Of a stretch of DNA of 39,234 bases, positions 1 through 39,234 are shown one piece after another; the first letter of the stretch is position 1, and the number at the start of each line of letters is the position of its first letter. The notes below the pieces were generated by a model, which saw nothing but the letters and a program-made list of their open reading frames with translations, had not been told where the DNA came from and did not search any database. The stretch comes from a virus. The position numbers and the translations under genes are program-made. The stretch is taken from the IMG/VR virus record IMGVR_UViG_3300044987_002875, positions 1 to 39,234 of that record. One strand, written 5' to 3'.

Positions 1-345
1 AATATAACACCGCCGGGTGGACGGGGCTTCTTTTCGTTGGTGTTTCCGGCGAGGGGGTTACGTTTACAAACAGCGCCGCCGGCCGCGGGTTCATGTCATG
101 GGAAATACCCGCAACAATGACGCCGACGAACGGGCGCTATGCCTTCCAAATTTTCGGCGCTCAGGGCGCGCGCATGGAAGAGTGGGCCCGCGGGGCGGTG
201 ACGGTCCGCGGCAACCCCGGGAAAACGGCGCTCCCTGTTGAATGGGTTAAAATGAACCCGGTTTATGTCATAGCCACAAACGCGCTTAAAATCGCTCAGG
301 ACGCGTCGGGCGCCGCGGCCGGGGCAATACAAGCGGCAGGCGTTG
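1..345. repeat. Left terminal direct repeat (imperfect, pairs with 38890-39234)
   Basis: These 345 bases align without gaps to 38890-39234. I count nine mismatches, at positions 35, 38, 47, 59, 68, 104, 197, 209 and 218. The last 127 bases (219-345) are identical in the two copies. All nine mismatches lie at third codon positions of the fibre reading frame; eight are silent and one changes Glu to Asp. This is best read as the closing overlap of a circular genome map that contains two alleles. A real partial gene duplication is the alternative. Confidence 0.9.
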
Positions 346-2801
346 CGGACGCAATAGCGCGCGCGGCAAGCTATACCGGCGGCCTCGCCTATGCTCAGGC
401 ATTAAGCGCGACGGCCGCAAGCGAAGCAAACGCCTCCGCAATAACCGGCAAGGCCTCAGCCGCCCGGACAAATTACTGGGAGGCGGCATACGCGCACGCC
501 CTTGCAACAGGGAACCCCCATTCTTTAACGCTTGAAATTTTGGGGGCCATGCCGGCGGCGGCCGGGGCCGGTTTTTTCACCATTGACCAGACCACGCCGC
601 AGACCATTTCAAACGGGCCGCTTGACATAACGGGCAAAATGAACCAATACACCGTGGGCGACCCGTCCGGCGGCCTTTCCCCTTCCTATGGCGCCGAGTA
701 TACCCTTTATGGGTGCTATGATAACGGCTCCTATATTGACACCTCAGCCGGCGGGCCTTTTTACAATCAAGATATTTCAATATATGTCTGCCAGGCCTAT
801 GACCTGCCGGGCGGCGGGACCCTATACAGCTCGCAGGGGTCCGCGTTTTTTTCGGATTATAACGGGGCGTCCTTTTCTATCATGCTACAGTTTGCCGACT
901 CGGGCAGTACATGGGGCGGCGCCGGCGTTTATTATATCGCCGTTTTATATGACGGGTCCAGCTACTATTGGAAAAATCTAGGGGCCTCGCCGGCCGTTTT
1001 AATTGATAGCCTGAGTTCATGGAATAGCGGCAACCCCGACCCGTATTCAAACACTCCATATTTTATGCAGGCCGGCACCCTTATGGGGCAAAATGAATGG
1101 TATGTTTATTCAGTTGACACCGCCTCCGGTGCGAACGTTGTTTCTTATTTCCCCATGTATTTGTGGGATTACGGCGACAACTATGGGTGGAAGGCGGACC
1201 TCTATTGGTTTGAAGACGCCGCGGCCGACTTTTATATCGTTTGGAATTACACGACGGGCTATTGGAAAGGGACCACCAGCCTGTCATTGACAGACGACGG
1301 CAACTATTCGACGTGGACCTATGGAAGCCCGCCGCTTGACTATCCCTCGCCGCGAAGCGTGGCGCTTGACTTTCTGAGCGCGCATAATGACGCGGTCGCA
1401 ATGAAACTAAACAAGGACGGCCAATTTGAAACAAGCGTGGCCACCGGCCTGAGCCCTCTAAAAGTTGCGTCGACGACGGTCAATGAAAATTTAAACGCGG
1501 ACCTTTTAGACGGCCAACACGCGAGCGCTTTTCAGCCGGCCGGAAGCTATCAGCCGGCGGGCTCGTATGTATCCCCGGCCGCGGCCACGCAGATTGTTGC
1601 GGCCGTCGCCATTACCAACATGACAAGCGCCTCGAGCGGCTTGACGGTTACAAAAAACGGCGCCACCGTTTCACTGTCAATCAGTGACGCAACAGCCCCG
1701 GCCGTCGCGCTTGCATCTTCAAACGGAATGTTCAGCGCCGTTTTAAATACGAACGGATTTATCAGCGTGGCCGGCCGCACGCCGACCCCCGCGGTCTTTG
1801 CATATTCTAACAGGGTAAACGCCGGGCTCAGCCAATACACCCGGCTCGGAATTGCCAACGGAACGAACTGGATAGCGGGAAGATACGCGCCCGGCACCGG
1901 CGGATTGGATTATAGTTTTGACTATGGCACCAACTGGGCAAACAATGCAAGCGTGCCCAATACGCTCGCCATGATTGGCGTGGCTTATAACGGGTCCCGC
2001 TATGTTGCCATGATGGGGAGAAGCCAATGGTCGGACCTTTATTATTCTGACACATTAAACGGGACCTGGACCCTTGCTTTGTCTATTCCGAACGGCTACA
2101 GTTACGGGGAAATAAAATTCGACAATGGAATTTTCGCCGCCACCGTTTATGGCGTCATAACTACAAGCGCGGACGGAATAAATTGGACCACGCGCTCTTC
2201 AGTTTATGGCGGGTCCAGCCTTCAATATCTGTCAGGCGGCACCTGGGTTTGCGGCAATGCTAATTATATTTCACGCCCGCGGCTCGTTGTAAGTTATGAC
2301 AACGCCGCCACCTGGAATACCACGACGGTCTTTGAGTCTTTAACTCAGCGCATACTTGCCCTCGGGAAAATAGGGTCCACGCTCCTTGCGGTTTCCGGCG
2401 ACGGCATTTACCGGCTCCCGTTTGACCTTTCAACATTTACAACGGTCCAGGCTTTAAACCCCGTAACTACATACGCAACCGTGGCGGTCCATGGTGATAA
2501 TGTTTGGGTTACAACAAACGGCACGGACTACAGAAGCACCGACGGCGGCTTTACGTTTGCCGACGCGGGTATTGTATCCGGGGCAATAACAGGAATAACC
2601 GTGGCGCCGGACGGGCTTTTCTTGCTTTTCGGTTCCTCGGCATATATCCACCGGTTTAGGGTTTTCAATTCGTTTAATTACTCAGCCCTGCCGGATAACG
2701 GGCTGACAAAAACAAACTGGTGGACCGACGCGTCAAGCGTTGTCCATACTCAGATTTTTAATAAAGGCGTTCTTACCCTTTGGACAAAGAACGGGCTATA
2801 A
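1..2801 (+). CDS. Tail fibre / receptor-binding protein, C-terminal part (5' end lies at 38721-39234)
   Basis: The frame is open from base 3 and continues the gene that begins at 38721; joined across the circular junction the protein would be 989 residues. The Met at 93 is internal, not the true start. Features, in joined numbering: an Ala-rich helical stretch after about residue 130, a Gly/Tyr/Ser/Trp-rich beta region, the NADLLDGQHASAF motif near residue 555 that is common in phage fibre trimerisation regions, and two copies of QPAGSY. From about residue 650 to 935 there are repeated beta-strand units of the type DGINWTTR, YDNAATWNTT and STDGGFTFADAG, which resemble BNR or sialidase-type propeller repeats. 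The role is probably host receptor or glycan binding at the tail tip. The fibre call is firm; the propeller is inferred from repeat pattern. Confidence 0.8.
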   Translation, partial: YNTAGWTGLLFVGVSGEGVTFTNSAAGRGFMSWEIPATMTPTNGRYAFQIFGAQGARMEEWARGAVTVRGNPGKTALPVEWVKMNPVYVIATNALKIAQDASGAAAGAIQAAGVADAIARAASYTGGLAYAQALSATAASEANASAITGKASAARTNYWEAAYAHALATGNPHSLTLEILGAMPAAAGAGFFTIDQTTPQTISNGPLDITGKMNQYTVGDPSGGLSPSYGAEYTLYGCYDNGSYIDTSAGGPFYNQDISIYVCQAYDLPGGGTLYSSQGSAFFSDYNGASFSIMLQFADSGSTWGGAGVYYIAVLYDGSSYYWKNLGASPAVLIDSLSSWNSGNPDPYSNTPYFMQAGTLMGQNEWYVYSVDTASGANVVSYFPMYLWDYGDNYGWKADLYWFEDAAADFYIVWNYTTGYWKGTTSLSLTDDGNYSTWTYGSPPLDYPSPRSVALDFLSAHNDAVAMKLNKDGQFETSVATGLSPLKVASTTVNENLNADLLDGQHASAFQPAGSYQPAGSYVSPAAATQIVAAVAITNMTSASSGLTVTKNGATVSLSISDATAPAVALASSNGMFSAVLNTNGFISVAGRTPTPAVFAYSNRVNAGLSQYTRLGIANGTNWIAGRYAPGTGGLDYSFDYGTNWANNASVPNTLAMIGVAYNGSRYVAMMGRSQWSDLYYSDTLNGTWTLALSIPNGYSYGEIKFDNGIFAATVYGVITTSADGINWTTRSSVYGGSSLQYLSGGTWVCGNANYISRPRLVVSYDNAATWNTTTVFESLTQRILALGKIGSTLLAVSGDGIYRLPFDLSTFTTVQALNPVTTYATVAVHGDNVWVTTNGTDYRSTDGGFTFADAGIVSGAITGITVAPDGLFLLFGSSAYIHRFRVFNSFNYSALPDNGLTKTNWWTDASSVVHTQIFNKGVLTLWTKNGL

Positions 2802-2858
2802 TTTCCCGCAACCGGGCGGCGGTCGCCTGAGCGGTTAAAAAAGAGAAGAGGGCATAAA

Positions 2859-3248
2859 ATGAAAAGAGTGTTTATTATTGCGGCAATCATGGCGGCGGCC
2901 TGCGGCTCAGCGCTCGCGGACATTACTGTCACGAACGCGGCCTTGAATATTCAGGTGGTGACGGTTTCAACAAACACCGTGGTGGTGAAAAATGCAAAGG
3001 CAATCTGGACCGGTTTCTCAATCCAATACTTTGCACCGGATTATAAGCGGTTCGCGGTTACTTTCAGCTCGTTCTGGAAAGACCTCGACACCGGTATTGA
3101 AATCCCCAACACCCGAAAAACGGAATACATAAAGGACGTCGATTTTGCAAAGACGCTCGCCGCTATGGGGATGGATTTAAACGCATTGGCCACCGGCATT
3201 ACCCCCATGATGGACAAATACATGGAATTTAAGAGCAAGCAAAAGTAA
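2859..3248 (+). CDS. Exported protein of unknown function
   Basis: The protein has 129 residues. It begins with a clear Sec signal peptide: MKR, then a hydrophobic stretch FIIAAIMAAACGSALA, with likely cleavage after ALA before DITVTNAAL. The mature part is about 109 residues and looks mainly beta, followed by a helical, Lys-rich C-terminus. The start is supported by a purine-rich site (AGAGAAGAGGG) upstream of 2859. It follows the fibre and precedes two membrane-associated genes, so it could act at the cell envelope in lysis, superinfection exclusion or fibre maturation. I do not recognise a family. Confidence 0.75.
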   Translation: MKRVFIIAAIMAAACGSALADITVTNAALNIQVVTVSTNTVVVKNAKAIWTGFSIQYFAPDYKRFAVTFSSFWKDLDTGIEIPNTRKTEYIKDVDFAKTLAAMGMDLNALATGITPMMDKYMEFKSKQK

Positions 3249-3257
3249 GGGAGCCCC

Positions 3258-3755
3258 ATGTCTAAAGAGGAGTCCTTTATTGAAATTCTTTTGAAAGACC
3301 TGGAAACGACGGCGGAAAAGCTGAGGGCCGGCGCCGTCGTTACCCAGGAAGAGCTTTTAAAATATCACGGCCAAAGCGGCCTAATTTTGGCGCGCTCGGT
3401 GCGGTCACTGTTGACCCGCGAGCAGATGGTTTCCATGATGCGCACGGAAATCAAGGCCAACTGCTCAGCATGCGAAGGGGCCCGCCGCTCTTTGCTTGCG
3501 GCAATCCATACGGACGCCATGAACGGCGCGCCGCGGGATGAAGGGCCGGGAACATTGAAAGCCGCCTTTGCCGCTAATTTCAGGCTGGTGGTTTTTCTGT
3601 TTTTCGGCGTTGTTTTGATTTTGGGCATTTTCACCATTGCCACCGGTCAACTCAAAGAAGCCGGCGTATTCACCAGAAACGCCGGGGAGGCTATCAGGAG
3701 CGCCCACCTGGGCTCGCTTGATAGTGACGGGCAAAACCACACGGCCAACAATTAA
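3258..3755 (+). CDS. Single-TM membrane protein, unknown function
   Basis: The protein has 165 residues. About 105 residues of soluble helical sequence contain a Cys pair (NCSACEG, near residues 70-76). One strong transmembrane segment follows (LVVFLFFGVVLILGIFTIA, about residues 111-130), then a short polar tail. It sits between an exported protein and a lipoprotein at the end of the late region, a usual place for lysis genes. One central-to-C-terminal TM is not a classical holin layout, so a holin or spanin role is only a suggestion. The start has an SD (AAGGGAG) eight bases away. Confidence 0.7.
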   Translation: MSKEESFIEILLKDLETTAEKLRAGAVVTQEELLKYHGQSGLILARSVRSLLTREQMVSMMRTEIKANCSACEGARRSLLAAIHTDAMNGAPRDEGPGTLKAAFAANFRLVVFLFFGVVLILGIFTIATGQLKEAGVFTRNAGEAIRSAHLGSLDSDGQNHTANN

Positions 3756-3773
3756 ACCCCGGGAGGGTCAATT

Positions 3774-4316
3774 ATGAAGCGTTTATGTGTCATGGCGGCC
3801 GCGGCCGCTTTCATCGTTTGCACCGGTTGCCAAAGCACCGGCATTATCCACAAAGAGTATAACGAAAAAGGCGAGCTTACCAAAAAGGTGGCCGTATACC
3901 GGGGCTCGGTTGCAACCATTACGGAAACGAGCGGCTTGAAAGTTGACTATCAGGGAGTCAAGGCTGAGCTTGACGTATACAGCAACAAAGGCGACGTCGA
4001 GCTTGTCAATGCAATTTCCGCCGGCGTCATTGGCGGAATGATAGCATACGGGACCGGCGGGGCGAGCGCGGTCCCTGCGGGCGTTGCGGCGGCCCTGAGC
4101 GCGGCAAGGAAAAAAGCGGCCCCCGCAACTGTTGACGGCGAGGCCCCGGAAACGGGCCAGGCGGGCCCTCAGGCGGCCGGGGCTGAAAAGACGGGCAAAG
4201 ATTGCCCCGGCGGAACGGGAGCGGCGTGCGAGCTTGCAAAGCCGCCTGCAGGCGCCGTTGACCCGGCGTGCTATCCTCAGACCCCTTTTGTAAAACAACC
4301 GGAGCCGGCTAAATGA
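3774..4316 (+). CDS. Lipoprotein with Gly/Ala-rich segment
   Basis: The protein has 180 residues with a signal peptide MKRLCVMAAAAAFIVCTG and a lipobox ending at Cys19 (VCTGC), so it should be lipidated. The first part of the mature chain is beta-like (EYNEKGELTKKVAVYRGS). The region around residues 80-112 (AISAGVIGGMIAYGTGGAS and on) is rich in Gly and Ala and could insert in or pack on membranes. The tail is a low-complexity Ala/Pro/Gly linker. SD GGGAGG lies nine bases upstream. It overlaps the next gene by four bases (ATGA), which implies translational coupling. An outer-membrane spanin-like or exclusion role is possible but unproven. Confidence 0.75.
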   Translation: MKRLCVMAAAAAFIVCTGCQSTGIIHKEYNEKGELTKKVAVYRGSVATITETSGLKVDYQGVKAELDVYSNKGDVELVNAISAGVIGGMIAYGTGGASAVPAGVAAALSAARKKAAPATVDGEAPETGQAGPQAAGAEKTGKDCPGGTGAACELAKPPAGAVDPACYPQTPFVKQPEPAK

Positions 4317-4906
4317 AAAAAGGATATTCTGGAAAGCCCGGAAATTTAACCCCCCTGCTCGACGCGCGGGGGCGGCCGCTTTATTCCCCGGGCCTTCTTT
4401 GGTATAGGACCCCGCTGTTTGACTTCCGGGCGGACCCGGTTGACCCCGCAACATTTACAGATGCCGCGGGGACACAATTCCGGCCCGACAATCATTTCAA
4501 GACCGACGGCGGCTCAATCCCGCCGGCGACGCGCGTTATACCGTTTGCCCACCTGGACCCCTGGAATTTCCCCCGGGGTTATCCTTTACACGACGGCGGC
4601 TATCAATACGGCGGCCTCTATATGAAATTTGCCGGCGAGGCGGAATTCCGGTTCCGGCTTATGACCCGCAAACAGGTCGACGCGGCAATGGCTGACTGGC
4701 TGAAATATGACGGGGCAACCTGGTGGGACCGCCGGGTGATTTTAAACGGAATAGCGCTCGGGTCCTGGACCGTTTGGAATTCAAAGAAAGCCGCAAAGCA
4801 ACGCGCCGAAAGAAAGCGGGCAAAGATTGACGTTTACAGCATGGCCGGGGTCCTGATAGAAGACAACGGCGGCCGGCTTCTTTACGAGTCAACTTTGGAA
4901 GGCTGA
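4313..4906 (+). CDS. DUF1353-like phage protein
   Basis: The protein has 197 residues. The core FKTDGGSIPPATRV, then RGYPLHDGGYQYG and a C-terminal helix region MTRKQVDAAMADWL followed by GIALGSWTVW, has the layout of DUF1353 proteins (TD-x-S-x-P, then HD, then a helical tail). That family is frequent in phage genomes, often near lysis or tail genes, and has no settled biochemical role. The conserved Asp and His residues would suit a metal site. It is the last gene before the terminator at 4929 and is coupled to the lipoprotein gene by an ATGA overlap. The family call is moderate; the function is unknown. Confidence 0.6.
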   Translation: MKKGYSGKPGNLTPLLDARGRPLYSPGLLWYRTPLFDFRADPVDPATFTDAAGTQFRPDNHFKTDGGSIPPATRVIPFAHLDPWNFPRGYPLHDGGYQYGGLYMKFAGEAEFRFRLMTRKQVDAAMADWLKYDGATWWDRRVILNGIALGSWTVWNSKKAAKQRAERKRAKIDVYSMAGVLIEDNGGRLLYESTLEG

Positions 4907-4928
4907 GCGGCGCCGGTTTCAAACTCTG

Positions 4929-4963
4929 AAAAGATGAAGAAAAAAAAATCTTCATCTTTTTTT
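4929..4963 (+). terminator. Intrinsic terminator closing the late transcript
   Basis: A 12-bp perfect stem (AAAAGATGAAGA at 4929-4940 with TCTTCATCTTTT at 4949-4960) and an A8 loop are followed by a T run (4957-4963). The stem is AT-rich, so its strength is moderate. It sits between the last late gene and the first early promoter. Confidence 0.75.
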
Positions 4964-4973
4964 ATTTTCCCCC

Positions 4974-5002
4974 TTGACAAGCGCAACCGCTTGCGCTAAT
5001 AT
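4974..5002 (+). promoter_or_regulatory. Early promoter P1 (sigma70-type)
   Basis: TTGACA at 4974-4979, a 17-bp spacer, then TAATAT at 4997-5002. A T-rich tract precedes it. The region after the -10 box (ACGCCATCAA) is shared with promoter P2 at 7077. It should drive the operon from 5050 to the terminator at 6535. Confidence 0.85.
4980..4997. promoter_or_regulatory. Operator-like dyad inside P1
   Basis: AGCGCAA (4980-4986) and TTGCGCT (4991-4997) are perfect inverted repeats separated by CCGC. They fill almost exactly the spacer between the -35 and -10 boxes, the position where a repressor would block RNA polymerase. P2 lacks this dyad. The protein that would bind is not obvious in the window. 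Confidence 0.55.
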
Positions 5003-5022
5003 AACGCCATCAAAGACCACAA

Positions 5023-5035
5023 GGGGCTGAGCCCC
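5023..5035 (+). other. Leader hairpin before gene 5050
   Basis: GGGGC-tga-GCCCC forms a short GC hairpin ending 14 bases before the start codon, directly upstream of the SD GAAGGAAAC. Similar hairpins stand before 5290 and 5855. Confidence 0.5.
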
Positions 5036-5049
5036 GGAAAGAAGGAAAC

Positions 5050-5247
5050 ATGAACAACAGTCTGACAATAGCGGGAAACGAATACAAAATTAAAAATTGC
5101 AGAATTGGCAACATTGAGGCCTTCCAGGTATGCGCTCAGGCCTCCTGCCGGGAAATCAGGCAGGCTGTTTTGAATAAATGGCCGGCGGCAAAGTTTCACG
5201 GTTTCACGCCTTACAAACTCTGCATTAAAATGATTTTTTCAAAGTAA
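5050..5247 (+). CDS. Small early protein, unknown
   Basis: The protein has 65 residues with no recognisable family. It has three Cys (in KNCRIG, VCAQASC and KLCIK), a short N-terminal beta-like part and a helical middle. It is the first gene after promoter P1 and has a good SD (AAGAAGGAAAC). First genes of early phage operons often encode host-takeover proteins, but nothing in the sequence shows this here. Confidence 0.65.
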   Translation: MNNSLTIAGNEYKIKNCRIGNIEAFQVCAQASCREIRQAVLNKWPAAKFHGFTPYKLCIKMIFSK

Positions 5248-5256
5248 CAAACACCG

Positions 5257-5276
5257 CGCCGGGCGGAACCCCGGCG
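5257..5276 (+). other. Leader hairpin before gene 5290
   Basis: CGCCGGG (5257-5263), loop CGGAAC, CCCGGCG (5270-5276). The same six-base loop occurs in the hairpin at 5823-5840 on a different stem. No T run follows, so it is not a normal terminator. Confidence 0.5.
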
Positions 5277-5289
5277 GAAAGAAGGAAAC

Positions 5290-5808
5290 ATGAACGGATA
5301 CACAGTCGAAAGCAAACCGGTGGCAAAGGCAAAGAAAACAGAATTTATTTGCAAGGGCCCCGACGGGACCGTAATGGATACGCGGACAACCTTTCACAAT
5401 TACAAGGGGTGCTTTATTGTGAAAACAAGCCGGGAGCGTTTCATTCAATGCGCAAAAAACGCAGTTGAATGGGGAAAGAAAACGGCCGCGGAATATGCCG
5501 CCATTGCCGCCTGCGGAACGCCTGAAGAGGCAATCAAGAAGGGCCTTGTTAAAATCCGCCGCTCGGCCGCCGCATGGGATACGGAGTGCGTGGTCCGCAA
5601 TTTTGCGGACGGTGACTATAAAAAGTGGGCCGCCGATTATGCCGCCCGGATACCGGTCCTCGAGGCTGAGCTTGAAAAGGCGCTCGCCACCACCGAGGAA
5701 GATTTTAAACCCTTTGTCCGGGGCTGGACCTCAAACTTACACGGAAAGCCGGACACGAACCGCGGGTATTATATTTTTCTAGGGGTTGCAACTTTCCCCA
5801 ACGCTTAA
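5290..5808 (+). CDS. Early protein, unknown
   Basis: The protein has 172 residues and no family I recognise. It starts with a beta-like part (YTVESKPVAKAKKTEFICKGPDG). Mixed helices follow, including a charged helix around residues 125-150 (VLEAELEKALATTEEDF). It is soluble with no signal peptide. The start has SD GAAGGAAAC, the same as the preceding gene, and the leader carries a GC hairpin. It is part of the P1 operon. Confidence 0.7.
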   Translation: MNGYTVESKPVAKAKKTEFICKGPDGTVMDTRTTFHNYKGCFIVKTSRERFIQCAKNAVEWGKKTAAEYAAIAACGTPEEAIKKGLVKIRRSAAAWDTECVVRNFADGDYKKWAADYAARIPVLEAELEKALATTEEDFKPFVRGWTSNLHGKPDTNRGYYIFLGVATFPNA

Positions 5809-5822
5809 ACAACCAAAACCGC

Positions 5823-5840
5823 GCCCGGCGGAACCCGGGC
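5823..5840 (+). other. Leader hairpin before gene 5855
   Basis: GCCCGG (5823-5828), loop CGGAAC, CCGGGC (5835-5840). The loop is identical to that of the 5257-5276 hairpin although the stems differ. The SD (TGAAAGG) follows at once. Confidence 0.5.
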
Positions 5841-5854
5841 TGAAAGGTTACACC

Positions 5855-6082
5855 ATGAACAGAAAGACTAAAAAACAAGCCCCGCGCCCGCCTGAGAAGG
5901 GCTCCTCTTATTATCTGAGGCCGTCAACCCTTGCCGCCATTGTTGCGGACCTTTGGGAAGAAACCGGAGCGCCGCCCTCTTCCTTGCGCGAGGAGTGTTG
6001 GGAAATGCTTTGTTCACATGTTGGGGAAAAAGAGGCCCTGGCCCTTGTCAAGAAGGAGGACACCTATGAAAAAAATAATTGA
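5855..6082 (+). CDS. Small early protein, unknown
   Basis: The protein has 75 residues starting MNRKTKKQAPRPPEKGSSYY. The frame is open upstream, but 5855 is the best start because GAAAGG lies eight bases before it and the CACCATG context matches other starts here. The N-terminus is basic and Pro-rich; the rest is helical and acidic. It overlaps the next gene by 17 bases, so the two are probably translated together. No family recognised. Confidence 0.6.
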   Translation: MNRKTKKQAPRPPEKGSSYYLRPSTLAAIVADLWEETGAPPSSLREECWEMLCSHVGEKEALALVKKEDTYEKNN

Positions 6083-6275
6083 CCTGTTTTTGATGGACCT
6101 GCCGCCTGAGATTTTCAAAAAGGCGCTTGCAAATATGGCGGCCCAGGGCAAGCTGGACCGCCTTGAAAACGAAGAGCCGGACACCGCTCAGGCCTTGAAG
6201 GCGGCGTTTGGCTTTGCCGCGTCAAAAGAGGGGGCTAAATTTTGGGTTCACGCTATCATGGACCTGGGATACTAG
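6066..6275 (+). CDS. Small early protein, unknown
   Basis: The protein has 69 residues starting MKKIIDLFLMDLPPE. It is helical with an amphipathic N-terminus. The start at 6066 has a near-ideal SD (AAGGAGG) inside the preceding gene. It ends in a TAG stop, rare in this genome. No family recognised. Confidence 0.6.
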   Translation: MKKIIDLFLMDLPPEIFKKALANMAAQGKLDRLENEEPDTAQALKAAFGFAASKEGAKFWVHAIMDLGY

Positions 6276-6288
6276 AAAGGGGCATAAA

Positions 6289-6522
6289 ATGAAATCTATT
6301 TTTACAAAAGACGAAGAGGCCGCTATTATGAACGCGGCAAGTGAACAAATAAAGACCGGCAACGCTTCGCCGCGTCTTTTGGTTGCCTATGTCATGGCGC
6401 GCATAGGCCGAGCCGGCGGCAAGGCCGGAACCGGGGCCGCAAAGCGCCGGCCGGTTGACTATGCCGAGCTGGGCCGCCGCGGGGCTGAGGCCCGCAAACG
6501 CAAGAAAGAGGCGCCGCAATAA
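6289..6522 (+). CDS. Small basic early protein, unknown
   Basis: The protein has 77 residues starting MKSIFTKDEEAAIMNAA. The first 45 residues look helical. The C-terminal third is strongly basic (RRPVDYAELGRRGAEARKRKKEAPQ) and could bind nucleic acid. SD GAAAGGGG is well placed. It is the last gene of the P1 operon, directly before a strong terminator. Confidence 0.65.
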   Translation: MKSIFTKDEEAAIMNAASEQIKTGNASPRLLVAYVMARIGRAGGKAGTGAAKRRPVDYAELGRRGAEARKRKKEAPQ

Positions 6523-6534
6523 TAAAGGCCCTGA

Positions 6535-6566
6535 GCCCTGCCGGAAACCCGGTGGGGCTTTTTTTT
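6535..6566 (+). terminator. Strong intrinsic terminator of the first early operon
   Basis: GCCCTGCCGG (6535-6544) pairs with CCGGTGGGGC (6549-6558), all ten positions including two G-T pairs, with loop AAAC. A T8 run follows (6559-6566). Confidence 0.9.
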
Positions 6567-6699
6567 ATCCCCATTTCAGCCGGGGCGACTTTTCCGAGTA
6601 ACCCACTCCCACACTTTTCGACATACTTCGACACGGCTCAGCCGGCCCCCGGGGAAAGGCGGCGGGGCGTCTTTTTTGCCCCTTTTTCTGTTTTGCCTG
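6567..6699. other. Non-coding stretch before R1
   Basis: I see no supportable gene here on either strand. Visible features are the direct repeat TTCGACATAC / TTCGACACGG (about 6618-6637), a C/G-rich block around 6640-6670 and a T-rich pyrimidine tract (6670-6704). Confidence 0.5.
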
Positions 6700-6841
6700 T
6701 TTTTGACGTAACTCGCGTCCCTGGGACACCGGTTTATGACTTTTCCCATTTTTTGAAAACAGCTTGTCCCATACGCGCGCGCGAGCGGCATGTCCCAGGG
6801 ACATGATGTCCCACGCGCGCGTATGTCTTAAAAGACATATA

Positions 6842-6867
6842 GGGGAAATAAATAAATTCATTTCCCC
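6842..6867. other. R1 hairpin A
   Basis: GGGGAAAT (6842-6849) pairs with ATTTCCCC (6860-6867) around a 10-base loop. In R2 the matching stem is GGGGAATA/TATTCCCC with another 10-base loop. Two base pairs are exchanged and both stay paired. Confidence 0.75.
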
Positions 6868-6911
6868 CCTGAGAAAAGAAACACTCGCCGCTGGCGGTTT
6901 CTTTCTCAGGG
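6867..6911. other. R1 hairpin B
   Basis: CCCTGAGAAA (6867-6876) pairs with TTTCTCAGGG (6902-6911). After a bulged A, GAAAC pairs with GTTTC. An apical CGCC-GCT-GGCG stem-loop completes it. R2 has CCCTGAAAAG/CTTTTCAGGG and CGCC-TTT-GGCG at the same places. Confidence 0.75.
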
Positions 6912-7041
6912 ATACGGGCAAGGGGCGCGCGCAAGACCTCAGGCCGGCGCCGGCGTATGGTTGCGGCCCCCAAACAGACGGGGCGCGCCTGATTGCTTCT
7001 AATGACCTTTAAAACGTCAACCGGCAAACGCAAAGAAACGC

Positions 7042-7071
7042 TTAAAAAGATTTTTAAACTTTTTTATTTTT
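7042..7071 (+). other. AT-rich dyad and T tract before P2
   Basis: TTAAAAA (7042-7048) and TTTTTAA (7051-7057) form a perfect dyad, followed by a T-rich tract ending in CCC. The T tract and CCC just upstream of P2 closely match the stretch between the terminator at 4929 and P1. It may serve as a weak terminator or as an UP-like element. Confidence 0.45.
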
Positions 7072-7076
7072 CCCTG

Positions 7077-7106
7077 TTGACTTCCACCCCGGGAACGAGT
7101 TAATAT
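7077..7106 (+). promoter_or_regulatory. Early promoter P2 (sigma70-type)
   Basis: TTGACT at 7077-7082, an 18-bp spacer, then TAATAT at 7101-7106. The downstream ACGCCATCAA is the same as after P1. It should drive the replication module beginning at 7139. Confidence 0.8.
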
Positions 7107-7138
7107 TCACGCCATCAAGGGAGACAAAGGAGCAAGCC

Positions 7139-7297
7139 ATGAACAAAAAACAGATTGAGGAATTAAAGAGCGCGCAAAATTACCTGGTTCAAGCCGCGGC
7201 CGCTATTAACGCGGGCGAGGTCAAGATTACCCCCGAGGAATTTGCAAAGATAGCGCTCGTCGTTTGGGCAAAAATTGACTCGGTTTTGAAAGGTTAA
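7139..7297 (+). CDS. Small early protein, unknown
   Basis: The protein has 52 residues beginning MNKKQIEELKSAQNYLVQ, and is too short to show a fold signature. It is predicted helical (KSAQNYLVQAAAAINAG, then ITPEEFAKIALVVWAKIDSVLKG). The start has SD AAAGGAG and is the first ATG after promoter P2. It is followed four bases later by the next gene. No function can be given. Confidence 0.6.
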   Translation: MNKKQIEELKSAQNYLVQAAAAINAGEVKITPEEFAKIALVVWAKIDSVLKG

Positions 7298-7301
7298 AGC
7301 C

Positions 7302-7745
7302 ATGGACCCAACACAAGACAAACCGATTGACGAAACGCCGGTGGCGCCATGGAATGAACGGGCAATCATTCTCGTCGAGTCTATGGCCCGCCGTTGCGTC
7401 GGATGTTTTCAAAAGGGCCTGCAATGCCGCCGGTGCCTTTGCGCAGACGCCGCCGCCATTATCCGCGAGCGTGATATTCAGCAACAGGAAAAAGCCGCCG
7501 CGACCTATACAGGGGCCGCAAAAGCCAACAGCCCCGCGGACCGCCGCCGCAAGGCCCTGCTCGCCCGGATACCTGAGGGCGTGTGGCTCAGGGTCAAGCA
7601 GATAAAGTTTGCCCCCGGAACCCGCCCCGGTGAAAAAAGCGAGGACCTCGCCTGTCTTAACCGCGCCGGGCTGATTGAGAAAAGAAGCCCCGAGGCTGAC
7701 AATACCCGCGTCGTCGAATACAGAAAGCCGGCAATAGTAAAATGA
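7302..7745 (+). CDS. Cys-cluster protein with winged-helix-like C-terminus
   Basis: The protein has 147 residues. Cys32, 35, 42, 45 and 47 (CVGC, then CRRCLC) could bind zinc or a metal cluster. Residues about 80-147 (RRRKALLARIPEGVWLRVKQ, then EDLACLNRAGLIEKRS and VVEYRKP) resemble a winged helix, in which LNRAGLIEKR would be the end of the recognition helix before the wing. A DNA-binding regulatory role is plausible. It overlaps the next gene by four bases (ATGA). Confidence 0.65.
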   Translation: MDPTQDKPIDETPVAPWNERAIILVESMARRCVGCFQKGLQCRRCLCADAAAIIRERDIQQQEKAAATYTGAAKANSPADRRRKALLARIPEGVWLRVKQIKFAPGTRPGEKSEDLACLNRAGLIEKRSPEADNTRVVEYRKPAIVK

Positions 7746-7948
7746 TTTTGCAACCCCATACAATAACGCGCGTCGAGCGGTCCTCAGTTTACAAACTGGC
7801 GGACGCCTCAGGGCGTGAAATAGCGGGCTTTTCAACTAACTCCATGACACCAGCCGGTGGGGTTTTCTTGTTTCATCCAAACAGAGGCTGGACAAAAGAA
7901 CAGGCCGACGCGGCAATCCGCGCGGCTTTAAAAAAGGGTACACCATGA
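7742..7948 (+). CDS. Small protein, unknown
   Basis: The protein has 68 residues starting MILQPHTITRVERSSVYKLAD. It looks like a small beta sheet followed by one helix (TKEQADAAIRAALKKG). ATGA overlaps at both ends show tight translational coupling with its neighbours. No family recognised. Confidence 0.6.
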   Translation: MILQPHTITRVERSSVYKLADASGREIAGFSTNSMTPAGGVFLFHPNRGWTKEQADAAIRAALKKGTP

Positions 7949-8274
7949 ACAGAGAAAAAGGGAACGCGTTATTCAATCCGGACCCGGCCGCCTGCAAGGG
8001 CTCAGCCGCGACGGATTTGACGCAAGACGAAAAGGCCGCCCTGCAGTTTAAGCGGCTTGACGAAACCATGAAAAAACACAACCGGGTGGTCCTGTTGCGT
8101 TGGATTATCGTGGCTTTCATTGTAGCGTTTGTCGGGGCCGGCCAATACGCCGTCCTGATTTACTCAAAGTGGGTGGCCATGGTTTACACGGCCACCGGCT
8201 TTGTCTTGTTTGTTGGGGCCGGCGTCATTTTAGTGGTCGCCGCCCTGTCTTATGCCATGTCAAAGTGGCGCTAA
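7945..8274 (+). CDS. Two-TM membrane protein
   Basis: The protein has 109 residues. A soluble N-terminus of about 50 residues precedes two hydrophobic segments (WIIVAFIVAFVGAGQYAVLIY, and VYTATGFVLFVGAGVILVVAALSYAM), then a short basic end. Two TM segments and this size would fit a holin, but the gene lies in the early replication operon, where membrane proteins more often act in superinfection exclusion or membrane anchoring of replication. The start overlaps the previous stop (ATGA). Confidence 0.7.
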   Translation: MNREKGNALFNPDPAACKGSAATDLTQDEKAALQFKRLDETMKKHNRVVLLRWIIVAFIVAFVGAGQYAVLIYSKWVAMVYTATGFVLFVGAGVILVVAALSYAMSKWR

Positions 8275-8283
8275 AAAAAGAAA

Positions 8284-8311
8284 CCCCGCCCGGCGTAACA
8301 ACCGGGCGGGG
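8284..8311. terminator. GC-rich hairpin before the erf gene (T run only on the minus strand)
   Basis: CCCCGCCCGG (8284-8293) and CCGGGCGGGG (8302-8311) form a perfect 10-bp stem with loop CGTAACAA. On the + strand no T run follows. On the minus strand the stem is followed by TTTCTTTTTTT, so it would terminate antisense transcription. On the sense side it lies upstream of the erf ribosome-binding site and may protect or modulate the mRNA. Confidence 0.55.
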
Positions 8312-8332
8312 CAAGGAAGGAATACTAAACAC

Positions 8333-9361
8333 ATGAACAGCCAACAGAATAACACTCCGGGCCCTGAAAGTCAAGGCCCCGAAAAGTCAGAAAAGAAAGG
8401 TTTAAATATGCAATGCTCTGCCGCGTTTGCAAAGGCGCTCCTGGCGGTCCAAAAGACCTGCCTGGTCGCGTCAAAGGACGGGACTAATACGTTTTTTCAG
8501 GGGCGCAAATACGCAACCCTTGACGAAATCATAAACACGGTCCGCGAGCCCCTTACCAATAACGGGCTGGTTTTAATGCAGGACACGGATTGCGACGGGA
8601 CCAGCGTCAAGGTAATAACCCGCCTGATACATGAAAGCGGCGAGGCCATGGAAAGCGCGCCCCTGGTTTATACGCTCCAGCCGGAATTCACCGGCGGCAA
8701 ACAGGGCGCGCCGGTTGTCCAGGTCCCGGCCGGGGTCCAGCAGATTGGTAAAGCGATTACATACCTGCGGCGCTATTCGCTCAGCCCCTTTTTAGGGATT
8801 GCCTGCGAAGTTGACGACGACGGCAATACGGCCAGCCATGCTGACACGACGCCGGCGCCGAAGGGCCAGCCGGTCAAGACCGCCTCGGGGGTTACGGTGG
8901 GGCATGTTGCGGAGGGCTCAGTCAGGAAGAGCGCATACACCGGCGAGCTTCTTGACAACCCGGCCGCCATTGAGCGCCACCAGGTTGCGGCCTCAGCCGC
9001 GAAGGCAAAGGCCGCCGCCGGGGAAACAGAGAAAGACAAAGCCGACGCCGCTTTTGTCAAGGCCGTAATTGAGCCGGCCGCCGGCAAGCCCTCAGGCATC
9101 GCTTCAGACGCCCAGGTCCGCGGGGCCTTTAATGCCGCCCTCTATGACGCCTGCGAGGCCTCAGGGGTTACAACTGAAGAGCTGGACGCCTATTTGCGCG
9201 GCCAGGCGGGGAACCCGCGGATTAAGACGCCGGTCCTGGGTGACGGTATGACAATTCACAACATGGGGGAGCGCATTGTCGACGCCCTCCTGAAAGAGAA
9301 AGACAAGCCGGAAAGTAACTGGAACAAGACCGTGGCGCGCATTGTTGCGGGCCGCAAATAA
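8333..9361 (+). CDS. erf: ERF-family single-strand annealing recombinase
   Basis: The protein has 342 residues. Residues about 30-170 carry the ERF-family pattern: FAKALLAVQK, KYATLDEIINTVREPLTNNGL, ITRLIHESGE and VQQIGKAITYLRRYSLSPFLGI, ending in EVDDDGNTAS. P22 Erf-type proteins form rings that anneal complementary ssDNA in phage recombination and genome circularisation. The second half is Ala/Lys-rich and less conserved, and probably contacts partners. The Met at 8333 has SD AAGGAAGG and is preferred over an upstream in-frame ATG inside the preceding gene. The next gene is an SSB-like protein, the usual partner in these modules. Confidence 0.9.
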   Translation: MNSQQNNTPGPESQGPEKSEKKGLNMQCSAAFAKALLAVQKTCLVASKDGTNTFFQGRKYATLDEIINTVREPLTNNGLVLMQDTDCDGTSVKVITRLIHESGEAMESAPLVYTLQPEFTGGKQGAPVVQVPAGVQQIGKAITYLRRYSLSPFLGIACEVDDDGNTASHADTTPAPKGQPVKTASGVTVGHVAEGSVRKSAYTGELLDNPAAIERHQVAASAAKAKAAAGETEKDKADAAFVKAVIEPAAGKPSGIASDAQVRGAFNAALYDACEASGVTTEELDAYLRGQAGNPRIKTPVLGDGMTIHNMGERIVDALLKEKDKPESNWNKTVARIVAGRK

Positions 9362-9379
9362 GGAAGGAAAGCTGACACC

Positions 9380-9892
9380 ATGGAAAACAAAAATCAGATT
9401 GACGACGTGGAAATTGACTTCGACGGCGTGGTTGAAAACGAAGGGACCGGGTTTGACGTATTCCCGGAAGGGACCGAGGTCATTTATAAGGTTGAAACAG
9501 TCGAGCGCGGCCGCAACGCCGACGGCACGAAGCCCCAGGTGAAAATGAAACTCAGCCTTACACCGGCAAAGGGCGAGGGCCGCTCTTCGTGTACTGAATT
9601 CTTGACCATGACCCGCAAAAGCGAGTGGAAAATTTGCGAGTTTTTCACCTCGCTCGGCTTGCGGAAACATGGGGAGCAATTCCGCCTGCGTTGGGATATT
9701 GAAGGCCTGAGGGGCCGCGCCACCGTCGGGGTTGACACCTGGGCCAATAAGACAACCGGCGTCCAGATGACAGGGAACAATATTAAAAAGTTTCTTGACC
9801 CGCGCGAGGGTGACAATTTCAACGACGGGGCCGGGGCCTCAGACGGTGTGGCCGCCGCTTGCATCAAAGAGCTGGACCCCACGTTTGACTAA
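9380..9892 (+). CDS. DUF669 / SSB-like protein
   Basis: The protein has 170 residues. The acidic N-terminus (DDVEIDFDGVVENEGTGFDVFPEGTE) leads into a beta-rich core, then EGLRGRATVGVDTW and NNIKKFLDP, and it ends in an acidic DPTFD tail. This matches the general layout of phage DUF669 or SSB-like proteins coded next to annealing recombinases. Such proteins bind ssDNA and help load the recombinase, and the acidic end resembles the partner-binding tip of SSBs. SD GGAAGGAAAG. Family by pattern and by neighbourhood with erf. Confidence 0.65.
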   Translation: MENKNQIDDVEIDFDGVVENEGTGFDVFPEGTEVIYKVETVERGRNADGTKPQVKMKLSLTPAKGEGRSSCTEFLTMTRKSEWKICEFFTSLGLRKHGEQFRLRWDIEGLRGRATVGVDTWANKTTGVQMTGNNIKKFLDPREGDNFNDGAGASDGVAAACIKELDPTFD

Positions 9893-9901
9893 ACAAAGAA
9901 A

Positions 9902-9916
9902 GGGCGGGCCCCGCCC
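9902..9916 (+). other. GC hairpin before gene 9936
   Basis: GGGCGG (9902-9907), loop GCC, CCGCCC (9911-9916). A second G/C block (GGGGGCCC) follows, just upstream of a start that has no clear SD. It may control translation. Confidence 0.4.
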
Positions 9917-9935
9917 ACCGGGGGCCCTCCAAACC

Positions 9936-10235
9936 ATGACAGAACAAACTAAAAAAATCATTGCCGCGGTCCTGAAAACGGACGACACCGTTTCACCCTC
10001 TGAGCGCGCGGCAATCGTTTTGTGGATTACAGCGCAGACAGGCCCCCAGCCTGATTGCATATTGCGCCGGCTGGCCGTTGCGGTCCGCCTCGGCGTCAAG
10101 GTCAAGACCGTGGACCAGCTTGCGGCCCGCGGCGTCTTAAAGAAAGTAATGTGGCCGGGCGCAAAACGCGCGGCCGGTTTCCGGGAAAGTGACGTGGTAA
10201 AACTGATTGAGGAAGGCGGTGCAAAAGATGAATGA
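9936..10235 (+). CDS. Small helix-turn-helix protein (excisionase/MerR-like fold)
   Basis: The protein has 99 residues. The part CILRRLAVAVRLGVKVKTVDQLAARGVLKKV, followed by AAGFRESDVVKLIEEG, resembles the HTH of excisionase or MerR-type DNA-binding domains: helix-turn-helix, a basic strand, then the F-R-xx-D-V helix. It could regulate the operon or act as a DNA-architecture protein. No SD is visible at 9936, and a GC hairpin lies upstream, so translation may be controlled. It overlaps the next gene by eight bases. No integrase accompanies it. Confidence 0.6.
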   Translation: MTEQTKKIIAAVLKTDDTVSPSERAAIVLWITAQTGPQPDCILRRLAVAVRLGVKVKTVDQLAARGVLKKVMWPGAKRAAGFRESDVVKLIEEGGAKDE

Positions 10236-11565
10236 TACAACCAACGGCGCCGGCGTATTTATTGCCGGGCTTCAGATTGAAAACGTAAAGCGGGTCCGGG
10301 CGGTCAAAATGATACCGGCGCCGCAAGGGCTGACAATTATCGGCGGGGATAACGGGCAAGGAAAGACCAGCGTCCTCGACGCCATTGCCGGGGCCCTGGG
10401 CGGCGACTCTTTCAAACAGCCGGTCCACGAAGGCGCGCCCCGCGGCTTTGCAAAGGTTACGCTGAGCAATGGCCTGGTGGTCGAGCGTATTTACACGGCC
10501 GGCGGCGGCTCCCGGTTAAAGATTGAGGACCCCTCCGGCAAAAAAAGCGGCCAGTCTTTGCTCAGCGAGCTGGTTTCCCAGTTTGCCTTGAATGTTGGGG
10601 AATTCATGGCGGCCGGGGACAAAAAAAAGGCTGAAATCATGCTTAAGGTCATAGGGGTGGACCCCCAGCCGTTTGAAGAGCGCATACGCGCCCTCGAGGC
10701 GGACCGGCTTTTGAAGGGCCGCGAGTCTGAAAGGCAAAAGGGATACGCCGAAAACTTGCCGTATTATGAAGACGCCCCGGAAGAGCGCCTGGACGGTAAC
10801 TCAATCTCGGCGCAAATGACAGAGGCCCTGCAGTACAATGCAAAGGTCCGCGCGGCCGGTGTTGACGTCGGGGCAAAGAAAGACGCCCTCGACCTTGCGG
10901 AAATCCGCCGGGATGAAGCCGAGCGCGCTTTGGCCGCCGCTCAGGAACGGCTCGCCGCCGCTGAGGCAAAGAGAAAGACCAGCGCCGACGAATACCGGGC
11001 CGCCCTTGAAAACGCGGCAACCGTGGGCCAGCCTGTTGACACCCAGGCCATAAGCGCCAAGCTGGCCGAGGTTTCTGAGATTAACGAAAAGGTCCAGGCA
11101 AACCTCAGCAAGAAACAGGCAAGGGAAACGGCGCAACTCCTGCAGGCGGAATACTCAGCAATCAATGAGGAAATCAAACAGGAGCGCGAGGCCTTGCGGG
11201 CGTTGCTTGAAGGGGCGGCTTTGCCATACCCCGGGCTCGGCGTCAACGAGGGGGCCCTTGAATATAACGGCCGGGCATGGTCAACACTCTCAGAAAGTGA
11301 GAAGCTGATTTTGTCGACGGCTATTTCCCGGGCGGTCAATCCAAACTGCCGGTTCGTTTTGGTTGACGGGCTCGAGCGGATGGACCGCAAGACCCTGGCG
11401 GTATTTTCCGGGTGGCTCAGCGCTCAGGGATTGCAGGCCATTGGCACCCGGGTGGGCAACGGTGACGAGTGCTCCCTGATTATTGAAAACGGGGTGGTGG
11501 CGGGTTCGGAAGAAACGCAACCGGCCGCGGCTCAGCCCGAGGTCCCGGACGGGGCCTTCGATTAA
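10228..11565 (+). CDS. SMC/Rad50-like ABC ATPase
   Basis: The protein has 445 residues. Walker A is GDNGQGKT at residues 40-47, in the N-terminal half-domain. Residues about 190-310 form a charged coiled coil (RRDEAERALAAAQERLAAAEA). The C-terminal half carries LSESEKLILSTAISRA, in the place of the ABC signature, and Walker B FVLVDGLE at 376-383. The layout is that of short SMC/RecF/Rad50-type ATPases found in phage recombination modules. The coiled coil is short and no SbcD/gp47-like nuclease is visible beside it, so it may work with the ERF and SSB-like proteins instead. The Met at 10228 is chosen for SD GGAAGGCGG. Confidence 0.8.
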   Translation: MNDTTNGAGVFIAGLQIENVKRVRAVKMIPAPQGLTIIGGDNGQGKTSVLDAIAGALGGDSFKQPVHEGAPRGFAKVTLSNGLVVERIYTAGGGSRLKIEDPSGKKSGQSLLSELVSQFALNVGEFMAAGDKKKAEIMLKVIGVDPQPFEERIRALEADRLLKGRESERQKGYAENLPYYEDAPEERLDGNSISAQMTEALQYNAKVRAAGVDVGAKKDALDLAEIRRDEAERALAAAQERLAAAEAKRKTSADEYRAALENAATVGQPVDTQAISAKLAEVSEINEKVQANLSKKQARETAQLLQAEYSAINEEIKQEREALRALLEGAALPYPGLGVNEGALEYNGRAWSTLSESEKLILSTAISRAVNPNCRFVLVDGLERMDRKTLAVFSGWLSAQGLQAIGTRVGNGDECSLIIENGVVAGSEETQPAAAQPEVPDGAFD

Positions 11566-11587
11566 AAGGCCGCTGAGGCTATCAGCA

Positions 11588-11618
11588 GGCCCCACGTCGC
11601 GCCGGTGGGCGTGGGGCC
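11588..11618 (+). other. GC hairpin between SMC-like and MazG-like genes
   Basis: GGCCCCACG (11588-11596) pairs with CGTGGGGCC (11610-11618). Only TT follows, so termination would be weak. It may attenuate or protect the mRNA of the next gene. Confidence 0.5.
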
Positions 11619-11656
11619 TTACAAAGACACCGGAAAAGCAAGGAAGGCTTTAAAAC

Positions 11657-12235
11657 ATGAACGCGACGCAATTAGACACAAGGGCGGCTTTAAAAAAGGC
11701 CGGCGGGAATACGGGCACCACTTTTGAAATGTTGCACCGGCACGCTCTTCAGGAATTAGAAAGCGCGGTTTCCCATTTCCCCACCCACCCGGCCGCCTTT
11801 TCACCGGGCGACCTTGACCGGACCCGGCTTTGCCTGAAATTTTGGCGGGACCAGTGTAATTACAACCCCACCGCCTATAGCATTTTTCACGAGGAGTGGC
11901 TTGAATTTAACGAGGCGGTTTTAATGGGGGATTTTGCCGCCGCCTATGCTGAGCTGGTCCAATGTCAGGCCATGATATACAAGACCCTGTTACACTTGCG
12001 GGAATATTGCAACCAGAACAAGCCGGCCGCCCGGGCTCAGCCTAAACCCAACAAAGAGCAAGACGGGTCCGAGGGGCTGAAATCTAGCGACCTTTTGTAT
12101 TTAGTGACAACAGCAAAAAACCTCTGCCCGCAATGGATGGACCCCGCGCACCATGCGCAATACATGGACGTTCGGCGGCAACTGATAGCGGCCTTTAAAC
12201 GCGGCCTTGAAAAACAGGAAGGGGGCCAGCTATGA
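11657..12235 (+). CDS. MazG-like protein (possible nucleotide pyrophosphohydrolase)
   Basis: The protein has 192 residues. Around residues 78-110 the pattern FHEEWLEFNEAVLMGDFAAAYAEL resembles the metal-binding helices of MazG/all-alpha NTP pyrophosphohydrolases (EExxEF, then a short loop and AEL). Phage proteins of this type hydrolyse dNTPs or (p)ppGpp. In the second motif Asp is replaced by Gln (AELVQ), which may weaken metal binding, so activity is uncertain. The C-terminal 60 residues are helical. SD AAGGAAGG. It overlaps the following gene by four bases. Confidence 0.5.
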   Translation: MNATQLDTRAALKKAGGNTGTTFEMLHRHALQELESAVSHFPTHPAAFSPGDLDRTRLCLKFWRDQCNYNPTAYSIFHEEWLEFNEAVLMGDFAAAYAELVQCQAMIYKTLLHLREYCNQNKPAARAQPKPNKEQDGSEGLKSSDLLYLVTTAKNLCPQWMDPAHHAQYMDVRRQLIAAFKRGLEKQEGGQL

Positions 12236-12462
12236 CCGTCGGGGAAATCCGGGCAATCATTAACGACCCCCTTCTCAATGACAACAGCGAGGCCGTCGTT
12301 GGCATGGGTTACGGGGCCCCGTTCTATGAAAGCCCCCTCGAGGCAAAAATCATAACGGGAGGCCCGGCCTCAGCGCGCCGGCTTGCAATAATCCTGCGGG
12401 ACCGGTTTGACAGGCCGGGCCGCGTTTCTTTCCATGCTGAGCAAGAAGAGGAGGACGCCTAA
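12232..12462 (+). CDS. Small acidic protein, unknown
   Basis: The protein has 76 residues starting MTVGEIRAIINDPLLNDNSEAVV and ending in a run of acidic residues (EQEEEDA). It looks mixed alpha/beta. It starts within the stop of the MazG-like gene (ATGA) and ends directly before the helicase start. No family recognised. Confidence 0.6.
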   Translation: MTVGEIRAIINDPLLNDNSEAVVGMGYGAPFYESPLEAKIITGGPASARRLAIILRDRFDRPGRVSFHAEQEEEDA

Positions 12463-14037
12463 ATGATTACCCCGCGCCAATATCAGAAAGAGGCCCACGA
12501 CGCTATTTTCAAAGACTGGGAAACATACCGGGCGACCCTGTTGGAAATGGCAACCGGCACCGGAAAAACGATTGTGTTTTCCATGGTCGCGCAAACGCTC
12601 GCCGCTCAGAAAAAGCGGTGCCTGATACTTGCCCACCGCGACGAGCTTATACGCCAGGCGGTTGACAAGCTCAGCCGGTCAACAGGGCTGGACTCGGCAA
12701 TCGAAAAGGCGGAAGAGCGCGGGGCCGGCTCAATGTTTCCGATAGTTACGGCGTCGGTGCAGACCCTTTGCCGGATTAAGCGCCTTGAAAGTTTTCACCC
12801 CGACGAATTTGCCGCCGTGATTGTTGACGAGGCCCACCACGCCCTTGCTCAGACATACCAATCTATTTTTAACTATTTCACCGGGGCTAAAATTTTGGGG
12901 GTGACGGCGACCCCGGACCGGGGTGACAAGAAAAACCTGGGGCAAATTTTCGATAATATCTGCTTCAAGTATGGCCTGCGGCAAGCGGTCCTCGAGGGCA
13001 ACCTTTGCAAAATAACGGCGCAAACGGTCCCCCTTAAGATTAACCTGGGCGCAATGAAACAGCTCGCCGGGGATTATTCCGAAACGGCCGTGGGCTCAGC
13101 CCTTGAACCCTACCTTTGCGGAATAGCCGAGGAGCTTTCCAAGCGCGCCGCGGGCCGTAAAACGCTGGTATTTTTGCCCCTCAGGGTTACGAGCCGGCGC
13201 TTCTGTGAATTGCTCAGGGGGTACGGAATGGACGCCCGGCATGTTGACGGGGAAAGCGAGGACCGGGATGATGTCAAGGCATGGCTTGCAACCCCGGGGC
13301 CTAAAATCTGTTGCAATGCCATGTTATACACCGAGGGCTTTGACGAGCCGTCCATTGACTGCGTGGTCCCGTTGCGGGTGACGAAAAGCCGCTCCCTCTA
13401 TGCGCAGATGATTGGCCGCGGCACGCGCCTGTTTCCCGGAAAGGCGGACCTGCTACTGTTGGACTTCCTTTGGCAAACGGAAAAGCACGACCTTTGCCGG
13501 CCTTGCCACCTGGTTGCTGAGCGCGCCGAAACTATGCAAATAATGGAGGCTATTCAGGAAAAGAAAGCCGCCGCGGGCATTGAGCAAATTGACCTCTTTG
13601 ACCTTGAAGAGCTGGCCAATACTGAGGAGGCGGAAAAACGCCACAAGGCTTTGGCCGAGGCCCTGAAAGCTCAGGAAAAGAAAAAGAGCAAGCTGGTGGA
13701 CCCGCTTTTGTTGGGGGTCATAATTAACGACTCAGATTTAAGCGATTACGAGCCCACAATGAAATGGGAACGCGCCGCCATGACAGACGGGCAAAGGGCA
13801 TGCCTGCCCCGGTTTGGCATCAATCCGGACCTGGTCAAATGCAAGGGCCACGCCACCATGCTGATTGGAAAAATGATTGAACGCCGAAAAATGAACTTGG
13901 CTTCTTTGGGGAAAATCGCTATTCTCGCAAAATATGGCTTTGAGGATGTGGGCGGCATGACAGACAAAGCGGCTAATATTGCCATTGACCGGATAAAGGA
14001 AAACCGCTGGAACGGGCCCGAGCGCTGGTTTGATTGA
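12463..14037 (+). CDS. SF2 DNA helicase (DEAH-type)
   Basis: The protein has 524 residues. Visible motifs: a Q-like start TPRQYQKEA, Walker A ATGTGKT at 30-36, Ia LAHRDEL, motif II VDEAHH at 121-126, motif III TATPDRGD at about 148-155, and motif VI QMIGRGTRLF. This is a full two-domain SF2 helicase of the type seen in phage replication and recombination modules, where it would unwind branched DNA or start replication. The C-terminal 150 residues are charged and less conserved. It begins right after the stop of the previous gene. Confidence 0.9.
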   Translation: MITPRQYQKEAHDAIFKDWETYRATLLEMATGTGKTIVFSMVAQTLAAQKKRCLILAHRDELIRQAVDKLSRSTGLDSAIEKAEERGAGSMFPIVTASVQTLCRIKRLESFHPDEFAAVIVDEAHHALAQTYQSIFNYFTGAKILGVTATPDRGDKKNLGQIFDNICFKYGLRQAVLEGNLCKITAQTVPLKINLGAMKQLAGDYSETAVGSALEPYLCGIAEELSKRAAGRKTLVFLPLRVTSRRFCELLRGYGMDARHVDGESEDRDDVKAWLATPGPKICCNAMLYTEGFDEPSIDCVVPLRVTKSRSLYAQMIGRGTRLFPGKADLLLLDFLWQTEKHDLCRPCHLVAERAETMQIMEAIQEKKAAAGIEQIDLFDLEELANTEEAEKRHKALAEALKAQEKKKSKLVDPLLLGVIINDSDLSDYEPTMKWERAAMTDGQRACLPRFGINPDLVKCKGHATMLIGKMIERRKMNLASLGKIAILAKYGFEDVGGMTDKAANIAIDRIKENRWNGPERWFD

Positions 14038-14074
14038 GTAAAAGGAAAAGGAACGAAACACCATGGAAAACACA

Positions 14075-14099
14075 TTGACAAAAGGGGGCAAATAATATG
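14075..14099 (+). other. Degenerate copy of the late-region motif at the primase-helicase start
   Basis: TTGACAAAAGGG (14075-14086) is identical to the start of the motif copies at 23412 and 33440, followed by GGCAAATAAT and the ATG of the next gene. It lacks GGCCTATA. The G run also serves as SD for 14097. The sequence includes a ten-codon open frame (14063-14095) that I do not call a gene. Confidence 0.35.
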
Positions 14100-16256
14100 C
14101 CCCAAAACAGAGTGCCAAAGTTTCTCGAGGACGCCGTATTTGCCGGCGCCGGCGAAGGTCAAAGAAACGACCGCGCCTTTTGGGTTGCGGCTCAGGCCCG
14201 CGACGCGCGCATACCGCGGCATGAAGCCGAGGCCATGATTGAGCAGTTTGCCGCGCGTTGCAATCCGCCGCTAAACATGGGGGAGGCCTTGAACGCCGTG
14301 GCCTCGGCATACCGGGCCGCCCCTCGGGAAGAGGCGAAGAGCCCCGGGGGCCCAAAGAGCGGCGGCGCATACAAGCCCCGGGCGCCGTTTACCGGGTCCG
14401 ACGACGTCATTGACTGGGAGGGCGTCATTGGCCCGGCCGCTGAGAAGCGCGCCGCCGCTGAGGCCGCCGGCTCAGGCGCCCCGGATTTTGTGGAAGAGGT
14501 CCCGCCGCCCTCAGGCAACCCGGCCGCGGATTTGCGCGCCTGGCTTGCGGCCCTCTATCAGCCCGACGACCTTCTTAATTACATGGTGACAAGTTTTAAA
14601 GACGAGGACGGCAAGTATAAGCCGCTCGGCAAGGGCGCCACCCGCTCCCGCTCAGACATAGAAGCCGGGCTTGACAAATACGAGGCCAAAGGCTACAAGG
14701 GCGACGAGCTGTTGCGGATGGTGTTGGGGGATTGGCAACCGGACGCCGGCGTTTGGGCCCGGATAAACCCGCTTGACGGCGAGGGCGTTTTCAATACCAA
14801 CGTGGTCCGCCTTGACCATGTCCTCGTCGAAGGTGACGAGCAACCCATAGAGAAACAGCTTGCAATCATTAAGTCTTTGCGGCTCCCTTGCGCGGCAATA
14901 GTACACTCGGGCGCAAAGAGCGTCCACGCCATTGTAAGGGTCGGGGCCGGTACTGATAAAGCCCTTTATGCCGAGCGCGTGGCGGCCCTGTTTAAGACGT
15001 TGGAAGAGGCCGGGCTAAAGGTTGACGTAAAATGCCGCAACTCTTCCCGGCTTTCACGTTTGCCGGGCCCGAGCCGCGCGGGCAAGCCCCAGTATTTAGT
15101 TGCGGGCCCTTGCGGGGCTCAAAGTTGGGATAGTTGGCAGGCTGAGCGCGAGGCCTCAGACTTCCGGTCCGACGCCATGGGGCCGGATGAACTAGACGAA
15201 GCGCCCGCCCCTGATAGCCTTGTCGGGGACCGCTTTCTTTGCCGCGGCGGGGCCTGGGTGGTTGTTGCTCAGTCAGGCGCCGGCAAGTCTGTCCTGGCCA
15301 TGCAGGCCGCCATGTCTTTCTCGGCCGGCCGGCCCTTTTTCGGATTGGCTACTGCAGGCGCCACCCGGAACCTTATGATACAAGCGGAAAACAACCGCGG
15401 GGACATGCACGAAACTTTTGTGGGGATAAAAAAGGGGCTACTTTTTGACCTTGACGAAAAGGCCCTGCTGAGGGAAAACTTCAGGACGGTCCATTGCTCG
15501 CGCTATACCGGGGCGGTCTTTTGTGAATTTTTGGCGCATCAATGCCGCCTATTCAAGCCGGATATTGTGTGGGTGGACCCGCTGTTGGCTTTTCTAGGGG
15601 GTGAAATATCGAAAATGGGTGACACCGCCCGCTTTTTGAGAAACCAGCTCCAGCCGGTCATTGAGGACAACAATATCGGCGTGGTGGTTATTCACCATAC
15701 CGGCAAGCCGCCGAAAACTGAGGAGGGCAAATACAAGGGCGCCGACCTTGCTTATTTAGGCATAGGGTCCTCGGATATAACTAACTGGGCCCGGGCAACG
15801 TCAACCCTGCTCCGGATGGAAGGCGCCGACAATCGCTTTATTTTTGAGCATGCCAAGCGCGGCGGCCGGGCCGGTTGCAAGCGCGCGACGGAAATCATGC
15901 ACGCCTCAGGGGGCGGCATTTACTGGGCTGAGGCCCCTGGCAAGGTGACAGAGGCGGACCGCCGGGATATTGAGGCCCGGAAACACGGCCGGGACCCGAG
16001 CCACAAAACCTATTGCCAGCCCTCAAAGTATGACGGGCTCGGCTTTGAGCAAATGCCGCCGCTTAAGGGCGGGCGGGAGGCTGAGTCAAGCCCGGCGGTC
16101 CTTTGGATTGCCGAGGTACTTGAAAAGCGCGGTTTCCCTGAAAGCCCGGCAAAGGTCAAAAACATAATGAGAACGCTCGAGCGGCTCGGCTTTATCCATT
16201 TTGACACCGACCGCCTCGTTTGGCACGGGTCAATGCACGATTTTACACAAGGATAA
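14097..16256 (+). CDS. Primase-helicase fusion (AEP-type primase with RepA-like AAA_25 helicase)
   Basis: The protein has 719 residues. Residues 20-75 resemble the PriCT helical domain (NDRAFWVAAQARDARIPRHEAEAM, then NAVASAYRA). Residues about 140-350 resemble a phage primase-polymerase core (RINPLDG, VHSGAKSVHAIVRV, CRNSSRLSRLPGPSRAG). The C-terminal half is a RecA-fold helicase with Walker A SGAGKS (393-398) and a Walker B-like DIVWVDPLLAFLG, as in RepA/AAA_25 proteins. It would make primers and unwind DNA at the phage fork. It starts two bases after the stop of a ten-codon frame, with AGGGGG as SD. Confidence 0.85.
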   Translation: MPQNRVPKFLEDAVFAGAGEGQRNDRAFWVAAQARDARIPRHEAEAMIEQFAARCNPPLNMGEALNAVASAYRAAPREEAKSPGGPKSGGAYKPRAPFTGSDDVIDWEGVIGPAAEKRAAAEAAGSGAPDFVEEVPPPSGNPAADLRAWLAALYQPDDLLNYMVTSFKDEDGKYKPLGKGATRSRSDIEAGLDKYEAKGYKGDELLRMVLGDWQPDAGVWARINPLDGEGVFNTNVVRLDHVLVEGDEQPIEKQLAIIKSLRLPCAAIVHSGAKSVHAIVRVGAGTDKALYAERVAALFKTLEEAGLKVDVKCRNSSRLSRLPGPSRAGKPQYLVAGPCGAQSWDSWQAEREASDFRSDAMGPDELDEAPAPDSLVGDRFLCRGGAWVVVAQSGAGKSVLAMQAAMSFSAGRPFFGLATAGATRNLMIQAENNRGDMHETFVGIKKGLLFDLDEKALLRENFRTVHCSRYTGAVFCEFLAHQCRLFKPDIVWVDPLLAFLGGEISKMGDTARFLRNQLQPVIEDNNIGVVVIHHTGKPPKTEEGKYKGADLAYLGIGSSDITNWARATSTLLRMEGADNRFIFEHAKRGGRAGCKRATEIMHASGGGIYWAEAPGKVTEADRRDIEARKHGRDPSHKTYCQPSKYDGLGFEQMPPLKGGREAESSPAVLWIAEVLEKRGFPESPAKVKNIMRTLERLGFIHFDTDRLVWHGSMHDFTQG

Positions 16257-16257
16257 T

Positions 16258-16893
16258 ATGGAAACATATAAAACTGATTTACTAGACCTCAGGAACATTG
16301 ATTGCATGGAACTATTGAGGGTGACTCCCGACAAGGCTTTCGACCTTGCAATCGTGGACCCTCCTTATGGAATAGGTGAGGACGGAGGAAAATTCCGAGA
16401 CAGGAAAGGCGGAGGACATAGAGTTCTTGCCAAAAAAAACTGGGACAATGAAAAGCCCGGAATTGATTACTTTAAGGAACTATTCAGGGTTTCCAAAAAC
16501 CAGATAATATGGGGCGGGAATTATTTTGCAAACTTGCTCCCGGCTTCCAGATGCTGGCTTTTTTGGGATAAGCTAATGGGAGGAGATTTTTCAGACGGCG
16601 AGCTGGCGTGGACCAGCTTCGACTCTGTTGTTAAAAGGTATACAAAATGCAATAAAGACCGTGGCCATATTCACCCAACGCAGAAGCCTGTTTCCCTTTA
16701 CAGTTGGATTATTTCTATCTATTGCAAGCCTGGAGACAGGATTTTAGATACACACCTTGGCTCCATGTCTATTGCCGTGGCTTGTCATTTTTCTGGCCTC
16801 CACCTGACTGGAGCAGAAAAAGATAAAGACTATTTTTTGGAGGCCGTCGAAAGAGTGAAACGAGAAACTATGCAACAGGAATTTATTTTTTAA
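16258..16893 (+). CDS. Orphan DNA methyltransferase (beta-type), probably recently acquired
   Basis: The protein has 211 residues. The catalytic motif DPPY is at 34-37 and the SAM-binding motif (DTHLGS, 164-169) comes after it. This order is that of beta-class N6-adenine or N4-cytosine methyltransferases. HPTQKP upstream of motif I is typical. The short middle region would recognise the target. G+C is clearly lower: my count of the first 180 bases gives 45%, against 62% for 180 bases near the end of the previous gene. This suggests transfer from another source. No restriction enzyme is next to it, so it likely protects phage DNA. SD AAGGATAAT. Confidence 0.85.
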   Translation: METYKTDLLDLRNIDCMELLRVTPDKAFDLAIVDPPYGIGEDGGKFRDRKGGGHRVLAKKNWDNEKPGIDYFKELFRVSKNQIIWGGNYFANLLPASRCWLFWDKLMGGDFSDGELAWTSFDSVVKRYTKCNKDRGHIHPTQKPVSLYSWIISIYCKPGDRILDTHLGSMSIAVACHFSGLHLTGAEKDKDYFLEAVERVKRETMQQEFIF

Positions 16894-16914
16894 AAAAAAA
16901 GGAAACGAAACACC

Positions 16915-17760
16915 ATGAAAGCCAAAATTACAAAAGCAACAAACTGCCCCGCCATTGAGGGCCTCGTCGGGGAGCTTGAAATCTCAGCAGGCGGGACTTG
17001 CAACTTTGCCCCCGATAGAATACCGGCCGGCTGGCCCTTCCCGAGAAACTATGTTTTCATTTCAGACGGGCGCACCGTTTCTTATGATGTCTTGCCGGAT
17101 TATGAACCCACCCAGGATGAAATAGAACGAGATGCTATGCTTCATAACCGCTTAATGAAACACTATGACGCCACGCGCGCTCAGGTTGCGGCCGGGCGCG
17201 CCACCCCTAGAACGGACGCGGTTATAATGGCCTCGCGCGCCGGCGGGGTTTCAGAGGCCGAGCTATGCAAGACGGTTTCAGCCTTCGCCGCTGAGCTTGA
17301 AAGGGAAAACCGGGCCCTCCGGGATGAACTGAGGAAAGCCAACAGCAAAGAGGAGCTTATTATTTGCCCCAGTTGCGGCTCAATCCAACAGGCCGCCGTC
17401 GAAGCCGGCTATCCCTTCGCCATAATGGTCCATACTTGCGGCGCTTGCGGCTTTGACATAACCGAGTCGGATTGGCAACCCGTCGCCGCCATTACCGAGG
17501 CCAAAATTGAAAGCGCCCTGCAGTATGCCGGCTTTGTTGACGTTTGCATGAAAGAGCGGGCAACCGTAAAGGGGTGCAAAACTTGCCACCTCTTTCTTTC
17601 CAAAAAATGCCTGCGCCGCCGCGGGGTTGCTAAAATGTTTCCCAAACAGGCCTGGACCTTCCTTTTGCCGGACTCTGAGCAACCGGACCGGTTCCACGCC
17701 TATATCAAACGGGCCGCGGCCGCCCTTGAAAAGAAAGTGTGGGCAATCAATGCCAATTAA
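16915..17760 (+). CDS. Zinc-ribbon protein, unknown
   Basis: The protein has 281 residues. A charged coiled-coil stretch (SAFAAELERENRALRDELRKANSKEE, about 122-147) is followed by a four-Cys zinc ribbon (CPSCGS and CGACGF, about 150-182). Further Cys lie in KGCKTCHLFLSKKC. The N-terminal 60 residues look beta. No known family recognised. It may be a DNA- or protein-binding adaptor. The start follows an A-rich leader GGAAACGAAACACC. The frame overlaps the HNH gene start by 11 bases. Confidence 0.65.
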   Translation: MKAKITKATNCPAIEGLVGELEISAGGTCNFAPDRIPAGWPFPRNYVFISDGRTVSYDVLPDYEPTQDEIERDAMLHNRLMKHYDATRAQVAAGRATPRTDAVIMASRAGGVSEAELCKTVSAFAAELERENRALRDELRKANSKEELIICPSCGSIQQAAVEAGYPFAIMVHTCGACGFDITESDWQPVAAITEAKIESALQYAGFVDVCMKERATVKGCKTCHLFLSKKCLRRRGVAKMFPKQAWTFLLPDSEQPDRFHAYIKRAAAALEKKVWAINAN

Positions 17761-18034
17761 ACCCGAAAACCGCCGCCGCTATCCGCAAGACTGGCCGGCC
17801 GTTTCAAAGTCTGTCAGGGCCCGCGCCGGCAACGTTTGCGAAGGCTCCCCGGACTTCCCGGATTGCCGCGCCGTCAACGGCCAGCCCCACCCGGTGACGG
17901 GTTCAAGGGTCATTTTGACCGTCGCCCACCTTGACCATACCCCCGAAAATTGCGCGCCGGAAAACCTCAAAGCATGGTGCCAGCGTTGCCACTTAAACTA
18001 TGACAGGAAAACAAGAAAGGCCCCCCGGAAATGA
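17750..18034 (+). CDS. HNH endonuclease
   Basis: The protein has 94 residues. Structural Cys30/Cys39 and Cys77/Cys80 frame the active site AHLDHTPENC (His60, Asp62, His63) and ENLKAWCQRCH (Asn72, His81), which is the compact HNH layout with a beta-beta-alpha-metal core. Small phage HNH proteins nick DNA and can act in packaging or as homing-type nucleases. Here it stands free in the replication module, not beside the terminase. It overlaps the previous gene by 11 bases and the next by four. Confidence 0.85.
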   Translation: MPIKPENRRRYPQDWPAVSKSVRARAGNVCEGSPDFPDCRAVNGQPHPVTGSRVILTVAHLDHTPENCAPENLKAWCQRCHLNYDRKTRKAPRK

Positions 18035-18345
18035 GAACCTTTGTCTATTCAATGCTGGCAATAAGCGCGCTCGCCTGCGCCGGCGTCTTTGTCTATGTTG
18101 CGGCCCTTGAAATCATAGCGTGGCGCCGGGCACCGCGCGTTTGCGGCCGTTGCTCAGGCGCCGGGCCCCGGTTTTATGTCAGGCGGCTCGGATGGTGTGT
18201 CCGGTGTGAAAGGGCCCCGGAAACTTGCCCCGACGATATGGTTTTGAGAGTCAACGCCCCGGCATGCGTATTTTTTAAACACCGGCCGCCGCCTAATAAA
18301 TACGGTGGGCCCGGCTGTTCGTTTGAAGTGAAAGGGATAAAATAA
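18031..18345 (+). CDS. Membrane-anchored Cys-rich small protein
   Basis: The protein has 104 residues. One N-terminal TM (SMLAISALACAGVFVYVAALEIIAW) is followed by a Cys-rich cytoplasmic or periplasmic part (VCGRCSGAG, WCVRCERAPETC, PACVFF, PGCSF) able to hold one or two zinc ions. Starts in the stop of the HNH gene (ATGA). It is the first of a cluster of small membrane or Cys-rich genes. Function unknown. Confidence 0.6.
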   Translation: MRTFVYSMLAISALACAGVFVYVAALEIIAWRRAPRVCGRCSGAGPRFYVRRLGWCVRCERAPETCPDDMVLRVNAPACVFFKHRPPPNKYGGPGCSFEVKGIK

Positions 18346-18524
18346 TGACCTGCAGAAAAAAATGCTGTTGCGATTGCAAACGCGGGGCGGTTGAATGTTT
18401 CCGCCTTGCCGCTGAGGGGAAGGCCCTCGGCTATTGCGTCAAGGGCCCCCCGTCGAAGGATTGCAACGGGGAAAGAAAAACGCGCGGCCTTTGCCCCTCT
18501 TTTGAGAAACAGGGGGCCAAATGA
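18345..18524 (+). CDS. Very Cys-rich small protein
   Basis: The protein has 59 residues starting MTCRKKCCCDCKRGAVECF. It has nine Cys, five of them in the first eleven residues, and looks like a small zinc-binding or knot-like protein. Start and stop overlap both neighbours (TAATG and ATGA), which supports translation as part of the operon. SD AAAGGG lies 11 bases upstream. No family recognised. Confidence 0.55.
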   Translation: MTCRKKCCCDCKRGAVECFRLAAEGKALGYCVKGPPSKDCNGERKTRGLCPSFEKQGAK

Positions 18525-18658
18525 TTACTAAACTTTTCCCGGTTTGCCTTATAGCCCTCGACATTGCCGCCGCCGCCGTTTACCTTTGCCATGGTGACGT
18601 GAAGCGGGCAATCTACTGGGCCGCCGCGGCAACCTTAACCGCCACCGTGACGTTTTAA
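18521..18658 (+). CDS. Small two-TM protein
   Basis: The protein has 45 residues. Two hydrophobic stretches (LFPVCLIALDIAAAAVYLC and AIYWAAAATLTATVTF) are joined by a short HGDVKR loop, so it is a likely membrane hairpin. It is too short to assign. The ATGA overlap with the previous gene supports translation. Confidence 0.5.
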   Translation: MITKLFPVCLIALDIAAAAVYLCHGDVKRAIYWAAAATLTATVTF

Positions 18659-18673
18659 AAAGAAGGAAACAAT

Positions 18674-18934
18674 ATGCAATATCAGACCATGAAAAGACTG
18701 AAAGAACAGGACCAGACCATTGCCAGCTTGCGGGCCGCTTTAGAGGGGCTCGTCGGCGCCTCAGCCCGGGAGGACCTGCTCGGCATGCGCGAGCTTTTCT
18801 TGCCGGGCGCCCTTATGGACCGGCTCGGCCGCGGGGCGCATAATGCCGCAAGCCTTGCCGCTATTGACGCCCTCCTGGCGCTTATGCCGCCGGCCCCTGA
18901 GCAAGAAGACCCCCCCTACCAGGAAGAGCCATAG
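18674..18934 (+). CDS. Small coiled-coil protein, unknown
   Basis: The protein has 86 residues. The N-terminal part is coiled-coil-like (MKRLKEQDQTIASLRAALEGLV) and the C-terminal tail is Pro/Glu-rich and acidic (PPAPEQEDPPYQEEP). SD AAGAAGGAAAC is seven bases from the start. It is the last gene before structured element R2. No family recognised. Confidence 0.6.
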   Translation: MQYQTMKRLKEQDQTIASLRAALEGLVGASAREDLLGMRELFLPGALMDRLGRGAHNAASLAAIDALLALMPPAPEQEDPPYQEEP

Positions 18935-19129
18935 CCCTCGCGTGCGCGCGCGCGTTGGGACATGCTCAGCCGGAAAACCCCGTTTTTTGACGTAACTCGA
19001 TACCCCAGGGACATGCTTTTATGACTTTTTTTGACCTCAGAGAAAACCCATGTCCCAACGCGCGCGCGCGAGGCCGTATGTCCCAGGGACATGATGTCCC
19101 ACGCGCGCGTATGTCTTAAAAGACATATA

Positions 19130-19155
19130 GGGGAATACCTTAAAAGATATTCCCC
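19130..19155. other. R2 hairpin A
   Basis: GGGGAATA (19130-19137) pairs with TATTCCCC (19148-19155) around a 10-base loop. It is the compensated counterpart of R1 hairpin A. Confidence 0.75.
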
Positions 19156-19198
19156 CCTGAAAAGAAAGCCCCTCGCCTTTGGCGGGCCCTTTTCAGGG
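19155..19198. other. R2 hairpin B
   Basis: CCCTGAAAAG (19155-19164) pairs with CTTTTCAGGG (19189-19198). The apical stem-loop CGCC-TTT-GGCG is at 19174-19184. It is the counterpart of R1 hairpin B with two exchanged pairs in the outer stem. Confidence 0.75.
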
Positions 19199-19218
19199 AA
19201 TACGAAAGAGAAGGAACC

Positions 19219-19683
19219 ATGAAATACAGACTCGACCAGCTACCCCCCGCCCTCAGGGCTCAGATTGAAAAACAGATTGCCAAAGAGGACGCCGCCGCCT
19301 CAGGCAACCCGGGGCCCTGCTCCGGACCGCTTGTCACCCCTGAGCAACCCAACAGCAAAAAGGAAAGAAAGCTGGCCCCCAAAGCTCAGACGAAAACCGA
19401 GGCCGACTTTAACCGGCGCTATTTAGCCGGCGCCGGGATGTTTGAAGCCATGGCCTTTAAAATGCCGGGCGGCTCCCGGTATACCCCGGACTTTGTCACC
19501 TATGACGAAAAAAATAAAATTTATTCTTGCTATGAGGTCAAGGGCTCGTTTAAACTCTCTTCTCATGGTCGAGCTTTAACGGCGTTCAAGGAAACCGCCG
19601 CCGCTTTCCCGGGCATTAGGTTTTTTTGGGCCACAAGGCAAGACGACGGAACCTATACGCTCAGGGAATACGAAAGGGAATAA
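19219..19683 (+). CDS. DUF1064-like nuclease (PD-(D/E)xK fold)
   Basis: The protein has 154 residues. After a charged N-terminus comes KTEADFNRRY (Glu61), then YTPDFVTYD (Asp91) and CYEVKGS (Glu106, Lys108). This is the E-PD-ExK set of PD-(D/E)xK nucleases as found in phage DUF1064 proteins. In phages such enzymes may act as Holliday-junction or branched-DNA nucleases that clear DNA before packaging. SD GAGAAGG. It is the first gene after R2. Confidence 0.8.
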   Translation: MKYRLDQLPPALRAQIEKQIAKEDAAASGNPGPCSGPLVTPEQPNSKKERKLAPKAQTKTEADFNRRYLAGAGMFEAMAFKMPGGSRYTPDFVTYDEKNKIYSCYEVKGSFKLSSHGRALTAFKETAAAFPGIRFFWATRQDDGTYTLREYERE

Positions 19684-19687
19684 ACAC

Positions 19688-20089
19688 ATGCCGGAGTGCC
19701 ATAACTGCCCCAAAAACGGAAAACGCGACCGGGCCTGTCTCAAATGCAAGGGCCCCGCGGATACGAACAACAAAAGCCAAAGCATGCTCCATTATCAGCA
19801 GGCCGAGGATATTGAGCTGGAAATGAAACAGCCCGCCAGAACCCCCGAGTTGAATATTGCCCCCTGTTGCGCAGACACCGCCAGGCGGCTAATTTCAGAG
19901 TTTAGGGGCCTGAATTGTGAACAAATAGCCCTTCTATGCTCAGCCCTTGACGGTCAATCACTGTCAGACTTTGCAAGGGCCCGCGGCGTTTCAAGGCAGG
20001 CCGCGTTCAGCGCAAAAAAAATATTGATTGAAAAGCGGCCAATGTTGGCAGTGGTTTTCAGGCAAAACGAAACACCAGGGGAAAAATAG
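19688..20089 (+). CDS. Zinc-finger plus HTH regulator (candidate late-gene regulator)
   Basis: The protein has 133 residues. The N-terminal Cys motif CHNCPKNGKRDRACLKC would bind zinc. The C-terminal part (SEFRGLNCEQIALLCSALDGQSLSDFARARGVSRQ, then AAFSAKKIL) matches a sigma-region-4 or LuxR-type HTH, with recognition helix around VSRQAAFSAKK. Its place, between the replication genes and the terminase/structural genes, is where late activators are often coded. It could read the repeated late-region motif described in the findings. SD GAAAGGG. Confidence 0.65.
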   Translation: MPECHNCPKNGKRDRACLKCKGPADTNNKSQSMLHYQQAEDIELEMKQPARTPELNIAPCCADTARRLISEFRGLNCEQIALLCSALDGQSLSDFARARGVSRQAAFSAKKILIEKRPMLAVVFRQNETPGEK

Positions 20090-20092
20090 ACA

Positions 20093-21385
20093 ATGAAAAC
20101 GAAAAAAAAGCCCGTTGTAAGATTGGCCCCATTATTGCACGCTATAAAAACCCGCTCCGGACTCGAAGTCAAGACCTGCGCCTTCAATCCCCGGTCCATT
20201 ACACCGGACGCCCTTGCTAAGCTGGCCGAGTCAATCAGCCGGGACCCCGCCTTTATGACCCTGCGCCCCATTGTCATTGATGAAACCGGCACCGCCCTGG
20301 GGGGGAACCAGCGCCTGAGGGCTTGCGTCGAGGTGTTGGGGTTGACCGTTTTACCCGACGAATGGGTCAAACCGGCGCCGGCGCTTACTGAGGACCAGAA
20401 AAGGCGGTTTATGATTATTGACAACAGCCCGGAGGGCATGTCAGGCGAGTGGGATTTTGACGCCCTCAGGGAAGGGTGGTCCGGGATTAGCATATCCCTC
20501 GGGGATATTGGCATAAACATGCCGGACCTTTTCAACCAGGGCAAGGGCGACCCCGACGCGGCGCCTGAGCCCGAGGCCAGGATTGTTTCACGCCCAGGGG
20601 ATATTTGGCAACTCGGGCCGCACCGGGTGATTTGCGGGGACTCAACCAGCGCGGCAACGGTTACGCGCCTCCTGGGCTTTGAAACCCCCGGCCTTATGGT
20701 TACGGACCCCCCCTATGGCGTTGACTATGACCCCACCTGGCGTGATAATGCCGGCGGCCAGTTTGGCGACGGGCTGACAAAGGCCCGCGGCCTGGTTGCC
20801 AATGACGACCGCGTCGATTGGCAGGCGGCCTGGGACCTTTTCCCCGGGGATATTGCCTATGTTTGGCACGCCTCTTTAAAGTGCGCCGAAGTTTGCAACT
20901 CTTTGACGGCCGCCGGGTTCATCCCGCGGGCTCAGATAGTGTGGGCAAAATCCCATTTTACCCTAATGCGCACCGGTTATCACTGGGGGCATGAACCCTG
21001 CTGGTATGTTGTCAGGGCCGGCGGCAAGGCTGACTGGGCCGGGGATAGGAAACAGCAGACAGTTTGGGAAATTCAGGGGATGAACCCCGCGGGGCGCAAC
21101 CGCTCTTCAGGCAATGAAAAGACCGGGCACGGCACGCAGAAACCCGTTGAATGTATGGCCAGGCCAATGCTAAACCATGCCCCGCGGCTTGTGTATGACC
21201 CCTTCCTGGGCTCAGGGACCACGCTTATTGCGGCCGAGCAGACCGGGCGCCGGTGTTTTGCCGCTGAGCTTATGCCGGTTTATGTTGACATGGCGGTCCG
21301 CCGCTGGCAATACTACACCGGAAACAAGGCGGTCCGGGAAAGCGACGGGACCCTGTTTGACGCATTAACACCGACGGAGGCTTAA
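20093..21385 (+). CDS. ParB-like / DNA methyltransferase fusion
   Basis: The protein has 430 residues. Residues 25-110 look like a ParB/Srx domain (NPRSITPDALAKLAESI, LRPIVIDETGTALGGNQRLRA). The rest is a beta-type methyltransferase: DPPYGVDYDP at 205-214, GTQKPVE, and SAM motif FLGSGTT in the C-terminal part. This fusion is common in phages and prophages next to terminase genes and methylates phage DNA; the ParB part may position the enzyme on DNA or have nuclease activity. SD AGGGGAAAA. It precedes the small terminase by one base. Confidence 0.85.
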   Translation: MKTKKKPVVRLAPLLHAIKTRSGLEVKTCAFNPRSITPDALAKLAESISRDPAFMTLRPIVIDETGTALGGNQRLRACVEVLGLTVLPDEWVKPAPALTEDQKRRFMIIDNSPEGMSGEWDFDALREGWSGISISLGDIGINMPDLFNQGKGDPDAAPEPEARIVSRPGDIWQLGPHRVICGDSTSAATVTRLLGFETPGLMVTDPPYGVDYDPTWRDNAGGQFGDGLTKARGLVANDDRVDWQAAWDLFPGDIAYVWHASLKCAEVCNSLTAAGFIPRAQIVWAKSHFTLMRTGYHWGHEPCWYVVRAGGKADWAGDRKQQTVWEIQGMNPAGRNRSSGNEKTGHGTQKPVECMARPMLNHAPRLVYDPFLGSGTTLIAAEQTGRRCFAAELMPVYVDMAVRRWQYYTGNKAVRESDGTLFDALTPTEA

Positions 21386-21386
21386 A

Positions 21387-21782
21387 ATGACCACGAACAC
21401 TCCAAAATTTGCAAGAATAACCGAGGCCCAGATTGCTGAGGCCCTGCAAAATAGCGCCGGCCTGTTTTCCGCCGCGGCTCAGAAGTTGGGGGTTGACGCC
21501 TCCACCGTTTCACGCCGCGTGGCTAAGTCTGAAAAACTAAAGGCCGTCGTCATTGAAGCCCTTGACAAGCGGCTCGACGTTGCCGAGTCTGAATTGTTGC
21601 TTGCAATCAAGCGCGGCGAGGCCTGGGCAATCTGTTTCTTCCTGAAATGCAAGGGCAAAAGCCGCGGTTACGTCGAACGGACCGAGGTGACAGGCGGCAA
21701 CGGGGCCCCGCTCGGGGCGGCCGCCGCGGTCCCTGAGGATGAACTGGACCGGATTATCGCAGACGGTGAAAAGGGCAAATAA
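21387..21782 (+). CDS. Terminase small subunit (putative)
   Basis: The protein has 131 residues. The N-terminal HTH (ITEAQIAEALQNSAGLFSAAAQKLGVDASTVSRRVAKSEKL) recognises DNA. It is followed by WAICFFLKCKGKSRGYVER, a stretch typical of phage small terminase-like proteins, and a flexible acidic end. It would bind the packaging start site and load the large subunit coded at 21967. SD GGAGG. It overlaps the next small gene by one base (TAATG). Confidence 0.75.
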   Translation: MTTNTPKFARITEAQIAEALQNSAGLFSAAAQKLGVDASTVSRRVAKSEKLKAVVIEALDKRLDVAESELLLAIKRGEAWAICFFLKCKGKSRGYVERTEVTGGNGAPLGAAAAVPEDELDRIIADGEKGK

Positions 21783-21970
21783 TGACAGGCATTGACAAAA
21801 AGGGGCTTGCTTTAGAGCTTTCCCGGCTTGTCTATGAAGAGGGCATGTCGGCGGCCCTGTTTGCCGTTTGCATTGAGGGCGCCATTTTTGAGGTAAACGT
21901 GCGCATGACGGAAGAGGCCGGCAACAAAAGGCCGGAAATCTTACCCACCGAGGGGTTTAAAGCTCAATGA
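21782..21970 (+). CDS. Small protein between terminase subunits, unknown
   Basis: The protein has 62 residues starting MTGIDKKGLALELSRLVYEEG. A helical N-terminus leads to a hydrophobic middle (ALFAVCIEGAIFEVNV). It overlaps both neighbours (TAATG upstream; ATGA downstream), so translation is likely. No family recognised. Confidence 0.55.
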   Translation: MTGIDKKGLALELSRLVYEEGMSAALFAVCIEGAIFEVNVRMTEEAGNKRPEILPTEGFKAQ

Positions 21971-23415
21971 CCTTACAAGAAGCCAAAGCTGAGAAAGCCC
22001 GCCGGATTGCCAGCCGGGACCTTTTGGCTTTCATGCGTTGGAATTGGTGGCAACCCCACGAGTTCATAGCCGGGCGCCATACCGAGGCTATTTGCGGCCG
22101 CTTGACAAAGGCCTCCCAGGATTGGCGCGCGGGAAAATCGACTTATTTACTGATTGCCGTCCCTTTCCGCCATGGCAAAAGCGATATTGTGTCGCGCGCC
22201 TTCCCCGGTTTCTTTTTGGGGGCCAATGCAGACCGCCAGCCCGACGTTATCATGTCAGGCTATGGGTCCTCCCTGGTCAAAGGCTTTTCAAAGCGCGTCA
22301 AGCGGATAATGGAAGCCCCGCGATACCAGGCCCTTTTTCCAGGGGTCAAGCCGGTCCGCGGCTCAAACAAGGCGGAAGAGTGGCAAGTGGAAGGGTCCGC
22401 GGGTACGGTGACGGCTCAGGGCCTGGGCGGCGCCTTGACGGGCAAGGGCGGGCATTTACTGATTGTCGACGATTATTGCAAGAACCGGGCCGAGGCCGCC
22501 TCGCGGGCATACCGGGATAAAACGTGGGACTCTTTCCGCAATGACTTAATGACCCGGCAAAACAGCCCGGCCGCCATTGTCATAGTATGCGCCACCCCCT
22601 GGCATATTGACGACTTGCGGGGCCGGATACGAAAGGCCATGAAAGAGGACCCGGAATTCCCGGCTTTTGAGGAGCTGAATTTCCCGGCCCGGAAACCCGG
22701 CGAGTGGGAGTATCTATTCCCCGAGCGCTTTACGCCTGAATGGTACAAAGCCCAAAGGTCCTCGCTACAGAAACAAGCCGCCGCCCTGTTGGATTGTGAA
22801 CCGGTGACGGAAGGCGGAAACCGCTTTGACATATCCGCGGTCCGGGTGCATGCAACGCTCGAGGGATGGCCTCAGGGCCGGGAAACCCGCGGGTGGGACC
22901 TTGCAAGTTCGACGGCTGAGCGCTCAGGGGATGACCCGGACCGGACCTGGGGGGTCCGCGGGCTGGTCAAGCGTATTCAGATTGCCGCCGGGATTTACCA
23001 GAACGAGCTTTGGATACGGTCCGCCGCTTGCATACGGGCGGAGGCCCCCGCGCGCGACGCGCTAATCAGGGCCACAGCTCAGGCAGACGGGCCCGGCGTT
23101 GCTCAGCATGTCGAGGCCTTTGGCGGATACAAGGACGCGTATACAACCCTGCAGGCGGTCTTGCGGGGCGTTTCAATAGTCAAGGCCTCCCGCCTGCCGG
23201 GTGACAAAAGCGCAAAGCTGGCGCCGCTGGAGCCGTCTTTCCAGGCCGGGCTTGTCCATGTTTACGGTCCCGGCTTTGGCCCGTGGCTTGATACCTGGCT
23301 GGCCGAGTTTGCGGCTTTCCCCGAGGGCGGGCATGACGACGGGCCCGACGCCACCGGTGTTATGTTTCACTCTCAGGCGGGCAAAGCCTCAGGCGGCTCG
23401 GGGCTTCTCTGTTGA
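21967..23415 (+). CDS. terL: Terminase large subunit
   Basis: The protein has 482 residues. The ATPase half has a Walker A-like VPFRHGKS (GKS at 70-72), Walker B LLIVDDY (Asp168, Asp169) and the coupling motif VCATPWHIDDLRG. The C-terminal nuclease half shows GWDLASS (first acidic residue) and HDDGPDATGVM (late acidic cluster), in line with RNase H-fold terminase nucleases. It cuts concatemers and pumps DNA into the head through the portal. It starts in the stop of the preceding gene. Its stop codon overlaps the first bases of a copy of the late-region motif. Confidence 0.92.
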   Translation: MTLQEAKAEKARRIASRDLLAFMRWNWWQPHEFIAGRHTEAICGRLTKASQDWRAGKSTYLLIAVPFRHGKSDIVSRAFPGFFLGANADRQPDVIMSGYGSSLVKGFSKRVKRIMEAPRYQALFPGVKPVRGSNKAEEWQVEGSAGTVTAQGLGGALTGKGGHLLIVDDYCKNRAEAASRAYRDKTWDSFRNDLMTRQNSPAAIVIVCATPWHIDDLRGRIRKAMKEDPEFPAFEELNFPARKPGEWEYLFPERFTPEWYKAQRSSLQKQAAALLDCEPVTEGGNRFDISAVRVHATLEGWPQGRETRGWDLASSTAERSGDDPDRTWGVRGLVKRIQIAAGIYQNELWIRSAACIRAEAPARDALIRATAQADGPGVAQHVEAFGGYKDAYTTLQAVLRGVSIVKASRLPGDKSAKLAPLEPSFQAGLVHVYGPGFGPWLDTWLAEFAAFPEGGHDDGPDATGVMFHSQAGKASGGSGLLC

Positions 23416-23433
23416 CAAAAGGGCCTATATCAT
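23412..23433 (+). promoter_or_regulatory. Late-region motif, copy 1 (at portal start)
   Basis: TTGACAAAAGGGCCTATA followed by TCAT. The portal ATG begins at motif position 21. See the findings for the alignment of all copies. Confidence 0.6.
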
Positions 23434-25081
23434 GGCAAACGATACAATCTTTAAGCGCAAGCACAAAGCGGTGGCGGAAAGAGCCCACCAGCTTGAATTA
23501 AACACCCTCGCGGCCAAAGGCGGCCGCCGCTATGTGGACCGCCGGCTATGGCGCGCGCCGAATGAAAGCGACCTTTCATGGTTTGGCACCTATGGCCCCG
23601 GCGTAAAGGCAAGCGCAACCACCGCGGCGGACGCCGGCACCGTGGGCCGCAAAGAGCGCGCCGCCCTTGTCAATGACGCCGGCCGCGTTGTCTCAAAGAT
23701 AACCCAGTATCTTTTCAAGGTTGACGCCCAGCGCCCCGGGGTTGACGAAGAGTGGGCCGGCAACGTGACAGGCCGCGGGTCCAGCCTTCTTTCTTTTTGG
23801 GTTGACGCCTCGGAAACGTTGACGGCCAGCCAGTGGCTTTGGCTGAGCGTTGACCGGCTCGCCGCCCTGAAAGACGAAAACGGCAACCCCCGCCTGCGCA
23901 CCCTTGCGGAAAAGGCCCGGGACCGGGATGTTGTAAAGTGGACAGTTTGGCCGGCAAACTCGGTGCCAGATTGGAATTTTTCGGAAACCGGAGCCCTGCT
24001 TTGGCTAATCACCCAGGACACCCGGTACGATAACGCCGACCCGCTTGCTGAGGCCAAAGAATTCATAGTGCGCACGCTATGGCGCAAGACCGCGGCCGGC
24101 GTAACCTTTCAGGAATTCCGCCTTATGGACGGCGTGGTTACGGCGCTCGCGGATGAAACGCCGGTGCCGGGCCTGTCTGAAATCCCCTTCGTTCTTGTCG
24201 GGACCCCAAAGGCTGAGCCCTGGTGGTTTGATGACGTCGAGGCCTTGCAAGCTCAGCTTTTAAACCTTGACTCCCTGCACGCCGAAAATCTTGTCCGGTG
24301 TGTTTTTCCCCAGTTGGTTATCCCTGAAACTTGCGTTTCAAGTATGGAATTGAAGCTCGTCGAGCGCATGGGGCCCAATAACGGCGAGGCCGTCATGCAG
24401 GTCATACGCGAGCTGGTCCGCGGCCTTGATACCCCTATCATGGAAACCTCAGAGGATAAGGGCATAACCCGCTTTATACAGCCGAGCGCCTCAGACCTCA
24501 AAGCCATACCTGAGGAAATCAGCCGCAAGCGCTCCCTGCTGTTTGATATGGTGGGCCTTTCCCTTTTCAACCGGGAAAGCCGGCAGATAGCAAGCGCCGA
24601 AAGTAAACAGTTTGACCAGTTGGACACCGAGTCAACGCTGAAACACCGGGCCCGGATATTAGAGGCCGCGGAATTGCGCCTGGTTGAATTGTCAAAGCTG
24701 GTGGACCCGCTCTTCAAGGCTTACAACCCCGCCTGGCCGTCCTCTTTTGACGTGGTTGACACCGCCGGGGATACTCAGGCCTTGACGTTGCTCGGGAACC
24801 TGCCGGATATGCCGCCCGCAATGCGCCGCATGGTCTTAATTGCGGCCCTGAGGATACTGGGCGAAGTTTCCGGGCAAGACAAAGACCTAATCGAAGCCGC
24901 CAGGGGTGAAATTGATTTAATGGACTTTACTGAGCAAGGCGTCGCCGCGGATAATACCGGGAAAATCCCGCTCGCTATCCAACAGCTCGCCCTGGCAAAG
25001 CAAAGGGCCATTGAGGACGGCGACCTTCAAACCGCCGAAACCATAAAGCAAAAAATAGACAGCCTCCTGCAGTCTGTCTAA
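23432..25081 (+). CDS. Portal protein
   Basis: The protein has 549 residues starting MANDTIFKRKHKAVAERAH. An upstream in-frame GTG at 23201 lies inside the terminase gene and is not used. The size, the place right after the large terminase, and features such as SEIPFVLVGTPKAEPWW, LLNLDSLHAENL and RKRSLLFDMVGLSLFNRESRQIASAESKQFD (helical stem and loop region) fit DUF4055-type portals. It forms the dodecameric DNA channel at the head vertex. The AAAAGGG inside the upstream motif would have to serve as SD. Confidence 0.85.
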   Translation: MANDTIFKRKHKAVAERAHQLELNTLAAKGGRRYVDRRLWRAPNESDLSWFGTYGPGVKASATTAADAGTVGRKERAALVNDAGRVVSKITQYLFKVDAQRPGVDEEWAGNVTGRGSSLLSFWVDASETLTASQWLWLSVDRLAALKDENGNPRLRTLAEKARDRDVVKWTVWPANSVPDWNFSETGALLWLITQDTRYDNADPLAEAKEFIVRTLWRKTAAGVTFQEFRLMDGVVTALADETPVPGLSEIPFVLVGTPKAEPWWFDDVEALQAQLLNLDSLHAENLVRCVFPQLVIPETCVSSMELKLVERMGPNNGEAVMQVIRELVRGLDTPIMETSEDKGITRFIQPSASDLKAIPEEISRKRSLLFDMVGLSLFNRESRQIASAESKQFDQLDTESTLKHRARILEAAELRLVELSKLVDPLFKAYNPAWPSSFDVVDTAGDTQALTLLGNLPDMPPAMRRMVLIAALRILGEVSGQDKDLIEAARGEIDLMDFTEQGVAADNTGKIPLAIQQLALAKQRAIEDGDLQTAETIKQKIDSLLQSV

Positions 25082-25082
25082 C

Positions 25083-25104
25083 TTGACAAAGCGGCCTATA
25101 TTAT
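25083..25104 (+). promoter_or_regulatory. Late-region motif, copy 2
   Basis: TTGACAAAGCGGCCTATA followed by TTAT. It lies two bases after the portal stop and 81 bases before the scaffold start, so here it is not tied to a start codon. Confidence 0.65.
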
Positions 25105-25184
25105 CTTCGCCGTCTTTGCGGGCGTTTAAACGCAATGAAACAACCGCCGGGGCGGTCAATCCCTGAGTTCAAAGAGGCTAAACT

Positions 25185-25874
25185 ATGACGTTGAAAGAGT
25201 TACTGGCAAAGGTTGCAAGGGGTGAAACGTTGACGGACGCGGAAAAGGCGTTCGTCGCCGGCGTTGACCCGGACAAAGAGCGCGACGAAGTTGCCGCCGC
25301 CGCCCGCCGCAAGGCTGAGGGCGAGCGCGACACGTTGAAGGCTCAGCTTGATAAATTAACGGCCGACGCCGCTGAGCTGAAACGCCAGGCGGATGAAAAG
25401 GCGGCCGCCGGTATGACGGAAAGCCAAAAGCAAACGGCGGCCCTCGCGGCCCTTTCTGCTCAGGTTGCCGCCCTTACCAAAGGCAAAGAAGAGGCGGAGG
25501 CCCGGGCAAACCAGGCAAGCCGCTCGCAGGCAATCCGGGAAAAGGCAAAGGCGGCGGGCATTATCCTCGCCCCCAAAACGGTAAATGAAGGGCTATTCAA
25601 TCAGCTTTTAGAAACCCACCTTGCGGGTATTGACGTGGCCGACGAGGCAACGTTGAAAACAGCCCTCGAGCGGTTTAAGGCTGAGAACGCAGGCGTAATT
25701 CTGGCCCCGGGTTCCGGCGCCGGATTTAAAGCTGGCGAGCCCGGCGTTATCCCCTCAGGAAAAAACCCTTTCCACAAGGACTCGTTTAATCTCACTGAGC
25801 AGGTTGACTTGTTAAACAAGGACCCGGCGGCGGCTAAGGCTTTGGCTGAGCAGGCTGGCGTTAAAATTGACTAA
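25185..25874 (+). CDS. Scaffolding protein
   Basis: The protein has 229 residues. It is highly charged and helical with a long coiled coil (about residues 28-110: AAARRKAEGERDTLKAQLDK and on) and a small C-terminal region (DSFNLTEQVDLLNKDPAAAKALAEQAG) that would contact the coat. The composition and the place between portal and coat are typical of phage scaffolds, which guide capsid assembly and leave before DNA entry. SD AAAGAGG. Confidence 0.8.
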   Translation: MTLKELLAKVARGETLTDAEKAFVAGVDPDKERDEVAAAARRKAEGERDTLKAQLDKLTADAAELKRQADEKAAAGMTESQKQTAALAALSAQVAALTKGKEEAEARANQASRSQAIREKAKAAGIILAPKTVNEGLFNQLLETHLAGIDVADEATLKTALERFKAENAGVILAPGSGAGFKAGEPGVIPSGKNPFHKDSFNLTEQVDLLNKDPAAAKALAEQAGVKID

Positions 25875-25903
25875 AAAGCCAACAGAGAAAAGAGGGACAC
25901 AAA

Positions 25904-26893
25904 ATGGCGGCTATTCGTTTATCAGATATTCAGATTAATAATGCTTTTTTGCAGTATGTCATTGCAAAAACGGCTACACTTTCCGCTTTGATGAAGAGCG
26001 GCATTGTCGGCGTCGACGCGGCGGTTGCGGCGGCGGTCAAGTCTGCGGGCTTCGGCGGTAAGATGGTCAACCTTCCTTTTTGGAATGATATTGCCGGCGA
26101 CGACGAGGTTTTGAGTGATAACCCCGAGGCGCCTTTGACGGCCGGCGGGATTAATTCAGGGCAGGACGTTGCGGTCATTTTGCGCCGCGGCCGCCTGTTC
26201 TCTTCGAGTGATTTGAACGCCGAAATTGCCGGCAATGACCCCATGATGGTCCTGGGCGACCTGATTGCTGAATACTGGGCCCGCCGCAAGCAGGCCGCCG
26301 TATTCGCAACCCTGCAGGGCATCTTTGCAAGCAACGCGGCCAACAACGACGGCGACCTGATTTTGGATATTTCAGGGGAAACCGGCGACGACGCTATCCT
26401 CGGCAAAGATACGCTCCTTTATGCCGCCCAGTTACTGGGTGACGCGAAGGGCGCATTGACCGCCGTGGCTATGCACAGCCAGGCTGAAACCCTGTTGAAT
26501 ACCCTCGGCGGGACCGGCTCGCTTTACAAGCCCGCGGAAACCGCCGCGCAGTTGCCTAGCTATAACGGGCGGCCAATCGTGGTCGACGATAGTTGCGGCT
26601 ATGACCCGGCAACCCAAAAGGCGACCATTTACCTTTTCGGCCAGGGGGCTGTTGCGGTCAACGACGCGCCTGTCAAGACGCCGTTTGAAATGCAAAGAAA
26701 GATTGAGACTTCCTCGGACCAGATGGCAACCCGCGCCGGGTTTATCGCCCACGTTCGCGGCTTTAAGTTTCTCAATGTTGGTGTTACAACCCCGACCCCG
26801 ACAAACGCAAACCTGGCCGCGGCCAACAACTGGGAGCGCGTTTATGAGAAAAAGCAGGTCCGCGTTGTCAAGCTGGTGGCAAAGCTCGGCTAA
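25904..26893 (+). CDS. Major capsid (coat) protein
   Basis: The protein has 329 residues. The start IRLSDIQINNAFLQYVIAKTATLSALMKSGIV, followed by VNLPFWNDIAGDDEVLSDN and INSGQDVAVILRRGRLFSSSDL, is the familiar pattern of the HK97-fold coat family often annotated as coat protein or gp13-like. The mid-part DGDLILDISGETGDDA and the C-terminal GVTTPTPTNANLAAANNWERVYEKKQVRVVKL complete the fold. It forms the icosahedral shell. SD AAAGAGGG. A GC hairpin after the gene may limit read-through. Confidence 0.88.
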   Translation: MAAIRLSDIQINNAFLQYVIAKTATLSALMKSGIVGVDAAVAAAVKSAGFGGKMVNLPFWNDIAGDDEVLSDNPEAPLTAGGINSGQDVAVILRRGRLFSSSDLNAEIAGNDPMMVLGDLIAEYWARRKQAAVFATLQGIFASNAANNDGDLILDISGETGDDAILGKDTLLYAAQLLGDAKGALTAVAMHSQAETLLNTLGGTGSLYKPAETAAQLPSYNGRPIVVDDSCGYDPATQKATIYLFGQGAVAVNDAPVKTPFEMQRKIETSSDQMATRAGFIAHVRGFKFLNVGVTTPTPTNANLAAANNWERVYEKKQVRVVKLVAKLG

Positions 26894-26898
26894 ACCCA

Positions 26899-26933
26899 CA
26901 CCGGCGGCCGCCTGAAATATGGCGGCCCCGGTG
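26899..26933 (+). terminator. GC hairpin after the coat gene
   Basis: CACCGG-C-GGCCGCC (26899-26912) pairs with GGCGGCCCCGGTG (26921-26933) with one bulge and an eight-base loop. Only GGCCTTTC follows, so it is a partial terminator or an mRNA-stabilising end at most. Confidence 0.55.
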
Positions 26934-26987
26934 GCCTTTCAAGGGATGAAACCTAAACACAAAAACCCTATTGAGGATTAAGAGAAA

Positions 26988-27425
26988 ATGAAAAAGAAAA
27001 ACTTTGTTTCTATGATTTTGATGGCGGCCCTTTGCGTCGCCGTTGCTTGCCCCGTATTCATGCCCACAAGCGCTCAGGCGCAGGCGGTCGTGTCTTTGGA
27101 TATTCCGTTCGCAAACCCCGAGGGCACGGCTTTTGTGACGACTAACGACCTGAGCAACGCGGCCGGCCAGGAGTTGTCTTTCATCAAGTGTTGGGGCGTA
27201 ACCCCGGCCGATACGGCGTTAAACGTATACCTGCGGCATAAAGACGCCGGCGGGACATGGCGAGAAACGGCGCTCCCCACGCTGACTTTGGCCGGTGGTG
27301 TAATTTCAACCAATCTCGTGAACCTTGCCGCGCCGCTTGTCGGGGCAAAGGGTGACAAATACCGGATTGTCTTTTCCACCGGAACGAACGGATTTATCCA
27401 GGTCCTCGGCAAGATTTACCGATGA
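26988..27425 (+). CDS. Exported protein next to the coat gene, unknown
   Basis: The protein has 145 residues with a strong Sec signal (MKKKNFVSMILMAALCVAV and on to SAQAQA, cleavage after about residue 33). The mature 112 residues are beta-rich (VVSLDIPFANPEGTAFVTT, LNVYLRHKDAGGTWRET, KYRIVFSTGTNGFIQVLGKIYR), of jelly-roll or Ig-like appearance. The position after the coat gene is where head decoration proteins are coded, and the mature part would fit one, but a Sec signal on a virion protein is unusual. It may instead act at the host surface. SD TTGAGG. Confidence 0.7.
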   Translation: MKKKNFVSMILMAALCVAVACPVFMPTSAQAQAVVSLDIPFANPEGTAFVTTNDLSNAAGQELSFIKCWGVTPADTALNVYLRHKDAGGTWRETALPTLTLAGGVISTNLVNLAAPLVGAKGDKYRIVFSTGTNGFIQVLGKIYR

Positions 27426-27481
27426 CCGCGGCCGGTCCGTTTTCATGTTGACGTTTTAACCTAAAAAGAAAGGGTTACACA

Positions 27482-27790
27482 ATGCCAGAAGCAACCAAAA
27501 AAGCGCCCCCGGTCAATGACGCCCTGCGCCTATACCGCGCGTCGCGCACGCGCCTGAATGAACGCCGGCAGGCTGAGCTTACAGCCGCCGTCGCGTCCCT
27601 GTCAGGGGCCCAGGCAAAGGAGCCGGCAAAGCGCGGCCGCCCGCCTAATCAGCCGCCTCCGGTGACGCCGCCGCCTCCGGTGACGCCGCCGCCTCCGGGC
27701 AACCCGCCTCCGGCCGGAAACGACGCCCCGCCTCCGCCGCCCCAGGGCAATGACGCCCCGCCTCCGGACGGTGAAACTATCACGGAGTAA
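27482..27790 (+). CDS. Proline-rich low-complexity protein
   Basis: The protein has 102 residues. The first 45 residues are helical and charged. Residue 52 onward is KRGRPPN (AT-hook-like), then a Pro-rich repeat region with PPPVT/PPPPVT/PPPPGN/PPPAGN units. At the DNA level this is a short tandem array of 15-18 bases (27646-27700) with CCGCCTCCGG units, likely to vary in copy number. It may bind DNA or be an extended virion part. It is bounded by a hairpin after the coat gene and a terminator right after its own stop. SD GAAAGGG. Confidence 0.6.
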   Translation: MPEATKKAPPVNDALRLYRASRTRLNERRQAELTAAVASLSGAQAKEPAKRGRPPNQPPPVTPPPPVTPPPPGNPPPAGNDAPPPPPQGNDAPPPDGETITE

Positions 27791-27812
27791 GACGAAAGCG
27801 AAAAATCAAACG

Positions 27813-27849
27813 CCCCCGGTTCCGGTCAATCCGCGGCCGGGGGTTTTTT
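27813..27849 (+). terminator. Intrinsic terminator after the Pro-rich gene
   Basis: CCCCCGG (27813-27819) pairs with CCGGGGG (27837-27843), followed by T6 (27844-27849). It lies inside the structural region, so the coat-to-Pro-rich part may be transcribed more than the genes after it. Confidence 0.8.
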
Positions 27850-27866
27850 ATTGAGGAAAAAATAAA

Positions 27867-28262
27867 ATGGCAATCACTTTTGAAAACGCCCAGGCTTATT
27901 TTGCCCCCGACAACCACCACCGCGCGGCCGTTTGGGCCGGCTTCCAGGAGACACATTGCCGCGGGGCCATAGCCTCAGCCCGCCGCGGGCTCGCGCGCCT
28001 GTTAGGCCGGGGCATGAAAGAAAACGAAGCCGCCTATAAAGAGGGGGACCGGATACGCGACGAGTTCGCGGTTTACGAGCAGGCCCTCTATTTGCTTGAA
28101 ACAGGGGTGGTGGCCAACGGCTCAGCCTCGGACCCGGTGCCAATCATTGCCGGGAATGAAGAGGCGCAAAAGGCCGCGGGTACTAAGGGCCGGCCGAGCG
28201 TGGTGGGGCCTGAGGCCTTGCGGTGGCTCGGGTGGGGCGGGGTTGAAATCATAAGGGGCTAA
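27867..28262 (+). CDS. Head-tail connector / DnaT-like protein (putative)
   Basis: The protein has 131 residues starting MAITFENAQAYFAPDNHH. The pattern AYFAPDNHHRAAVWAG, then THCRGAIASARRGLARLLGRG and a helical region, resembles the small head-completion proteins coded after the coat gene in siphoviruses (often called DnaT-like or adaptor). It would sit below the portal. The call rests on place and weak pattern. SD TTGAGGAAA. Confidence 0.55.
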   Translation: MAITFENAQAYFAPDNHHRAAVWAGFQETHCRGAIASARRGLARLLGRGMKENEAAYKEGDRIRDEFAVYEQALYLLETGVVANGSASDPVPIIAGNEEAQKAAGTKGRPSVVGPEALRWLGWGGVEIIRG

Positions 28263-28265
28263 ATT

Positions 28266-31200
28266 ATGGCAAGGAAACCAAGCCAACTGCCGCTCCCTTT
28301 GCGCAAGTTGCAATCGTTTAAGACGGAAACCACCGACGAGCTTATTGCGGCCCTGAAGAAAGCGCGCCGGGATATTGCCGCAAAGATTGCCCTCGCCGCA
28401 AGCAACGCAAAGGCCGCCGGCTCGTCAAAGACCCGCGACGAGCTTTACGCTGAAATAGGCGCCCGGTATGCAACCCTTCAAGAAGGCATCGACGCCCAGC
28501 TTGCGGCCTTGACCTCAGCCGCGGCGAAGGCCGGGCATGAAACGGCGCTCGGGGAAATCTCAGCCGCCGGCGCCGAGGCCTTTACAAAATACGACCCGGA
28601 AAGAAACAAGCGATATTTTGACCTAATAAGACCGGCCAACGGCAAAAGCCTCGCGGCCGTATTCACTGAAAGCATGACCGGGTCCGCTATCCGGGCCCTC
28701 CGGACCGCAACTGTTGACGCCCTCAGGCTTGCCCAGGTCGAGGGGTTGACGGCAAACCAGACGCAAAAGGCCCTGCAGGAGCGTTGGGATAAATTAGCCG
28801 GCGACGAAGGCGCTTTCCGCTTTCAGGATAAGAGCGGCCGGGCCTGGGATAATGCGCGCTATTTGCAAATGTTAGTCCAGACAACCGCCCAGCGCGTTTC
28901 CGTTGAAAGCCATATTGACACCATGGCGGCCAACGGCTCAAAGTTTGGCCGGATTAGCAACGACGGCGACTCTGATTGCCCTATTTGCGCGGCATGGGAG
29001 GGCCGTATAATCTTGACCGTCGGGGTCAATAAAAACTGGCCGACCTATGAAGACGCAAAGGTCGCCGGCGTATTCCATCCCAACTGCAACCACCGGCTTG
29101 AATACGTTGACCCGAAGGCCGACGCCGCTGAGCTTGACAGGCAACGCAAGGCCGGGGTCCCGGAGGGCGGTTTCACGCCTGAGGCCATGCAAGCGCAAAA
29201 GGATAATTTAGACCTCGAGCGGTTTAAGGCTGAGGGCATGACGCCCGCGGACGCCGCGCGCGCGGTTACGGCGGACCGCTTGGAAAAGGCAATCCGCCTG
29301 GGCACCCTTTCAGACTCAGCCGCGGCCGCGGTTAAAATGATGGCGCCTGCAGACCTTGACGCCATACGGGCCGCCGGTATTCCTTCCTTCTCACTTGTCA
29401 AAGACAAGAAAACGGCCGGCTATAACAAGGGCGTCGCCGGCGGCATAGTACACGTCGCCAGGACGGCAACGGCTCAGGACGTACTAAATGCCATGGGAAT
29501 AAAGCCGGCCGCGCCTGAGGGCCCTGCGGCACCGTTGCCGGCGAAGCAAGCGGCCGCCCCGGTCAAGGCCCCGGAAAAGAAAGCGGAGCCGCCGGCGCCG
29601 CCGCCTAAACCGATAAACCCCTTCCCGGAAAACGTCGACGGGCTTGAAATAGTCAAAAGCCTCGGCGGGTCAACCGGGGCAAAACTTGTCCGTGACAAAG
29701 ACGGCCGGCTTTTTGTTATGAAAAAGGGCGGGACCCCGGGGCATGTTGAAAGCGAGCTGGCCGCGGACAACGCATACCGGGCCGCCGGCGTTGCGGTCCC
29801 TGAGGGGCGGCTTTTCAAGACACCGGACGGGCCCGTCAAGCTGACAAAATACCTGCCGGACGCGGTTTCCCTTGCAGACTATTTAGCAAGCGCCACCCCT
29901 GAGCAAAAGAAAAACTGTACTGCTCAGCTCGAGGCCTCTTATCACATTGACGCCATACTGGGGAACATTGACGTTATAGGCCTGGGGGCTGATAATGTAA
30001 TGGTTGACAAGGCCGGCAAGGTTTGGCGCATTGACAACGGGAGCGCGCTCGGTTTCCGGGCCATGGGGCAACCGAAGGCATACGGTGACTGGGGCGAGGG
30101 CGCCTCTGAGCTTTTCAGCCTTTGCCGCTATCAGAGAAAATACTTTCCCAACATGAACGGCCGCCGGGCCTCTGTTGCGGTCATGGCGCAAGACTGGGAG
30201 CCGGTCATTGCGGCCCTGCCTGAGGCTGAGGGCGAGCTTGTCAGGATACGCGTGCGCGAGGCCGCGGCCCACCATGACAGGGCGGTCCGGTTTATCCGCG
30301 AGGGCTTTTCCGAAACATACGCAGACAGTATGGGGGAGTTCGGCGCAAAAATCGTTTCATGGGGCGGTCATTATTTTATCCCCGGCGCCGTCGGGCCAGC
30401 CGGCAATACCGGCGAGTTTGACTGGTGCGGCGGGCTCAGGACCGGCGGCCACCCCGACAAAGCCATGGTCCAGACCATTACAAAGGGCGCAACAATCGAC
30501 CCGGATATTAACGGGTGGGCCTCTGTTGTCAAGACCGCGGCAATGTCAATAAACCACCACGTCGATATTCAGGACGGCGCGCAAAGCGGCCCCAAACTGA
30601 AAGCCCTCGAGGACATTTTGCCGGATATATTAGCAAAGGCAAACAAGACCGCGAGCCCCGACGCGCTATACCTTGCGGAATACGCAAAAAAGGTTCAAGC
30701 GGCTTATATGACATACACGGCCGTCGAGTTCTTTGACCAGAAACAGATTGAAAAACAGCCGCCAGCCCAGGCAAAGGCCGCGGCAAAGATTGGCGCAACC
30801 GCCGCCGCCGCCGCTGAGGCCCGCCGCAAAGAGGCGCTTAAAAGGTTTACGTCATACAAGGACCTGGAGTATAAGATGGCGGAGGCGCTAAACCCGGCGG
30901 ACCCTGATTACCCGGCCGCGGTTCCTAGCTATGCCACCCAGTATATGTCAAGCCAGGGCGGTGACAGTTGGAACCCTCAGGCCTGCGCATGGAAGGGCCT
31001 GCTGAATTTAAACGTTTCAAGGCCTCAAAAATTAACGTGGTATAATGCCATAAGTTGCGCAGACCAGGCCGAGGCCCTGAAATTCGTAACCAATAGCAAG
31101 TGGGATTTACAAAAGGCAAAAACAGCCCAGGCAATTAACCACGCCTCGGTTCAGCTTATCCTTGAAAGGTCAACGTTTCACGGCAACCAGCCGGAGTCAA

Positions 31201-31637
31201 AGACAACCCGGCTTTTGAGAACTGAAAACGACGTGAACGTCAAAGCCCGTTATAAAATCAAGCTAAATTCGATAATGCCGGAAGGCTACCCCATGGGGAT
31301 GAACGAAAGCGCGTCCAACATTTCACCGGTGACGGGCGTGGCGGGAAAACTTGAATGTACAACGGTCCGCAATGTTCCGTGGCCGCGGATATATGGCCTT
31401 CATTTTGTAGAGGGCTCCCCGGGCAAAAACGATACCGGATACATGACAGACGGCGAGCAGGAGTTTGACTTTGACGGCCGCGGCCTTCCCGCGGTCATGG
31501 TAAACATGGCCAACATGTACACCTATGACTCGAAGGCAAACAAGCACCGCGGCTTCGATTTAGATAAAATCAAAAAGGCGTGCGATATTTTACCGGTGCC
31601 CCCCAAAGCCCCCTTGACTTCCGGCGCCGAAAGGTGA
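28266..31637 (+). CDS. MuF-type minor head protein fused to kinase-like and ADP-ribosyltransferase-like regions
   Basis: The protein has 1,123 residues. (a) Residues 1-300: minor capsid/MuF-type head protein, with a helical start, then DCPICAAWEGRI (Cys238, Cys241) and GVFHPNCNHRLEYV (His271, Cys274, His276). (b) Residues 415-450: Ala/Pro linker. (c) Residues 450-640: kinase-like, with a Gly-rich GGSTGAK (467-473), VMKK (Lys486/487), EXE at 495-497, catalytic-type LGNID (Asp569) with ADN (Asn577), and a metal-type RIDNG (Asp590). (d) C-terminus: R-S-E-type ADP-ribosyltransferase pattern, with LER (Arg968), SAS (1015-1017) and GEQEF (Glu1064, Glu1066). Head proteins of this sort can be packed in the capsid and ejected with DNA. 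Region (a) is solid, (c) likely, (d) tentative. SD AAGGGG. Confidence 0.75.
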   Translation: MARKPSQLPLPLRKLQSFKTETTDELIAALKKARRDIAAKIALAASNAKAAGSSKTRDELYAEIGARYATLQEGIDAQLAALTSAAAKAGHETALGEISAAGAEAFTKYDPERNKRYFDLIRPANGKSLAAVFTESMTGSAIRALRTATVDALRLAQVEGLTANQTQKALQERWDKLAGDEGAFRFQDKSGRAWDNARYLQMLVQTTAQRVSVESHIDTMAANGSKFGRISNDGDSDCPICAAWEGRIILTVGVNKNWPTYEDAKVAGVFHPNCNHRLEYVDPKADAAELDRQRKAGVPEGGFTPEAMQAQKDNLDLERFKAEGMTPADAARAVTADRLEKAIRLGTLSDSAAAAVKMMAPADLDAIRAAGIPSFSLVKDKKTAGYNKGVAGGIVHVARTATAQDVLNAMGIKPAAPEGPAAPLPAKQAAAPVKAPEKKAEPPAPPPKPINPFPENVDGLEIVKSLGGSTGAKLVRDKDGRLFVMKKGGTPGHVESELAADNAYRAAGVAVPEGRLFKTPDGPVKLTKYLPDAVSLADYLASATPEQKKNCTAQLEASYHIDAILGNIDVIGLGADNVMVDKAGKVWRIDNGSALGFRAMGQPKAYGDWGEGASELFSLCRYQRKYFPNMNGRRASVAVMAQDWEPVIAALPEAEGELVRIRVREAAAHHDRAVRFIREGFSETYADSMGEFGAKIVSWGGHYFIPGAVGPAGNTGEFDWCGGLRTGGHPDKAMVQTITKGATIDPDINGWASVVKTAAMSINHHVDIQDGAQSGPKLKALEDILPDILAKANKTASPDALYLAEYAKKVQAAYMTYTAVEFFDQKQIEKQPPAQAKAAAKIGATAAAAAEARRKEALKRFTSYKDLEYKMAEALNPADPDYPAAVPSYATQYMSSQGGDSWNPQACAWKGLLNLNVSRPQKLTWYNAISCADQAEALKFVTNSKWDLQKAKTAQAINHASVQLILERSTFHGNQPESKTTRLLRTENDVNVKARYKIKLNSIMPEGYPMGMNESASNISPVTGVAGKLECTTVRNVPWPRIYGLHFVEGSPGKNDTGYMTDGEQEFDFDGRGLPAVMVNMANMYTYDSKANKHRGFDLDKIKKACDILPVPPKAPLTSGAER

Positions 31638-31643
31638 TATTAT
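31614..31643 (+). promoter_or_regulatory. Promoter P3 (sigma70-type) inside the late region
   Basis: TTGACT at 31614-31619, an 18-bp spacer, then TATTAT at 31638-31643. TTGACTTCC and the spacer length are shared with early promoter P2. It overlaps the end of the minor head gene and faces gene 31674. Confidence 0.65.
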
Positions 31644-31673
31644 TAAACCGTAACAAGGGAAAGAGGTGCAACC

Positions 31674-32066
31674 ATGAACAGAAAATTCGACGAATATTTC
31701 CGGGACCCCGGGCGGCTTTACACTGAGCGGTGGCCGTGGAAGTTGACAAGCGCCCGCCTCGTTGGGAACCCCGGCGGCATTTTTGTAAAGCTATACGGCG
31801 AAGAAGTGGACCTTTGGAATAATCCGCTATGCTATACGCTACACGGCGCCGTCCCTATGACTTGCCGGGATTGCCCCACCGCTTTCCCGGATTATGACGA
31901 CGACCCGCGGTTGCTTATGATTGCCCACAAGGGATGGACCGCAATTAACAACTTCACGAACGAAGGCGGCCCGGACCCGACTGGCCCTGTTGAAATCCCA
32001 ACAGAAGAAGAGGCCGTCAAATATTGCAAGGCAAACGGAATACCGGTGCCTGATTGGATTGAATAA
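31674..32066 (+). CDS. Accessory protein behind promoter P3, unknown
   Basis: The protein has 130 residues. It is acidic, with many aromatic residues (YFRDPGRLYTERWPWKL, KLYGEEVDLW) and CRDC near residues 64-67. No TM or signal. I do not recognise the fold. It stands directly after the kinase/ART-like head protein and behind what looks like an early-type promoter, so it could be made early in infection, for example as a guard against that effector or as a host-takeover protein; this is only inference. SD AAAGAGG. Confidence 0.6.
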   Translation: MNRKFDEYFRDPGRLYTERWPWKLTSARLVGNPGGIFVKLYGEEVDLWNNPLCYTLHGAVPMTCRDCPTAFPDYDDDPRLLMIAHKGWTAINNFTNEGGPDPTGPVEIPTEEEAVKYCKANGIPVPDWIE

Positions 32067-32447
32067 ATGTGGCTATTTACAAAGAGCGGCTTTTTCTCAG
32101 CCGTCCAACATAGAGAAGCCCCGGACCTGGTCATTGTCAGGGCCCGGTGGCGCAAAGACCTGCAGGCGCTTTTGGTTGCCAACGGAAACCCGCACGGCGT
32201 TGTCATACATTCAAGCCCCTGCGCCGACTATCCATACCGGGCAACCATGAAAAAGGAAACCTGGGCGCGCATGGTTGCGGCCGAGGCTGAGCGCGTTGAC
32301 TATGACAACTTCAAGGACGCGGCGCATGACGGGACCGCGCGCGACGCCGCCCTGCTGAAATGCTGGGCCGCCATGCGCGCCGCCGAGGACCCCCGCAAGG
32401 CGGTGGGGGCTTTTCTTCAGCATGACTATTTAGCCAGCCACCGCTGA
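32067..32447 (+). CDS. MWxFT-type conserved protein, unknown
   Basis: The protein has 126 residues beginning MWLFTKSGFFSAVQ. The pattern continues with DLVIVRARWRKDLQ, a DYPYR segment, KETWARMVAAEAE and VDYDNFKD, and a helical end. I recall this combination (MW-FT-GF at the start, VRAR, YRxxxxKxxW, DYxNFK) as a small conserved family in phages and bacteria with no known function. The start follows the previous stop without a gap and has no good SD, so it is translated by coupling. It ends three bases before late-region motif copy 3. Confidence 0.65.
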   Translation: MWLFTKSGFFSAVQHREAPDLVIVRARWRKDLQALLVANGNPHGVVIHSSPCADYPYRATMKKETWARMVAAEAERVDYDNFKDAAHDGTARDAALLKCWAAMRAAEDPRKAVGAFLQHDYLASHR

Positions 32448-32450
32448 GCG

Positions 32451-32472
32451 TTGACTTTCCGGCCTATGTCAT
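32451..32472 (+). promoter_or_regulatory. Late-region motif, copy 3 (at gp10-like start)
   Basis: TTGACTTTCCGGCCTATG followed by TCAT. It is the most divergent of the five copies but keeps TTGAC, GGCCTAT and the final AT, which is part of the ATG at 32471. Confidence 0.5.
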
Positions 32473-32962
32473 GGCAAGCGATTACATAAAAGGCCTTCCC
32501 GAGTTGGTTGACGCGCTAAACTCCCTCCCTCAGCAATGCCGCGACGCGTTTAATAGGGGCATTGCGCGCGGCACTATGCTTATACACCGGGAGGCGGTCC
32601 GCAACGCGCCACGAAGCCCCACGCAGGGCATGAAAACGACGGCAAGGAAAACAACCCGCAAGACAACGCGCAAGCCGCGGGCGACTTCCCGGGCAAAGCG
32701 CGGCGGCCTGGAACGGTCAATCCAATTCGCTCTCGAGCCCGCTCAGCTAAGGGGCCTCGTTTACGTTGCGGCCAACTCTGAGGCCGGGCAATACGCGGCA
32801 AAGATGCACGACGGCAAGGGAAAGAGCTGGAGCAAGCGCGGCCCCGGCACCGTCGTCAAGGGCCCGCGGGCCGACGACAAGTTTATCGAAAGGGCGCAAA
32901 CTGACAACGCCGACAAAGTGAACGGTTTTTGCGCGGATGAAATGAAAGGGGTCCAATTATGA
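32471..32962 (+). CDS. HK97 gp10-like tail/neck protein
   Basis: The protein has 163 residues. The start IKGLPELVDALNSLPQQCRDAFNRGIARGTMLIHREAVRNAP and the later GGLERSIQFAL, then GQYAAKMHDGKG, is the known layout of HK97 gp10-like proteins. It helps join tail to head. A very basic insert (RKTTRKTTRKPRATSRAKRG) sits in the usual loop. It overlaps the next gene by four bases. Confidence 0.8.
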   Translation: MASDYIKGLPELVDALNSLPQQCRDAFNRGIARGTMLIHREAVRNAPRSPTQGMKTTARKTTRKTTRKPRATSRAKRGGLERSIQFALEPAQLRGLVYVAANSEAGQYAAKMHDGKGKSWSKRGPGTVVKGPRADDKFIERAQTDNADKVNGFCADEMKGVQL

Positions 32963-33420
32963 AACCGGCAACCTATGAAAACTCGTGGGCCGACGCCGAG
33001 GCCGCCATTATGCGCCGCCTTGCAACGGCAACAGCTACAGAACTAAACAAGACCGCTTTTGTGGGGGAGCCCGGTATTGTCAACGCCTGGTGGCTTGAAT
33101 GGGGCGCCATTACGGACACCTTTGCGCCGCTGTTAGTCGGGGACCTTTTCACCATGCACCTGCCGGCGGTCATAACATGCCAATTTTTAAGCCGGGCCGC
33201 GGCTCAGGCCTGGGGCATGCGCGTAATTGCCGGGCTCCCGGCCAATCTTTCCGCCGACTCAAACGTGACAACCCTGCGGGTCCGCAACATGGGGGCGCTC
33301 GCGCCTGAGCTTGTGAAAATCGCAAACGAAACGAAGGAGGTCCGCGTTTGGGTTTTGGATATAACGCTCGACGTGGTCTTTGAAACCGGCGGCCGGGCTA
33401 ACTCAGGGGTTGAAATTTAG
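32959..33420 (+). CDS. Tail terminator-like protein (putative)
   Basis: The protein has 153 residues starting MKPATYENSWADAEAAIMRRLA. The C-terminal half has the beta pattern of minor tail/terminator proteins (VWVLDITLDVVFETG). Its size and its place between the gp10-like and tube genes fit a tail terminator, which stops tube growth and joins the head. No motif proves it. SD GAAAGGGG. Ends in TAG. Confidence 0.5.
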   Translation: MKPATYENSWADAEAAIMRRLATATATELNKTAFVGEPGIVNAWWLEWGAITDTFAPLLVGDLFTMHLPAVITCQFLSRAAAQAWGMRVIAGLPANLSADSNVTTLRVRNMGALAPELVKIANETKEVRVWVLDITLDVVFETGGRANSGVEI

Positions 33421-33439
33421 CCCACTTTTCTTGCCCCGC

Positions 33440-33461
33440 TTGACAAAAGGGCCTATAGTAT
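33440..33461 (+). promoter_or_regulatory. Late-region motif, copy 4
   Basis: TTGACAAAAGGGCCTATA followed by GTAT. It stands 32 bases before the tail tube start, which has its own SD (ACAGGAGA). It is therefore not part of a start codon here. Confidence 0.65.
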
Positions 33462-33493
33462 AAGTTCAAGAACTGAAACTACAGGAGAACACT

Positions 33494-34234
33494 ATGGCCA
33501 GCACAGTATCTTTTTTCAACCCCGCGGACCCGCTCAATATCAATACTCTTTTGAGTTTGACCGGCGACGCTATGTGGATACACCAGACGAACGCCCCCGC
33601 AAAGAGCGCGGACCGGGCTCAGGGCTTGAAGGCCAACGGTGACGAAGCCGCCTGGCGGGCTCATAACCTGAAAGGCTCAGGGTCCGTCGTCTATAAGTGT
33701 TTCCTCGCCTCCGGAACGCTGACAATACCGAAGGCCGGCATTGTTACGAATACAAACCATATTGACAGCGTGAAGCTGAGCTATGACGCGGTGGGATGGC
33801 CCACGCTTACTATCCCTTATCACAAGCACCTGGGCGCCGCGACCCACCTTGCAACAGGGGACAAGATTTGCAATTCGTTTGCAACCACGCTCGCCTTCCC
33901 GGCCGGCTTCGGTATTCCGTCAAAACTTGACGACCTTACAACCCCGACGGCGGTGACTCAATTTGAGATTACCTCGGCGGCGGTCGGTATGAAATCGCTC
34001 GAGTATACCCTTTCTTGCACCCATGTTGACGAAAACGCCAACGGGGACTGGCTTGCGGGTGACAACCGCGACGGCGTCGAGCAAATTGACGCTGAGACAA
34101 CCGGCGTGCCGGATGACGGCGACGTCGAAGTTGACGCCACCTGGCATAACGCCAGCGACGGCCAAAGCGAGGGCAATACAACCGCCAACTCGCGGAAAAT
34201 GTCATATTCCCGCCACGTTGCGCGCGCAACATAA
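33494..34234 (+). CDS. Major tail (tube) protein (putative)
   Basis: The protein has 246 residues. It is rich in Thr, Asp, Ala and Gly with a beta pattern (SVVYKCFLASGTLTIPKAG, HIDSVKLSYDAVGWPTLTI, KSLEYTLSCTHVDENANGDW). Size and place before the chaperone and tape-measure genes are those of the tube protein, which stacks in hexameric rings. It also has the best SD (AGGAGA) and its own upstream motif, as expected for a highly made protein. No family motif is certain. Confidence 0.65.
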   Translation: MASTVSFFNPADPLNINTLLSLTGDAMWIHQTNAPAKSADRAQGLKANGDEAAWRAHNLKGSGSVVYKCFLASGTLTIPKAGIVTNTNHIDSVKLSYDAVGWPTLTIPYHKHLGAATHLATGDKICNSFATTLAFPAGFGIPSKLDDLTTPTAVTQFEITSAAVGMKSLEYTLSCTHVDENANGDWLAGDNRDGVEQIDAETTGVPDDGDVEVDATWHNASDGQSEGNTTANSRKMSYSRHVARAT

Positions 34235-34246
34235 GGGGCCGGCAAA

Positions 34247-34975
34247 ATGATAAAATGCCCGGATATACACCCCCTGGCGCTTTCCCATTTAAAAGAATTG
34301 AGGGAGCGCTGGGGCGTCGAGCCTTCCCTTGCCGAGAGTCTTTGGATAGTCAGGCTATGCGACAGGGTTTTAAACCCCAACGAGGGCGAGCGCGCGGACC
34401 TTTGCGGCTTCCCTCAGCGCGCCGGCGTTTCCGACGTTTGGCTTTGGCAGATTACCATAGGCGCCAGCGTTTGGGTTCAAGACAAGGCGAGCGCATGGTT
34501 TGGCGAGCATGATGAAAAAATGTTCATGGCCTTTTGTTTTGCTTTGGCGAACGGCCGTGATAAAAATATCATGCACGCCGCGGGGCTCAGCAAGGCCGCG
34601 GCCGAGCGCATGGTGAAAGAGTGGTGCGAGGGGCTGACATGCACCCGGGAAGAGCTGGCGGCCGCCTTTGATGAAGTCTGCCCCTCAAAGCTACCAAGCG
34701 AAAAGGAAAACACCCAAACAAAAATAAACTGGGGCATGATTGTCGGGGAATTGGAGGCCGCCTCAGGCATACCGAAAGACCGCTGGCTTTGGGATGTTTC
34801 CAAAGATGAAACAGTCAGGGCCTGGCACCGGTCAAGAATGGTACTGCTGGCCCGCTCAGGCGGCGGGCTATCCGATGGCATAGGCGACCCGCTTACTGAG
34901 GCCCTGCAAGAATTGGCGACGGTCAAGGCGGCAATAATCGAAGCGCATAAACGGGAGGCCCCGGCAAATGAATAA
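34247..34975 (+). CDS. Tail assembly chaperone-like protein (putative)
   Basis: The protein has 242 residues. It is helical and acidic, with several Trp (VWLWQITIGASVWVQDKASAWFG). It is placed between tube and tape measure, where tail chaperones are coded, and overlaps the tape measure by eight bases. I do not see a classic frameshift slippery site that would make a longer form, though I cannot exclude one. SD AAGGGG. The call rests mainly on position. Confidence 0.5.
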   Translation: MIKCPDIHPLALSHLKELRERWGVEPSLAESLWIVRLCDRVLNPNEGERADLCGFPQRAGVSDVWLWQITIGASVWVQDKASAWFGEHDEKMFMAFCFALANGRDKNIMHAAGLSKAAAERMVKEWCEGLTCTREELAAAFDEVCPSKLPSEKENTQTKINWGMIVGELEAASGIPKDRWLWDVSKDETVRAWHRSRMVLLARSGGGLSDGIGDPLTEALQELATVKAAIIEAHKREAPANE

Positions 34976-36728
34976 AGTTTTGCAATACATTATCCAGGCC
35001 CTTGACAATACCGGGCCAGGGACAAAGAGCGCGGAGGCCAACGCAAAGGCAACCTCGCAGGGCCTAATGCAAAACATGGCCAACATTAAAGCGGCGTGGG
35101 ATATGGCCGCCGGGGCCGTAATTGCAACGGCTCAGAAAATGTGGAGCGCGGTCCAGGAAAGTTTCAAATTTGAAACGCTTACCACTCAGTTCTCCGTTTT
35201 AATGGGTGACATGGGGAAAGCAAAAGACCGCATGGCTGAGCTGGGGGAATTTGCGGCAAAGACGCCTTTTAAATTAGAGGAAACCGTTGTGGCCAGCCGG
35301 CAGTTGCACGTCTTTTCAAACGGGGCCCTCGGGGCAATGGGGTCCCTGAAAATGGTGGGCGACGCCGCGGCGGCCGTGGGCGGCAATATTCAAGAAGTTT
35401 CATTTTGGGTGGGCCGGGCTTATTCTATGATTGCCGGCGGTAAACCGTTTGGCGAGGCCGCCATGCGCCTGCAAGAATTAGGCATAATCACGCCTGAGGT
35501 CCGGACAAAGATGGAAGAGCTACAAGCCGCCGGCGCCACGAACGCTGAGGTTTGGGCCGTATTAGAGGGGCGGCTCGGAACCTTTAAAGGCGGGATGGAA
35601 CAGCTAAGCAAGACCGGCGACGGCTTAAAGTCAACAATGGAAGACAACTGGACCGCCGTTGTCCGGACCTTTGGCGACGCCTTTCAGTCAACCGCAAAGG
35701 ATGGCATTAAGGCGTTATCAGACCAGCTCGACAACCTCGTCAAAAATGGCGACGTGGCCGTTTGGGCAAGCAAGGCGGTGCGCGCCTTTGAAGACGTAAA
35801 GGCAACGGCGAGCGGGCTTGCAACTGTTGTCGGGTGGGCCGGCAAGGCTTTAAAGTTTGGTTATGAAAAGGGTGGCGTTTCCGATTTTGTCGGTGGGGTC
35901 CGCGGATTTTCAAGGGCGGCCGGCGCTTTGTCAACCGGCGACTTTAGCGGAGCCGGGACCGCGTTTCTTTCAGGGATAGCGACGGGCCATTATGGCGGAC
36001 GGGCTTTAAAGGCCGTCGGGGACCCCGGCGGCGGCGTTGCAATGAACGACGCGTGGGTCAAAGCAGACGCCGAGCGCGAGGCCGGTGTAAGGGCTAAGGC
36101 AATATCAGACGCGCAAAGTAAAAAAGACCCGGCGAAGGCCGCCGAGGATGAAAAAGCAAAACTGACAAAGGCCCTCGCCGCTGAGCAGGCCGCAACAGAC
36201 GAACGCAAGAAAAAAGAGCTACTCGCCAAAGAGGCGGAAGAGCGCGCAAAGTTGGAAAAGAAGGCCGAGGAGGACCGGATTAAGGCGGCCGAGAAGGTTG
36301 CGGAAGCTCAGCGCAAAGCCAACGAGGCCGCAATTAAAGACGAGCGCGACGCGCGTATTGAGGCCGCCCGCGACGCGGCTAAGGCCGGCTCGGATGAAGA
36401 GCGCGCCGGGCAAGACCGCCTGCAGAAAGCGAAGGCCGCCGCTGAGCAAGCGTGGGGCTGGTATAGGGACCCCGCCTCTTTCAAGAAACAGCTTGAAGAG
36501 GAAAAGGCCCAAAAGGCCGCCGAGAAACAGTTTGAAAAAGACGCGGACCGGCTTTCCCGCCGCGGGGATTGGCGAAGCACCACGCGCCTCAGCGACAGCG
36601 AAGAGGCGGTGCGCCGCGTTGTATTGGCCCGGGAAGAGCAAAAGGCGGCCGAGCGCGCGTTGCTTGCAATCGAAAAAAACACCGCCGGCCTCGAGGCCAT
36701 GTTAAAAGAGCTTCTAAGCTCAAAATAG
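34968..36728 (+). CDS. Tape measure protein
   Basis: The protein has 586 residues. The N-terminal part contains MGDMGKAKDRMAELGEFAAKTPFKLEE and VASRQLHVFSNGALGAMGSLKMVGDAAAAVGG, the pattern of tape-measure proteins. The middle has Gly/Ala-rich hydrophobic helices. Residues about 375-530 form a long charged coiled coil (Lys/Glu/Ala). By the usual rule of about 1.5 angstrom per residue the tail would be near 90 nm. It sets tail length and is ejected with DNA. SD GGGAGG. Confidence 0.85.
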   Translation: MNKVLQYIIQALDNTGPGTKSAEANAKATSQGLMQNMANIKAAWDMAAGAVIATAQKMWSAVQESFKFETLTTQFSVLMGDMGKAKDRMAELGEFAAKTPFKLEETVVASRQLHVFSNGALGAMGSLKMVGDAAAAVGGNIQEVSFWVGRAYSMIAGGKPFGEAAMRLQELGIITPEVRTKMEELQAAGATNAEVWAVLEGRLGTFKGGMEQLSKTGDGLKSTMEDNWTAVVRTFGDAFQSTAKDGIKALSDQLDNLVKNGDVAVWASKAVRAFEDVKATASGLATVVGWAGKALKFGYEKGGVSDFVGGVRGFSRAAGALSTGDFSGAGTAFLSGIATGHYGGRALKAVGDPGGGVAMNDAWVKADAEREAGVRAKAISDAQSKKDPAKAAEDEKAKLTKALAAEQAATDERKKKELLAKEAEERAKLEKKAEEDRIKAAEKVAEAQRKANEAAIKDERDARIEAARDAAKAGSDEERAGQDRLQKAKAAAEQAWGWYRDPASFKKQLEEEKAQKAAEKQFEKDADRLSRRGDWRSTTRLSDSEEAVRRVVLAREEQKAAERALLAIEKNTAGLEAMLKELLSSK

Positions 36729-36742
36729 AAAGGGGCTAATTT

Positions 36743-37093
36743 ATGGCGCTTTTTTCAGGATGGCTTACAACAGCCCCCGCCGGGGTGATTACCTCGGTCC
36801 GTTCTGTTGTTTCCGTTGACCGGGTAAACACATACTGGGTGGCTCAGCCTATTTATTACCTGGTGACAAAGACCTCGACGACGACGGTCACGCTTTATAA
36901 AGCTATGACATACGCCTGCGCCTCTGGCCTTGCGGCCGGGGCCGGATGGAACGCGCAGACCGTTGACGCGAACGGAAACATTACGGCAAGCTCGACCGCC
37001 GAGGTTTCACTTGCAAACGAGGCCGGGGCCTATAACGTGACGCGGACGCAATTTGCCTGCTCCATTGTTGTCTATGGACCGTATAATGCCTAA
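36743..37093 (+). CDS. Distal tail protein, unknown
   Basis: The protein has 116 residues starting MALFSGWLTTAPAGVITSVRSVVS. It is beta-rich with many Thr, Val and Tyr and looks like a virion protein. It follows the tape measure directly, where distal tail or tip genes lie. It is smaller than normal Dit proteins and no family is certain. SD GAAAGGGG. Confidence 0.6.
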   Translation: MALFSGWLTTAPAGVITSVRSVVSVDRVNTYWVAQPIYYLVTKTSTTTVTLYKAMTYACASGLAAGAGWNAQTVDANGNITASSTAEVSLANEAGAYNVTRTQFACSIVVYGPYNA

Positions 37094-37104
37094 AAGGGGG
37101 TTGC

Positions 37105-37686
37105 ATGTCTTTTCCTTTGAAAAATGATTTTATACCTGGCGGCCCCGTCAACCAATACGACGCGGACTGGCACAATACCGTTTCAAATATCCTCAATTTT
37201 TTGAGCGGCGACGGTATAAATATCATAAAATCCCCCGTCCCTTGTCAGGCCTCGCCGTGGAAATTTGTTATTGACTTTGCCCGCGCCTTTCAGGGCTTCT
37301 TAAACCCAACAGGGTCCGCCATACAACCGGTGGGCGACGCCAACTCAGCCGGCGGTGCCCTTACAAGCTCAGCCGCAAAGGCGGACCACGTCCACGCTGA
37401 CAAGAGGGCCCGCACGAGCGGCTATACCGTGACGGATTTGTCTTTGGGGGCTTCACCGACGCCGGGAACCTTAAACCCGTATACTACATCCTGGAACGTT
37501 ACGAATAACACCACCGGGGTAAAGATTAGCGAATTGACGCGCGTGCGCTATTCTGAGACAGACGCGACGCCAACGCTCCATTTTTACTACAGAACCAAGA
37601 CATACGACCCCTGCGGCCGTCTTCTTGAGGTTTCGGCGGAGGGCCGCGTTGCTTTCCACATTCCCATTGCTGTTACAATAGGATAA
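37105..37686 (+). CDS. Tail tip/fibre protein with ADHVH motif
   Basis: The protein has 193 residues. Residues 105-130 contain GDANSAGGALTSSAAKADHVHADKRA; the A-DHVH pattern is common in phage fibres where His residues bind metal in trimers. The C-terminal part is beta-rich (LHFYYRTKTYDPCGRLLEVSAEGRVAFHIPIAV). It is probably a short fibre or connector to the large fibre. SD AAGGGGG. Confidence 0.65.
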   Translation: MSFPLKNDFIPGGPVNQYDADWHNTVSNILNFLSGDGINIIKSPVPCQASPWKFVIDFARAFQGFLNPTGSAIQPVGDANSAGGALTSSAAKADHVHADKRARTSGYTVTDLSLGASPTPGTLNPYTTSWNVTNNTTGVKISELTRVRYSETDATPTLHFYYRTKTYDPCGRLLEVSAEGRVAFHIPIAVTIG

Positions 37687-37692
37687 TAAAAA

Positions 37693-38523
37693 ATGCCACT
37701 AGCAAGAAAAGCCGGTTCCGGTCTTTGCCGGGATACAACCAAAAAGAAGCTAATCAGAATTCAAAGCGGGTGGTATACGCTTTCTTTATTAGCCGGGGCG
37801 TATTGCGCAAAGGCGACGGTTAGTCAGGTAAAAAACAATCAATCAGACTTCAGCGGCATGCAAACCTATAACTGGAACCTTTTTTGGCCGTTGGGGACGG
37901 GCGCCTGGGTTTCAACCGGGGCCGTGACGGCGACTCCTTTATATGGCATAGGACGCGGACGGGCTATAACTTATCAATATCCGTGGCTTAATGAGTGCCT
38001 GCAAATTCACTCAGCGAATCAATACCAATTCGGAATTTCAACCGGCACCATTTCAGGGGTCCGGCTATACCTTGAAAGCCCGGGGGAAACTGAAAGGGAT
38101 TTTTTAAGGACCTCCGGGGATGTCTTATACAGCGACGAGTCCTATGCCCTTGACCCGCCCAGCATAGGCGGCGCTTTAAATATCCGCTTTGCCAGCGCTC
38201 TTCAGGCGCCTAGATACGCGTGGGACGGCGCCGACCTTTCACTTTCAATAGATACACTCTCAGACAACTCGGCCGCCGTTGTGGGGGTCGAGCCGTGGCA
38301 ACCGTTTTCAAACGCCGGGCTTTCCCGGTTTTCAGCAGGCGGGTGGGCGTATTATGACCTTCCGGCGGCAATGGTGACATGGATAAACACGAACCGGACT
38401 TTTTTCATGCACACCAACTGGACAACGGGTTACGCCCCCTGGTTTTACATTTCCGGGTATAGTAATTACACCTACACCAGAACCATTAGAGGCATTGCCC
38501 TCCAGGTCTATTGCGAATTTTAA
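37693..38523 (+). CDS. Minor tail protein, unknown
   Basis: The protein has 276 residues. After a basic N-terminus (MPLARKAGSGLCRDTTKKKL) the chain is beta-rich with many Tyr, Trp and Ser (ATVSQVKNNQSDFSGMQTYNWNLFWPLG, YSNYTYTRTIRGIALQVYCEF). It has no signal peptide. The layout suggests a jelly-roll or carbohydrate-binding tail-tip protein, but no family is recognised. SD AGGATAAT is weak. Confidence 0.6.
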   Translation: MPLARKAGSGLCRDTTKKKLIRIQSGWYTLSLLAGAYCAKATVSQVKNNQSDFSGMQTYNWNLFWPLGTGAWVSTGAVTATPLYGIGRGRAITYQYPWLNECLQIHSANQYQFGISTGTISGVRLYLESPGETERDFLRTSGDVLYSDESYALDPPSIGGALNIRFASALQAPRYAWDGADLSLSIDTLSDNSAAVVGVEPWQPFSNAGLSRFSAGGWAYYDLPAAMVTWINTNRTFFMHTNWTTGYAPWFYISGYSNYTYTRTIRGIALQVYCEF

Positions 38524-38529
38524 AACTTT

Positions 38530-38700
38530 ATGGCTGATGAAGACTATGCAAGCGGCGATTTTGAGGCCCCCGAGACAACAGACGGGAGCGCCGCCTATTT
38601 ATTTGAGGGCGAGCTTTCCGACCCTGTTGACCCTCCTGAAGACCCGGTACCGCTTTCAAATGTGTGGGCTGAGGAGTTTTATGAATTGGAAGTCGAATAA
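38530..38700 (+). CDS. Small very acidic protein
   Basis: The protein has 56 residues starting MADEDYASGDFEAPETTDG and ending EEFYELEVE. It has about 19 acidic residues and a single basic-free sequence (no Lys or Arg), which is extreme. It begins six bases after the preceding stop without a clear SD and ends directly before late-region motif copy 5. It might be a chaperone or charge-mimic for the fibre. The frame and position support it, but its short length leaves doubt. Confidence 0.55.
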   Translation: MADEDYASGDFEAPETTDGSAAYLFEGELSDPVDPPEDPVPLSNVWAEEFYELEVE

Positions 38701-38722
38701 TTGACAAAGGGGCCTATATTAT
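38701..38722 (+). promoter_or_regulatory. Late-region motif, copy 5 (at fibre start)
   Basis: TTGACAAAGGGGCCTATA followed by TTAT, with the fibre ATG at motif position 21. It begins at the base after the preceding stop codon. AAAGGGG can also serve as SD here. Confidence 0.6.
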
Positions 38723-39234
38723 GAAAACTCTTTTTTTTGCCGTCGCCCTCGCCGCTTGCTCAGCTTTTGCCGGGGCAAGAATTGAAACCCTGGAAAATGA
38801 CCTTTCAAAGAAACTGGTCCCGGGGTCCCTTGAAATTACGGCCGACGCCGATACAACGGTCCGCGGCCGCTTTTTATTCGCGGGCGGGGAATATAACACC
38901 GCCGGGTGGACGGGGCTTCTTTTTGTGGGTGTTTCAGGCGAGGGGGTCACGTTTACCAACAGCGCCGCCGGCCGCGGGTTCATGTCATGGGATATACCCG
39001 CAACAATGACGCCGACGAACGGGCGCTATGCCTTCCAAATTTTCGGCGCTCAGGGCGCGCGCATGGAAGAGTGGGCCCGCGGGGCAGTGACGGTCCGGGG
39101 CAACCCGGGGAAAACGGCGCTCCCTGTTGAATGGGTTAAAATGAACCCGGTTTATGTCATAGCCACAAACGCGCTTAAAATCGCTCAGGACGCGTCGGGC
39201 GCCGCGGCCGGGGCAATACAAGCGGCAGGCGTTG
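38721..39234 (+). CDS. Tail fibre / receptor-binding protein, N-terminal part with Sec signal peptide (continues at the window start)
   Basis: The frame is open to the end of the window and continues in the gene covering 1-2801. It begins MKTLFFAVALAACSAFAG, a good Sec signal peptide with cleavage after AFA. The mature part starts ARIETLENDLSKKL, followed by a beta-rich domain (ITADADTTVRGRFLFAGGEYN) and the conserved PATMTPTNGRYAFQIFGAQGARMEEWARG. In usual siphoviruses fibres fold in the cytoplasm, so an export signal is unexpected. Its first 169 bases are unique; the last 345 are also present at the window start. Confidence 0.75.
   Translation, partial: MKTLFFAVALAACSAFAGARIETLENDLSKKLVPGSLEITADADTTVRGRFLFAGGEYNTAGWTGLLFVGVSGEGVTFTNSAAGRGFMSWDIPATMTPTNGRYAFQIFGAQGARMEEWARGAVTVRGNPGKTALPVEWVKMNPVYVIATNALKIAQDASGAAAGAIQAAGV
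38890..39234. repeat. Right terminal direct repeat (imperfect, pairs with 1-345)
   Basis: Gapless match to 1-345 with nine differences and 127 identical bases at its end. Joining the genome here gives a 38,889-bp circle. See the finding on the junction. Confidence 0.9.

Follow-up and report, generated by a model that had tools for sequence, protein, structure and literature searches.

Two similar replication origins, oriL and oriR, are located about 13 kb apart in the Bacillus subtilis phage SPP1, and the second origin, bound by the origin binder, has been proposed to stall replication forks and trigger concatemer synthesis (PMC6316719). In RSF1010, iterons are bound by RepC, RepA unwinds the DNA, and RepB', which resembles archaeo-eukaryotic primases (AEPs), binds the ssiA hairpin (PMC4434180, PMC4234260). 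The replication protein of pRN1, an AEP primase-helicase whose C-terminus is a winged helix, uses a stem-loop located 3' of its own gene; an intact stem is required for replication, and the stem-loop also works when moved elsewhere (PMC4234260).

The window analysed here, i.e. the whole 39,234-nt stretch of viral DNA in IMG/VR record IMGVR_UViG_3300044987_002875, contains near-copies of one element (R1 and R2) at opposite ends of the phage replication genes (Table 1). These are probably two copies of the phage replication origin, in which iterons would be bound by an initiator and hairpins would act as priming structures. The longest stretch of full identity, 58 bp (6790-6847 and 19078-19135), has an offset of exactly 12,288 bp and lies in a wider, ungapped repeat of 132 bp (6785-6916 and 19073-19204) showing 79% identity; BLAST aligned R1 with R2 at 85% identity (E = 3e-32). 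Excepting the overlapping window ends, this is the largest repeat in the window. An earlier inspection of the letters by themselves (the sequence-only reading) had described both the 58-bp core and the spacing across the replication block; the former was confirmed by sequence comparison and BLAST, and the latter was exact.

The genome resembles that of SPP1 in carrying two repeat arrays of similar build with an AT-rich stretch, and SPP1 also possesses a single-strand annealing protein and makes concatemers (PMC6316719). The SPP1 features that differ are the origin binder gp38, a DnaB-type helicase, the use of host DnaG, and the location of oriL inside gene 38. In addition, the described SPP1 origins lack compensated hairpins, and the likeness to R1 and R2 considered here is one of layout. 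The ends of the window (1-345 and 38890-39234) overlap by 345 bp with 97% identity, and a further contig (3300044952_001073), which is 99.7-100% identical, spans the join; the record therefore represents a map of about 38,889 bp that is circularly permuted. This map, together with the ERF annealing protein, fits concatemer packaging.

Table 1. Features of the R1 and R2 elements and of the surrounding replication module in the window.
Feature	Position	Strand	Remarks
Intrinsic-terminator-like hairpin	6533-6560	+	closes upstream operon before R1
R1, upstream copy of origin-like element	6703-6916	+	TGTCCC array, AT-rich stretch, palindrome P, hairpins A and B
R1 iteron half-site GGGACA	6723-6728	-	
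R1 AT-rich stretch between inverted iterons	6732-6763		candidate unwinding element (putative function)
R1 iteron block	6765-6812	+	TGTCCC at 6765, 6791, 6807; GGGACA at 6798; (CG)n runs
R1 palindrome P	6822-6839		TATGTCTTAAAAGACATA; within core
R1 hairpin A	6842-6867		stem 6842-6849/6860-6867, GGGGAAAT/ATTTCCCC
R1 hairpin B	6867-6911		stem 6867-6876/6902-6911
Sigma-70-like promoter	7077-7106	+	downstream of R1, upstream of gene 7139
ERF single-strand annealing protein	8330-9361	+	
SbcC/RecF-like ATPase of module	10228-11565	+	phrog_1499
DEAD/SNF2-type helicase of conserved replication module	12463-14037	+	query for relatives
Putative AEP primase fused to RepA-like helicase	14097-16256	+	C-terminal winged-helix-like fold; proposed initiator/primase for R1/R2
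R2, downstream copy of origin-like element	18944-19204	+	immediately ahead of gene 19219
R2 outer iteron with CG run	18944-18964	-	21-bp perfect inverted repeat partner of 19049-19069
R2 iteron GGGACA	19008-19013	-	
R2 AT-rich stretch between inverted iterons	19014-19048		candidate unwinding element (putative function)
R2 iteron block	19049-19100	+	TGTCCC at 19051, 19079, 19095; GGGACA at 19086
R2 palindrome P	19110-19127		TATGTCTTAAAAGACATA; within core
R2 hairpin A	19130-19155		stem 19130-19137/19148-19155, GGGGAATA/TATTCCCC
R2 hairpin B	19155-19198		stem 19155-19164/19189-19198
First gene after R2, likely PDDEXK nuclease	19219-19683	+	YTPDF..YEVKG motif (tentative assignment)

A second phage, G002 (IMG/VR contig 3300020048_000257; 42,196 bp), is roughly 95% identical to that of the window (about 96-98% in the replication genes) and carries both elements in the corresponding places (7646-7866 and 19461-19678). 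The four copies in these two phages are the only distinct ones in the collections searched. R1 gave no BLAST match among 50,697 phage records. When viral contigs were scanned with core patterns and with the ERF and ATPase proteins, only the same phage group and short or distant contigs were retrieved. A genome scan yielded a single distant primase, which belongs to a Lachnospiraceae MAG from goat omasum (L115). Within the otherwise conserved block between the two elements, window positions 16255-17749, containing a DNA methylase gene and a zinc-ribbon gene, are represented by other sequence in G002 (16758-17965).

Exact TGTCCC/GGGACA sites number five in R1 and six in R2, compared with 0.04 and 0.05, respectively, expected from the rest of the window, and the resulting arrays span 6723-6812 and 18957-19100. 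A count of any clustered 6-mer against shuffled sequences was not discriminating and was replaced by a per-word background score calibrated on Markov surrogates. By this score, no 6-7-mer cluster in the window is stronger than that of ATGTCCC at R2 (log10 score of -5.3; surrogates never fell below -0.8), which is likewise the strongest in G002 (-5.9). In the R1 iteron block, the sites form a TGTCCCAGGGACA dyad, which is perfect at the central site. The AT-rich stretch includes TTTATGACTTTT, kept in all four copies, and the 21-bp perfect inverted repeat in R2 (18944-18964/19049-19069) represents its two outer iterons with their CG runs.

Dense TGTCCC/GGGACA arrays were also found in contigs L117, L118, L120-L125, and L127, which contain no detectable relative of the window proteins; some of these arrays may be coding (L124). 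Since such arrays are also present in unrelated contigs that lack this primase, finding the word is not in itself proof of an origin.

R2 is located 2.7 kb downstream of the end of the primase gene and R1 7.3 kb upstream of its start. Several small genes occupy the interval between the primase stop and R2, which is followed by the first gene (no Pfam or PHROG match) of the block leading to the terminase. R1 is preceded by terminator-like hairpins belonging to the upstream operon, and a good promoter follows it after 160 bp. The location of each copy immediately before the opening gene of a block, in a genome where all genes point the same way, and the perfect dyad of the central site are features expected if a dimeric phage regulator acts on TGTCCCAGGGACA operators to control the rightward operons from 7139 and 19219 onward. 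Such operators, which the sequence-only reading had offered as one possible role, are however not favoured: the only good sigma-70 site near R1 lies 160 bp past it, R2 has none, and operators would explain neither the compensated hairpins nor the anatomy found at the primase stop of related phages (see below). Promoter regulation is therefore an unlikely account of the two elements.

The two copies also share three palindromes, of which P is additional to the stems A and B recognised earlier. As had been stated from the sequence, A and B differ between R1 and R2 by paired substitutions, with the loop lengths and the CGCC/GGCG tip kept. R2 of G002 has drifted and yet pairs in P (ATATTG-AATA-CAATAT), A (GAGAAATA/TATTTCTC), and B (CTGAGAAT/ATTCTCAG). 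Across the four copies, 9 of the 22 pair columns examined vary and all nine keep Watson-Crick pairing, none being broken; because the stems were picked for their pairing, this count is descriptive only. The pairing of the third stem version, in G002 R2, lay outside the earlier observation, and the finding that all three hairpins remain paired in a homologous phage despite the sequence change of one copy supports selection on structure. With respect to stem content, R1 and R2 rank in the top 0.8% and 3.4%, respectively. A conserved coding frame was rejected as an explanation; the frame through the core runs into different products, and the differences in the divergent half of G002 R2 are mostly amino-acid-changing.

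Compensatory stems would equally be expected of a structured RNA, either a leader or a minus-strand antisense RNA, with the hairpins as its functional part. In all four copies, the minus strand of the A-B region (6842-6911 and 19130-19198) is predicted to fold more stably than the plus strand, the difference being 3.9-7.6 kcal/mol, and hairpin A on the minus strand is terminator-like in both window copies. The folding advantage derives partly from G.U pairs in stem A and could reflect single-stranded structure on that strand or chance, and single-stranded DNA structure predicts the same stems. No Rfam match was obtained at the gathering score, no minus-strand promoter was found near R1 or R2, and the strand preference in relatives is weak (19/27); an RNA would, moreover, leave unexplained the iteron array and the placement at the primase stop in relatives. 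Nothing specific speaks for the RNA role suggested earlier, and we regard it as very unlikely.

Stem A of R1 in G002 is identical to stem A of R2 in the window, which suggests limited or occasional conversion between copies. This identity and the 58-bp core might be taken to indicate that R1 and R2 are homology patches for swapping the 12.3-kb replication block. Against this, G002 retains both copies and the block between them, the gene swaps between the two phages are at 16255-17749, inside the block rather than at R1 or R2, and exchange needs neither compensated hairpins nor iterons. A function in module exchange is accordingly unsupported and highly improbable.

More distant relatives of the replication module were fetched through its DEAD helicase (about 45-50% identity), and in these the primase-helicase gene follows the helicase gene, the two genes being homologous to, and in the same order as, those in the window. 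Clusters were scored using non-overlapping words, each against its own background, with second-order Markov surrogates as the control. Significant word clusters were identified in 34 loci (compared with 1 of 54 surrogates), and in 29 of these the cluster is at the primase stop, mostly from -41 to +65 bp; a first-pass analysis had placed a cluster there in 32 of 43 loci, with 1.9 of 43 expected by position alone. Some loci are near duplicates (L083/L084, L057/L067, and L100/L103), so that the independent number is somewhat lower. The iteron word varies by phage (GGGGTCA, CGCGACA, GCGGGGA, GTGCGCA, ACTAAAC, AACCCTA, and others). The 300 bp following the primase stop are in the top 5% of the locus for stem content in 30 of the 34 relatives, frequently with a GC-rich stem-loop after an AT-rich hairpin that is flanked by inverted iterons. 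The strand preference of folding noted above is not the main evidence in these loci.

A RusA or nuclease gene follows the array in the relatives, and the terminase is next in the isolates. Among the latter, CGGGCA repeats occur in Flavonifractor phage Castelnaud (ON453903), and the primase gene is followed by a gap of roughly 240-300 bp in EFC-1, Javan74, and FP_Lugh; the records of these four phages contain no origin annotation at these regions.

R1 and R2 contain the same parts as these primase-stop regions, namely densely packed copies of a short word specific to the phage (the strongest cluster at R2, and five sites at R1) and adjacent hairpins. In the relatives (e.g. L107, L116, L032, L033, and Castelnaud), however, a single array touches the gene of the homologous primase-helicase, whereas the window has no array at its own primase stop (16256) and two arrays elsewhere. 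No second cluster of a relative's own word was found in the flanks retrieved, where the maximum was 3 sites per 250 bp. Several of these flanks reach farther out than R1 does in the window, and the doubling thus looks derived in this lineage. Because the relatives have an iteron array and hairpins at the primase stop, and because R1 and R2 are the only comparable arrays in the window, the paired origins proposed in the sequence-only reading are now clearly favoured. Its suggestion of selection on structure also stood, unlike those of operators and module exchange.

The iteron word itself links the window with two of the relatives. L107, which was not selected by word, has seven AGGGACA sites at the primase stop, and L116, retrieved by a TGTCCC pattern search, carries this primase and an AGGGACA array that begins about 15 bp past the end of the open frame. 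The primases of L107 and L116 have the helix SEKTVRR.VKE in common. The C-terminal segment of the window primase differs from these and by eye resembles those of L033 and L035, whose words differ, so that the AGGGACA common to the window, L107, and L116 may be a coincidence or convergence and lends moderate support only.

In the window primase, the residues E245xD247, S275xH277, and D310 are invariant and fit the ExD, SxH, and D motifs expected of AEPs. The primase domain is modelled with a pLDDT of about 90 over residues 140-345, and the fold matches listed all concern the helicase part. The helicase domain (AAA_25) is RepA/RecA-like: it matches RSF1010 RepA, its closest solved relative, by sequence (1g8y; E 3e-14), and its top fold matches are 1nlf/1olo. 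The protein model has a mean pLDDT of 71, and its C-terminal helix-helix-beta-hairpin (residues 666-711; pLDDT of about 50-77) is compatible with a winged helix.

The proposed iterons, the RepA-like helicase, and the putative AEP domain recall RSF1010 oriV, where initiator iterons, the hexameric helicase RepA, and an AEP-type primase recognising hairpins in single-stranded DNA are combined (PMC4434180, PMC4234260). RSF1010 differs in that the functions reside in three separate proteins, only one oriV is present, and the ssi hairpins occur one per strand. A stem-loop directly 3' of an AEP primase-helicase-winged helix gene is shared by pRN1 and the proposed BIP-1-type phage origins (PMC4234260) with the module relatives. 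The pRN1 features that differ are an SF3 helicase, in place of the RepA/RecA-like domain of the window protein, the absence of iterons, and a single copy.

On this basis, the TGTCCC sites would be iterons for a phage initiator, most likely the winged-helix-like C-terminal domain of the primase-helicase. Its binding would melt the adjoining AT-rich stretch, after which the helicase domain would open the duplex. On the single strand thus exposed, P and hairpins A and B would form structures at which the AEP primase is loaded or starts priming, like the ssi hairpins of RSF1010. R2, past the primase block and ahead of the next conserved gene, may be near the ancestral position, and R1 would be an additional copy located where the module begins. 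Of the two sites, 12.3 kb apart, one could be the main origin and the other a second origin or a protein-bound barrier; such a barrier would assist the transition from theta replication to concatemer synthesis, in line with the proposal for oriL and oriR of SPP1. The fuller scheme, in which both copies work, one firing and the other serving as a second origin or programmed fork barrier, with the hairpins as compensated priming signals, and which would have evolved independently of SPP1, is more tentative, and we consider it possible with somewhat less than even chances. GC skew has no turning point at R1 or R2 and was uninformative as origin evidence.

If the two elements are origins, origins in this large and mostly uncultured phage group could be sought at the primase stop codon, and the window would represent a natural case of an origin that was doubled and moved. 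The reason for which two origins are retained in some phages could then be addressed, as could the question of whether the passage from circle to concatemer replication is governed by the second one. Both the iteron word and the primase C-terminus vary among relatives L026 and L032-L110, which would provide a data set suited to pairing DNA-binding domains with their sites.

In the window, the gene starts at 14030-14084 and 16882-16936 have a common 55-bp leader (75% identical) with AACGAAACACCATG.
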